A stretch of 64,000 nt of DNA, from the NCBI RefSeq assembly GCF_019649055.1, contig NW_026570272.1, positions 682,001 to 746,000 of the forward strand, in the 5' to 3' direction. The translations under genes and the position numbers were made by a program. This DNA is from Paramacrobiotus metropolitanus. Lineage: Eukaryota > Tardigrada > Eutardigrada > Parachela > Macrobiotidae. This document shows positions 1-64,000 of the stretch, piece by piece (positions within the stretch are counted from its first letter, which is position 1; each line of letters starts with the position of its first letter). Below the pieces are notes generated by a model, which worked only from the letters and a program-made list of their open reading frames with translations, ran no database searches and had not been told where the DNA came from.

Positions 1-1140
1 CTTTTTCTGAATGACAGCGATACAGTCACATGTGCCTTCTTGAGAGCCTGGACGCGTCATCGGTCATGGAGCCATGGACGTCCCACTAGCCACGAAGATA
101 AACACCTAGGATTATGCCTGCTGGAATATATATTATTCACGCTCGCGCGTAAATGAAGTTTAATTTATGGCTGATCGGCGTAAACAGTATGCTTGACGCG
201 CGTTGGGCCGCAAGATGAGCCCCTTGTAAGCCTTTGATAACTGCCAGATAAGTCCCGAGGGGGTAAAATCACGCTGCACGTGAAGTTTCCCGCTATGGCA
301 GCACGAAATAAGTGATGCAGGCCAAACTGCGAGAGAAATCATGGTTCTGTCGATTAGCAGTTTGCTGTACGTAGTTCTCTAATTATGTAGTTTTACCAAG
401 CCGTGTAAGACATTAACAAGACCATGCAGTGCATTATGCGTATCCCCATTCCGGGATACTGAACGCGGTATTCCCTTGTTCTTGGGTTTGCAAAAAGGTT
501 CAACATCTCATTATGGACAGCATCACACCCTACCGGCATATCAGCGGCAAACTTACTCATATAACGTATTTATCCATTGCTATCCGAGTAGAAGTAGGAA
601 GGTGTTGCATTTACGAAGAAAGCTTTCGTCTCGCTCTCACGTCGTTATTCCTCTGGACACCCTTCTGCACGAATAGAAAGGGTAGATCGGCTGGAGAGTG
701 GGTGTTTTGAACGCTGGTTTTCCCGGGAGTATAGGACGCGTCTGCAATTTATCTCTCAGATGCCTCTACACCTGTCTTATATGGCTGATAGATTCCTTTG
801 TCTTAATTGTTTTCCTTATTTGTGAGTTGCTAAAGATCTCGGCTTTCACATTACGTTCAGCCGTTGTGGATGGTTGATTACAGTTGTAATTTCACTGGTA
901 CTCAGAAATTAAAGCCAAACGAGACCTTCCTTTGTAAGTTTGTGTTATTGCCGCTGCAGTAATACAGCCATTGGATGGAACTTTATGAAAAGCAGTCGTC
1001 TGCAGTGATGCCTCGCCTCTCGGGCAGACGATATCTATCAATAACGTCACACATTGTACGGTGCTGTAAGTACCTCCGCTTGCTTTGTTGTATGTACTAT
1101 TACCTGTATTACCTGTATGTACTGATTCTGCTGCATATGT
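1..1140. other. Intergenic, nothing recognised
   Basis: The open frames here are short, overlap on both strands, and show no recognisable domain or splice-linked structure. I see no repeat in it that recurs elsewhere in the window. Confidence 0.5.
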
Positions 1141-2617
1141 TAACGATGCAGAGGTGCACATGTGTAGCCGGCAAGAATGTTAACATGTTCACGGTTCACG
1201 GTGTGAGCATATTTGCCGGGCAAAAATGCTCACGAATGAAATCATGCATGTCAAGTGTAGATTTTCTCTGCATCCAGTCTGAAATTAAATGTTTTATGTT
1301 CTTGTATTCTCAGTACGCAAAGGATGGCATTAATATGTTGTTGGGAAATAAAACGTTGATCTCATAAAAACCAGTCTTTCCTAAACTTCGGCGACTTTTA
1401 TCATTAAGTTTTAAGCGATTCTGTATGGTTGGAGCAGGACTACACAGCTATGATGAAGATGGCATTGTATTGGGCAGAAGATTCCCTGTCTGGCAGTCCG
1501 TCTTTACAATACGCAATCGTGACACTGTTTATTTCTGAATAATATTTAATTGATTCTTTACTACGGGTATGTTGCTTTGCGAGCAGAACAAAATAGACGT
1601 TAATTTAGTGAATGATGCCGGGCAGTGATGAACACGTTAGCTATTCGGCGGTAGTCGGATACCGCTGATGCAAGCCACACTTGCAATCAGATCAGAGGAA
1701 TAACTCGGCCGTCTCTGCGTGGCAGTCTGCTGTATGGTCGTGAACATCGGCGCTGGGCGGGGATATCAACATTTTTTAGCCATGTAAATAAATCTAGAAA
1801 ATTTCATAACACTTAATAAAACATAAAACTTAGCAATAGTGGTAACAAGCCAGTTTTAATTTAGAACTTCGATGCTCTATACCGGTTCAATCATAATTCA
1901 GAATTATATTCATAATTCAGATGCTATCATGCCTTAAATAAGTAGCCCCTGCGTGATCTTTGGTGTTTAGTACGTACATAATATGAAACAACGAAATCAG
2001 TCTCTGAGGTGCACTGTAACCAGCTGACTTATCGGCTTACAGTTGCTTAATTTCATAATCAAATACTCCAGCAACCGGTCAGTTTCACAATTCATTTCAA
2101 ACAACTGGTCACTCTCCTCATTCTGTGTCTATTGCTCCCTATAATTCTGTTAAGAAACCTGATATAACCACAAAAGTGATTTAGCTTTAGGTGCGAAATC
2201 GGAATTTACTCCCCCTGCAAATATTTCAGCAAAGTCAAGCCGCGAATTTCTGCTGTGGGCTGCAACGAACGTGCATTTGGGAAGGGGCTTTAATTACCTT
2301 TAGAGAGAACCTGTGGCTGTAAAACTTTGGAGCAAGTGTGAAGCGTGCACTTCAAGTATAGGTACTTACGTATTTTACTTGAATACTTATTGCCCACACT
2401 CTACAGCATATTAAAATGCTTACAAACATTATGGCATTCTGTATAATTATATTTTTTAAAATTGTATTCCCAAGAACTGCCGGTGTGGTTTTTTGCAATT
2501 CGACGGATGCTAGTATGCGAACGAACGATAATACTGCACTGCGATCGTGAACATGGGAGCCGGGCAGGGATGTTCACGTTTGTGAGCACGCGTGCCGGCC
2601 GGGAATGCTCACGATTA

Positions 2618-2780
2618 GTGAGTCGGCGAAGTCCGCCTGGGCAGGCGACCGGGCGCCGTAAAACGCATTTAATCAAGGGAGCAGACAGAAATTCGTTTGG
2701 ACACACGCTCTGTCTAACTCTGTACTCTTGATTAAAAGCGGTGCCCGTTTTACGGTTTACGGCGGACTTCGCCGACTCAC
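2618..2780. mobile_element. 163-bp MITE with TA target duplication
   Basis: Terminal inverted repeats of about 20 bp, starting GTGAGTCGGCGAAGTCCGCC at 2618 and mirrored at 2761-2780, are flanked on both sides by TA (2616-2617 and 2781-2782). Inner parts (ATTAATCAAG-like and GCCGTAAAAC-like stretches) also mirror each other, so the unit can fold back. A TA duplication is typical of Tc1/mariner-type non-autonomous elements; no transposase is encoded. It begins five bases after one of the 31-bp palindromes. Confidence 0.65.
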
Positions 2781-3103
2781 TATTATAACGGTATGGTAAT
2801 CGGACACTGCTGACATGAGCTGCTCTCGTTATCAGATATTTGAAGATGCGTTAATTTATGTCATTAGCCTCTGCCACTGAATGCTTTATGTTTTGCGGCT
2901 TTTCTACCTGCGCTGAATTCGTAAACATGTGTGCCGGACGAGTATGTTTGCGTTTGTAAAAATGAATAGTTTACTTCGTTGACTATTAAGCTTTAAGAAA
3001 TTATGCAACATAATTGGCTGTAAATACTATGCCATGATGACTTTGGCCAGCATCGAAGAAAACTTTTTTCTAAAGATGGGATGTGCGTTAATACACAACT
3101 GCA

Positions 3104-3195
3104 GTTAAGGGAAGTGTGCCGGTACAAGGTACATGTTACATGTGATAAAACATTCGATTTTGCGCACTCCCAAGCACGTTTGTGCATTGTTTTAC
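3104..3195. repeat. Dispersed repeat (copy 1 of a GGTACCAAAT-type family)
   Basis: This stretch (AGTTAAGGGAAGT, then GGTAC-rich sequence, then TTTGCGCACTC and CACGTTTGT) is recognisably related to 45109-45199, with shorter relatives near 32616-32660 and 50037-50090. It has no coding content. The family is unnamed here; it may be an old DNA-transposon or SINE-like repeat. Confidence 0.4.
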
Positions 3196-5285
3196 GAACT
3201 CTGTAGCCAACTGATTTGTATACGTACATTGGCGTAAACACCGAGCCCCAGCATGCCTTAATTTAATTAAATTTGGTCGTGGGCTTCTGATTCGAGATTT
3301 TACGGTATGTTAGCGTGAAAATTCCCGGGGTTCACGGTGCCCATTGCATACTGGTGTCACGTCTAAAAAGAACCGAGATAATAAAGAATTAACCAAATAT
3401 AGTGCAACAAACTGAACAAAGTCTGCATAGCAACGATAATTCACTACGATGCTCCAATAACTTTTTAAGTTTTGTACTGCAGTATATTGGGTTTCGCAAT
3501 CTTATACATATCAGGCCAAGTCGGCACTGGTGCTAAAAATAATGTGGACATTCGCGCTCGGCACGCGTGCTCCCGAATATGAGGCTTATGAGCAAAATAC
3601 TGTAACAGTAGCCGATCTGGCTGCTGTTCTAGTGGGTTGGCGTGTTGACCTTACCACGATGTTTTGTGGGCTGTTGAGATGAAAGGTAGGCACGACCGGC
3701 AACGGCGCCGTCATGGACGCTCTTACTGACGTAACACAATTACTGAACGTAACAACGGAAGTTCACGGCATGTTTAATGGCAAGAACAGTGCAACACAGG
3801 GACAAGGTTCAGCAAGAGTTTAATAAGCAGAACAAGCTGATGCAAGCTATAACAAGCGAATGCAAGACTGAATTCTAAAAATTGTGAAGAAGGACAGCTA
3901 GCCGGTAAAAGGACAGAAATTCATAACCAATGATGAAAAATAACTGGGTGGTCTTATGGTTGTACAACTTCTATCGCTACAATACTAATGCAAAATACTG
4001 CCATCTACTTAACTGATTAACAGCAATTTTTAATTTAGAAATAGGGAAATTTGAAAATTTGTTTCCGGGACATCCTCAAACTCCACCCAATTTTCCAAAA
4101 TAATTTACGGTAAAGTTTGACCTTTATATAAGTCTAGTTTAATTTAGCTTTTGTGTGTGGTGAAGATTGCTCTTTTGAATGATATCAACATGTTGCCAAT
4201 CAGACATTAGATTAGACATTAGACTCATCACACCTTGATAAATTAGACGGCCATTTCGTTCAGCCACCCGGTATAAGCCGAAAAATCCCGTTTCGCTATT
4301 TATTCATCTTAATCCTTTGATAAATAAAAATCTGGAAATACATTTTGCAGCTCGAAAAGTTAACATAAATAAACATGTGCATCGCCGCCCGGCACACAAG
4401 TTTACAAACTTAATGCAAATTTGTACGTGCTATGTATTACACAGATAACGAAGTACGAGGATCGGCCCCAACAAAGAAAAAACGCTTGTTATCAGTTTTT
4501 GATGAGAGCGGTTTATATTACCGTTGTTTTACCGATTGCCGTGCAACTACAAGCGTGAACATCCTCGCCCGGCACGCGTGCTCACAAACGTGAACATCCC
4601 TGCCCGGCTCCCATGTTCACGAGTGTAACATGAACCGCCTGCCTGCCTTCATGCGGAGTAAGAGCGCGTCTGATCGGCATACGAGAGCGGCAAATGCTAG
4701 CGGTATCCGATTACTGCATAGATCTTACATCGTGAGCATCCCTGCTGGGCGTCCGTACTCACAAATACAGATACGATGTACAAGGAAAAAAAGTGGGCAA
4801 TGCTTAAACATATCTGAAAATCTGTGCGTTATTTATCGGTTATTCTAAGTGAAAACAAGCAACATCTGTTTTTATGTGTTGTACAATACAGTGTTGAAGA
4901 CTACAGAGATCAAACTGCAGTGGGTTCCATATATATACTTCCGCTTTGCGCTGTGCTGCATATTAGGTACGGATTCATATGAGAATGAAAGAAACTAGTA
5001 CTTCGTATAAACGTGGCCAGGTGTACAATGTAAATTCCCATGGTGCGTATATAAATCATGGCCGGTATACGGGTTACCTGCACCGTAATAAAACCATTCT
5101 ACAACCAAATGATGTACATGGGGGGCTCAAAACCCTCTGTGCGCGCGACATCCGCTTGCTCAGATACAGAAAATGGAAGTTACTGTATAAGTAAAATTAA
5201 GTTGGCGGTTGTGTGCCGAAAACAGAATTTTACTTTGTCTTCTTGCGATTTTACCGCTGGGGATAAATATGTACAGAGATGATTC

Positions 5286-5890
5286 TGACGAGGCGCATAC
5301 CCCAACTCTTGATTCTCTGATCAGCCTGTGCTTGGTATCGTTAGAATCCTTAGAAATTTAGCAATATTTTCCAAAAATCAACTTTTCCCCAGCTAAAGAA
5401 CGGGGATTTAGAGATCTCGGAGAAACCAGCACATACATGATGGCGGGCTTCAATCAGAACGTCAGCATGCGCCATACGCATTTGTGCGCAGTACCTGCGA
5501 CTAGTCTCGCTGCAGATCTGATGGTTCTGTATTGTGTTTTCTCGATAGCTGTCGCACCTTTTACCCTATCTCGCGGGCCATCGTCCAATGTTGCATTGAT
5601 GCCGATGCAGCCAGTCGATGTGAGTGCGCGCAATGGGGTAAAAAGGTGCGATAGCTATCGACAAACACTGCTTTGTATTCTCGATTAAAGACGGTTGCGT
5701 AAGCACGCATCCGTAAATGGACGCCGTAGATCCTATTGCGGTCTGAACAGCCTCTGAACGGTCTCTAAATCCCAGTTCTTCAGCTGGGGAAAAGTTGATT
5801 TTTGGTAACGATTCCTAAATTTCTATGGATTCTAACGATACCAAGTACAGGCTGATCAGAGAATCAAGAGTTGGGGAATCCGCCTCGTGA
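5286..5890. mobile_element. Foldback element with about 120-bp inverted arms
   Basis: The left arm (5286-5412) and right arm (5759-5890) are imperfect inverted copies: both carry CCCAACTCTTGATTCTCTGA, GGTATCGTTAGAATCC and a TTTTCCCCAGCT stretch in opposite orientation. A second inner inverted pair (about 5545-5571 and 5633-5661, core AGCTATCG with GCACCTTTTACCC) lies between them. The small open frame at 5437-5688 spans the inner hairpin and is probably not a gene. A fragment of the same arm occurs near 24295-24360. The target duplication could not be fixed. Confidence 0.6.
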
Positions 5891-6904
5891 ATAAAAACTT
5901 GTTTCGTGGTACTTCCTTAATGATATTTTTTAAATTCATTTTTGAATGGGAAAAAGTGTTATGGGCCTAGTTGTTTAACCCAGTGTAGGCATACAAATCA
6001 GTTGGGTACTGCCTGACTGATTACATTGCAAATCAGTGTTTATTCGTGCGCGAAAGCGATCGAATGTCAATAGATTACTAGATATTAATATACATGCACT
6101 TACGAGTAGTACCACTGCCGGGACACTTACCTTAATTGTCTTTTCGGCGAAATTGTAGTATCAGCACCGGATACTCATCTTTACAATCCTTTTTTTAAAT
6201 GTGGTGTCTCAGTCATTTCTCAGGAAAATCTACATGTACCCTGCATGATTTCATTCGTGAGCATTTTCGCCCGTCAAAAATGCTCACAAGCATTTTCGCC
6301 CGTCAAATATGCTCACACCGTGAACCGTGAACATGTTAACATTCTTGCCGGCTACACACATGTACAAGTGCTGTTTACAAGTGTCAACTGAAAACATTGT
6401 AGTATATTAATTACCATAACGTCAGCAAAACATGTTGAAAAGCCTCCTCTTTTGTGGATACATGATTCGCAGCCCTCATAAAAACCAAATTTTATGCCAA
6501 ATGATGCCTACCGTTGGTCACACAGAAGTTCGAAGTGCACTGGCTAACAGAAAATTATTTTCAATAATTTTTCGCTTTGTAACCTGTACGTACGCTGCGT
6601 AGCTTTCCGTTTCTGGCACCTAGTCACAAACACTTGCTACTTTCTTGAGAAAGCGGTAGTACATATTTACTTTGTTTCATAATTTATACATATAACAAGA
6701 AAGCAGAAATCTAAATTTAACACCATTTTGCGCTTCATGAAACTGAGCAGGTAAAAGAAGAAAACTTACAAAAACCATCGGGGTGAACCACGAGGAAGGA
6801 CGTCAGGGATCGTCAGTAATGTAATCTTTTGGCGATCCCTAGCAATTTGTTAGTAGTAACAGTTTCTCAAAGTTATACTTGGCTTTTATACTTGGCATGG
6901 CAAA

Positions 6905-9382
6905 GTTATACCTAGCTTTGTATGAACAAGGTACAGATTTACCCCCAAGCCCTCCGCCCACTAGTCGGAGACAACGCTGCAGCGAAGAGGATCTTGTTCG
7001 GCAAGTTGGTCAGAAGATCGATGATGGATCCATCTCCGGCGCTATGCGAGTGTTGTTGTCCACAGATTCAGTGGCCGTCTGCACACCCGAAGTTCTCCAA
7101 AATTTGCGCGAGAAACACCCTTTAAGCCCCCCACCGTCTCGGCTCGCCACGCCACTTCTGCTGTCGCTGCGCCTATAATAACTTCTGCAGAAGTGTTCGC
7201 TGCCATCCACACTTTCCCACGAGGCTCAGCTGCAGGTCCAGACGGTTTAAGGCCTCAACATTTGCTGGACTTTATGGGCTCAAAGCTAGATGACCAAAGC
7301 GGACCCTTTTGCGAACCCGTTGCCTCTGTGTTGACGCTGGTTCAGCAAGGTAAAATTCCCGCTGTTATACGGCCGATCTTCTTTGGTGGTAAATTACTGG
7401 CGCTGCGGAAGAAGGACGGTGGGCTGCACCCGATAGCAAGTAGGGCTGTCACTACGTCGTCTAATCGCCAAAATCGTGTGCACTAGGATGGCGGACCGGG
7501 CAACCGCTTTGCTCACTCCTCACCAGTCTGGTTTTAACGTCCGGGGCGGGCTGAAGCCATCGTTCACGCCACCAGGCATTTCATCCAGTCCTCACCGGAG
7601 AGCATTAAAGCACTCGTGAAGATCGATTTTCGCAATGCTTTCAATACTGTATCCCGAGAAGTGATTTTAGATGCGGTGCATCAACATTTCCCCGAATACG
7701 ACGAATACTATTGGTCAGCGTATGGGCATCATTCTTCTTTGTTCATCGATCAGACGGTGCTTTCGTCCGAGTCTGGAGTACAACAAGGCGACCCATTGGG
7801 CCCACTGCTGTTTTGCCTGGCATTGCTTCGTGTTATCGCTACCCTGGATACTGTGCTCAACGCTTGGTACCTTGATGACGGAACCCTGCGGAGCGCCGGC
7901 GACACTAGCAGAAAATTTTGGACGGGTTATCACAGGCGCACGCTCCACTGGATTGGAGATTAATGAGGCTAAATGTGAACACTTTGTATGGGGAGGCTCA
8001 GAGAGTGAACGGCAGGAAGTCATCGATGATTTCGTTTCACATCATCCCCAGCCCCGTGTTGTGTCCAGTACGACTTTAACCTTGCTCGGTGCCCCGGTTC
8101 TAGACGATGCGATTGAAGACTCATTGCAAGCGAAATCAAGTGCAATAGGGAGAGCTTGTGAGCGCCTGCAACTTCTTCCTCGCCATCATGCACTATATTT
8201 GCTCAGACACTGCTTGGGTGCCCTGAAAATAATATATGTGCTTAGATGTTGCAATGCTTGGAAGCATCCACATCTGCTGTATCAAATTGATGAGTCATTG
8301 CCCTCCTGTTTCCAAGAACTCAGTAACGTGCGGGTGAACCACGACGACTACCCGTGTTGGAGGCAAGCGACCCTTCCAGTCAGTCGAGGAGGTATCGGCA
8401 TACGACGAGCGGAGGAATTATCACTTCCAGCCGTTTTGGCTTCGATTCACTCCGTATCGTGTTTGTTATCGTCGATGCTTCCTCACCTACCGGCAGTGGA
8501 CGCTTCCGAAGCAATTGAATGTGGAAAGGTAAAGCCCGACAACCGGAAATGCCCGAAGTTGCCTTCCGAAAGCTTCAGAAAACCTGGGACTTACCGCTGT
8601 GTAATGTGTCAGTTTCAGTTTTACTGGACTTGTTTCGCGGCGACAGCGTCAACACAGCCCGTCTCCTTGCACAGTCCAGACCGGAAGCCGGTATTTGGCT
8701 GAATGCGCTTCCTTCGGCCCACATCGGCAACCTGCTCGACGACGAAACGATGAAAATTTCGATTGGCCTGCGTCTGGGAGCGGATATCTGCGAGCCACAT
8801 AACTGCACCAAATGTGACAAACATGTTGACAAGTTGGGCCGCCACGGTTTATCATGCACCTACTCGGCCGGTAGGCATGCGCGCCATGGAGGGCATAACA
8901 GTATTTTGTGCCGCGCTTGTGTTTCAGCTGGTGTCCCTGCTAAGCTCGAACCACGCGGCATGTCCTCCACAACAGATCAACGACCTGACGGCTGTACAAC
9001 TTTCGCCTGGAAAAGAGGAGTGTGTCTGGCCTGGGATGTGACGTGCGTCGACACAATGGCCCTTTCCCATCTTCCGTCTACGTCGATTACGGCAGGTGCT
9101 GCTGCTGTACAAGCAGAAGAAAAGAAGTCCCGACTGTACGCCTATCTGCAAGGGCGCTACATTTTTTCTCCGATCGCCTTCGAGACGATGGGTTCCTGGG
9201 GCCCGTCGGCTATCGCCATTGTGAAGGAGTTGGGCAAAAGACTTCAGGAGCACACAGGAGAGCGTCGATCACATGAGGATCTGCGTCAACGACTATCGTT
9301 GGAGATTCAGCGCGGAAATGCAGCATCTATCCTTGGCACGATGGACGGAGTGGATAGTTTAAACGAAGTTTTGCTGTTGTGA
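6905..9382 (+). mobile_element. Decayed non-LTR retrotransposon (LINE) with RT, CCHC finger and restriction-like nuclease domain
   Basis: In order: an N-terminal stretch (about 6940-7130), the RT region starting with GPDGLRPQHL (near 7235) and LRKKDGGLHPIA (near 7400), KIDFRNAFN (7617), the GVQQGDPLGPLLF block (about 7770-7810), the catalytic YLDD (7868-7879), then a C-terminal CX2C...H...C finger (8804-8854) and an RPDG...WDVTCVDT pair (8980 and 9032) that looks like the PD-(D/E)XK nuclease of R2-type elements. The order RT then finger then nuclease is that of site-specific LINE clades (R2/NeSL/HERO-like); I cannot name the clade. The reading frame changes about five times (near 7170, 7440, 7555, 7915 and 8515), so it is dead as read. 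The 3' end reads through to a TGA at 9380. The element may extend upstream of 6905; no poly-A tail or target duplication was found. Confidence 0.85.
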
Positions 9383-12135
9383 TTAATATAGCGTGTTTCT
9401 TTCTTTATTACCATAACTGTGCGATGATTATTAAGTTATACTTGTTTTCATTCCTCCTTGAAGGGCATAAGTAACAGTATGGGTAATTTTAGTTGAAGGC
9501 GCTTAAAGTGGGAGATATAGCATTAGAAAACTTACATAATTTTGGGAGGCTTTTTGTGTAGATTTGGCCGCCGCACAGCAAACGTCGTTTAATTCAACTA
9601 GCCAGTATGGATGGATGTCGGCTTATTGCGGAAGCGGGAAGTAACGTTATCCATAGACACGGGAGGTGACGTTATGCGACAGAGCATTTTTTTCTGTCGG
9701 TTGGTTCGGCAATTTCGGATTTTGACCGGCAAGAATGTGCCCCGGTACCTGGTACATGCTAGTTCAGTGCTGGTTCAGTGGCGGTTCACCCGGGCCGCAT
9801 ATATTAGTTTGTTACGTTAGCTGTCCTGCACACGAAAAAAATTCATGTTGAGATTAATTAATTAGCCATCTTTGTTTTACAGTGCATGAATCACGTTTGT
9901 AAGTGATTGAAAACAGCTCTGTTTATGATGACACCGTACTGCAAGTTTGCCTTATTAAAAGCGACCTACTCTTGCTTTTCCCAGTTAGGAGAGATTGTAT
10001 AGTGCGCTGAGCTTTCTCAACGGTTCCTGATTTTTGAATACTTCTGCACCTTTCTACGGTAATTTGTCGACATGCTTGCGCGCTGCATGACACCGGAGAG
10101 CCCCGCTGCGCCGACCAAAACGTCCTTGCAGTGTTAGCCCTTCTCTTTCCGTTTGTTTCCATGCGCCTGACGGCTCTACGTTACTCTTGCTTGGGGTTGA
10201 TGAGTGCGTGGAGGATGGGATTTGGCAGCAAGACGTCGTCCGAGAGCGGCAGTCGTCCGCTCCATTGTCCTTGCCGTATCTATTCAGTAAATTTTAGCTC
10301 AGTTTGTATTGGATATTATTTCTGTCTGCCACATGGTGCTGCATACGAACCCACCAATTGGCTTTTTCACAGCGGCACAATATTGCCACACGCTGTATAT
10401 GCTACAGATGCTGTTTGATCCTCTTATGTGGGTTATTAGCCTGCGGCCAGTAGGACAAAGGCGATGAAAGGCGATCGAATTTGTCGAATCGGGTGTCCCA
10501 GAATTCTCCGAGTGTCTCCCAGAATCGGGTGTCTATAAAACATCGGTATTTTTATGATATTAAACATGTACTCGCACTGCGTACATAAACAAGTAATTCA
10601 GTTATTCTGATCTTTTAGACATTACGGGACATCATGCAGCCAACGCAGAAATTTTCGCTATATATACGCAATCTTAAATTTAAAATGTACGTGATTTTGA
10701 AAAAAAAACAGAATGTTTATTCCTGACGTGAATTTTCGAGTAGCAGGCATTGCCAGGCAACACAAGAGAGCTATCGCCGCACTCATCGAAAACGGCTATG
10801 CATTCTGCAATAGTGTCAGGTGCAACTCCACAGAGTCGTTGCCAGGCATGATGCCCTTGCTCCCTGATTGCTTGTGGGACATCCGCTCGATGCCGGATAG
10901 CACCGGACATTCGGCAAACAGTATCCATGGGTCCGGTAGACCGCATTTATATTTCGTTATAAGAAAGCGTTAGGGAGCCTTTTTTCGGGAGGACTAACAG
11001 TGGCACTTGGCTTTCCCGATCGTAATGTACAGGAACGACGCGATGTGGTCGTATTATAAAAGCATCTGCCGGCTCACTGGTTGCTGACACATCCGTTATT
11101 CCACAAACCACTGATAAAATGAAATTGCACGGAATAATTGGCGGCAGTAGCCTAGTTATTGATCCATACAGAATCCAGTATGGTGGTATGTCAAATACTG
11201 ATTGCAAGCGTGACCGATACAACAATGAGGCGATTAATGGCTTACGGCCGGAAAGGCGTATAAATTCACTGTAATATCATCATGCTCCACGGTGGAGCAT
11301 GATGATATTACAGTGAATTAAAAACTTACCCCTATCGAAAACCTTAACAAATTCTCCTTTCATTCCGTCAGAATCGCTGTGTTATCTATTCAGGCGCTTT
11401 CTGAAATTAGCAGTTTGTGCATTTGTAAAACTCGTGCTTTTGCTTTCTCTATGGGTGTTCCTTGTTTTGGTTATACGAGGTATATTGACTCATTTAACTG
11501 GTTCTCACAAATATGGCTTAGTGCAATGCCGACATTCAGTGCGGTTCATGGTGTCTCATTTTGACAAGTTGAGAATCAGCGCATGATTGCTGCGGTGGTT
11601 TTTTAAACTCGGAAAATCTCTGAGGACTGAGGGCATTTTCAAACGTGGCTACAGAGGTAAAGAGACTGCGTCCATTACAGGTTGCTCTTTACAATTTAAA
11701 GAACATGGTTATCCGTGATCATCCGTCCGGCAGTCATGCTTGAATTTAGTCTGTAATTACTGTCGTTGAAGCCGTGCGAAGGCGTCAGGGGTGACTATCG
11801 TATCCGCATCCCCAGGTAAGCGTAAAAGTACCTTCTTTCGGTGCGCAGCGTTGTGTTGGAGCAGTTGGACTGACAATGATGCAAGAATGATGGCAGCATG
11901 ACGATTCTACAAGTTTGTAGTCGTGCACTCGTCAAACGTCAGGACTCGTCAAACGTCCTACAGGGTGAACAATTTTATAGGAATCCTATTGTCACAGGAA
12001 GGTCACCCATTCAGATTAACAGATAAATGTGAAAGTGGGAGAACAAGAGCTTCCTACAAAAAAAAAGTTTATTGCCCAAAGTGAAAAAATACAAAAATAA
12101 GGAAAAAATACAAATATAATACATCATTTTTTAAG
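9383..12135. other. Intergenic, one strong hairpin, no gene recognised
   Basis: Open frames are short and mutually overlapping, without domains. GGTACCTGGTACATG near 9746 may be a scrap of the dispersed GGTACC family. A near-perfect 57-bp palindrome at 11263-11319 is listed separately. Confidence 0.45.
11263..11319. repeat. 57-bp near-perfect palindrome
   Basis: The arms are 28 bp each with a single central base (CCAC-G-GTGG); the outer end is AATTCACTGTAATATCATC. Arms show no mismatch that I can see. It lies in noncoding DNA and could form a cruciform or hairpin; it may be a minimal foldback element. Confidence 0.8.
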
Positions 12136-12201
12136 CAGCGACTATCTATCCAAATACAACGTGGAAATGCAATACGTGTAATGGGAACAATTCCCTGACC
12201 A
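12136..12201 (+). mobile_element. LINE 3' tail fragment, same family as 6.9-9.4 kb
   Basis: The frame starting at 12136 reads KQRLSIQIQRGNAIRVMGTI and a stop, matching the very C-terminus of the LINE at 6905-9382 (QRLSLEIQRGNAASILGTM). Nothing upstream matches, so this is a 5'-truncated or eroded copy. Confidence 0.75.
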
Positions 12202-12230
12202 GGATAGCATAGAGGAAGTGTTTCTGTTAT

Positions 12231-13627
12231 AAATTTTGTTATTGGTACTTAGTTTTTATCTGGAATATGATACTTATTAAAGGTGAAAAGCAAAAATAAG
12301 GGACAAAAGAAGGCACGAACTGACCATTTCCACAGGAAATGCATGAATTCTACATCAGCATAGGGCGGCTGCTCCATACAACCCCTAGCATGACACTGTC
12401 TTTTGCTAGCAGCTTTGTCCATCTAAACACTGTGTTGATAATTAGTTCCATCTTAGTCAACATCCTCTTTGCGTTAATAACTGATTCCATCTTGGTCGTC
12501 ATAATTTGCACATTTTGTTCCGCGGATAATGCGGTTGAATATTTTCGTTAAAGCTGTGGAGCAGCACTGCGGTGCCAAGGAAAAATAAACACCGAAAACA
12601 GTGAACATTAATGCATCAGCAGCAGTTGGGTAGCCACTAAGCTTGGTTCCTGCGCGACAACGCAACGTACCTTAAGGCAGCTATCGTGAGTTCTGTGAAT
12701 TTCGTTTACCGCAAGTGTACCACATGAATCAGATTCATGTCCGTGGCATGGTGATATTTGGGGCGGATTTGTTATTATTCTACTGCACTGCGCTGTTGGC
12801 GGCGGTGGTAGTTTATCTCAAGATCGATGAGAGCCTACGAAAGCATGAAGCGGTGATTTGTGTATCCCTCACGGGCCTCACCTCAGTACAGTGGAAGGTG
12901 GCGAGTTCTCAAGGGTGTCGACGAAACGGCATAAGGATGAACAAGAGCAACAGAGCGTCGTTCTCCTCACCACTACCAACAGTATAACTAGCGGCAGCAA
13001 TCACAGCTGTGCGTGCAACGGGACCGATGCAAAATTTCAGCGCAGACAAAGCAGAGCTATAGCCTGGTTGCCATTTCGTGGTTTGCTGATATACTGTACA
13101 ACATTTTTGCGGCGACAAATTTTCATAGTAAATGAAAGAAGTTAAATTAAATTAAAGCTTTTGTTGCACTATGCGCACTCTCGGAATGTCATTGCACTTT
13201 ATGAAAGGTGCAAGTGAAAGTCCAGTGTGACTCGAAACAAGACTGAGCCAAATATGAATTCTTAAAAGTTATTTTTAACAAACGCCTCTACTTGTTCTTG
13301 TTATGGTGGTACATGTGATATCATGTAGGTATTATAATCATATATTTGCTCAAAAATTTAACCTGCTTAAAGCAACAAATTAAAAACACCGAGGCTCCTT
13401 TTCGCTTACGGGTTTACTGAGTGCCAAACGACCACGTAGAAAATGCTATCGCCATACCAGTTGCTCACTTTCTCCATTTCTAAGCTGAGGAAGCTGTTTA
13501 GCAAAAATTATTACCATTTGTATAGAAATACCTGGAATCAATTTCCTCTGATTTAATCTTATAAATGTTTTCATGCTAACGCTGAGATTTTTACCTAGAA
13601 GATGCCTGCAGTAAAAGTAATTATAGC
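12231..13627. other. Intergenic; hydrophobic short frames only
   Basis: Several short frames on both strands (12339-12551 plus, 12474-12665 minus, 12909-13118 minus) are rich in hydrophobic residues but do not join through credible splice sites and match no receptor motif I know. I do not call a gene. The stretch is directly downstream of the minus-strand GPCR at 13628-14919. Confidence 0.4.
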
Positions 13628-14919
13628 CTACGATCGGTCCAGTGAGGCTCTTCGGCCGGTGCGACGCAAGCTAAAAATAAACACTAAGGGATCAAAAAGA
13701 GACTGGGTTGCGTACAAAGATGCACAAATTTCAAGAATAATATTCGGAGGTTTCGTACTAAAATGCCACATAAAGACGCATGTCTGTATGGGCAACCAGC
13801 ACACAACGACGGTAAAGCAGGTCAGTGTCAGCACAAGAAACGGCTTTACTTTGTCCTTGGCTGCGCGGTTCCTTTCCGGGTTAGGCGGGCAGTGGACAAC
13901 CGCGCTTTTTTTGGCAGGACCAGAGACTGCGATCGCCGCAACCGCTCCCGGCTTTCGTGCTTTTCTGTTACACCATCGTTTGCTGGTCAGGAATAAGTAG
14001 ATCACAACAATGATTATTAATGGGATATGGCGGTAGATGATGTTTTCTGCGCGATTCCAATCCAACATGCTGCCTGCATACAGATGGTAAGATTACTCAG
14101 AATCTTCTTTACGAAAATATCGCTTATTTAGTTTCTTATGAATTTGTGAGGAGGGTGTTTTAGATGCGCTTTACATGTAGCAAAGTGGAATTAGTGATAA
14201 CAGCACATTTCCAGGAGTATGGCATCAAAGATCACCGGTGTTAAGGGAACAGCTGATACTGCTTTCAGGTGCATAATACTACAAAGTATTAAGTATAATA
14301 ACCTTGTTAAGTAGTTTGTGTAGCGTAAGCCGCATAAAAATTTTAAGTAAAATTAGAACGAACCATAGAAAAGTCGGCATTGAGGATTCAGGACAGGCTG
14401 GTAATGCTGCACCACTTCAACGACAAATCCCGCCAGCCCCAGCGTGTGCGGCCAACAGAAAGCTGCAAAACACATCCAGGCCGCCACAGCCTTATTGTGC
14501 CGGTTGCGGTACGATATAGGGTATTTGATAGCCCACCAACGATTTATCGCAATCAAGACGTGAAGTGAAACGGTGACAGCAGAAAACACTTTACTGATGT
14601 ACAAACTGAAGATGCATAACGGACTTCCCAGTGTCCAGTACCCCATCCAGTCCCGAAGAATGGAAAGTGGCCAGGTGGTGAATAGAAATACCAAGTTGCC
14701 AATATACAAGGCTAACAAATACGTAGTGAAAGGCGTAATATACTTGGGACGGAGGATGTGGTAGATGACGACACCGGCATTCAGCCCAACCGATGCAGCG
14801 GTCAAAATCAACTTAATCCAGTTGGCTGCGCTTGACTGAAGAGTAACTGCGAGCTTGGGGTTGTAAAGGGGCATGGATAAATTAATAGAAGCATTAGCGC
14901 TGAGGTTTTGCACTTCCAT
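13628..14919 (-). CDS. Rhodopsin-family GPCR, two exons, 333 aa
   Basis: Exon 1 runs 14919-14364 and exon 2 14073-13628, both read on the minus strand. The donor G|GTTCGT and acceptor TATGCAG|GC join in phase 1 to give 333 residues. The start ATG is followed by an extracellular N-terminus with NLS and NAS/NLS-type glycosylation sites. Seven membrane segments are visible: TM1 about 33-55, TM2 65-88, TM3 with CIF at 102 and INRWWAIKYPISYR (125-138), TM4 about 143-168, TM5 beginning PLIIIVVIY, TM6 with CWLP, TM7 with SLFDPLVF. The DRY motif is NRW and NPxxY is DPLVF, so both switches are altered in a way seen in lineage-specific invertebrate receptor expansions. Ligand unknown. A short basic C-tail ends at a TAG. 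It probably signals at the plasma membrane; it lies upstream, in its own direction, of no other gene, and the next gene on the same strand is the receptor at 17-21 kb. Confidence 0.85.
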
Positions 14920-17224
14920 ATTTTTTTATATCCTCAATTAAATGAGTCAGGATAATCAAAAGATCTGAAAATTGATATCATTTGATATCATTGATATCAA
15001 TATCCACCAAAACGTAAATACGGGCTGGAGGTAAAAGCAGCCAGTTGGTATAACATTTAAATAATAATGTCGAAATAGCAGTTAGCAGAACTACCATATA
15101 TATTATAATTATATGTCAAATATCCTTAAGGCTTAGGTAATTGTGCTCATCGGCGAAAACCCGTCATTTCGTCAAACTATACCGGTTTTATTTGAAAGTG
15201 CTTGGAAGAAATTGCCATAAACCTTAATAACAGGATGTACCACTTCCCTTGCTGGGTTCATAAAATGATTAAATAATTGCTGTATTGGCGGTTGCGTATA
15301 TGACGGTTTAAACGTATATGTTTGCCATTTCCTGCGGACGTAAGCGGAAAGCTGCGTTCATTATTCGTGTTAACTTAGAAAGACGGATGTCAAATTAATT
15401 CAAACTTAACCTTTCTGGATGTCGTGGCAGTTTCTCTCTGTGCTTTTTGTTCATATAGATTTGATTAGTCAAGTCACTAAGCACGAACACAATTAAATGA
15501 GTATATATTTCTGTATTTCCAGCATGTCTACTCGGAAAGTGCCGATGACTAATTATTTGCTACTTCGAAAACGGGTCATAACTGACGCCAACACATTAAG
15601 CAAAACAGGATGGTCGTCAAGGGTTTATTTGTAACGATAAGTTGGCAACCGAATGTATACTCTAGAAAATCGTCGTTGGCTTGCGTTTCAACTTTGTAAA
15701 ATTACTTACCAAAGAAAGTTATATTGAAAAGATTCCCTCCTCGCTCCAAGGGTCGTTCTTATTCCAGGAAAGGTGGAAAAATTTCATCGTTTAATGCTTC
15801 ATTACATAGGTATCTGTATTTATGTCTGTTGGTGTAAATACGATTCTTATAATAATTGTTAATATTAATGAGTGTACTCGTACTGTTTTCATATGAAATC
15901 ATACGATGTTGCTCATGTGTACACCCAGCAGGGCCAGCACTCTAACTTTCACCAACCCTTGATGGAGAAGATGTTATACAGAAATAAATCAGTCTGACTG
16001 TTTTACTGAGTACGTATATGAACAAATGCTTCACAATGTTACAATGGACAGATTTACCCTTCGTAAAAGCAGACTACTGAAGCCATTTAATTCTATCAAT
16101 AATTGTTGATGAGTTTTTACTGGTTTTTAACAAACTTTAAAATTAATGCGCAATTTTTTGTTTGGAATACCTAACAAAAGAGCGTTGATTAAAGCCTTGA
16201 ACTGACACACATCGCATAAAACTATGTCACCGATTAATTTTAAGCTGAATCGCACCCAAATCGCTTATTCCTTACCACGCATAATCAGCGTTGCGAAATA
16301 GTAGTGGCGAGTGACGAGTTGCCGTTTTGCTCCTAATGTACAAACGTAACGCCAGTGCGTTTGCAAAGTAATCGACAAGTCACGAAACAATTTAATACGA
16401 GGATTTTGGTAAAATTCGTGAAAAAGACTGTGCCTAAAACTGGCATTGAAAATGCACTTTTGCTAACGTTTATATGTTCGTCTCTGTAAAGGTGAGTTAA
16501 CTATACGGTCATAAACGTGGTAAACCATCGTGACACTTGTGTTTTCTTTTATTACATTTACTTTATTTACATTTCTTACATTCAGACTTGCCGCAGATTT
16601 GACAGAGCCATTTCATTCGCATCCAGCTTGACTCCATTCAAACTCTGGACGGCAGTATTATCTTGCACGTTATATACTGAACGCATGTGGTATTACTGAA
16701 CGCCGTTCTGGCGTTCCATCGTAACGTCTTCGTTCAGTAATGAATTAGTTATTAATATGCCAGCACGGCTGAATAAAATCAAAACGAATTGTCAAAACTG
16801 TTGCAGCCTCTCTGACGTATCGGATTACAAAGAGCTGGTGATATCCAAAGGGTCACTTCACGAACCGAGATTGATTTCATGGAGTATTCGGCAGCATTTG
16901 CCGAATGCCATATCAATCTCGTTCCAGGAAGTGAGACTTTGGCTAGCGCCAGCTCCTATGCAAATGAATGGTTAAGCATATTGTATCCACATCCCAGATA
17001 ATTTTTTGTTGAGTGGTAGAACAGCAATTTTCGTTCTAATAAGGAGGCATTAAAAAACAAAAGAAATCGAGTTTTTCGAGAGAATGATCAAAATTCTTTT
17101 CTATAGTAGTAATCTTCTGTAGCCATTGCACATTTGTGCTAGAGAAAGCTTTTCCTCGTACAATAAGCGTCTTATCTACAGAGCATGGCAGAAGAGACAC
17201 CAACACCAAAATGAATTATTCAGA
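14920..17224. other. AT-rich intergenic DNA with small hairpins
   Basis: No gene recognised. There is a short GATATCA-rich self-complementary patch at 14970-15002 just upstream of the GPCR start. An 11-bp inverted pair (ATTACTGAACG and its mirror) spans 16692-16743, and nested inverted pairs (GAGATTGAT and TTCGGCA) span 16867-16921; these may be tiny MITE scraps. Confidence 0.45.
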
Positions 17225-20200
17225 TTACATTTCATGCTCTCGAAAGAAAATGGACGCGAATACAGAAGGTCGCCTAGCTGTGAATTGCCACTGTTGTTGC
17301 CATGTGGAGTGACGTGTCAGCAGGAATCCACCAAAAATAATCGGGTTGATCACCGAAAAACTCATTCCTAAATGGATCAAAATTCAATATATAAAGCTGC
17401 AACAATATTTCTTCGCTCAGCTAATCTTTTTACTGTATTTTAAAAGCCAAAAGCAAAACAATCCACACAGAAAGTAACAACGGTATCTCGTTAATTTTTT
17501 CTTGTCTGCTAATATTATATCTATATTATTTTGATGTTTTGGTATATACTCTTCTCTCATTTTACATCTGTCTGATCTCCTATCTGCTTTACATTTTGTT
17601 AAATCTCTTTGGCTGCATAATAGTAGCGCTTACCCAAGCAAAAAATGATAGTCATCGTCTTAGTGGAAATAGTCCAGTGGAATAAGTATCCCAGCATTCC
17701 GGTGTAGTACGGCGCTACAACGCACGAAGGGAATATCAGACATCTGATTAATTAGAAATTCAAGGAATATTACAGGAAACATGTTCGTGCCACGACTGCT
17801 TGCTGTACTGTACTGTACTGTACTGTACGATGTGCTGTACTATACATATTTTCGTGCCCAGGCGCATACTATTTACACTTACCCCAGCAAATAACAAAGC
17901 TAGCAGCCGTAATGAAAGTCATCCACAAAGATATTTGCCGGGTTTTCCGGTACATCCGTTTACCGTGGCCCGTATTAGCGTGGCATAGTATCGCGGTATT
18001 TTGCATACTGGGCATGGAAATGCTGATTTCTTCTGGGTGGCACATACACAATCGCACATTCGTGGCAGAATCTGTGCATAAAATTCTCAAAGTACATGTA
18101 GAAAGGCAGTAATAAGGGTCGAAATCGAAATTAACTTATCAGCCATTGTCAGGTGCAACGGACGCCAAAATTTCATTTATACTGCCTAAATTAAGATACC
18201 GCGGTCAAATCACACGCGTCAGCGTTTAGCACACAAACTTCCGGCTGACCACCCGCCTAATCTTGAATCTCTTGCAACCGGCATTTTTCGGAATTGCGAT
18301 GTAGTTGCACTACATATTGTATATTGCAGTCTAATATTTATAAATTATAGGAGGTAAATAATTAATGCCAGATGATGGTAATTGGTAACATAATGGTAAT
18401 ATCGCATATACGTATTTATTAGTGCTTCAAATTTTATGGCCCCGAGTAAGTAGTTCAAACTTTATGGCCTTAGCGCCGGTTATTAGCGTTTCCCCGAACT
18501 GCAACCGGAAATATTCTGGGTTGTTTACTTCCTACAGTTTAACGCCTACCAGGACTTCCAGCCGCAATCCGGGCTTCCTGTGTGATGGCAATGGAAATGA
18601 CCAAATAACAGATAACAATAATACACAACGGAATCAAGCACATGATGATGAGAGTTGCTAGGGTGTAGGCGAGCTCTTGATCGGCACTGGAGTAAAAGCC
18701 ATGCGTAACGCACTGATAGAATTTTGCGCAAATTGGAGCGCGATCCGTATGGAAAATCACTGCCTGCAGAAATACTGTTTCAATGCCAATGTAGAACGTC
18801 TTCGTAATTATTTTAAATAGATTTTAATAATGGCTGAGTACTTTCATGCCACAACATAAACATCCTCTGGACATTTAACGTAAAATCCTAAATCTAGACA
18901 TCATAAATTGCGTCATTCGAATTGCCGATTTCTGAAATTTAATCAAAGGATGTATGCGCAACTTTGCGCATTTGATTATGGAACAGATTCTCTTAATGTT
19001 ATCTAAATATCATATAGTATTTGCATGTGAATTTGTGTACCTTTAATATATTACATAAATTATAAGAGATATTATTTATTTTATTTTCCGTGGACAGTTC
19101 GCAAAAATTCTGTGGCTGATAAGGGCATTCTTTAATGCAAAAATATTAAAAAATGATTAGTTTTTGTGTATACAATAAAAATAACCTTTCTGACGCCTTT
19201 TCTCACTGCTGATTAAATTATTGTACCTGCGGCACACTGCACATCGAAGACACCAGCCAGGCGAATCCGGTGATAACTTTCACACGGGATTGACTTTCCG
19301 ACTTACTGGATTTACTCAGTGGAAAGGTCACAGTAATGCAGGTCTCGATGCTCATTCCGGTGAGGATTAAGGTGGTGGCGTATAAACTGGAACAGTATTA
19401 CATTCACGTTAAGGCACGTGATTCCGATGCATCGGACCAAGCGCGTGTACGTTCTAGCGAACTTTCATTTTCGCGCAAAACCAAAAACATTTTTTGGACG
19501 TTTTATGATACTGGATATTACTTATTGATTTAATTTTATTTGATTGATTTGTGTACACTGCCATGAAAACCATTTATGCGCCACACATTCGGTTTGGGTA
19601 GTTATGAGCGAAATGAAATTCCAGTTAATCAATACATCTGCACGTCAAGTTGCGAGTAAATGAAAAGCACGTTAATTGATGGATATTGGCATGGAGCGTG
19701 AGGGCTGCAGGCGGTAATCAGTCAATCCGAACTGTTACCACCACCAACGCAGTTAACACGGGACCAGCGCGCACAATAGCTCGCACTATCTTTTAATCTT
19801 CTCCAATATATCGTGTGCATGTAATTTCTGCGAATTCTCGCCGAGCCTTAAAAAGGCCGAGCCTTCCAAGTGGGCCCAGAGCGTGCGCCACGGCTCACAG
19901 GTGGATTCATTTACAAGGTACATAGCGCGCCTAATCGTTACATCCTGCCAGCTACATAAAAATATGCACGACACGGAAGTCGACATTAACACAGCAGTAT
20001 GTAGGCCGATGAAGAGAATGGCAAAGTAAAATCAATGGTGAGATAGTTACAAAGCCCACCTGAACATCTGGCAGAATTTGATGACGCGGCAGAGAAGATC
20101 CCCACCCATCCACTGCACGGTGATGTTCCAGATCCCGTCGGCCAGTAAACAGAACACCGATACCATCAAATTAGCCACGAACAGTTGCAGTAACTGGAAA

Positions 20201-21064
20201 TTGGAAATACTGTACCAAATTACTTCGCTGCAGCGTATAGGTAAATGCCGTTAGCTAGCTCTTAGCGTAAGTTTTTTCACGGAGATATAACTCACAATAT
20301 GTAAAACAGCCGACAGCACAAATAAGCACCAAAAACATATATTAAATTTTGTCGTTTCAGTCGGAATGTGCTACCGTTAACAGCATCAAAGGTCAGGCGA
20401 GGCGGTAATGGTAAAGATTATTAAGTTTCGTAAGCAGATTTAACAACTGAATCTCTTAATTAGTTTTTACAAGTACGGGCTCGCCTGACCTCTGATATAA
20501 TCAAAATTGTGCAACCTGGGGGGGGGCTCGTGCTCGTCATTACCCAGGAGAGTGAAACCAGTGCAGCGTATGTTATGGTTTGCTATTAAGCTTCACATTA
20601 CGCTAGTGTTTTCCGCCGACGCGCCATTTTTTTGCAGGTAAGTACAAAAGTGTCTCAGCTGTTAAAAACCTGGTTTTAATTTTTCTAATGTGTAGAACGA
20701 TCTGTTGCTTCCTTACCAAGATGCTCAGTGTCGAATGACGATATATGGCACTCTTCAGCAGGAGCGCAATCATGCTGGCATTGAGCACCACACCGAAACC
20801 AGCCAGAACGAGCAGAATGCTGATGTAGTGGTATCTCTGGGTCAAGTAGCCGGGATCACTCCGGTTGAGAAACATCAGAACATCCGCCGAACTATTTCTC
20901 GTGCAATTTAAACGGGCATAAAAAGCGGCGTCTCCTTCCGCATAATCCATGACCGATCGCACCACCAGTGCAAAAGTCAAATTACCAAAGACGGTGTATA
21001 ACGGAGTCTCCTTGAAAAACGAAAGAAAACTTCCAGATGCTAGGTAGGCACTGGCTTTCTGCAT
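17225..21064 (-). CDS. GnRH/AKH/corazonin-type neuropeptide receptor, seven exons, 422 aa
   Basis: Minus-strand exons: 21064-20717, 20193-20060, 19386-19227, 18763-18550, 18071-17883, 17714-17634 and 17367-17225. All six introns are GT-AG and the phases (0, 2, 0, 1, 1, 1) close exactly, giving 423 codons with the stop. Exon 1 has NCT, NSS and NRS glycosylation sites and TM1. Exon 2 holds TM2 and the hallmark ADGIWNITVQWMGGD; exon 3 holds TM3-TM4 with FPLSK and the AW...CSVPQ block; exon 4 has YQCVTHGF and TM5; exon 5 loop 3 and TM6; exon 6 CWAPYY; exon 7 SVINPIIFGGF and the tail. These blocks are those of GnRH/AKH/corazonin receptors, which bind short neuropeptides at the plasma membrane and couple to Gq or Gs. 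Odd points: the DRY/DRC position reads ETC (175-177), losing the TM3 arginine, and NPxxY reads NPIIF (383-387). The start could be Met39 instead. Subfamily not decided. Confidence 0.87.
17796..17826. repeat. TACTG microsatellite
   Basis: About five tandem TACTG units lie inside intron 5 of the receptor gene. Confidence 0.8.
20389..20492. mobile_element. Short inverted-repeat element in receptor intron 1
   Basis: AGGTCAGGCGAG at 20390 is mirrored by CTCGCCTGACCT at 20480, bounding about 100 bp of AT-rich DNA within intron 1 of the neuropeptide receptor gene. It has the shape of a small MITE. No clear target duplication was found. Confidence 0.45.
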
Positions 21065-23219
21065 GCCATAGAAAATCGTGAGCGTCTCAATTAAGCGCGC
21101 TTCGGTGCGGTCTGAGAGATATCGCTAGGCTAAGGATGCACAGGCAAGGAATGGTGTGTTTGCTACCTAAGAGCCATAGGAAGATTAAGTCTGCTACGCT
21201 GGCTGCTTGGATTGAAGTGCGCCTTTGCGTGTTGCTGCAAATCAGAAATTAATACAAGGAGTGTTGCTGGATGTAACAGCCTGTCTGGAGCAATGCATCG
21301 ACTCCTCTGCGTCACGTATAGGCGTATACCATCTCGTTGTATTAATATCGGCCAACTGGCTGGCACCAACCAGCCCACCCAGTACTCCGCCCATTCTCAA
21401 TCTAATGTATAGGGGCAAAACCCTTCCCGAAATTTTAAAAATATTTCAAGGTAGACTAGTACATATCTTTAAGAAAAGCGATGTCAAAGCAATACCGTAC
21501 TCAAAGGACTTTATTGCCATGCATACGAATATATATGGCATCATACACAATTTAATTGTATGTATGCATGTCAACAAAGCCCCATCATTACGGTATTGGT
21601 CAAGCCTATGGAATCGCAACCTGAGTGCAACAAACCGGTCGCTGTAATCTATAGTGGAATTTTGTGCATTTCGAAACATAAATAACCAAACCATCTTTAA
21701 TAATGCGCAAATGTTCAGTTGTTAATTAGCTTCTGGCGTTCTGTAACATCCCATTTCGTGAAAACGCTACAAACCCTTTTCAAAATGGAAAAAAGTAGGC
21801 CGTTGTTATACTATCCCGTCCTGTTTTGCTGATCTTAAAGTTTTTTAGACGTTGCAACGCTGGTTTTGAAATCAATATTTTCATTAATTTTAAGCTCTGC
21901 AGATGGCTGTGTCCGTAGTACGCCACACGAGAACTGTTCGTCCCGACTAGAGTACAGATAGTGCTGCGCAAATGACAAAAGTATAACCGAAGATGCGTAA
22001 ATGAATTAACGCATAAGACTTAACTGGAACCACAACACTTTGCGTTGGTATTGTTGCTTGGAAAATGGAGACTTCTACCAATAACAACCAGCCAAAATAA
22101 TGTTGGTATAAATCTCTCACAGAATTTTATTTCGGGTATTTCTGGAACGAAGCACTAAGCAAAGAAGAATTTAATATTTTCTAGAATATGGGCCCCCTGG
22201 AAGGGGGGGGGGCTTTTAAAAAAATAGCTTTCGTTCGTTGGTAATTTTAAAAAGTTGACATGCAAACTAGCAACCATTTTCCAGGCATTCTGCTGTCGCT
22301 ACAAATAAATCCGTGACGACATACTGCTCTCGTTTATTTACTGGCAGCCGTGATGATCCGTTTTCGCCGTAGTGAACAATCAGCCACCGGCGCTTTCCGA
22401 GCAGGGATGAAGGAAGTAAATACACGGAACACAATCAACACATTTAATGTGTTTGTGCTTGTTGACTAATAAAATTAGTGTGAAACAATAGCACAGAGAG
22501 AAAATGACACGACATCTCGAAAGGTTAAGCGTGAATTAATCCAACGTTCGTGTTTGCATTCTACCCTAAAAGGATAATATCCACAAGAAGCTGTCCGTCC
22601 ACGTCCACAGGGAACAGCCAGCTGCAAATAATTGCATACCTAACTGCCAATACAACAATTATTAAAACATCCTTTAAACCCAAAGGCGGAAGTGGTAATA
22701 TCCTGTTATTCAGACTAATGCAATTTCCAAAGCATTTCCGGATCCTGCATAACCGGCATGGTTCTTCGAAATGACTGAAATTCACCGATGAATGAGGTGA
22801 ACTAGAGACATACGACAAACCGCTATAAAGCAGTTCTGCTAACTGCTGTACCGATCTTCCCGATGATTTTACCTCATAAAGTTTTAAGGTTCACTGGACA
22901 ATAAACACCAACCAAATTTTACAGCTGTTGATGCTTTCAGAGCTTTGCTTTGAGATCTGCTTCAGAGAAAATATATTATGGTGCTATTTTACCATTTTAA
23001 AAAGCTAATTACTGTTTTTTATCAGCAGCAAAAAGCGAAAAAATTCACAAAAACAGCACCGGGTATCTTATTGATGTACCTATTAATGTACGGCATATTC
23101 TTTACTGTACGGCATATAATACAGTCGATGTTTTGTTCATGAGTGCTTTTGCCTTATTTGAACTTTCTTATTCTGTTATCTATGTATTTTAAAGTGTCCA
23201 AAATTGTTTTCGTCTGCAT
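21065..23219. other. Intergenic, no gene recognised
   Basis: Open frames here (for example 21225-21647 plus and 22561-22818 minus) show no known domain and overlap shadows on the other strand. The 22561-22818 minus frame has one hydrophobic stretch but no receptor motif. The region separates the receptor gene from its decayed exon copies. Confidence 0.4.
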
Positions 23220-23810
23220 AAAAGTGGCGTTTATCCAGACAAAAAATGATAGTCATCGTGCTACTGGAAATAGTGCACTGGAACAGGTAACCCAGCTTTC
23301 CCGCATAATACGGCACCACAACGCACGAGTGCAGTATCAGAGAGGTTGTCGTTAACGGGTTTAATTACATAATTTCAAGTGAGATATTACAGGGAACACT
23401 TACCCAGCCAAAGGAGAAGTTTAATTAAGTCATTACACCGTAGACGAAGTATCTAATTGTTTGATTTTATATATACTCGCATTTTTCGCACTCTAGGCTA
23501 CTACTTAAACTCATCCCAGCTGTGGTGAGTTTAAGTAGTAGCCTTTGTTATTTGCTGCAGCAGTTAACAAAGCTGGCAGCCGTAATAAAAGTCATCCACA
23601 AGGATAGGCGTCGGGTTTACCGGTACAGCCATTTACTATGACCCGTACTACCGGGACACAGCATTGCGGCATGTTGCTTACTACGTTACTAGGCATGAAA
23701 ATGCTGGAATCTTCCAGGTGCCAAGTACATAGCATCCGTCGCGAATTTGTGTCAGAGTCTGCACTTTTGCATGGATTGCGGCAGTAATAATATCCAAAAT
23801 CAAATAAGAG
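23220..23810 (-). pseudogene. Decayed copies of receptor exons 5 and 6
   Basis: The minus strand at about 23230-23320 reads CVVVPYYAGKLGYLFQ and TMTIIFCLDKR, matching exon 6 of the receptor gene (APYYTGMLGYLFHWT...TMTIIFCLG), and 23560-23800 carries a copy of exon 5 with LSLWMTFITAASFVNCC. Matching also extends into flanking intron DNA (17636-17790 with 23226-23400). The acceptor AG before the exon 6 copy is lost (TGTAG became TGTGG), the CW motif is CC, and a 50-bp hairpin sits between the copies at 23489-23541. No copies of other exons are evident. This is a partial, dead duplication. Confidence 0.75.
23489..23541. repeat. Hairpin inside the receptor exon duplication
   Basis: About 19-bp arms (GGCTACTACTTAAACTCA and its mirror) flank a short CAGCTG centre. 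The corresponding place in the parent gene (between exons 5 and 6) lacks it, so it entered or formed after the duplication. Confidence 0.65.
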
Positions 23811-23871
23811 GCCAGATAAGTCAGATAACTGCACCTCCTCGATTTTAACGAACAGAGAAGTTCTCTAGAAC

Positions 23872-23903
23872 CCTCTCGCTATGCGATAGGGTTCTAGTCC
23901 AAC
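23872..23903. repeat. Small hairpin
   Basis: Arms of about 15 bp with CTAGAACCCT at the outer end fold around TATGC. It is in noncoding DNA just upstream (in minus sense) of the decayed receptor exons. Confidence 0.6.
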
Positions 23904-24784
23904 GAGAGATTTCCTTCAAAGTCCAGCGAGCCGGCGCCCAGCGTGAGCGGTGTAGGGGACTTATCCGTACGTTAATAAACATACAGTCATATACATACTC
24001 GTACTTAATCGAAATAACTTCCCTGGTCTATGGAAACCGGAGTGCTACGAAACTTTTGTGTTTTTAGTTCTGTATATCCATTCTATGACCTACGTTTCCG
24101 TGGCTGGCATGCTGTTGACTTAATCTGCTCACTCGGCGATAATTTAGCTCTTCAACAATTCACTGAACGAAATCCTGAAACGATATCACTGTCAGCATCT
24201 CACGTGTCGGCCAGAAGGCTATCAGCAAATTTTCGTCAGCCAACATGTCTGTGTTAGTTACTCAGAAATCCGTAAACTCGCGTTCTTTATTTGGGGGTGA
24301 GCTGAATTTCTAAGGATTCTAATGTTACCAAGTGTATGTTGATGATAGTTGATCTGACGCGGACGTGTTCGGGAAGGTCTCCCATTAACAGCAGCGCTTT
24401 ATATAAAACAGTACAGCCACATAGTAAACCACAGGCTGGCTGGCACCAACATTAACCGGAAACGGTGGAACACACTTAAATCTCTCCATATATACTCTAC
24501 TTATACAGTCATACTCAAACTTTACGTTCCAGATGCAAGCAAGATTTAATTCGTTCTCCTGGGTGCGAAGTCCGAGTCCTGCGCGCAGTAAGATGCAAAG
24601 ATAACAAGCGGCAGTCTCTGTAGAAGTAGGGTTTGCAGCAAAATAAGCGGCGATGATGATCCGCACTTGATAAGAGTTTTTCACCAGGCTGGTATTAGGT
24701 ATTTTACTGGTACGCAATAAAACAGAAAAACCACGAAGTGCAATCGCATTGTTATTTCCTGGATATTTTAAAAAGCCTGTTAAA

Positions 24785-24873
24785 ATGGCAAGGTTTTGTT
24801 CCGTCTTTGGCTTGTTTTGCTGTTGCTTTTCGGTCGTCCATTTTACTTATGTAAATGCGGCAACATTACCACA
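24785..24873 (+). CDS. Possible first exon of a secreted peptide (weak)
   Basis: An ATG at 24785 opens a frame with a Cys- and Phe-rich hydrophobic run followed by VNAATLPQ, which looks like a signal peptide and cleavage site, and ends at a donor-like CACAAG|GTATGC. I could not find a convincing second exon, so this is a candidate only. Confidence 0.2.
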
Positions 24874-25404
24874 AGGTATGCATATTCAGGTACCGTAAAT
24901 ATGGGATATGCATGGGGTGCGTTAAGGGGGAGGGTTGGGGACGTTGTTAGGAGGGTGTCAGTATTTTCCCAACCGCGTATTTTGCTTCATTGAAACTGCA
25001 GAAGTAACTCTGTGCAGTTACAAACTTTAGTGCAACATCCCAGTAAATATTTTCAGCTTGTTACCAAAAACTACCACGTGCTGGTGTCTGATAACAGAGT
25101 TGTGTTCCTAATGCTGCGTGTGTGAAAGACTACGATGCCTTATACTGTTGTTTTTTTGGGTTGTGCTCGTGTATTTATTAGTGGACCCCTGAGATGCACA
25201 TGTACGTAAAGAGGATTTATTAATAAGTTTTTCATTAGCTGAACGCATCGCTGAACGCATAATAAGAGTGGAACTAAAAATTAGCGCGAAGTGTCCACTT
25301 GTTAAGTTTTTACATAGCGCAACGCGCGTAGGGTGTGTTACGAAACACGTGAATAACGAATCAAGAGTGTTTAATATCGATTTCGAAAAGCAGTTCTTAA
25401 TTTC

Positions 25405-25803
25405 TTGAATGAATTACAATATGCAAGGTGTGCGAGGTGCGAGGTGCAAGGCAAATGGGAAAAATTTTTCGCCTTTATGGAGACCCTGCTTATCCGATTT
25501 CGGCGTATCTCGAGGGTCCCTTTAAACCAGCAAAAAAATCAGATCGAGTACGATTTTAACGAAGCCATGTCAGCGTGTCGTATCGCAGTTGAGTGGGGTT
25601 TCGGAGAAGTAGTCCAACAGTTTGCTTTCCTCGATTTCCGGAAAAATCTCAAAATATTTTTGCAGCCAGTTGGACTTCTCTACACAGTTGGAACTTTACT
25701 ACTGAATTATCGTGTCTGCTTGGGGTACGGGGGAAAAGTTGCTGATTATTTTTCTGTAGTCCCTCCGACCCTGGAAGTTTACCTAAACAACAACAGAGAA
25801 TAG
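25405..25803 (+). pseudogene. PIF/Harbinger-type DDE transposase, C-terminal fragment
   Basis: The frame ending at 25803 contains FNEAMSACRIAVEWGFGEVV, then FAFLDFRKN, LQPVGLLYTVGTLLLN and YFSVVPPTLEVYL, the order and spacing of the C-terminal part of DDE_4 (HARBI1-like) transposases. Just upstream, one frame over, the DNA encodes YGDPAYPISAYLEGPF, the conserved block that should precede it, so the coding frame shifts between about 25480 and 25545, near a run of seven A. The N-terminal half with the first catalytic Asp was not found. As read it is a broken DNA transposon remnant. The intact Myb/SANT-like gene at 26107-27170 converges on it with a 303-bp gap, and PIF/Harbinger elements are known to carry a Myb-like second protein. 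Confidence 0.75.
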
Positions 25804-26106
25804 ATTGTTGGTTTTCTGTGGAACTGTTTCTGTTGAGCAGCCATAAATCGATTTCGAATATTTGTATCTCATCTACGGAATCGTTAAAATAAACGTTCAG
25901 CGTGCCTGTTCAAAATAAAACACCGGAATTACACAGATCAGCGTTGGAAATAATTTCTAACAGTTTTCTTGGTAAACACAGAGTACAACAGTTCTAAAGT
26001 CAACAAAAACTGTCATAGCAAAACTACGACTTAATCTCTGACTTTAGTATTAGCCACCGTAATGAGATACTCGACTTCGAGAAAAACATCATCAATCGAT
26101 GCTAGA

Positions 26107-27170
26107 TTAGTCTGAACGAGAAAATTTTTCCAGTAACTTAGCAAAAAGTTGTGCATTCAACGCCTGTACTTTCAACTCTTCCGAGCGATTGTCTTCTTTC
26201 TTGTTTTCAACTTCCAATTTTCCTTTTCGAATTTCGAGTTTCATAGTCTGTTTTGCAGGCAGTCGTTCTTCTCTCTTCTTTTCCAGTTCTAACGCTGACT
26301 CTTTTAATTGCAATTCTTTGTCTCGCATCGATTTTGAGTCTGACAAAAAATTCTGCACCGTTCCGTTCCAGCTCATCCGTTCACGCTTGGGAAGCCGACC
26401 ACTGTTTCCATTCTCGTCGTCCGGTGCGAAGGGACCGTATCCGTTCACACGAGCATCAAAATCATCTGGCAAAACAATGACATTATTTATCTACAATTTT
26501 ATTATCTAACAAAAAAACATCGATTTCGACAGCTTGAATAAAAAATACCAAATAATAATAAAAAAGATATATTAAATGCTTTGATTTAAATAAAACAGGT
26601 TTCGAAAACGATCCAATAACATTTCTTACCGATCGGTTCGTCTGAGTCTGGTTCAGAAGTCTCAGACAGGCGCTTTCGTTTCTTCATGCTGTACTTTGCT
26701 GCCACCTGAAACTTTAAGTCTTCACGCGCCTGCTTTTCCATCTCTTTTGTCTGCGGCTTCTGCGTGGATGCGCGTTTAGCAGCGTCGGCCTCGAATTCGA
26801 GTATCTCACACAGCAGCTGTTCTTGCTCGTTAAACGTTCCAGGATCTCCAGTGCGCCATTCGTCGAGTCTGTTTGACTTGCGAAAATCTCCAGCAAGTCT
26901 CTGGCTTCGTTCTCGTACTGCAGGCTGAGATATCTCCTTCAGTGGCTCGAACTCGATAAGACGCTGGTGCATCTTAAGCCACAATTCGTCTGCCTTTCCT
27001 GTGTGGTCCTTAACTGTGCACAAATACTGGCGCAGCAGCCTGATGTCTTCTGCAGATGTCCATCGATGTCGTGTCTGGGTTTTGTGTTTCGCGATTTCGA
27101 CCTGCACAAGCGTTGGCTGATAGGAAAAGCCATCTTCAAAGGACTTCGCACACGGTATATTGGATTCCAT
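26107..27170 (-). CDS. Myb/SANT-like DNA-binding protein, two exons, 299 aa
   Basis: Exon 1 is 27170-26630 and exon 2 26465-26107 on the minus strand; donor ATCG|GTAAGA and acceptor TTTTGCCAG join in phase 1 (DEPI-D-DFDAR) to give 299 residues. Residues about 35-125 (HRWTSAEDIRLLRQYL...DELWLKMHQRL...SQPAVRERSQRL) form a Myb/SANT-like trihelix with the spaced Trp residues expected. The middle has a basic patch KKRKR (a likely nuclear signal) and the last 75 residues are a charged Lys/Glu coiled coil. Expected role: DNA binding in the nucleus. Its intact frame contrasts with the broken Harbinger-type transposase next door. It may be the second protein of that element, a domesticated copy, or an independent host gene; the sequence does not decide. 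Confidence 0.75.
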
Positions 27171-27344
27171 GACAACAAATCACGAATAAATGATAAGCGA
27201 ACTCGAAAACACTCAAGAAATTAAAATTATAATTTCGATGAATTTCAGCAGTAACGCGCAGGCACAGCAACTGCTAAGTGCAAGTTGACGGTGGAAATCT
27301 GACGTTGCATTGATTAAGCAATCTGATACAGTTTAAAATTTCCG

Positions 27345-29885
27345 ATGCCCACAGGTGGAAATTCACGGGCGAATTCGATACGGTAACTCGCTGATTTATC
27401 GTCGTGGCTCACACAGTTTAGCTGTAAACGTCACGATTCCTCAGCTGGTATCCCCTGCCACCGGAACATCTTTAGTGTTTGCAGCAAATATTTCCGCGCA
27501 GTGTTCACCAGTGGTCTTCAAGAGTCTACTATCCGCCTGAACAACATCTCCACGAGCACACTGAAAGAGTAAGTTGCACACAGATAACACGGTGACTGGA
27601 GTTCATGATGCTGTGCAGTTAGTGGATAGAGAGACTGGTTGATTCCAAAGCTTTTAACTACCTACTTAGGTAAAACTAGTTGCATTACCGCATTTATCTG
27701 CATGCAGTCTGGTTAGTTATGCCTACACACTGGAAATCAAGATTGACGTCAACAATGTTCGATCCATCCTGGCGGCAGCGCTTTTTCTGGAAATTCCTGC
27801 CGTCGCCAGTCTGTGCTGGGATGTTGTGGAGGAGCAAATGGATGTCACCATTTGCTTGATGGTTCACCGCTTCGTCGATCGACATACCAAAGCGCGACTG
27901 GCTGCGCGAGCCAAAGCCATGGTTCTTCGCAATTTTCTCCGAATTTCACGGAGTGCTGACTTTTTACTCGTTGATGTAGATAAGGTGCTCAGCAGGTTTC
28001 ATAAGAGCTGTTTTGTATACTTCATACACAATTCTATTTATAGTTGGTCGAACTAATCGCATCAAATGATCTGCGCGTGGTCAAAGAGGATAACGTGCTG
28101 GAAGCGGTAGTGCGCTGGCTGGAGCACGACCCAGCCGGACGAAAGGCGCAGGTTTCCGAGCTGCTTCAGTTTGTACGGTTGGTCTTCCTTGGTTCTGCAG
28201 CACTGCAGAAGTATTTTCTGTTGCTCTTCAATGGTTTTATCAGTACACCAGCTGCCCCTTCATCAGTGCCGTCCGGAATTGCTCAAACTCTGCCCAACCG
28301 TCAAGCCGAGGCCATGACATCTCAAAGTCGTCCCCGGGAGTCATACGGTAAACTATCGGATCATTTTGCAGCGTTTATTTTGCTTTTATAGCGGACAAGT
28401 GTATAAACCAGGCTACAAATTGAGCATTAGAGGTCCAGGTGCAACGAAAATACAGCACTGTTATCGCCTAAAATGATGGTCACGGCACGATCTGTACACT
28501 AAAGTTTGGCGTGAGCCGTGATTTTTGTGTTTTTCGCTGCTTCAGTGATGCTTAATTTGTTGTCCGGCTAAAACTTACTTACGTAAACGCCGTTTTTATG
28601 CTGCAGATTCGGCGAAGGCGATTGTGTGCGTTGGTGAGATGAAGGGTGGTGAGAAGAAGACTCGCTTGTCCTTGCACATTTTCATGCCGTCAACTTCACT
28701 TGTGCTGCCTCTAACAAATCTGCCAGAAAATTTCGATGCTCCTGCTTTGGCGATGCTGTCCAGTGGCTTGATACTGGCATGTGGAGGAGGTTCGAAGCAT
28801 CTCTCGGAACGCCGAGTCTGGCAGTATGATGCTACTCACTTTGCGTGGAAGGAAGTCGAAGCCATGGGGCACCGGCGCTATGGAGCGGGCGTAGTGGCGC
28901 TTAATGGTCGTATTTATGCTGTCGGCGGTGTTGATTTACGAGCTGGAACCAAGGGTCGTTCCGTAACTTTGTCCTCCATGAAGGTGTACGATCCAGAGGA
29001 TGACGAGTGGGAGTTTGTGGCTTCTCTGCCGACCGCGTTGGTCGATTTCGCTATTGTGGCGTGTGATGATCGGCTGTTTGTGTTTGGAGGGGAAACTGGA
29101 CGTTTCAATGGAGAGGTGAAGAGCGTCTACTGTTACGACCCCGTAGGAAATGTGTGGAGCAGAATGGCCGACATGTCGACGGTGCGGCGTAGTTGTACGG
29201 CTTGCGTGGGTGCCAGTGGACTGGTTTATGTGATAGGTAGGGAATAGAGTACTTACAAATTACCCCAACGGACAACTAACTGGGATTCGAAATTCTGGCA
29301 GTCGGTTACTCTGTGCAGTGTAGGATAAGAAATTAATCGTTCGTTTTAACGGAACCTTGTGCAGACAAACGTTTAACAGAGCATTGGATGTGTTCTTCGT
29401 TCTACTATTCCACATTTTTCAACCGTGGGCCGACCACATAAATTTCCGCTTATTTCCGTCCTGTATTTTACAAACACGGAATGCAATCTGTAGGTGGGTC
29501 GGCGGATGCTGATGAAGGTGAACAATGTGGATATCTGGTTGAGGCTTATGACATCGCGACTAATCAGTGGTGTAAAAAGAGTGCGTAAATACTTCGAACA
29601 TAATAGTACTAGCACTAAATTTGTGTCAAGTAATTATTGTTTTTTTTTTGCATTTTCTCACATATCGTTGCAGAAATATGATCGTAAATCGTCATTCTGC
29701 TGTCAGCGCTTGTATCGGCGGAACGATCTATGCTGTTGGTGGGGTGGATTGACCTGACGAATATGTCGAGAATACGTCGATCGAGTGTTATGACGAAGAC
29801 ACCGACACGTGGACTCTGCACAGCTGCCGGATGCCGAAAGAGAGAGTCCTCACGGGTTGTGCTGTAATGACATTGAACACTGGTA
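27345..29885 (+). pseudogene. Kelch-like gene A (BTB-BACK-Kelch), decayed
   Basis: Exons by alignment to the other copies: BTB remnant about 27345-27566, then 27708-27984, 28044-28347, 28607-29236, 29494-29584 and 29674-29885. The last part of the BTB exon is clear (SSAGIPCHRN...FTSGLQES...NISTSTLKE), but its first half has indels and no open frame. BACK (exons 2-3) and the first kelch blades (exon 4, 630 bp) are fully open. The last exon has an in-frame TGA at 29750 where paralog D reads GAA, and a 208-bp MITE lies at the 3' end. Splice sites are otherwise intact. It is the sister of copy D: both carry the GVDxRAxTxGR insertion in the kelch region. A truncated protein is conceivable, but the BTB and final blade are lost. 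Confidence 0.8.
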
Positions 29886-29890
29886 AATTT

Positions 29891-30114
29891 CTGGAAATGG
29901 TGACCCGCCATTTCGTCGACGAAAATTCGTCGACCGTCGCTTCGTCGAGTAGACACGATGTCGACCTGTCACGACGTCGAACCAACGTTTAGCTAAACCA
30001 GCTCAGTTTTCTAGTATACCTAAGAAACCTCTTTTTAGCCGTCGCCCTCGTGAGGGTCGATGTAGTGCGGTCGACATGGTGTCGGTCGACGAAACGTCGG
30101 TGAGCGCTGGAAAT
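29891..30114. mobile_element. 208-bp MITE with 8-bp target duplication
   Basis: The element occupies 29899-30106, flanked by CTGGAAAT at 29891-29898 and 30107-30114. The termini are imperfect inverted repeats sharing TTTCGTCGAC, and the inside is rich in GTCGAC. The paralogous site downstream of copy D (49525-49545) lacks the insertion and continues smoothly (AATAATTGTAGCC against AATAACTGTAGTC), which confirms the boundaries. An 8-bp duplication points to the hAT type or similar; no protein is encoded. Confidence 0.75.
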
Positions 30115-31320
30115 AACTGTAGTCGAAATTGGTTGCGGCGGCATTTCTGGCTCGTGGTTTGCTAATACAGTTTGAAACGCGCTTGTCGGGATCAGTATAC
30201 TCCTTATAATTATGGAATCAGTCTGGTGGTGGTTACTGGGTACCTTGGACTACCCATAGCGATAACTTATTTTATTTGCGGATGTCCAGCGCATGTTACT
30301 CTATATCTCATGCTACGAGAAAGAGTCGAGAAGGTCAACGTACGTGCAAACTAGCACCACATGAAAAGAATTAATGTCATTATGCGATGGACTGCGGACT
30401 GATATTCTTTCTACCTGCCGTTGTCAAAATCCGCATGATTTCCGTCTTGACAATGGATCCTTCGTTTACAGGTACGAATCTGACGAATGTGAATGCGCAT
30501 TGTGGATGATCTCTAGGAGATCGGCATTCTCTTCCACAAATCGTAGTAAGGCGTTTTAGTAAGGAATCCTTGAAACTATTTGCATCCTGGTCCAGTTTAG
30601 TTGTTGTGAAAATTGACTGAAGCTTCCGTTTGTTTGGGTGTATGCGCAATCGATTATGTTTTGATTGAATTGGTCCTTGAATGTGTCTCTGTTTGGAGAG
30701 TTTTGCAATGTTCTTGTGGGCGTTCTGCTGCTTGAACCTGCTTCTGTTGTAGTTTGGGAAAGAAACCATTTGTGGATCGTACAAATGCGTGTAAGCCATG
30801 AAACTGTCGGAAGACTGAGCAGCGAAAAAGAATATATACGGTATATTACGGGTACACAAAAGCGCACCACATAGTAATCTTGTGCTCCGCGTCAAACATT
30901 CAGTAACTTGCATCGAAAGCAGCGAGAGGCTGCAAGTAAGCATAAAATGAAGCGTCAAGAGCATAAAATTTGTCGAACGCCACGAAGAGCGTCACGCACA
31001 CCGTACACGTAGTTATTTTTTCAGTTCAATAAATCCAGTACCTTTTAAATGGGATCGGAGCTCCTGCAGGAATGTGGTTAACAACGGCGACTGCACAAGC
31101 ATCGTTTTGTATTGATTATGCAGACGGTAATGGTATACTGTATCATCATAATTGTATTGCTTCCTAACGAGTGGAAACAGTGGTAATTAAGTAACGTCAG
31201 CCAATAAAATAAACAAGCACAGCGCGCGGCGCTACGCGCCGCGCTGCAGTGCAAAGGCGGTTCTTGACGGCTGGGCTCTTTTTGCTGAACGAATCGAAGT
31301 GAAACGGTTTTATATGCTAA
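30115..31320. other. Flank shared with copy D, then intergenic
   Basis: 30115-30190 and about 30550-30780 align with 49540-49615 and 49660-49940 downstream of gene D (shared GAATTGGTCC, CTGTTTGGA and CTTGTGG blocks), so the A-D duplication included the 3' flank. Minus-strand frames here (30380-30964) have no domain I recognise. A GC-rich hairpin (GCGCGGCGC-TAC-GCGCCGCGC) is at 31223-31243. Confidence 0.55.
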
Positions 31321-31374
31321 GTAAGTCTTATTGAAAAGAGAATACAGTTACTGTATCTAGAAACGGGTTAAACC

Positions 31375-31815
31375 GAAATTCTTCTGTTACAAAACGTTTA
31401 AAAGCGTGGACGAATAATGCGTAACCTTCGGTTACGAAAGGTTTAAAAGAGCGGGTATCACACGCGTGGCTTTCGGTGACCAAAGGCTTAATATTAATAA
31501 GGCGGGTACCGCACGCGTGGCCATCTGTGACCAAAGGCTTAAAAAGGCGGGTACCGCACGCGTGGCCTTCAGTGACCAAAGGCTTAAAAGGCCTTCGGTG
31601 ACCGTGACCAAAGGCTTAAAACGCCTTCGGTGTCCAAAGGCTTAAAAGGCCTTCGGTGTCCAAAGGCTTAAACGATATTCGGTGTCCAAAGGCTTAAAAA
31701 GCCTTTGGTTACTAAAGGCTTAATAAAGCAGGTACCGCATGCGTGGCCTTCGGTAACCAAATGCTTAAAAGGGCGGGTACCGCACGCGTGCCCTTCGTTG
31801 ACCAAAGGCTACGGG
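31375..31815. repeat. Variable-length minisatellite
   Basis: About twelve tandem units share the core CCAAAGGCTTAAAA with CCTTCGGTGA. Long units (about 49 bp) add GGCGGGTACCGCACGCGTGG; short units (about 26 bp) lack it. Long forms sit at both ends of the array and short forms in the middle. The minus-strand frame across it (31328-31579) is a by-product of the repeat. Confidence 0.85.
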
Positions 31816-31924
31816 GTGGGCGGGTGCCGCAAAATTTGTTAAGGTAATTAAAGTTATCAGGTTTGTTAAAGCACTAAGGTCTTGAAGCTTAGTAAGGGAT
31901 TAAGCTAAATGTGAGATTCGGTTT

Positions 31925-32010
31925 ATGAGGCGAAGGTTTTACAGATAAAGGCGAAGGTTTTACAGATAAAGGCGAAGGTTTTACAGGTAAAGGTTTTACC
32001 GGTAAACTAA
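31925..32010. repeat. Short tandem repeat, GGCGAAGGTTTTACAG units
   Basis: Three near-identical units of about 22 bp followed by a partial one; noncoding, directly after the minisatellite. Confidence 0.8.
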
Positions 32011-32177
32011 GTTTCGGAAGCTTAGTAAGGATAAAGGCGTAACAGCACTGGTTTAAGGGGCTGCAAAAGCTTAAAAGTTGCTAGGCGGGTTCCGGCCAAT
32101 CGGAAACGTAAGGCTGGTTCTGGCCAATTAGAACGTTTTGGAGGCGGGAGCGTTCCGGAATCAGATCTCTGCTTTAA

Positions 32178-32364
32178 TATACGAGGACATTTGGGTGCTG
32201 TGAACATACCCTGCACGATTAGGCTGCGATGAACAGCTGGTTAGCCGTAGCTCGCAACGCTACTGATATCACAGTCTGAATGCAAACGGCTATAAATTTA
32301 GCTGGCTGTTCATCGCAGCCTAATCGTGCAGGGTATGTTCACAGCACCCAAATGTCCTCGTATA
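32178..32364. mobile_element. 187-bp foldback MITE
   Basis: Perfect or nearly perfect inverted arms of about 60 bp (outer end TATACGAGGACATTTGGG, inner end ATGAACAGC) flank about 65 bp in which TTAGCCGT and ACGGCTATAA also mirror. No target duplication is certain. Arm identity suggests a recent origin. Confidence 0.75.
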
Positions 32365-32769
32365 GGATGTAAGGTGACGCAAACAAATTACGCACATTGT
32401 TTTGAATACTGAAAACCGGTTTATTAGCAGCGTCACGCTTCCGGGCCGCCATTAACAGCGGAATGTTTGTTCTATACCTTCCCTCCGTTAATAACAACAA
32501 AACATATAACACGGGATCCAAGCACAACAAAGCAATATTTCTTTTCGCTAAACTAACCGGTTGGTCGGTGCGATTTTGATTGTGTATCAGCTGTACATCA
32601 AGGAAAGAGACCGGGTACATGCCTACATGGTACCAAATTTGTCTAGTACATGCGTAGAAAATCTCTTTAAAGGCGAAGATTCGGTAACTAATTGCTTAAT
32701 TGCCGTATCCGATCTAACACTTTCAGTTGATGTAACACAGTATAACCTATGGGAGCGCCGATCGGCGAT

Positions 32770-32950
32770 CGTTACTCGACACGTGTGCTCCACACTTTGT
32801 GGTAGGTCGGTCGACGAGTTAGCCCGGGATGGACTGCGCTGTAAGCGGTCTGTCGGAAGACTAACGCGACACGACGTAATCAGCGCGGAATTTACTAGAG
32901 GCCTGAAGTCAGCCGGCTTCCCTTCAAGCATGGAACCAAAAGGTCTGTGA
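32770..32950 (+). mobile_element. LINE fragment (zinc-finger segment)
   Basis: The frame reads CSTLCGRSVDELARDGLRC...SVGRLTRHD...AGFPSSMEPKGL, matching the finger region of the LINE at 6905-9382 (CTKCDKHVDKLGRHGLSC...SAGRHARHG...AGVPAKLEPRGM). The cysteine and histidine ligands are kept. Flanking LINE sequence is not evident, so this is an isolated relic. Confidence 0.75.
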
Positions 32951-33281
32951 AAGATAAGAAAAGACCCACACGTGCAGATGTATTGTAATGTACGGGTGTG
33001 TTTTTTCACTTTCTTGCAGCCGCCCAAAACGCCTCAGATAGCATCCGACGCTGGTATATTCCGCGATACGTGCACTTGCTCTAGCTATAGCAGCTCTGCG
33101 CTGGTGCCTGGCAGGTTTTTCTATGGCTGACTTGGCCAAATCAATAGGTACTTACAGTTCTGACTGCCTTATGATAATGCAGCCCAACGGGCTCTGCGTC
33201 ATGCTCCTATGTGTCATTCAGAGATAACGCAAGCGTTGTGCATTGGTTTGTTGCAACAGTCGACACATGCCCACTTTAAGG

Positions 33282-33337
33282 CAACATTGCCCAACGGTAA
33301 ATCTAGTCTCGACTAGATTTTCCGTTGGGCATCGTTG
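33282..33337. repeat. 56-bp hairpin
   Basis: Arms of about 26 bp with few mismatches fold around CTCG; the core is TGCCCAACGG. Noncoding; possibly a minimal foldback element. Confidence 0.7.
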
Positions 33338-33788
33338 AGTTATCCATGCATTGCGCGTATTACACGGTGTACACGGTGAGTGCAATGCAAATGCACTGCT
33401 TCGCACGTTAATGCTGTTATACTCTACTGTTATCGACGCTGTGCAGTAACAAATTTAGATTTAACATAATTACGAACGCAGAGAGATGCATATGCTACCA
33501 TTGATTTAATGACTTCGAGATGGCATTCATTACTAGTTAGGTGGTAATTTCGTGCAATAATTATCAATTAAGCAATATTAATGCTAACTAGGTAGTCATT
33601 CAAGACGGCAATAATTAGCTTTACCAATGTATTGCAGATACAAGTAATTAGATCTACAGTAACATTTTCGTGCTCCTTTTTTGCATGTGCGATGGGAAGA
33701 TGCATAAAGTACATGCACTCGGTTGTTTATCAACAGGCTGACTTAGTGTAAGTTCGGTCATTCACTTATCGCGGCGGTGACAGTTGTT

Positions 33789-33855
33789 ATGTTATCGCAT
33801 TATTGGGTAGTTTTTTACGCGCCATTTGTTGTTACTCACTGCCACTTGGCTTTTG
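33789..33855 (+). CDS. Possible first exon of a secreted protein (weak)
   Basis: ATG at 33789 opens MLSHYWVVFYAPFVVTHCH and LAF, a signal-peptide-like run, ending at a consensus donor TTTTG|GTAAGT. No downstream exon could be assigned, so the call rests on the hydrophobic run and donor alone. Confidence 0.2.
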
Positions 33856-35449
33856 GTAAGTCTGATTTGCGGTAAGCCAACAGAAATGAATCTCTCTAAT
33901 GTATACGTAAAGTCCTAATCGACCGATTCACCTTATCATTGCACTGAAATAATATGCAAAAAACCGCGCTGAACAGTGCGCTTGTCAGGCCGCGGCAACG
34001 CAGTGTTGTTGCTAACCGCTATTTTTTTTAAACTTAAAGTACGTTTACGTTGGCCTTGATGTGAGCTATTAAGCGTTGTTGCGTCCGTTTTGAACTGCTA
34101 ATGCCAAGGATCAAGGATGGTAATATCCACGAGAAAGCCCCGGGATATAGGATGTATCCACAACGTTTCCGGATATATCCACAATTATCTTGGACATAAG
34201 GGTTGCATTGGTCTAATGCAACCCTTAATTCTTGAATCAAATCAAACGCTACACCGACTGGGTAAACCATCATTGAATAGGCTAACTTACCGTGATAAAC
34301 TGATTTGCTTCCCATCGTACAATGCCAGAAATTAAAGCAAACACTCCCAAAGGCAGGTCTGCCACATGGTGCGGTAACCGAAATTCAACAGAACAGTGCT
34401 TCATGAACCCGCCATAATCGCGAAATTTCCGCCACAGTGGTAGAAGTTTCCAAGTGTCCTGGGCTCACGCGTGGTAATTGTCGTGGTTAACGATCAGTCG
34501 AAGATGCGTCACACAATAGCTTACGCCGACTACCATGCCAGGCATGCCTAAGAGCTTTCTTAAAAAATCTGTCCACCTATAACCTTTTTCAGTGATGGGC
34601 CAAATGCCACCGCCGCCCACAAATCATATTCCTAAGAAAGCGAGTACGAAGCTGTGATCCTTGTGAAAAAGATCACAGGCATCAGGATTGTGCGGATAAG
34701 CAAGCATCAGCGCCGTATCAGCGTATCAGCGTGTTTTCAACGATGTTACGGAACCAGAACTTCCATCTGGTAGCGGAAACCCAGGAAGTACTGAGGAAAG
34801 TGGATGTCCGCAACCTTGTATCGGCTCCTGAGAAATATGTTAATTACCGCAACGCTGAACTGAGTCAGGCGCAGGGCCACCTGGAGGACGCGTTGTTCGG
34901 GATGAACGTGGGTTATGTCGAGTGCGTGGGACTCCATTTCTAGCAGACGCGAACCCGTGCGGCGTTAGATGTGTACAGCTTTTAGAATTTTTCTATTGGT
35001 TGGCGAAGCCAGTACGTACACGATGATACGCCGACCAATAAAAATATTCAAAAGGCATTTGGATCGAGTGAAGCTAATGCACTTGCAGTCGCAGTCCAAC
35101 AAGGGCGATTGTTGTACTGCATTTCAACTAGCCGGGAGTCAGAATACTTAAAACTAAATACTAATCGAACTGCAAGGTCAGTCGGATTTATAAATTTTTC
35201 GAATAGTCATTGCATTTGTGGTCGCCTGCCAGCGCTATACGGCTATAGGATTTCCAGTCAGCCTAGAGTAGTTACCGGCCTTCGGCGGTTTCGCAGTTGT
35301 TGAAGTTCCAAATGCACATTCAGTCTTCAACTTTGATTGCGAGCCGAGAGATATTCGAGCTATTCCAGTCTACTACCATAGCATCTAAACGTGTATCTGA
35401 ATTAGAAGGACCGTGCTGCTACCAAATACCAACATCTACCTGATCAAAC

Positions 35450-37454
35450 ATGGCTGAGGGGTTCTTTCGGAGACTACTAGCTATGAAGTCCACAGGCGAC
35501 TTGTGTGATGTTATGCTGAAAGGCGCGGACGATTCTTCACCTGGCATTTCGTGTCACCGAATCGTACTCAGTGCGCACAGCTCTTATTTCCACACAATGT
35601 TTACGAGCGGACTGAAGGAATCAGTCGAATCCAACATCCAGCTGAAGAATATCTCTACGAGCACCCTGAGGGAGTAAGTTGCCGAAATCATATAATAATG
35701 TCCTGTTTTCACTCCTCTGTATTCTTGTTGCAATTTTACTCGTATACCGAGACTATAGCGAAGTTTTCGAAGGGTAACTAACCGATAAAATTATGGACGT
35801 ACTTTTATTGTTAAGTGCGCTATGACCTTATCACTGGGAGAGCTAACGCCTCAATCAAGACTTTCGTTGTTCAGGTTGATTGATTACGCCTACACACTGG
35901 AAATCCAGATTAATACAGGCAATGTTCAGTCGATTCTGACAGCGGCCCTGTTTCTGGACATTGTGCCCGTTTCTTATTTGTGTTGGGAGTTTGTGGAGAA
36001 GCACATGGATGCCGCCAGTTGCTTGATGATTCATTGTCTGGCCGTTCGGCATCAAAATGCGCGATTGGTCGCAAAAGCCGAAGCCATGGTCCTTCGAAAT
36101 TTTGTCCGCATTTCACGGGGCGCGGACTTCCGACTCATTGATGCAGAAAAGGTGCAAACCACTTTAGTTTATGCTGCAGCAAAGTATTATTGCAGCCCCG
36201 TTGATCCCTCTGTTTGTAGATGGTCGATCTGATTGCGTCAGATGATTTGCGCGTGGAAAACGAGGATGACGTGCTGGAAGCGGTGATGCGGTGGCTGGAT
36301 CACGACCCAGCCGGACGAAAAGCGCATCTCTCGGATGTGCTGCAGTTCGTGCGGGTTGTTTTCCTTGGTCCTGCTTCGCTGGAGAAGTATTTCTTGGCGC
36401 TTTACAATGCCCTTAACAAATCACCAGCCGTGGATTTACCGCTGTCGTCCAGGATGGCCAGTGCCCTGCCCAACCGTCAAACTGAAGCCATCGCCTCTCG
36501 ATGTCGACCCCGGGAATCCTACGGTACGGTATTCCTGTCTTTTCCTTTGTTGACTAGTTTGCGCCATTAAAGTTTTAATTCTGATTCTGCTAGTAACCGG
36601 CAGTTTTCCGGTGGTAGGATTCAGGAAAGCTGTTGTCTGCGTTGCGGAGTCTGAAACATGGGAAGGAGTCTTCTTCTGTGATTGTTTTCCTGCCATCCGC
36701 GTCAAGTGTGCTGCGTTTCGCTAGTCTGCCCAACAACATTGATGCGCCCGGCTTGGCGGTGCTGGAGAACGGATCGTTATTGGCATGCGGCGGACGAAGT
36801 GGCCCTGAGGCCTCGGAGAACCGAGTATGGCGTTACGACAACGCTGGTTATGCCTGGACGGAACTCCAACCACTGCAGCAAAGGCGTTATGGAATGGGTG
36901 TGGCAGCGCTGAACGGCCGCGTGTACGCTGTCGGGGGGTGATGACTTGGATCCTGATCATGGGTTACTGTCGTCCATGGAGTCGTACGATCCACAGGAAG
37001 ATCGTTGGCAGTTCGTGGCTGCTTTGCCGGATGAACTTCAGGAGTTTGCCATGCTGGCTTTGGATCAACGGTTGTTCGTATTTGGCGTACTGAACGCACA
37101 TGGGGAAAGTGTTGACAGTGTCTACTGCTACGATCCCGTAGAGAACTTGTGGAATAAAATGGCCGATATGCCGACGGCTCGATCTTGCTGCTCGGCACTC
37201 GTGACTGGATATTTTGTCGCTGCCTGATACATCTCTTACTTGGTGATTCAGGCAACACCATCAGGCAACGGATTACAGCTGTTAGTGCGTGCGTGGGCGG
37301 AAAGGTTTTTGTCCTGGACGGAGAAGACAGATCGATCGAATATTACGACGAAGACGCGGACACGTGGACGCTGCACAACTGCCAGATCCCGGAATCTAAT
37401 TCCCTGGTCGGCTGCGCTGTGATGACAATGAAGCCGGGTAATAAACGGGGATAA
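35450..37454 (+). pseudogene. Kelch-like gene B (BTB-BACK-Kelch), exon 5 lost
   Basis: Exons: 35450-35673 (BTB, start ATG at 35450), 35875-36151, 36220-36523 (BACK), exon 4 from about 36618 or 36625 to about 37220, and last exon 37252-37454. The first three exons are open and have exactly the paralog lengths (224, 277, 304 bp). In exon 4 the ancestral acceptor (TAG at 36615-36617) gives the conserved KAVVCVAES and then runs out of frame, while a second AG seven bases further on (36623-36624) restores the downstream frame with novel residues. A six-G run (36935-36940) breaks the frame again. Exon 5 and its introns are missing: only about 30 bp separate the end of exon 4 from the last exon. Probably a pseudogene, though a BTB-BACK protein could still be made. 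Confidence 0.8.
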
Positions 37455-38961
37455 CGCCATAATAGTACTAGCTGATTTACCAGCAGATTTTCTACATTCA
37501 TTGTAGGTTCGCACTTGACTGACAAAGGGGACCAGTAGTTGTATTCTGCCTGAAGAGCGCCGAGATAATCGTTAAATAAATTCATGGAGCACTGCCGTGG
37601 TGCAGTTCCCATTCAGCGCGTGTTGGCAAATCCTCCTCTGGAAGACATGTTTTTTTCCCCGCTGCATACTGTGCTTCGCGGGCGCTACGTACACTTCTGT
37701 ACTTCGAAGTATTGTTTTTTGCTTTGATATTTGGTTTTTATTTATGTGAAATGTTTACAATCTACTGTCATTAAAAGTTCACTCGGATAGTGCTGAAGAC
37801 AATAAATTTCGTTCAAATCCAGCTTTGTGAGTGTTTTTGAATACAGTATCTTTGCTCCGAACTCGTTACTAACGGTTCTTTGGACTTCTTGAATGCAATG
37901 AAGCCGGGCAATCAACGGGAAATAATCCAGCAGTAGAGTGATATAGCTCGATTTGGGCACAAGAGAACGAATTCATGAATCACGGTTCCGAAAAACGTGG
38001 AGGTGTTTGATTTCCTAACATTCCGGGCTGATTTGCCACCCGCCCAAGGATGGCATATACGGTTGAGGCATCGAGTGTCAATCTTGCCATAATGCCATTA
38101 ACTGGATAGATTGCAGCTTAATGACTTGTAGTCGACAACAAGGGCAGTTATTCATACAGTCATATTGTCCAATTAGTTATAAACTAGTGGTGGTTGTTAA
38201 CCACATCATTGCACCGAGCGCGAGCGCCGGTCCGCTGGGAATGTGCAACTACGAATCGACATGGCGCACCGCGAACCCAGTTCTGATGGCGCTCTTCCGG
38301 GATGGTGTAACCAGCGTATATGTAATATAAGCTCGCTGGTGCAAGTTTTGCGCTGGCGTGTTTCAGTTTATTGTTACGATCCCGTGATCTACTGTCAATC
38401 TGGGAAATAACGTTCAGTAAAGCACTACAGAACACTACATTTAGGAAGACATTCAAAAAAGATTTCGCCGTGGATAAAAACAAATGGTCTTATCGAAATT
38501 CTGACTAGAAAATTTCGTGCTAAAGTATTAACGACACCAAGTATTATTGCGCGCTTCCAATACCATTAGAAAACGATGTTAATGACATCCTTGAAACAGC
38601 GCGTACGCTATGAAATACCACTGCCAATGGAAATGAAAATTTGTGGAACTGGAAAAGCGTGACCGACGCTTTTCGTGGGCGACAGACTAACTCTGCTACG
38701 GGAAGCGTATACTCTGCTACGGAATACTATGAATGCGTGCATCGCTTGACGAAGGCATAGAGTAGCACCTCACGCTTCGCGCTCGGTGCAGACTAACATA
38801 AAGCTATTAAAAAGGAACCCAGACATCAGATATTTCGAAGGAGTGCATTTAATTCTCTACGTTGATTGTGAACCGAGTTTACCCAGAACTAGTACCGTAC
38901 TTCTTTTTCCTACCAACTACTCCAGCATTATCCATTGAACCAAGACCAAGCATCCTCTGTC
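37455..38961. other. Intergenic between Kelch B and C
   Basis: No gene recognised. The frames on the minus strand across 37248-37612 and 37742-37960 are shadows or domain-free. Confidence 0.5.
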
Positions 38962-41900
38962 ATGGCTGAGGAATTTCTTCGGGCACTACTAAATATGAAA
39001 GCCAAGGGGGCTCTCTGTGATGTCGTCATGAAAGGCGCTGAGGATTTGTCAGATGGCATTCCGTGCCACCGCAACGTACTCAGCGCGCACAGCTCGTATT
39101 TCCTCACAATGTTCACGAGTGGTCTGAAAGAGTCGTCCGAATCCAGTGTGCAGCTCCACAACATCTCCACGAGCACTCTGAAAGCGTAAGTTGCACCCGC
39201 ACATGGTCCTTGTGGGTATAATAATGTTGTATTGTTGTTATATTATTATAGTTTATTGCAAATAAAATTGATTGCCGTAATCGTTTTGCTATTGCCTTCC
39301 GCAATGACTTAATTTATCCAGGCTGATTGATTACGCCTACACACTGGAAATCAAGATTGATGCAGACAACGTCCAGTCAATTCTGCTTGCGGCCCTGTTT
39401 CTGGACATTGTTCCCGTCGCCAACTTGTGCTGGGATTTTGTGGAGAAGCACATGGATGTCTCCAGTTCCTTGATGATTCACTGTTTGGCAGATAGGCACA
39501 GCAATGCACGCGTGGCCGCCAAAGCCAAAGCCATGGTTCTCAGCTATTTTCTCCAAATCTCACGGAGCGCTGACTTCCTACTCATCGACACACAAAAGGT
39601 CCTTGGTTCAAAACAATGAGGAGATGTTTCGGTTATAGCATGTCCATAGAATTCAGAAGCCATTTTTGTAGTTGACCGAGCTTATTGCATCCGACGATCT
39701 GCGCGTGGACAAAGAGGATAACGTGTTGGAAGCGGTTTTGCGCTGGCTGGACTACGACACAACCGTCCGAAAAGCGCAGCTCTCCGATGTGCTGCAGTTT
39801 GTGCGAGTCGGCTTCCTGGGTCCTACCTCCCTGGAACAGTATTTCTTGGTGCTTTTGAATAGCGTTAACAGCGCGCCTGCTCCCGATTTGCCCTCCGGCG
39901 TTAACCGTGAGCTCCCGAAACGTCAAGCAGGGGCAATCGCGGCTCGATGTCGACCCCGCGAATCGTACGGTGAGACAGTGTTGCTAGTTTATACTTCTAT
40001 TTAGGTCCTCGGGGCCGTTGGCGATAATACAGTCAATTTCCTAAGTTTTAGTTCGAACTTACTGCAGTGAGTGTGGACTGTGTGGTTATATGCGCCTGTA
40101 CTTGCTGTACTACCGTTGCACGCATACCTTTGACCATCTCGCTGATTTAAATGTGAATGAATCTATGTGAACGCACCAAACCAAAAGCACACTCACTCTC
40201 GGTAAGGCTGTGTGTAACTGAGCCCTTGTTTTCACCTCCGAGTCAAAAATTAGGAAACAGGTTGTAAATGGTCGAAAAGCATAAAGTATCTACAAATCTT
40301 TATGACTAGAAAGTGTTGACTAGGATACATTCAGGACAATTTTGTCAGCAGAAACCGACGATGCAGAAACGGTGACACGGATGTTGCAACCGGCCGAAGT
40401 ATGACAGTATAAGGTATCCGGGCCAGGACATAGTTCGCTAGTTCAGTGTATCCCATACGGGGCAACATAGATCTCAATCTGCATAGTTTACATGATAATA
40501 TTGCAACGGCAACTTCTAAGCTGCCACTAGTGGAGTGGGTTACACACCCGTACCACGATAAAACGAGGTTTGATGGTTCGTCGGTGACCGTCGGCGATGT
40601 TACGAGTTAGCGAATTACCCAAAAGTCAGTTATGCAATTGCGAGCATGTTAACCGATACCGGCGCGATTGTCAAAGTGCACAAACATTTTTAATCAGCTG
40701 AAAAGTCATTGGGGAAGAGCAAGGGCAAGGGCAAGAGCAAGAATGATTTCAGAACATTCAAACAATCTCAGAAGTCTAGAAAATCCACGTTAGAACTGGT
40801 AATCTCGTACAAGTACACATTCAGATGTTTCCGGTTGAACTAGCACCAATGAGATGTACATCTTCACTACAGATCTCATTTGTACGGCTACAATATGTCC
40901 TAACTAAAAATGACTGCAGTACAATTGCTGACCTCCAGCTGCCGTGTCTCCGGCGGCAACGTGCAGGAAGCGGCGCATCTGACTCTGTCGAGGGTCGAAT
41001 TAAGGAATTTTGGGGGAGGATATCAGTTCTGTCCTTCCCAGATTTAACATGGCTTTTTACCGTTGATTCTGTGGTGATAGGTTTGTGGAAAGCCATTGTT
41101 TGCGCTGGTGAGTTGGATGGCGACGATGGGGATACTCTATCTGTGGATGTTTTCATACCATCAACGTCGAGTGTTCTGCGTATCGCAGACCTCCCAGACA
41201 ATATTGTGGCTCCCGGCTTAGCGCTGTTAGAGGATGGCTCGATATTGGCATGTGGCGGGTTCTCTGGTGCCAGCGCCTCGGAAGACCGAGTCTGGCGCTA
41301 TGATACAGCGAAAAGTACATGGACCCAAGTCGAGTCAATGAACCATCATCGCTATGAACTGAGTGCGGCGACGTTGAACGGCCACGTCTACGCTGTCGGA
41401 GGAATTGCCTCGGATCGTCGGGTATTGTCGTCGATGGAGTTGTACGATGCGCAGAGAGATGATTGGGATTTAATGGCTAGTCTGCCTCATGCTCGGACAG
41501 CCTTCGCGATGGTGGCCTTTGAGAATCGACTATTTGTGTTCGGTGGCACGAATTCGCGTCAGCATATCGTGCAGACCTCTTACTGCTACGACTCAATCAC
41601 TTATAAATGGAGCCAAATGGCCGACATGCCGACACCACGGTCCCGTTGCACTACGTGCGTGGGTACAAGCGGACTAATCTATGTGATCGGTATGTAAAAG
41701 GTTAGGAACGAGTGTCGTTACCCGTTATGTCAATTACGGTAGAACAGAAATTGTGGCTGCGCGGATTCGCCTTGTGTCCTCTCATTGCATGCGCTCGGTT
41801 GCGCGGTTATATTTGTATTAAGCGCCTGCCACTACTCGAACCACACTTAATATTTTTATGAAAGTCTTAAAGCATTTATAGCATTCTTGAATTCGGGTGA

Positions 41901-42729
41901 GTCGTTCTCTACCCGCTACCGATATGCGAGACAAGCAGGAGTGCCGTTTGTAGAGCTGGAAGTCTACCGCCATTGGCGGAGGTGAATTACAACTGTGAAA
42001 GTTAAGTGACGCCGGGGGTGGTACAGATTGCTGCGAGCACCACCGATTGTGCCTGGTTTATTCGGTCTCTTTTTATTTTGTATTGCGGTGGTGAAAGACA
42101 TCATCATATCACGGCTCTGCTTTGACGTCATAAGCACCTTCGCTACTGCAGGGCATGCGATGCCCAGCGATAAGCGAATAACCAACAACGAATGAATTAA
42201 TGTGATAATCTTATGTAGGGAAGAAGCATTTTCAACAGTAATTTAACTTCCGTTGATTCTCAACCGACCATAATTTTAATGAACGTGCATGCAGGTGGGT
42301 ATAACCCTGAGAACGGGCGCTGCGTGGAGGCCTATGACATCGCTACCAATCAGTGGCAGAAAAAACGTACGTTTCTGTATCTCTCTACCGACAGACCATT
42401 AGTTTATCGTCAGTTTGTGGTGCAGTCAGCTGCTCCATTTTGTGTGGTCCGCTTTAAATCTGTAACCCTAATTCCGAACTGATTTAGAAAATACCATCGA
42501 ACTTCGGGATTCCGCTGTCAGTGTATGCCTGGACGGAAAGATTTTTGTCATTGGCGGAACCACTAAGTCGATCGAATACTACAACGAAGATACCGACACG
42601 TGGACCCTACATAAATGCGTTCTGCCGGAAGCGAAGTATCTCACCGGTTGCGTTGTAATGTCAATGAAGCCAAGTGGGTTGAATCAAGTAGTATTTCATC
42701 CAGCCGATACAATTCGTAAAGATTACTAG
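38962..42729 (+). CDS. Kelch-like protein C (BTB-BACK-Kelch), 573 aa, intact
   Basis: Exons 38962-39185, 39322-39598, 39672-39969, 41081-41689, 42295-42366 and 42488-42729 join with GT-AG introns and matching phases (2, 0, 1, 1, 1) into 574 codons with the stop. The start is the ATG of MAEEFLRALLNMK. Residues 1 to about 110 are BTB (CDVVMKGAED, PCHRNVLSAHSSYF); about 115-265 BACK, with DLRVDKEDNVLEAVLRWL; from about 275 the kelch blades, with repeated VWRYD...W, LNGHVYAVGG, LYDAQRDDWD, YCYD...W and IEYYNEDTDTW. By family, such proteins bind Cul3 through BTB/BACK and recruit substrates through the propeller; partners here are unknown. The BTB is slightly short of the usual family length. It is the only one of the five copies that reads through without damage. 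Confidence 0.92.
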
Positions 42730-42876
42730 TCTGTCAGTGCTTTCGTGATTTTGGATTTCTTTTCATTCAACTTACATTCACAATTCGTCTTCGCATTCCG
42801 GTCACTACTGTCATAGAGATCCGAAATTACCGGGATTGGTACACACGGAAGACAAATCTCTAGAATTCAATAACAC

Positions 42877-42929
42877 TGCATTTTCACGGGTTTAAGGATG
42901 TTCCTTTTCCTTAAACCCATGGAAATGCA
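42877..42929. repeat. 53-bp hairpin downstream of Kelch C
   Basis: 22-bp arms (TGCATTTTCACGGGTTTAAG and its mirror, one or two mismatches) flank GTTCCTTT-like spacer. It lies 150 bp past the stop of gene C. Confidence 0.7.
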
Positions 42930-43994
42930 AAAAAACAGTATTTTCCCAGAAGTTAATAAAGTTTTATTTAACACAAAATGCACTAGGTCGATGAAATTAA
43001 CAGATCGTAGCAGTTTGGTTTTGCGTTGTTGATGCAACGACTCACTTTGCGACCCCGACCCCGGCATGCAAAAATCATCGAAGTAGCATCCCATCGAAGT
43101 CTTTTGGTTGTGAATGGCCATCGCATTGCTATCACTTGTTCGCCGTTATAAGAGTGTATTGTTCCTTGCAGGTGCGAGTCTGGCTGATGGAGTCGATAAA
43201 TAACATCCTCGCAAGCGGGTCATCGGTAATATCCAGAAGCGGATTCCTGGGACCGGGAGCACTGTTGCGTGTCGGTTCGGTGCGTGTTCTGTAGCATCGG
43301 TTGTTGACATTCTTGCTCGGAGTAGTATTCGTATGGATTATTTCTCATGGTTATTCTGTTTGTAGTAAAACTTACGTAGTGTATGTTCATTATTTACAAC
43401 ACTAATGTGAAATTTAATCGCGGGAAAGCGACTTTTGTATGCGATGGGAACTGTTAGTTGTTCTGACGACTGGAACTGTTGTCCTACATGCTTTTCTTAG
43501 TTATCGGATATTTAATTTCAAGGGGCATTTCTTCGTATAAGTTGAAACAAAGGTTATACACCAGATTTTGCAGCAATAATAACACGGGAATACGCATCGA
43601 GTTACGGACACAATGCGGCTATACAGAAGACAGGGGAGCTGCACGTCACCTGCATCAGTGGCAGGGATATTACTAAAATTCTTTTGTAGGAATTTTTCTA
43701 ATCTTTGACACAGCAAAAACGTAGTACCTTCCGAAAGACAATCGAAACAAACACGTTAAAAAACTAAAACAGGACTTTCCAAAAAAAACGTTGCAAGACG
43801 TTCCAGACGTCGACGTTCAGTCTGATATGCCAGGAAAACTTCTCTCAACCGACATTTCATACCAGTACTGGACAGTGGAGCTTACAATGTATGGATTCTG
43901 GCTGTCCTGGTTGCCTCCCACTTCCCAACCTTTATTTGATTTATTTAAAAGTTAATTTATTCAAATTTATCTATTTACGAATTTATTTTTGGAA

Positions 43995-44165
43995 TGTAAT
44001 GACATGTCGGCCCAACATGGTTCCCATGCGCGTTAGTTGGACGTGGTCATCTCCTGCTTGACATACGGTCGCTAAAATGTCAAAGAATATTTTTCTTGAA
44101 ACTCAATTTTTCTTTGCGGAGTTGCAATTTTCAAAAATGTAGTCCCAACCCTTCTAGTGCCCTAA
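43995..44165 (+). repeat. Dispersed repeat, partner of 54615-54785
   Basis: Both copies share ACATGTCGG, CAACATGGTT, GGTCATCTCCTGCTTGACAT and GGTCGCTAAAAT in the same order and orientation, with scattered substitutions. Noncoding; element type unknown. Confidence 0.7.
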
Positions 44166-44633
44166 ATTAACAACACGTCCAAAACAATTAAAAACGAATA
44201 ACCGCGCTGTTAGTGCCGAATCAAACGAATCGAATCAAAGCAACACAGAAAAGGTTATCGTTAAGGATTTTTCACGGTTTGAGTAGATCTGTCCTGCTGG
44301 TCAAATGTAACCTTACTATACTATACCCTTAAACCAAGGAAATGAGGGCTAAGTGTTTCGTTGAGCAATTTCCAAACACGACAGCCATCCGGTGGATTCT
44401 TCTACGCCGATACGGAAACAATGGGGCGCTTCTGACTGCTTTGCTGCATCCCTCGTTAACTTAGGGAGCACGATGTCCCCAACAGGCTGGTAGGACAAAA
44501 AAGCCAAGAAATAAACCTAGAAAAAATAACCGAATCACGACTTAACTAAATAGAGAAATTACCAAGCACCTAAACTATAAAACATTCAAATAAGTATAAT
44601 GTTACAGTAACCATTATTTGTTGCTGCCTCTGC

Positions 44634-44828
44634 CTAACTCTGCGTGGAAGACACATTTCCAAAAATTTCAGCAACAGATCCTCCAGACAAATTAATAGCG
44701 ACCGATACTTTGGACATTTCCGACGTCTTAACGTCGGAAATGACCGGTGAATCTGCGTAACCATACTCTTCCGCTGGATGCGGTTTTGCGGTGGCTGAAA
44801 CACAACCAGGCGGGGCGAAGCGCAACAC
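44634..44828 (-). pseudogene. Relic peptide, related to 60769-60963
   Basis: The minus strand reads SEMSKVSVAINLSGGSVAEI, close to RELAEVSAAMNLSGGYVVEI at 60769-60963; the residues before it also correspond (EEYGYADS against MESMADS). Two separate copies of the same short coding stretch suggest a scattered gene or transposon fragment. I do not recognise the family. Confidence 0.5.
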
Positions 44829-45108
44829 GAAGTGTACTTTAATTTTGTTCCAGTTGTGTCAAAAATCTTGCCCTTATTGAATATGGTTTTGTGATTCAAT
44901 TCGGTTGTATACTAGTTAACGATTTATACGCCCGCCGGTATATACGCATTTGTACACTCGGGCAAAAACGCCGCAACGGCGTGTAACCGTCCAAAACATC
45001 TGAGACGTTTTGGCGCTTTAACCTTCAGTGGGACATGCAGGAAATGCAAAGACTTATTGTGCAAGTGCCCAGAATGCGGAAACATGACTACTCGTAGAGT
45101 CGTAGTTA

Positions 45109-45199
45109 AGGGAAGTAACCCGGTACGGCTACATGGTACCAAATTCGTGTACATGTACGAAAACTTCCGCTTTCGCGCACTCATAACACGTTTGTATTG
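45109..45199. repeat. Dispersed repeat (copy 2 of the GGTACCAAAT-type family)
   Basis: Shares AGTTAAGGGAAGT, GGTACC-rich, TTCGCGCACTC and CACGTTTGT blocks with 3104-3195. The sequence just after (CACTGCCGTGAAAACC at about 45237) also resembles 19557-19575. Confidence 0.45.
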
Positions 45200-46106
45200 C
45201 CTTATGGCACTGTGCAGCTAAATTTACATAATATACACTGCCGTGAAAACCGTTTGCGCGCATACCATTCGAAACTAATGACTCTCATTTTAGTTGAATC
45301 TGAAGCCTTGAAGTCGTTTTCGTAAAGCAGTTTTAAAGGACTGACTTATTATTTCTGCGGCTGTTTCTTATCAATTTTGTTGTTCGTTATTCAGAAAGAT
45401 AGATCATAAGAATAATAACTGTAAAGTAAAAGCCCGTTCCAATATTAGTTGTTGAACCGCCCTGCAGCTTTTGAAAAATTGTTGTAAATAATAAGACTAA
45501 TTATTTTATTGTGGCTGAGCGAACGTTGCCAGGCGACTGCCGTCCCCGAGCACATAACAGACGTCCTCATATCATTCAGTGTTTGATGACGCACATCTCG
45601 TTAGCTTCCTCGATTGCGGCCAAGCGTACATCTTTAAGATGACGGTAATGACAGAAGTACAGCGCGAGTTTTATGGAATTCGATTTGAGCATATTTTTCC
45701 GTGCTACTAGTTGCATATGATGACCTCGAAGTCATTAGATAGATATATTAAAGAATTCGAACATCCGTATCAGTTGTTTGAATTCATACAGAATCACCAT
45801 TCTTTTTGGTATAGAATCTGGATCAAATTTTTAAACCGTATCAAAACAAGGAGAACTGCATTACGAGATTGAATAAAAATTGTAAGATCATTTTAGAGCT
45901 GATTTTCGCAACAATCAGGGAGTGAAGCCAAGCCTTGAGCACTGTTCAAATGTGCATTCGCGAGACAGGAATTCCTGCCTAACCAGCAGTTATTGATGGT
46001 TTAACAGTTTAACCGAACTACGGCGAAACGTACAACAGAATTACAGTGTGCGGCGCCTTGCGCTAATCGCAATGCGTTTTTTCGAGGGCGCCAATCGCTT
46101 GACAAC

Positions 46107-46280
46107 GAAGCCGCGCAAGCCGCTAAGCCGACGCGGCCGCCGGCTAAGCCTCAGCCGGCTGGAATCCTTAGCCGGCGTAGACAGCCGGCCTGTCGTCGGC
46201 TACGGCTTCCAAAAACGCTTAGCCGGCTGGCTAATAGCCGGCTAAGCCGCGGCTTAGCCGGCTTTCAGCCAGCCGCTGCC
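46107..46280. repeat. GC-rich AGCCGGCTAAGCC palindrome cluster
   Basis: Within 175 bp the 8-bp palindrome AGCCGGCT and its extensions TTAGCCGGCT or AGCCGGCTAAGCC occur many times in both orientations, in sharp contrast with the AT-rich surroundings. It lies about 180 bp upstream of a LINE tail fragment. It may be an eroded tandem repeat or the structured part of a mobile element. Confidence 0.75.
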
Positions 46281-46459
46281 ATCTCTAAGCCAAGGAATGG
46301 CAAGCGGTGAGTGCCGTGCTTTGCGATACATATTATGAATCGTGTGTGCGCTGGGCAACCGCACACAGAGGGCTCTGGAGGCAACTTCCGGCACTGATAT
46401 TTTCCATGGAATTAATATGCACGTGTCTGAAATGATGCAGTGCCAATCATACATGTGTA

Positions 46460-46744
46460 AAGGCTGGAGCGGCCGCTGACCAGGCTGAAGCCGAGAAAAT
46501 ACGGAAATACAGCTTCATGTCAGGACTATACGAGTTTGCTGCTGTCGGCTTCGAAACCTTCGGCAGTTGGGGTACATCGGGAAAGAGGATTGTTAATGAG
46601 ATTGGAAAGAGGGTTTTGTTACAAACCGGCGAGATTCGTAGTCTTGAATATTTGAAACAGAATATTTCCTTAGCAATTCAACGTGGTAACGCGGCTTCTG
46701 TGATTGGCACTGTTGAGAATGTTAAGTTGTTTAATCGTAACTAG
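46460..46744 (+). mobile_element. LINE C-terminal fragment, same family
   Basis: The frame reads AGAAADQAEAEKIRKY, FAAVGFETFGSWGTSG and NISLAIQRGNAASVIGT, matching the end of the LINE at 6905-9382 residue by residue, and ends at a TAG (46742). Upstream parts of the element are absent. Its open frame over 95 codons suggests it is less decayed than the 12.1-kb piece. Confidence 0.8.
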
Positions 46745-46988
46745 ACCTTGATATTGTTATCCAGCTATTGAAATAAAAGAAGTACATCTGCCAGAACTGT
46801 AAAGAGTTAACTTTGACGGTATATTTAGTCATTTGGTTAGTTCTCGTCTCTCACTATCAGAACTGTATGCATAGTTACCAGTAATCAGACGATTTCATAC
46901 TTGCAGGGTACTAATGCACAGATAATTAGACGATTTTGTTATACTTATAGAAAGTATTCGTTGAACTACGGTTGAAGTTTCCTCTCTC

Positions 46989-49534
46989 ATGGCTGAGGGA
47001 TATTTTCGAGAACTGCGGGATATGCAGACAACGAGGACTTTGTGTGATATTGTTTTGACCGGCGCGGAGGATTCATCATTTGGCATTCCATGCCACCGCG
47101 TCGTTCTCAGCGCGCACAGTTCTTACTTCCGCGCGATGTTTACTACGGACATGAAAGAGTCTTCCGAACCCAACGTTCAATTTAAAAATATTTCCACAAG
47201 CACGTTGTACGAGTAAGTTGCACACGGCGTTGATGTCAGTATATACCAATGTTTGGTTCTTTGCGGGTTGCTTGTGGCTGTGTTGCGGCTGTTGCCTGTT
47301 TGGGGAACAAATAACAGGGAAAGGGTTTATGAAAGGGAATAATTTGAATGTTTTCGTTATGTTTAAAGTAGAAACTACTCTACAACCACAGCGTCAGTGT
47401 TTAACGAAGGCAAAAGAGCTACAGTACTCAAATATTTCCAGATTGATAAGCTACGCGTACACTTTGGAATTTGAGCCCAGTGCGGACAACGTTCAGCTAG
47501 TTCTAACAGCGGCCTTGTTTTTGGACATTCTGCCCGTCGCTAAAAAGTGTTGGGATTTTGTGGCGGAGCGCATGAATATCTCCAATTGTTTGATGGTGCA
47601 CTGCTTGGCCGACCAGCTTAACAATCCACCATTGGCCAGGAAGTCCAAAGCTATGGTTCTTCGCAACTTTAGCCAGATCTCAGAGAGTGCTGACTTTCTA
47701 CTCATCACCGCGGAGAAGGTGCACTGATTCGCATCACACTGAGAGTTTTGCAGCGCAGTTATATCTCCTGTTTTGCAGATGGTAGACCTGATCGGTTCGG
47801 ACGATTTGCGCGTGGAAAAGGAGGATGACGTACTGGATGCAGTGATGCGCTGGCTGGATTACGACCATGCCGGACGGAAGGCGCATGTTTCTGATGTAAT
47901 GCAGTTTGTGCGGATAGACTTCCTTAGTCTTACGCCACGGGAGAACTTGAACGGCTTTATGAACTCACCAGCTGCTGCTTTATCACTGGAGTCCAGGAGC
48001 ACTGGTGCACTGTCTAACCATCGAGCGGACGCCATCACAGTTCGATGTCGCCCCCGTGAATCGTACGGTAAATTATAAAAGTTCCCTTTTACATTGATAG
48101 TGACAAGTCGTTCACTGCTTTCGTTTTTCTGACTTCAGGCGTGCCAAAGGCAGTCATTTGCGTTGGTCAGTTGAATCCTAAAGAGAATGGAAAGAAAACT
48201 CGTATGGCGTTGATGATGTTCATACCGGCAACGTCAGTCGTGCAGCGTCTAACGTATCTGCCAGAAAATTTTGATGGGCCTGCCTTGGGGATGTTAGAGA
48301 ACGGTATCATCTTGGCATGCGGAGGACGGTCAAAGGGCCTGTCGGAGCGCCGGGTCTGGCTGTATGACACAAGCAGCAACACGTGGAACGAGCGCCAAGA
48401 AATGAGAGAGAAACGTTACGGAGCGGGCGTGGTGGCGCTTAATGGGCGTATTTATGTTGTGGGCGGTGTTGATCGTCGAGCACGAACACGGGGTCGTCGC
48501 GTGACTTCCGTCTCTTTGTCATCCGTGGAAGTGTACAACCCGACACAGAACAAATGGAAGTTGGTGGCACCTCTGCCGGTCGCGCTGCTGGATTTCGGGC
48601 TTGTGGTCTTTGATAATCGGCTGTTGTATTCGGAGGAGAAACTGCAGAATCAAAAGAGGTCCGCAGTGTCTACTGCTACGACCCTGTGGAAGATGTGTGG
48701 ACCAGGCGTACCGACATGCCGACGGAGCGACGTTCGTGTACGGCATGCGTGAGCCCCAGCGGACTAATTTACGTAATCGGTAAGGATTATGGTCCAGTGC
48801 AGTATGACTAACTAAAATCGTAATGCATTAAATGAGTTATACATGGTTGGATGCAAAGGGCAAAAGGAGATGCTTAGTTTTAACAGATGCTTCGATTTCT
48901 CGATCTGGCACGCCACATCGGAGCGGTCCGGGATGGCAGTAGCCGGCTTATGAACTTTACCTAGAATCATCAGTGACGAAACTATAAGGTTCTTCCAACG
49001 CAGTGTTGGATATTTGTCCGTACTGAATGCGTCTCGGTTGTGCACTGGTTATTGTTGTAATTTTTGTTTTGCACAGCGGACGACTGACCGCCTGCTTGCC
49101 AGTTTTTCTCCTCTTATATTTGTACATATGATGATAAACGAGATGCTATCTGCAGGTAGGTCGGCGGATGCGGCTGAAACTGGACAGTGTGTGGAGGCTT
49201 ATGATGCAGCTACCGATCAGTGGCATAAAAAGAGTGCGCAAATTTTCCGTACACGACTGACATCACGTTCGTGTAGTAACGGTATTGCGTTTTCTTTCAT
49301 ACCTTTTCAGAAAATATGATAGTAAACCGCTACTCAGCGGTCAGTGCCTGCGTCGGGGGAACGATCTATGTTGTGGGTGGAGTGGATGAACCTGAAGAAT
49401 ATGTTGAGAATACTTCCATCGAATATTATGACGAAGACACCGACACATGGACTCTCCACAGCTGCCAGATGCCGGAAGAGAGAGAACTCACGGGTTGCGC
49501 TGTGATGACCTTGAACGCCGGCAAATCACTGTGA
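46989..49534 (+). pseudogene. Kelch-like gene D (BTB-BACK-Kelch), one single-base deletion
   Basis: Exons: 46989-47212, 47442-47718, 47779-48067, 48139-48779, 49156-49233 and 49311-49534. Start is MAEGYFRELRDMQ; BTB, BACK and kelch blades (YGAGVVALNGRIYVVGGVD, YDEDTDTW) are well kept and every splice site is consensus. Exon 3 is 15 bp shorter than in B and E (289 against 304). The only damage is in exon 4: where the others encode RLFVFGGE the DNA lacks one T (CTGTTGTATTC, about 48621-48631), after which the right sequence continues one frame over to the exon end. This could be a true inactivation or a homopolymer error in the assembly; if an error, D encodes about 577 residues. Sister of copy A. 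Confidence 0.85.
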
Positions 49535-50933
49535 ATAATTGTAGCCGAAAATGGTCTTGGTGGCACTTTTGGTTAGCGGTTTGATTACTCCAGTGTCGGA
49601 GCGTTTGACGAGTTAGAGCATTTTAAAAAGCCATGGATTCGTTCTAGAATGGTGATGGTTTTAGAAAGGGATTCTTGAAATTGTTTACTGCCTGATTTCA
49701 TGAATTTCCGTGTTGGACAGGGCTTTTTTTGAGCGGTGTGCAGACAGTACAGACTTTCATTAAGTGTTTAGGAACATAGACTGTAGATTCTGCTTTGTTT
49801 TGACGTTTGCACAAATCAGCACAATCGCTGATGCTATAATTGAATTGGTCCGTGATGTACAGAGTACATAGCTCTGTTTGGAAAGTGTGGTGCAGTGTCC
49901 TTGTGGTGCGTCCTACTTCTGTTGTTCTTTGTGAAACAAACTTTGTTTACTAAAACGCGTACAAGCTTCCGAACAGTCGGGATGGTTGCAACAGTGCGCC
50001 TTTCAGTTTTGGTACCACCTGTATGCCTACCGGGACATCGTACCAAATTTGTGTACAAGCGGATCCATTCGCTTTCGAGCACCCCACAACACTTTAGAAC
50101 ATTTAAAATCCGGAAAACTGTGCTACTCGAACTCAGCGCAAAACCATCTTCAAACTCATGTCCGCTCACTGTGTACATAAGTGCAGAATTTGAAGAAGAC
50201 TATTACATTTTAAAGTAATCAGACATTTTGGTACTCTGTACACTTGATTGCGTTAAAAGTTTTGGAAATTTCCTGCTGTCATCGTTGCGCACACAAACAA
50301 GTTTCACCTCGATGTTACAAATCATTCTGCTACAAAATGTCACGAATTATTCAACATATGCAAAAACGCTTTCGGGATAACGCATTCGTAATAGTTCTCG
50401 TGCCAGATTCGTTAATATGTGCTGGGCCACTGTTGGAGTAATTTCCACAAGGCTGGATGCGCTTAATAACTGCTTATTGTTAGTGTTCAGTATAAACTGC
50501 CTATTTTACCAGTGTTCATTTGTATACTACCCAATAAAGTAACTTACTGCTTATAGACCAAAAGCGCAAATCAGAGTGACTCAGACCCAGCTGACAGACG
50601 GACAGTAGTGCAATTTACACTCTGTATGCGAATAGTGCTCCCTGCATGTACAACCGCCCACAGCGCTGAAGAAGGCGTCCGGCACCGGCACTTTCCATGA
50701 GGCGCACCGTTACGACTGTCTCTAGAATAAACTGTATCTCTCACACAGCTTAGCGTCATCCGCGCTTGTGCGCACATTAAAACTCCAGCGGTCTGCCAGT
50801 TGCTGGTCTTTGTCGCGCTGAACTACTTCGTGTTGTTTTTGAGCAGAAGGATTTCGATAACTGCGTAGTACTTATTCTGGTATTTGTGCAATTTACCCAG
50901 ATTCAGTGAAAACAAAATTAGACTTGCTCTGTC
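49535..50933. other. Flank shared with copy A, then intergenic
   Basis: 49540-49940 carries the stretches that match the region after copy A. A scrap of the dispersed GGTACC/AAATTTGTGTACA family is at about 50037-50090. No gene recognised. Confidence 0.5.
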
Positions 50934-51542
50934 ATGGCCGAAAAATTCTTTCGGGAACTACAGGATACGAAGGCCAAGGGGGCCCTGTGTGATGTTATGG
51001 TGAAAGGCGCGGAGGATTCGTCGGCTGGCATTCCCTGTCATCGTAACGTTCTCAGCGCGCACAGTCCGTATTTCCGCACGATGTTTACGAAGGGCCTCAA
51101 AGAGTCTTCCGAATCGTTCGTCCAACTAAAGAACATTTCCACGAGCACATTGAACGAGTAAGTCACTAACGGCGTTAAACTGAATGTGATCAAATGCACG
51201 ATTCTTGCGGGGTTCCTGGTGATTGTGGGCCTGGTGATTGTGATTGTAGTTGTGTTTAAGGCAAGCAAAGGGAAACGTGAAACGGTTTGAAAAAGGGAAC
51301 AATTAGACTTTATAGATCATTTCCAATCATAACATTAATTTTTGACGAAGGCAATATATAATAATTGGTTACTCTGTGCAACAATTTCAGGCTAATCAAT
51401 TATGCCTACACGCTGGAAATCCGGATCGATGCGGATAATGTTCAGCCGATTCTAACAGCGGCCCTGTTTCTGGACATTGGACCCGTTGCTGATTTGTGCT
51501 GGGATTTTATGGAAAGTCACATGGATATCTCCAGTTGCTTAA

Positions 51543-53671
51543 GGCCATGGCTAGTTTGGCTTGGCAGGGTGTAAAAGGTGGCAGTGGCACCTGCCACTGG
51601 CAATTGCCACTGGCACTGGCAGCGTAGTGGCAAGCGGTAAAACATGGCAACTGGCAACCGCTAATATACTATACTATGTTTTATAGTAACTAAAGAAATT
51701 ATAAAACTGCAATCATCAGAAAACTAAAAATACCGTTTTTATTTTCAACTTCAGCTCATTACTAGATCTTCATGGACATCTTCTGCGTCTGATGTGATAG
51801 AATTACAAAATCGTCATCGTAGAATCCGTACTACAAAATCGCAGTTACAAAACGAACTGCTTATGTTCGTAAAAAAAGTATTTGTAATCTATGATACCCA
51901 GATTCGAAAATAAGACAATTCAAAACTCTGTGGTCTGGGATATAACAAAATCAGCCTCAACCGTACCATTGTTTTGGTAGCCGAGTTCCGGGCACAGATT
52001 TTACGACGAGAAAACACTCTACGACTTACCATGTCTGCCCGGGAAATGAACACTTTGCCACATACAAAACTGAACCTAAATGCAATTTTTGCATTTCAAT
52101 TTTGAATACTTTCATTAGCCGATATCGATATGTTACAGTTTGCACCCGTCTAATTTTCGAACCATAGCTCACGTCACATCAGAAATTTATATCTAAGAAA
52201 TAAATCCTAAGACATCTAAGAAATCAACGAAACCTAAATAACCTAAGAAATACCAACAAGCTCAAGAAGTGACCATGCAGTTTACCGATGAAACGGTGGC
52301 TACACAGAGAAGGAAAACTTTAAATTAACATACGGAATAAGTGCATCTGCCACGTGAACAGAAGCCATGTGTGGCAGATGCAGTTAGGTGAGTCGGTGCA
52401 TTTGCCACAATTTATACCCCACTTTTTGTAATAACTTAGAACATTGTACGGTGTTGCAGCGCTCACTGTGTTGATGGACACAGTAAAGGTCTTACGCCGG
52501 GGTATGCAAAAATAAGCGGTATCACTGCCTTTGAAATTTGTTTCTTTCTAAACTGAATTTTCTTGGTCGCACAACCATTTCTAGCTGTTTTTGCATTTCT
52601 GAAAATTGCCATGTTTTACCGCTTGCCAGTCGCGAAATGGCGCATGCCATTGCCGGTGGCAACTGCGTGGCAGGTGCCACTGCCACCTTTTACACCCTGC
52701 CGTTTGGCTTTATTCAGATGAAGAAGGTCGGTTTTTTAAGTTTTTTGAAATCGTATTTTCTTTTTTGATACTTTGTTATATCCAGTTTAAATTGAGAAAA
52801 ATTCACAACTTAAAACCGGAAACACACAGTTTAAACACACAGTTTGGCTTTAAACACACAGTTTAAAATGTGAACTGAATAAATCACGCTAAAAAATTAA
52901 CTAGTCTTCAGGCAACCATACAGAATTTTAGATAGTCCACCCAGAAAATCGTAAACGTAGACCTCCTGCACCTTGCGAGGGCTTTTTTTGAAAAAAATTT
53001 TTTAAACTTCACAAACTTAAAAAAACACATTTAGGGTTTCGATTTTCGTAAATAACTTGAGTTAAAACAATTTTTTTCAAAATCGCTCTCGCAATTATAC
53101 TTCTAAGGTATTTCCACACCCAGTGCATCAAGTTTAAAAATTATGTTAGATCGCCTGAATTAGGAGTTAGTTTTCAAACTTTATCTGGTGCAATTTGAAC
53201 GGTAGTCTTCGAAAGTTCATGCAAGTTTATATCACTCATGGGCATGTTGAATGTTTCAGCCCACCACACATATCAAACCATAGTGACTATCCAGACAGCC
53301 ATTGCCCGCTTCTTACCACACTTGAGTGTGATCAAAATCTATTGTCTTTCGGTGTTTGCTTTGATTCCGCTGACCAGTGCTCCGTTTTATGGCTGGCAGT
53401 AGAACAAAAGATGCGTATCCCGATTCTGTGCTCTCCATTGATTTCATCGCAGGTGCGCTAACTTGCATATGCGTTCGTAATGGTGAGCCGGGCCAGTCAC
53501 TGCTAGCATCGTTACTCAGTTTAGGCAGCTAACTTAAAAAATTTATATTTCATAACCCTGGAATTTTATCAGTTCAATGTTTTTACCATCGGATAGAGCA
53601 GTCTTCAATCTGTAAAGCGCCTTACTTCTGCAAAATGGCCTGTTATGAATAAAGCCGAACTAGCCATGGCC
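51543..53671. mobile_element. TTAA-flanked DNA transposon inserted in Kelch E exon 2
   Basis: TTAA occurs on both sides (51539-51542 and 53672-53675). The ends are inverted repeats starting GGCCATGGCTAGTT; once the inner element is set aside, they match for 26 bp with one mismatch (left 51543-51562 continued at 52711-52716; right 53646-53671). Without the inner insertion the element is about 981 bp. No transposase is recognisable; the frame at 53195-53461 has no domain. TTAA duplication is the hallmark of piggyBac-type transposition, so this is most likely a non-autonomous piggyBac-like element, although the terminal GGCC is not the usual CCC. Confidence 0.85.
51563..52701. mobile_element. 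Inner DNA transposon nested in the TTAA element
   Basis: This 1,139-bp element starts GGCAGGGTGTAAAAGGTGGC and ends with its mirror; the terminal inverted repeats are identical for 35 bp and continue imperfectly with TGGCA-rich sequence. It is flanked by a 9-bp duplication GTTTGGCTT (51554-51562 and 52702-52710), which falls within the left terminal repeat of the outer element. Nine-base duplications are typical of Mutator-like elements; the family is otherwise not recognisable. No protein is encoded. Confidence 0.85.
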
Positions 53672-54209
53672 TTAATGATTCAGTGCTTGGCCGATCGACA
53701 TAATAATCTAACCTTGGCCGCGAAAGCCAAAACCATGGTTATTCGTAGTTTTCATCAAATTTCAAAGTGTCCTGACTTTCTGCTTATCGATGCAGACAAG
53801 GTGTGCAGCAGTTTTCACTGATTCGCAGCAAATCAAGAATTACAGTACAGTGACATCTCTTGCTTTTTACTCTGTAGATTGCTGATCTGATTACGTCGGA
53901 TGATCTGCGCGTGGACAAAGAGGATGACGTGCTGGATGCGGTCCTGCGCTGGCTGGACCACGATCAAGCCGGACGGAAGGCTTCCCTCTCCGATCTGCTG
54001 CAGTTTGTGCGAGTTGTCTTTTTGGGGCCGGTCTCCTTGGAGAAGTATTTCTTGGCGCTCTTCAATGGCCTTATCAACTCAGCGACTCCCCCTTTGCCAC
54101 TGCCATCCGGGATTGTTAGCGTTCTACCCAACCGTCAAGCAGAGCCCGTCATGTCTCGTTCTCGACCGCGGGAATCGTATGGTAAGACTAAGGCTCTTCT
54201 GCCGCATTT

Positions 54210-54990
54210 TTCTACCGTGCGTCAAAATAGCCTTTTGCTATTTTGCCGCACACTGCGTTTAAACAGATTTTTGCTATTTTGCCGCACTATGCCGTGACTA
54301 TGGTCCTAGCTAATTTGCCACCGTAAAGGTACGTTTATCTAGAACCATATTTTGTACTTAATTTGAGTTATTGCCGGAAACCGACTTATCTCGCTGGAAT
54401 TCTTGGGAAGGAAGCACATTCTTGGGAAGGTTCTTTTACAACTGGGACAAAATATTGCGCATGGATCTAGCCGAGAATGGACGGCTTCACTGAGTGTCTA
54501 TTCGCAAAGGATACTTTGACAGCCATTTCTATTCGGTTTCAAATTGGCGCCAAAAAGCCCATTCAATGAAAGGTGAACAGACCACAAAAACCTTTTTTTT
54601 CAGCTGTTATAAGCGGCAATGTATAACATGTCGGTGCAACATGGTTACCATGCGTGTGAATCCGACATGGTCATCTCCTGCTTGACATATGGTCGCTAAA
54701 ATTAAAAAAAAATATTTTCTCTAATTGAATTTTGGAGTCCCAGACTGCCAATTTTCAAAACTATAGTTTCATCCCTTCTAGTACCCGGTTTTCCTGGATT
54801 AAAACTACTACAGTTTAAACCACTACTACAGCTTAAACTACAGTTTAATTTCAACCGGAAACTGCCGCAAAATAGTTACAGGCTATTTTGCCTGCCATAC
54901 TGCGGCAAAACAGCTAAAGGCTATTGTAACGCAGTGTGCGACAAAATAGTCACAGGCTATTTTACCGACCATAGTGCGGTAAAATAGCCA
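54210..54990. mobile_element. Foldback-like element in Kelch E intron 3
   Basis: AAAATAGCC and TTTTGCCGCAC motifs are repeated at 54222-54290 and appear inverted at 54875-54985, where GCAGTGTGCGACAAAATAG mirrors the left side. Between them lies the second copy of the 43995 repeat (54615-54785). The shape is that of a foldback element carrying another repeat, but no target duplication was fixed. Confidence 0.5.
54615..54785 (+). repeat. Dispersed repeat, partner of 43995-44165
   Basis: Shares the same ordered blocks with the copy at 43995 (CAACATGGTT, GGTCATCTCCTGCTTGACAT, GGTCGCTAAAAT, CCCTTCTAGT). Intronic in gene E. Confidence 0.7.
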
Positions 54991-57301
54991 CTTCGTTTTC
55001 TTTTGCTTTGAGTGATTAAGTAGACGCAGGAAGCTGATAATATATTTTGACGGACTCTTAAGTAGGAAGTGTAATTTTATTAGAGCAAGCCAGTCAAGAC
55101 GGACTACAGAGTAATTAGTTTAGATGAAAGAAACCGCATACGAAGTTAGGAATTACTGCGCAGGGTAGTAAGTAGGAGTAGGAAGCAGAAACTTCCGCTG
55201 ACCATTCGAGGTCAGAATGTCAGTTGACTGACTGGCATACTGTGATGGCATTGTAGGAAAAGTAAGAAAATTTGCATATTCGTACTGTATCTAGGGGAAG
55301 AGCCATAACAGTTTCGAAAATATGAAAGCCGCTTTGCGTATTGCGCTACACAATACATAGTACAAAACGAAGAAGAAGCTAAACTCGGCGAATTCCAGAT
55401 TTTAAAATAGCAGATTCCTTGGCTTTCGTAGATTTTTAAAAGTGCTTAGGTTTCCCGTAACTTTTAATGCCGGAAAATAGTCGATGGCTACTCTGAAAAT
55501 TGCGGTAGATTAGTACAGAGCTGTTTGGCGCATGGAGCAGCCAGATCCAATGAGGCTGAAGAGCAGAAGGCTACTATTTCGACCACCGGAGAATACTGCG
55601 GCAAAAGAGGGTTAGCCTTGTTTTGGGGTTGATAGGTTTATGGAATGTACGTTGGTGAGCCGGCTTTGGGAAGTGGGGAATGCACTGACGTGGACGTCTT
55701 CATACCATCAGTTTCCAGTGTCATGAGCATTTCAAGTTTGCCAGACAACATTAAAGGGGCCGGCTTGGCAGTGCTGGAAAACGGCTCGTTGTTTGCACGT
55801 GGCGGTCATTCGCCGACTGCCCAGTCCGAGGATCGAGTCTGGCGATACGATAGCGTTCGCAATGCTTGGACCGAAGTCGAACCGATGATAAACCGGCGTA
55901 GTAAAATGGGCGTGGCGGCGCTGAATGGTCGCATCTACGCCGCTGGAGGAACGAATTCGCATGATCGGGTTTTGTCATCGATGGAGTCGTACGATCCAGA
56001 GTATGATCGTTGGCAATCCGTGGCGCATCTGCCGGTGGCACTGACGGCATTTGCCATGGTAGCGTTTAACAGTCGGCTGTTCGTGTTCGGTGGTGTGAAT
56101 TCAAGTTGGCAAGCGGTTAACAGCACTTACTCCTACGATCCGGCAACGAATACATGTGGGTAAAGTTGGTGGACATGCCGACGTTTCGATTCCGCTGCTC
56201 TGCTTGCGTGGGTCTCAGTGGACTGATATACGTGATCGGTAAGGAATGAGTATGGTACGAGGTAGTTGTCCTGTTATCAGAAGGTTGGCATCTTCTGAAA
56301 AGCAGACCTGCTCTATCCGTCCAAAGCTAATTTTCCACAGCCGATGTAAGTGGATTTGCTTTTGAAGATATGTGTCTAAGCATAGGTCAAATTCTAAGCG
56401 AATCTAGCTTTGGTATGGTTGCTCAGCCGCACGAGTTGGCTGACACGCACTGGCCATGTAAAGCCACCTCGCGGGACTCGCGATTTATCGTAACTCGATT
56501 CGCCTCTTCTATGAGGCCCACGCTAATAATCCTCATAAAGTTCATCTAATGACAGTGGGCTATAGCGTATTTACTGAACATATAGGTGGATCGCACACGG
56601 AACACTGCGTGGAGGCCTACGATCCCGTTGCCAGTCAGTGGCAGAAAAAACGTATGTGCGCTACTCATAGTTTTATATGTTGTACATGCACGTATTTGTA
56701 CATGTAAAATACATACGTCCTTCGCACTTCAAACATTTTGGCTGTACGGCTTCACGAATCGGACACTCAGTTGCATATACCTGCTGTAAGGGAATAATTC
56801 AGCCATCTTTCCATCGGTCGCGCAGTCGGTTATACCGGATCTGAGAGACGCTCTAGCTTCTCTTTACGAGATAGCTATCCGCACATACCTACCGCTGAGC
56901 GCTCGGTTCGTGAAGTCATTTAGCGAAACGTCACAAGTGCGAAGGATGTTTAAGTTGGTTAACTAATAACTAGGACTTGTACTTCGACAAGACCTTCAAC
57001 ATGTACTTGTGTTTGTACCTATTGAAGTGGTACTTGTTGGTTATTACCAAGCTTTACTGCAAGTTGCCCTGCGCTCGTTCTTATTCGTGTTGATTCAGAA
57101 AACGCAATCGGACATCGGGATTGGGCTGTTAGCGCGTGTGTGGACGGAAAGATTTTTGTCATGGGCGGAATGGACAAATCGATCGAATATTACAGCGAAG
57201 ACATAGACACATGGACTCTGCACAGCTGCAAGATGCCGGAAGCGAAGCGTCTCTCTGGCTGCGCTGTGATGACAATGAAGCCGGGTAGACTATTTATCTA
57301 A

Positions 57302-59203
57302 AAAATACTGTTTAGTTAATGTTTTGACTTAACAGGAGATTAGGTATGTGCTGTATTGTAGGTATGAATTCAAATATGGAAATGGAGAAGTGACAGTGTA
57401 TGAACAGCACGGTTCCCTTCAAACCAATAAGATTAATGTGGTATTTGTTTGATGATTCCTGGAGCCCAGTTTCGTATTCAGTTTTTGTTCCAGCGGCTGT
57501 CGAGTGTCAGATTTTTTTTGACTGGTTGCTATTTTTTATTTTTCAGCATTATTTTTTAGATAGGATAGAAATAGATTAAAGTTCAATTATCACTAAGCTC
57601 ACTAACGATTCAGTTTGGATACTTCGGTTGATTGGGTGTGAGTCTCGCGTGCGCTGCGCATTGTTCGTATGGGTCTGTAATGACTGCGTATTGTGAAGTG
57701 CTTGATGGTACAGTGTTGTTTCAGAAATACAGCTTGTAAAGTAGGTATGTGCTAGTGATCACTTCGACTTCTCATTTATTTCAGAATTCAGCGTGTTTGA
57801 ATTTTTTTAAACGTCCCTAAATATATTCTGTTTGGTTAGAATGTCGAGTGTCTAATTAAACCGTATCAGTTCGAAAAAGAGATTGCATAAAAAAATTTAC
57901 TAAATAACAGTCTTAGGTATCAACGAAAGTGATACTTTTCTTGCCACTTGAACCAGAACACGAGAACTGTTAAAAGACCAAAGTGCAGGTTTTTATTGTC
58001 CGAGGGCCCTTTCATAAGTTTTCGCCTTTGATACGAACCAAAATTAATAAAATTATGATCTGATTTTTCAAAAACTGTAGCATTCATAACTAGATCATAG
58101 GGCAATGGCCGAGGTGATACCTCCCACGGCTGGCGACTGGCATCTGTTCGTGCAAAGGCACCCGGGCTCAAAATGCTTCGCGTCAATAATGAGTTAACAT
58201 TTTACCGACCGCGGATTTTCCTTACATATTTCAAGAAATTGCTAGAAAAGAACACTGGAGTTTTATTTCTTGGCGAATTATTTATTCTTTTCCTTGATTC
58301 ATTGCCATCACGTTCTAACGTTTGTGGACTGGTTAAGCTATTTCGAGCTGGGCAATCTTCTGTGACGTAGACCAGGGAATTGAGGAACCATACTTTAATG
58401 TTTACATCTAGACAACGTCTCTTCTAAAACAGCCACGAACAATAATAATCTCGTTGAACCATGAAAGCAATAGCAGAGGGACTAAACATTTAGGAAGCAA
58501 TGGTTTCAAGGAATCGCTGCAGCTCCTCGCAGATAAGCTTGGAGAAGATTGACTTTGACACGGTATAGCCTCCGCACGGGGCAACCCCAAGATAGCTCGC
58601 ACCTACACTTTTCGTCCTATCTCTCATTTGTTTTGCAACATCACGCAAGAATATCTTGACGCAGCCATTTTATCCACATAGCCTAACCTTCTACTAGTTC
58701 AAAATAATTTTCACTTTAAATGCAATATGAGATGTCTAAGAGCAAAAAGCATAAAAAGAAGAGAAACAGAATTTTTATGGCTCGATCTCCTCTTTACCGC
58801 GTCATTTTTCTTTGAATTCGTTTCAAGAATTGGGGAGCAGATGCCTGCAGAGCAGACAGAGTAGAGAAGTAGATTTTATGGATTCGAAAAAGTAAATTTG
58901 ATTTAGTTCAAAACCGTGCAGCAAAGACTAAAACTTATGAAAGGGCCCTCGTAACTGATTAGCTGACTGAAAATGACTAGAAATAATAGAATGACTTTGG
59001 TGGACTGAGGCGCTCTTTAAATGTATGGATCGCGATCGCATACGATAAACGGTAATTCATCGATATCACATAATCATTATTACGACGCAATATGTAGTGA
59101 GTAATCATGAGCTCAATATTATCTCCTTGTTCATGGCAGGTAATCTTGACGGACACCTGGCGGAAACGTGTATAAGTCGTCGTGACATTTCTTTCGCTGT
59201 TGG
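57302..59203. other. Intergenic, no gene recognised
   Basis: AT-rich. A GAGGGCCCTTTCATAAGTTTT stretch near 58000 recurs inverted near 58937 (ACTTATGAAAGGGCCCTC), so 58000-58955 may be bounded by short inverted repeats. Open frames are short and domain-free. Confidence 0.4.
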
Positions 59204-60395
59204 TTAGCCCTTATGGCAATTCCAGTTCTCGGATCTCTGTGATCTGTACAATACATTAAAACGTTTGATTAAAGCCACAAACGAATGGTGTTTTATTAAA
59301 ACAGTTGCACTGGCGTTTGACAACATGGCAACTAGAAAGAGCAAACTTACCACTGTATTTAAACGCGACAAAAGTTGCATGGCAGTCATCCTTCGTTGAA
59401 CTTTTCTATGCAGACAGTCTTGAATGCAGTACCGTATGGCGTCTGGTATCGTCTCAGAAATATAATGGCTGTACCCGCTGAGCAATAAGGAAATGTAACG
59501 ATCGGTTTCAACCGTAGCATCGATAACTACTTTTCTACCCGCTTTGCAGAGGGCTTTCTCGTGCTGGCCTGTTATACAGTTAGCCAACCGTAGAAAGACA
59601 CATCCCAAACTCCAGATATCGCTTTTCAGCCCATGAGCTCCTTCGTTTCTTACGTTTTGCTTGTATGTGCTAAAGTCGGGTGTTCTAATATAGTTCGTTA
59701 GTTCCGGAGATGTATAATCCCAGTGAAATTTATCATAGTAGAGTTCCTGCTCCTCGTCTTCGAGGGTAGGGCTGACAGGAGAAATATTTTCCAGGCTGCC
59801 GATTAATAGTCTGTCTTCTGCATTGTTAAGCCGCTTTATCAATATTGTCGCAGGTGAAAGTACCCCGTGCATAAAATTTCTTTCATGCAAGAAACTGAGC
59901 CCCGACGCAATTTGCTCCACATACGTCAGAACTGTGACTGCGTTAAGGATCACTGCGTCGTTTCGAAGAGTCGCGATGCGCCTGCCGAGATCCAAACCTA
60001 AAAAACATCGGCAACATTATCAGAATTGAAGGAGCATAAAACACTCATACCGCCGCATCAATCCTACCTGGGCAGTAATCCGTCATAAATTCAATCTTTG
60101 CTCCGATTGGTGTTGAGGAAACCCGAATGTCGTGATACATTATTAAATTGGGATGTTGAAACTGCTTTAAATTGTCAAAATTTCGGGTGCATTGCCTTAC
60201 AGCTTCTTCATATGTGTCACCGTTATAATTGACAACTCTGATGGCAACAGTGTTGTTTGCGCACCTTGTTTTATAAATATATGTAAAACGCCCCATGCAG
60301 ACGAAATCTTGTGCGCCGTAATGAAAGTGTCGACTGAAACTTGGTGCTTCCATTGCCGAACCCCTCCGCTCGATTACGGTATCTGGCGAAGTCAT
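59204..60395 (-). CDS. Pseudokinase-like protein, two exons, about 373 aa
   Basis: Exon 1 is 60395-60068 and exon 2 59997-59204 on the minus strand; donor CCAG|GTAGGA and acceptor TTTTTTAG join in phase 1 (YCPG-LDLG). The kinase fold is clear: HPNLIMYHDI (beta4), FMTDYCPG hinge, YVEQIASGLSFLHERN (alphaE), DYTSPELTNY (in place of APE) and KSDIWSLGCVFLRL (alphaF). The catalytic set is gone: the glycine loop reads CMGRFTYIY, the beta3 lysine is Arg53 (VAIRVV), HRDxKxxN reads HGVLSPAT (153-160) and DFG reads SLE (177-179). This predicts a protein that folds as a kinase but does not transfer phosphate, acting as scaffold or regulator, although the subfamily cannot be named. The last 50 residues are hydrophobic and may instead be an intron, since AGTG|GTAAGT near 59352 is a good donor. 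Both exons are fully open, so decay is unlikely. Confidence 0.8.
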
Positions 60396-61927
60396 GATAA
60401 ATAATTAAGAAATCCCAGACACAATCCAAATTTTCTAGTGAAGGCCGAGGAAATGAATTTTAAACAAAACAACTGCGTATATCCAGCAGCTAAAGCTAAA
60501 AACCATGCATCGGCTTATATCTCCCGCTCGATAATATGGGCTCTTAGATTACATAGCTTGTTGAAATGTTGCTAAATTCTTGCTGCTAGCGAGCTAAATT
60601 ACAAAGTGATAAGGCTGCAGCCACCGTGTTTTGTCTTGCACTTGTACATGTGATACTGATATAAACTTTTCCATCTGTATCTGTTTTATCTCTTACATAC
60701 TAGTGATACAGTATCAGTCTCACAAGAGAGAGATTAAACAGGCTGTGGTAGTTCTTTTGCACACAGAGTCAAAATAGCCTGCAGTTTAGGTTCTTTAAAA
60801 TATTTTGTAAAAAGTTGAAGAAAATTAAGAGAATGCCTTGTAGGAGCGACGGTAGCGCGATCTCAACAACATATCCCCCAGACAAATTCATAGCAGCCGA
60901 TACTTCAGCCAATTCACGCTTCTTACTGATGGAAAGTGAGTTCGAATCAGCCATACTCTCCACGGTACACCGTCGTTTAGCCGATTCGTCTTCAGCTACA
61001 TTAATCTAATACAAATAGGGAAAATTATTTTTGGAATCTCCTTTGTAATAATAACGACATCTTCAAAAATAAATATTCAAATCAAATCAAATCCGGATCT
61101 TCAGTCGCCTTTCCCGCCACCATCACCACCAATGAAACGAAACACCTTATTAAAAAAATAAAAATGTTCTACAAAACTGCAGAATCATGGTACTGCTCAC
61201 GCAGCACACGACGTTGTGCAAATAATGTTTAATCGGAACAACACATGATCACTAATTTAATCACAAATTTAGTGAACTTCAAAATTACGAAAATTTCGAA
61301 AAACTGTAACACGATTAATATTTACACAACATCCACTGGATCGTTCTTCATTTTCAATACGCCCGAAACTGACAGACACAGCATTTTGGTGAGTCGAACG
61401 TGCTGAACGCAGCCACACTGTCCGGCGGACAGTGTCCGTTTGCGGTGATAGGTTTATGTTGCGGTTTATCCGTAACATTTGATTACAGTTTACCGACATT
61501 TGTTTGTAAACAAAAAATTGTTTGTAAACAAAAAACGTTTGTTTATAAAAATTTGTTTACAAACATTTTTCTCAAAATGAAAAACATTTTCTTGCAGCAT
61601 TTTTAAAAAAAGTTGTTTACAAATAAACATTTGGTTGCCAAACTCTTACCCTTTCGGTGCACCATATTGCTCGGTATGCACTATGCCGATTAGCGTAAAT
61701 CAGCCTTCTCGAGAGCGAAGAGCGTGCGTAGCAGCGTTAGTACGTACTATTTGTTAATTTTGTTTCTGTTAGTTTCTCGTTTTTTATGCAATCTGTTATG
61801 ACATATCTTGTCCTGCCTCTGGCTTTTTGGATGTACCGAACTGATTGAAGAGTAGCATTCATTTTTCCTGAAGTAAGATAATCGATGCGTGGATCTCGCC
61901 TGAATTTCGACAGAATTGTTCGGAATC
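60396..61927. other. Intergenic with relic peptide and TTTGTTTAC repeats
   Basis: Holds the relic at 60769-60963 and, at 61498-61570, repeated TTTGTTTAC/GTAAACAAA stretches of low complexity. No gene recognised. Confidence 0.45.
60769..60963 (-). pseudogene. Relic peptide, related to 44634-44828
   Basis: The minus-strand frame begins MESMADSNSLSISKKRELAE and continues with VSAAMNLSGGYVVEI before diverging. It pairs with the fragment at 44634-44828. Family unknown; possibly the N-terminal part of a multicopy gene or transposon protein. Confidence 0.5.
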
Positions 61928-62685
61928 ATGGAATTGGGAATTTCGCTGCGGCGCTCCAATCGTCTCGCCGAAATGGTAGAAGCAGTGTTAGCACGTGAAA
62001 GTAGATATAAAATAACTGGCTTCCGTGGAACGCCACCGCAGCGAGTTGAGAATTGTGTTTTGTTTGCGTTAGCTATCGTGACCCATGATTCAGCGGACCC
62101 AGCCAGTGACCATCGTCAGTCTCCGGAGTTCCCCGATCTAGCACCCCAGATCGCCGATCCCCAGCCAGCCCAGCGACAGCGTCTCCAACGCAAAACCACC
62201 GCACAGCAGCGTCACATGATCTACAGCATGTTCCAGCAGGGACTCAGCGCGCCAGCGATCGCTAAGCGCGCCGGCGTTACAAAATATGATGTCCAGCGGG
62301 ACTTGTTGCTGGTCGGCAAAACATTCTCGCAGCGAGGTATCTCCATGATCCTGCCACACCATAGCCGAGCACACTAATCTTTAAGCCGTTCATGCATGCT
62401 TCCTGCTTGTAAGGTAGCAGGAAAGCCCATTCAAAGGTCACATCCGCACAACAGCAGTTGGTCATTCAGCTGTTTGACGAGAACATGGACATTGCAGACA
62501 TCGGTCGCCGCGTCGGTATTAACGCTCGCACAGTCTCCCATCTTTTCAGCCCAGGCCATCGGTGTCTGGCTAGCGACGCTCAGCTGGTCTGTGCTAATTG
62601 CCGGTTTAGAAGCAGCCAGACGGTCAAGATGGTGCGCCACTGCCTGAAGCACGCGACTGGTTTCCGCCCCACCCAAATAAAGTGA
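61928..62685 (+). CDS. Probable DNA-binding protein with two helix-turn-helix modules, 226 aa
   Basis: Exon 1 runs 61928-62336 and exon 2 62414-62685; donor CGAG|GTATCT and acceptor CTTGTAAG join in phase 1 into 227 codons with the stop. The ATG at 61928 (MELGISLRRSNRL) is the first in frame. About residues 94-135 hold a helix-turn-helix (TAQQRHMIYSMFQQGLSAPA then IAKRAGVTKYDV), and exon 2 holds a second, similar one (SAQQQLVIQLFDENMDIADI then GRRVGINARTV). This looks like an internal duplication of a psq/transposase-type HTH. The segment between N-terminus and first HTH is Pro/Gln-rich. It may be a transcription factor or a transposon-derived DNA-binding protein. The intron is predicted only from signals and phase, and the real protein may differ. 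Confidence 0.5.
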
Positions 62686-62711
62686 TTTTCCGGCCCGCGC
62701 TGAAGCGCTGA

Positions 62712-62812
62712 GTCTGAGTCTGAGTCTGACCCCTAAAAGGCTGAGTCTGACTACTGAAAGGCTGAGTCTGACTACTAAAAGGCTGAGTTTGACCATTAAA
62801 ATGCTGAGTGTT
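62712..62812. repeat. Tandem repeat, about 20-bp units (AAAGGCTGAGTCTGACTACT)
   Basis: Four units, preceded by a GAGTCT hexamer run; starts 27 bp after the stop of the HTH gene, so may lie in its 3' UTR. Confidence 0.8.
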
Positions 62813-64000
62813 CCTGAGACTGCTAAAGTAATATCTCGATAACTTTAACTCTTGTCCGGAAATATGCGCCATATGGTCCAGCGAATCCCCGTACTACATG
62901 CAACGCAAGTAATGTACAAGTACAACTGAAACATTTTAATCGGCAACAACCCATTCGGAATCAAATACGGGACGTGCACCGTTGGTTTTTACGACTATTA
63001 ACTTGCAGCAACCCGAATGGGCTCCATATGAGATCAGTAACCCCTAAGCCCAAGCGTACGCATTTTTGCGTAGCGAACGTCACTGCCACTTTTAGGACAA
63101 AAAACAGATGTGCTGCTCTGATTACTTAGTCGAGTGGATTAATATTTTAATGAAATAATATTAATTACTTTGAATTAGTGATGCGATGCACTTGATCCCT
63201 GTTGTGCCCTTGGCGAGCACTGCGAACGCTGCGAATGAGGAAAAACGAGGTGGGATATACATGGAATTAGTGCCAATATTATATATCTGCTTTGCAGTCG
63301 GCTTGACACGTTTTGGTAATATGTAATGATGCCCATAGCAAACCCAGCACTGTTGGTTCCGTACGAACTTGAGTGTTTGGTGGTTGCTCATGATTAAATA
63401 TAATGATTATTATATACCGCTCATTTTCTTTTTGGTCGTACAAATAAGCTTTATTACTAGTTGTTATTACCAATAATTCATTCATAGGACCACCCCGCGC
63501 TATTGTACGTCTACTAATCGTAGTACACAGTCATACAAATTGATACAATGAGGCTTGGGTTACGCTTATTAGAATACAGCTAGTTAATTTAGTTGTATGT
63601 TTTTCTGGTTCTCCTGGTTGCAGTATTCAACCAAGAATATTTAAAAATTTATTGTTGATAGCTTTTGTACTTACATTTCGGTATTACGTTCTTACAGTAT
63701 TTGTTGCAGTACTTGGTAGTTGTAGTACGTACGTTATTATCCATACTACATTCCAGTATTCGCACATATTCGCAGGATTCGCCAAGTTCATGTTAAGGTT
63801 ACAAGGTATCCAGGATATGATAACATTACAGTACTGTATACGTACAGTACTGTAAATACAGTACTGTATACATACGCAAAGCAAATACATAGTAGCCAGT
63901 GAGGCTGATCCGGTATGTATCGGAGCAGATACCAAAAGTGAAGAAAAAGTCACCGCCTACTCGAAGAACCAATCAGATTCGATAAATAGTTACTGTGGTG
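62813..64000. other. Intergenic, no gene recognised
   Basis: AT-rich. ACAGTACTGTA occurs three times at 63830-63867, partly self-complementary. Small frames on both strands are shadows of one another. Confidence 0.45.

Follow-up and report, generated by a model that had tools for sequence, protein, structure and literature searches.

Palindromic units of a tardigrade DNA transposon resemble its ends joined head to head and are candidate transposase-binding sites

The window analysed here is a stretch of 64,000 nucleotides from the tardigrade Paramacrobiotus metropolitanus (NW_026570272.1, positions 682,001 to 746,000), and close to its left edge lies a non-autonomous DNA transposon with terminal inverted repeats that belongs to the family designated A (Table 1). 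An earlier note on this DNA had considered that the palindromes described below might be repeats inside an unknown mobile element, and the inverted ends together with the 6-bp duplication CACATG confirm this. The longest stop-to-stop frame of the window copy comprises 149 amino acids, and among frames of at least 140 amino acids it recurs only in L049, a copy that is 97% identical to that of the window. No Pfam match was found in the four longest frames of this copy, and no Rfam match in the whole window. Thus, the statement that no gene explains the array holds for the window copy, but not for longer relatives that carry an integrase-type gene between similar ends.

Table 1. The transposon copy of the window and its palindromic units (positions refer to the window).
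Feature	Position	Strand	Basis
Non-autonomous transposon copy, family A, 5,194 bp, TGTAGCC...GGCTACA	1163..6356	.	inverted ends, 6-bp duplication, 11 further two-ended A copies
Left target site duplication CACATG	1157..1162	.	perfect 6-bp match to right copy
Right target site duplication CACATG	6357..6362	.	perfect 6-bp match to left copy
Left terminus: TGTA tip, GCCGGC core, AAGA spacer, tandem 8-bp half-sites ATGTTAAC ATGTTCAC GGTTCACG	1163..1200	+	
Right terminus, order as in left terminus	6319..6356	-	
31-bp unit, end class, 41 bp from end	1203..1233	.	pattern + arms/core scoring
31-bp unit, internal	1740..1770	.	pattern + arms/core scoring
31-bp unit, internal, first of 35-bp-period pair	2547..2577	.	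pattern + arms/core scoring
31-bp unit, internal, second of 35-bp-period pair	2582..2612	.	pattern + arms/core scoring
Nested small inverted-repeat insert, missing in copy L044, edges approximate	2618..2775	.	
31-bp unit, internal	2921..2951	.	pattern + arms/core scoring
31-bp unit, internal	3544..3574	.	pattern + arms/core scoring
31-bp unit, internal, 4 arm mismatches	4375..4405	.	arms/core scoring
31-bp unit, internal, first of inverted pair	4555..4585	.	pattern + arms/core scoring
31-bp unit, internal, second of inverted pair	4590..4620	.	pattern + arms/core scoring
31-bp unit, internal	4732..4762	.	pattern + arms/core scoring
Nested 599-bp insert, 127-bp inverted arms, TGA both sides, missing in L042 and L044	5289..5887	.	
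31-bp unit, end class, 70 bp from right end	6257..6287	.	pattern + arms/core scoring
31-bp unit, end class, 41 bp from right end, 2-bp overlap with the 6257 unit	6286..6316	.	pattern + arms/core scoring

The twelve interrupted palindromes that had been reported for positions 1203 to 6316 were recovered exactly when the element was scored for arms and core. All twelve are 31 bp long and gapless; the constant length that had been claimed is therefore correct, but the one longer unit was not found. The pattern GTGARCAT-15-ATGYTCAC occurs at 13 places in the window if up to three mismatches are allowed, compared to 1.05 expected, and none of 100 shuffled windows reached this number. Eleven of these places are units, one is a terminus with its flank (1154-1184), and one (11965) has no core and lies beyond the element. 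The pattern missed the unit at 4375, which has four arm mismatches. The 35-bp period of the pairs 2547/2582 and 4555/4590 was reproduced as well, and so was the inversion of whole blocks: 2545-2616 and 4551-4622 are 93% complementary, 1154-1230 and 6289-6365 are 94% complementary. The blocks mirror each other as expected of a transposon that has inverted ends, with the centre of the element at about 3760.

Four related families, A to D, can be distinguished in the genome. Perfect 6-bp target duplications flank 11 of the 17 two-ended copies of families A and B: in one of the 17, C23, the duplication does not match, and the remaining 16 comprise the 11 perfect cases, four that agree at 5/6 positions and one at 1/6. 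Other duplication lengths (3-5 and 7-10 bp) gave at most one perfect match in the same 16 copies. For family A alone, the duplication is perfect in 9/12 copies. The target context is 6 bp around CG, TG[YACGYR]CAC. A 13.6-kb copy, C58, has GGCGCC on both sides, and nine small two-ended copies show four perfect duplications (L063, L064, L068, L069), two at 5/6 and three without match.

Units were counted in 12 family-A elements (one-ended loci and C23 were left out). There are 97 of them, with 23 of the 24 ends having a unit at a distance of 41 bp and 12 having one at 70 bp. In a control with permuted arms, applied to six of the 12 elements with 200 permutations, the mean was 0.22 and one permutation reached 19, as compared to 49 with the real arms. 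For the whole genome, the arms alone with two mismatches provide weak evidence (278 forward places versus 165 in the reversed control), whereas arms plus core provide strong evidence (110 and 123 versus 2 and 0). The earlier note had proposed a genome search and a test for enrichment at transposon ends as a check: all 63 exact matches to the unit are found no more than 10 kb from a family end, 31 of them within 100 bp.

Termini and units are built from the same module. A terminus consists of TGTA, GCCGGC, four or five A/T-rich bases and a family-specific 8-bp half-site that is tandemly repeated; a unit consists of half-site, spacer, GCC-S-GGC, spacer and half-site, i.e. of two terminus modules head to head that lack the tip. 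The half-sites differ among families A, B and C, and each unit arm is present in the terminus of its own family with 8/8 bases: in A in the form ATGTTCAC, in B as ATGTTAAC and in C as GGTGGATG. The other arm form of family A, ATGCTCAC, is absent from the A terminus. The distance between core and half-site is four bases in A and B and five in C, and it is equal in termini and units. The B arm is also present in the A terminus (8/8), so that A and B can be separated only by half-sites 2 and 3. The family D unit is a GCCGGC with mirrored flanks that resemble the D terminus, with agreement confined to the core and the first half-site bases (the arm, as cut, matches 5/8 bases in its own and 6/8 in the A terminus). 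If D is included, two of 24 label permutations reach the matched sum, the true labelling being one of them. By eye, one end of three small family-C copies (L063, L066 and L067) resembles an internal module plus a CTACA tip, and the duplication of L063 is perfect.

Arms and core are also the conserved parts of the unit. Identity between diverged copies is 0.921 and 0.931 for the arms and 0.942 for the core, but 0.824 for the spacers and 0.80 for the flanks. In this comparison, the part being measured was always excluded from the definition of the unit, and only alignments of at least 300 bases with less than 85% identity were used. It covers 17 sequences, with L052 and the C23 stretch left out; for the 12 two-ended copies the end units were removed, for five one-ended loci they were kept, some aligned units may be non-orthologous, and each copy pair counts in both directions. 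The suspicion that the unit is just part of a long ordinary repeat is thus half right: the unit does belong to a family of repeats, in which, however, its arms and core have been conserved. The compensatory changes that had been proposed as a further check amount to little: within family A, complementarity exceeds the prediction for constant arms only slightly (pairs 1-31 and 5-27).

Long copies of families B and C carry frames for an integrase and an Ulp1-like (C48-like) protein between the family ends. In L060 (family C), the rve (8.2e-14) and Integrase_H2C2 (2.8e-11) matches are above the Pfam cut-offs, and the same is true for L055 of family B (rve 2.2e-11, H2C2 3.3e-7). The Peptidase_C48 match (0.0023) is below the cut-off with 18.2 versus 20.7 bits; residues of the catalytic type (H, D, Q, C) are common to L056 and L048, and the fold model of this protein has a mean pLDDT of 38, too low for use. 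By eye and without a reference alignment, L060:755-1279 contains HYPG...RYR...YY (compare the YPYY of Ginger1 upstream of the zinc finger). A Cys-rich frame, L056:3134-3415, is a candidate PHD finger without a Pfam match. Compared to PDB sequences, the family-C integrase exon has one match, Ty3 Gag-Pol (E 0.0017). No integrase was found between paired A ends among the 150 matches listed (150 of 964 candidates were scored), and the A-type loci L048 and L054 contain C48-like sequence only. In C23, two family-A ends enclose 21.8 kb with PolB, an rve integrase, other genes and weak protease and ATPase matches. A Polinton as the autonomous partner was nevertheless dismissed, since these genes sit in a nested Polinton with 40-bp inverted ends of its own (AG..CT) and GAAGTA on both sides.

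The families resemble Ginger1 transposons, which have TGTNR ends, an integrase with H2C2 and rve domains, a C-terminal Ulp1 or OTU protease and in some cases a PHD finger (PMC2836005). Ends of this type (here TGTAG) are inverted in our families as well, the gene-bearing copies encode the H2C2 zinc finger and the rve core, and the coding sequence runs across several frames as with introns, with a candidate protease of the Ulp1 type downstream (here C48-like and below the cut-off) (PMC2836005). However, Ginger1 is described with a 4-bp target duplication, CCGG or CCGT, and a length of 2.6-7 kb, whereas the copies with a clear duplication have 6 bp here and C58 reaches 13.6 kb; end-like palindromes also set our families apart, a search of that article for the word "palindrom" having found 0 cases (PMC2836005). 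A 6-bp duplication and an integrase-related transposase are shared with GingerRoot and IS3EU; TG..CA ends, as found here, are said to be occasional in GingerRoot, but GingerRoot has mostly and complete IS3EU always TA..TA (PMC10045372).

The units probably serve the mobility of the element itself. As each of them looks like a head-to-head pair of element ends, they are likely to be places where the moving enzyme docks, i.e. binding sites for the element's own transposase that mimic its ends. According to this proposal, the element would be part of an integrase-type group that is similar to Ginger1 and duplicates 6 bp of its target. The transposase of the family, or a protein encoded with it, would bind the half-sites, presumably as a dimer, at the ends and at about eight units per copy. 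The units may thus gather transposase near the ends and aid or tune end pairing; without the TGTA/TACA tip, they would be bound but not cut.

Such arrangements have parallels in other transposons. The target of piggyBac and piggyBat is TTAA. In these elements, too, sites of tip motif plus palindrome are repeated, two domains of the dimeric transposase bind the palindrome, and a subterminal site can be inhibitory (PMC11707139). The sequences are unrelated, however, the three sites of piggyBat lie no further than about 120 bp from the left end, and a target of 4 bp contrasts with the 6-bp duplication observed here (PMC11707139). The P element and Hermes have subterminal inverted or quasi-palindromic repeats, those of Hermes being bound by BED domains of the transposase; yet they belong to other transposase superfamilies, the duplication of the P element is 8 bp, and the accessible parts of these sources do not describe end-mimicking dimer units (PMC7776569, PMC10368747).

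Other origins and functions have to be considered. The units might be relics, namely head-to-head end joints from self-insertion or abortive transposition that are passively copied without any present function. Formally, a unit does equal two ends that lack the tip and meet at the core, the D unit is a GCCGGC flanked by mirrored terminus-like sequence, and in small copies of family C there seems to be an exchange between termini and internal units. We regard this as unlikely, as the identity of arms and core remains 0.92-0.94, compared to 0.80-0.82 for the drifting spacers and flanks, and the presence of a unit at 41 bp in 23 of the 24 ends argues in the same direction. A host factor, such as an insulator, promoter or silencing protein, could bind the units and shape the transcription of the element; the units of the long B copy, which lie outside the recognised exons on either side of them, are compatible with this. 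In one and the same genome, however, the half-site changes among families A, B and C, and it does so in parallel in units and termini, which is not explained by a constant host protein and makes such a factor quite improbable.

A function of the units as hairpins of RNA or DNA, be it in processing, as a small-RNA source or as a replication structure, is very doubtful. The arms are complementary, two of the four spacer pairs of end-class units are complementary in 0.95-1.00 of cases, and among six units folded, 1203 (z -4.9) and 6257 (z -5.4) fold far better than shuffled sequences, 4590 moderately so (z -2.9). But z is only -1.9 for 2547, -0.9 for 2582 and +0.8 for 4555, the four spacer pairs of internal units are Watson-Crick in 0.05-0.28 of cases whereas 0.34-0.41 are predicted by composition, and half-sites of the same kind stand in tandem at the termini. 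Thus, of the two readings that the earlier note had offered, a bound site is the function best supported by the sequence, whereas a structured hairpin is disfavoured by the poor pairing of the internal spacers. Sites of tyrosine recombinases have two arms around an asymmetric centre and are about 31-34 bp long; size and centre of the units would fit, and a DIRS-like element with a reverse transcriptase and a weak recombinase match (0.021, below the cut-off) is nested in L041. Since this is a separate insert present in one copy and an rve-type integrase is encoded in the long copies of families B and C, we hardly believe that the units belong to such a system.

If the units are indeed bound by the transposase, an unexplained repeat array becomes the readable recognition code of a little-studied, retrovirus-integrase-like transposon group. 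Since a single genome contains several families and an integrase gene is available for two of these, they provide matched pairs of transposase and site for tests of specificity change, and they allow asking whether dispersed end mimics promote or restrain transposition. More tentatively, the transposase might take the tipless units for ends and be titrated or restrained by them in long copies, an internal unit that gains a CTACA tip might become a working end and give rise to small copies, and the families might be a natural series of specificity changes in which termini and about eight units per copy switch their half-site jointly. By eye, one end of three small family-C copies (L063, L066 and L067) resembles an internal module plus a CTACA tip, and the duplication of L063 is perfect.

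The earlier note had described twelve 31-bp interrupted palindromes (GTGARCAT-15-ATGYTCAC; here called units) between positions 1203 and 6316 of the window: Their number, which exceeds chance expectation, was borne out, and so were their 35-bp period and inverted layout. According to the repeat finder, the outermost inverted pair (1154-1230 and 6289-6365) is 94% complementary at a separation of 5,058 nt, and a transposon was therefore suspected. The comparison of copies set the element end as TGTAGCCGGC... and the length of the target duplication as 6 bp. The element and two later inserts are listed in the table; the insert with the inverted arms is a small transposon of a different family.

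Transposon copy in the window and its later inserts
Feature	Window position	Remarks
Transposon copy	1163-6356	CACATG flanking both ends
Later insert in the element	near 2618-2775	missing from other copies
Later insert in the element	5289-5887 (599 bp)	127-bp inverted arms, TGA on each side; missing from the copies at loci L042 and L044

When used as a query against its own genome (169.8 Mb, 533 contigs), the left end gave 46 matches, and the 24-base terminal core with up to three mismatches was present at 78 genomic places as compared to none in the reversed control. Among 16 copies, 12 of the window copy's own family A and four of the related family B, the 6-bp duplications were perfect in 11, agreed at five of six bases in four and at one of six in the remaining one (L045); alternative lengths from 3 to 10 gave at most one perfect match each in these 16 copies. 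Outside this set, a two-ended family-A copy on contig C23 is without a matching duplication. The target consensus is TG[YACGYR]CAC.

The units belong with this transposon group. Searching for the arms (the outer 8 bp) and the GCC-S-GGC core with one mismatch allowed yielded 110 and 123 genomic matches per strand versus 2 and 0 in the control, and each of the 63 exact unit matches has a family end within 10 kb, in 31 cases even within 100 bp. The 12 two-ended family-A copies contain 97 units. At 23 of their 24 ends there is a unit at a distance of 41 bp, and at 12 of the 24 there is one at 70 bp (the end class); internal units and pairs come next. Since the centre base in these copies is G in 39 of 53 left-half units and C in 37 of 44 right-half units, the units are mostly oriented relative to the ends.

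Do the units act as hairpins? In internal units (58 distinct), the spacers between arm and core form Watson-Crick pairs at 5-28% as compared to the 34-41% predicted from composition, and end-class units (21 distinct) almost always show complementarity at two spacer-pair positions out of four. Upon folding of six window units, two, both of the end class, were far better than shuffles and one moderately so (z -2.9), and three of the six were unremarkable. Covariation of the family-A arms is slight over the constant-arm expectation (0.66 versus 0.50 for pair 5-27, 0.90 versus 0.82 for pair 1-31). Conservation was measured in inter-copy alignments that span at least 300 bases with less than 85% identity, leaving out the end units of two-ended copies and using unit definitions that exclude the part being measured. 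Identity was 0.921 for the right arm (211 site alignments, 56 element pairs), 0.931 for the left arm (243, 56), 0.942 for the core (201, 55) and 0.824 for the spacers (201, 55), with 0.797-0.801 in the adjoining DNA; these site alignments are non-independent, as each pair counts both ways and pairs share copies.

Termini and units follow one plan. In families A to D, the terminus consists of TGTA, GCCGGC, four or five A/T-rich bases and an 8-bp half-site, mostly in tandem, and units repeat this plan symmetrically about the core, with a spacer and then a half-site on either side. Family A uses ATGYTCAC as its half-site, family B ATGTTAAC and family C GGTGGATG. All three have a unit arm that recurs exactly in the family's own terminus (in A as the ATGTTCAC form), the terminus half-site adjoining the core being one base off that arm. 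The spacing from core to half-site, four in A and B and five in C, is the same in termini and units. The family-B arm is present in the family-A terminus as well, and in family D the agreement is limited to the core and the first half-site bases. Since termini and units are not lengthwise copies, the joint switch of half-sites is best explained by a single protein that would read both. Families bearing this tip exist besides family A: TGTAGCCGGCARAA was found at 148 genomic places versus 2 in the control. The family-C subterminal region (L061:2004-2314) is a repeat array with seven starts at 42-43-bp spacing that contains the half-site and a GCCGG core. L072:28-101 has two terminus copies with starts 25 bp apart, as though the end had been tandemly duplicated.

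Seven end pairs with separations of 116-205 bp were inspected; each contains one or two units as judged by eye. Their duplications are perfect in three (L063, with AGCGCT, L064 and L068), match at five of six bases in two and do not match in two. In L063, L066 and L067, one end resembles an internal module fused to the CTACA tip. These joints, together with the perfect duplication of L063, suggest that an internal module plus tip may work as an end; an identical joint would result from deletion between an internal repeat and a terminal one. The 116-bp family-C copy L066 has 12-bp flanks that are exact inverted complements instead of a direct duplication.

Genes are present in long copies with the same ends. 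The 10.6-kb family-B copy on contig C116 (L055 and L056) contains between its ends an rve integrase core (2.2e-11), an H2C2 zinc finger (3.3e-7), an exon bearing the third catalytic residue (rve_3, 3.3e-5, slightly under the cut-off) and an Ulp1-like frame (C48, 0.0023, under the cut-off); integrase and C48 matches on contig C11 are 98% identical to these. The 13.6-kb family-C copy on contig C58, with the perfect target duplication GGCGCC, has rve (8.2e-14), H2C2 (2.8e-11) and a downstream C48 match. This gene order is like the Ginger1 plan as outlined in PMC2836005, i. e. H2C2, DDE core, then Ulp1 or OTU, with introns; however, Ginger1 duplications are of 4 bp (CCGG or CCGT) rather than 6 bp. 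Judging from sequence, the integrase-type protein of the long copies is likely the one acting on termini and units. The 150 listed matches, from a search that scored 150 of 964 candidates, include no integrase in a family-A copy, and the family-A-type loci L048 and L054 contain C48-like sequence; thus, the protein moving family A may have been lost since, may not be assembled or may lie outside these matches.

The favoured proposal is that a transposase dimer would recognise the mirrored half-sites within units in the way it does those of the ends, and that the units may either increase local transposase or restrain it. A subterminal site of piggyBat is inhibitory (PMC11707139), and the Hermes transposase binds end-proximal repeats (PMC10368747). 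The component parts are all of known kinds; their combination, a 6-bp duplication, a Ginger1-like integrase and many end-mimicking units with a half-site that varies by family, was not found in our literature search.

Immediately to the right of the window element, positions 6879-9382 hold broken reverse-transcriptase-like frames, with RVT_1 (1.9e-8) at 7616-7963 and no Pfam match for the frame at 8519-9382. Other elements are nested in family-A copies. On C23, a Polinton (L037:1313 to L038:7737) has its own AG..CT ends and a GAAGTA duplication; it encodes PolB, in a frame broken by a stop, and an rve integrase, with protease and A32-ATPase matches under the cut-off, and carries a TATA-binding-protein-like gene (TBP, 1.7e-18), an ADP-ribosylglycohydrolase-BIR fusion and a BIR-RING protein. 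Its integrase has at least 119 genomic matches (E <= 1e-10; 114 of 1146 candidates scored), many in open frames, indicating a genome rich in Polintons. A DIRS-like element at L041 (about 3180-6662) has a reverse transcriptase (1.9e-14) and a tyrosine-recombinase match under the cut-off, and the DDE_1 transposase (5.8e-21) at L044:5677-6552 is probably a pogo- or Tc1-type insert.
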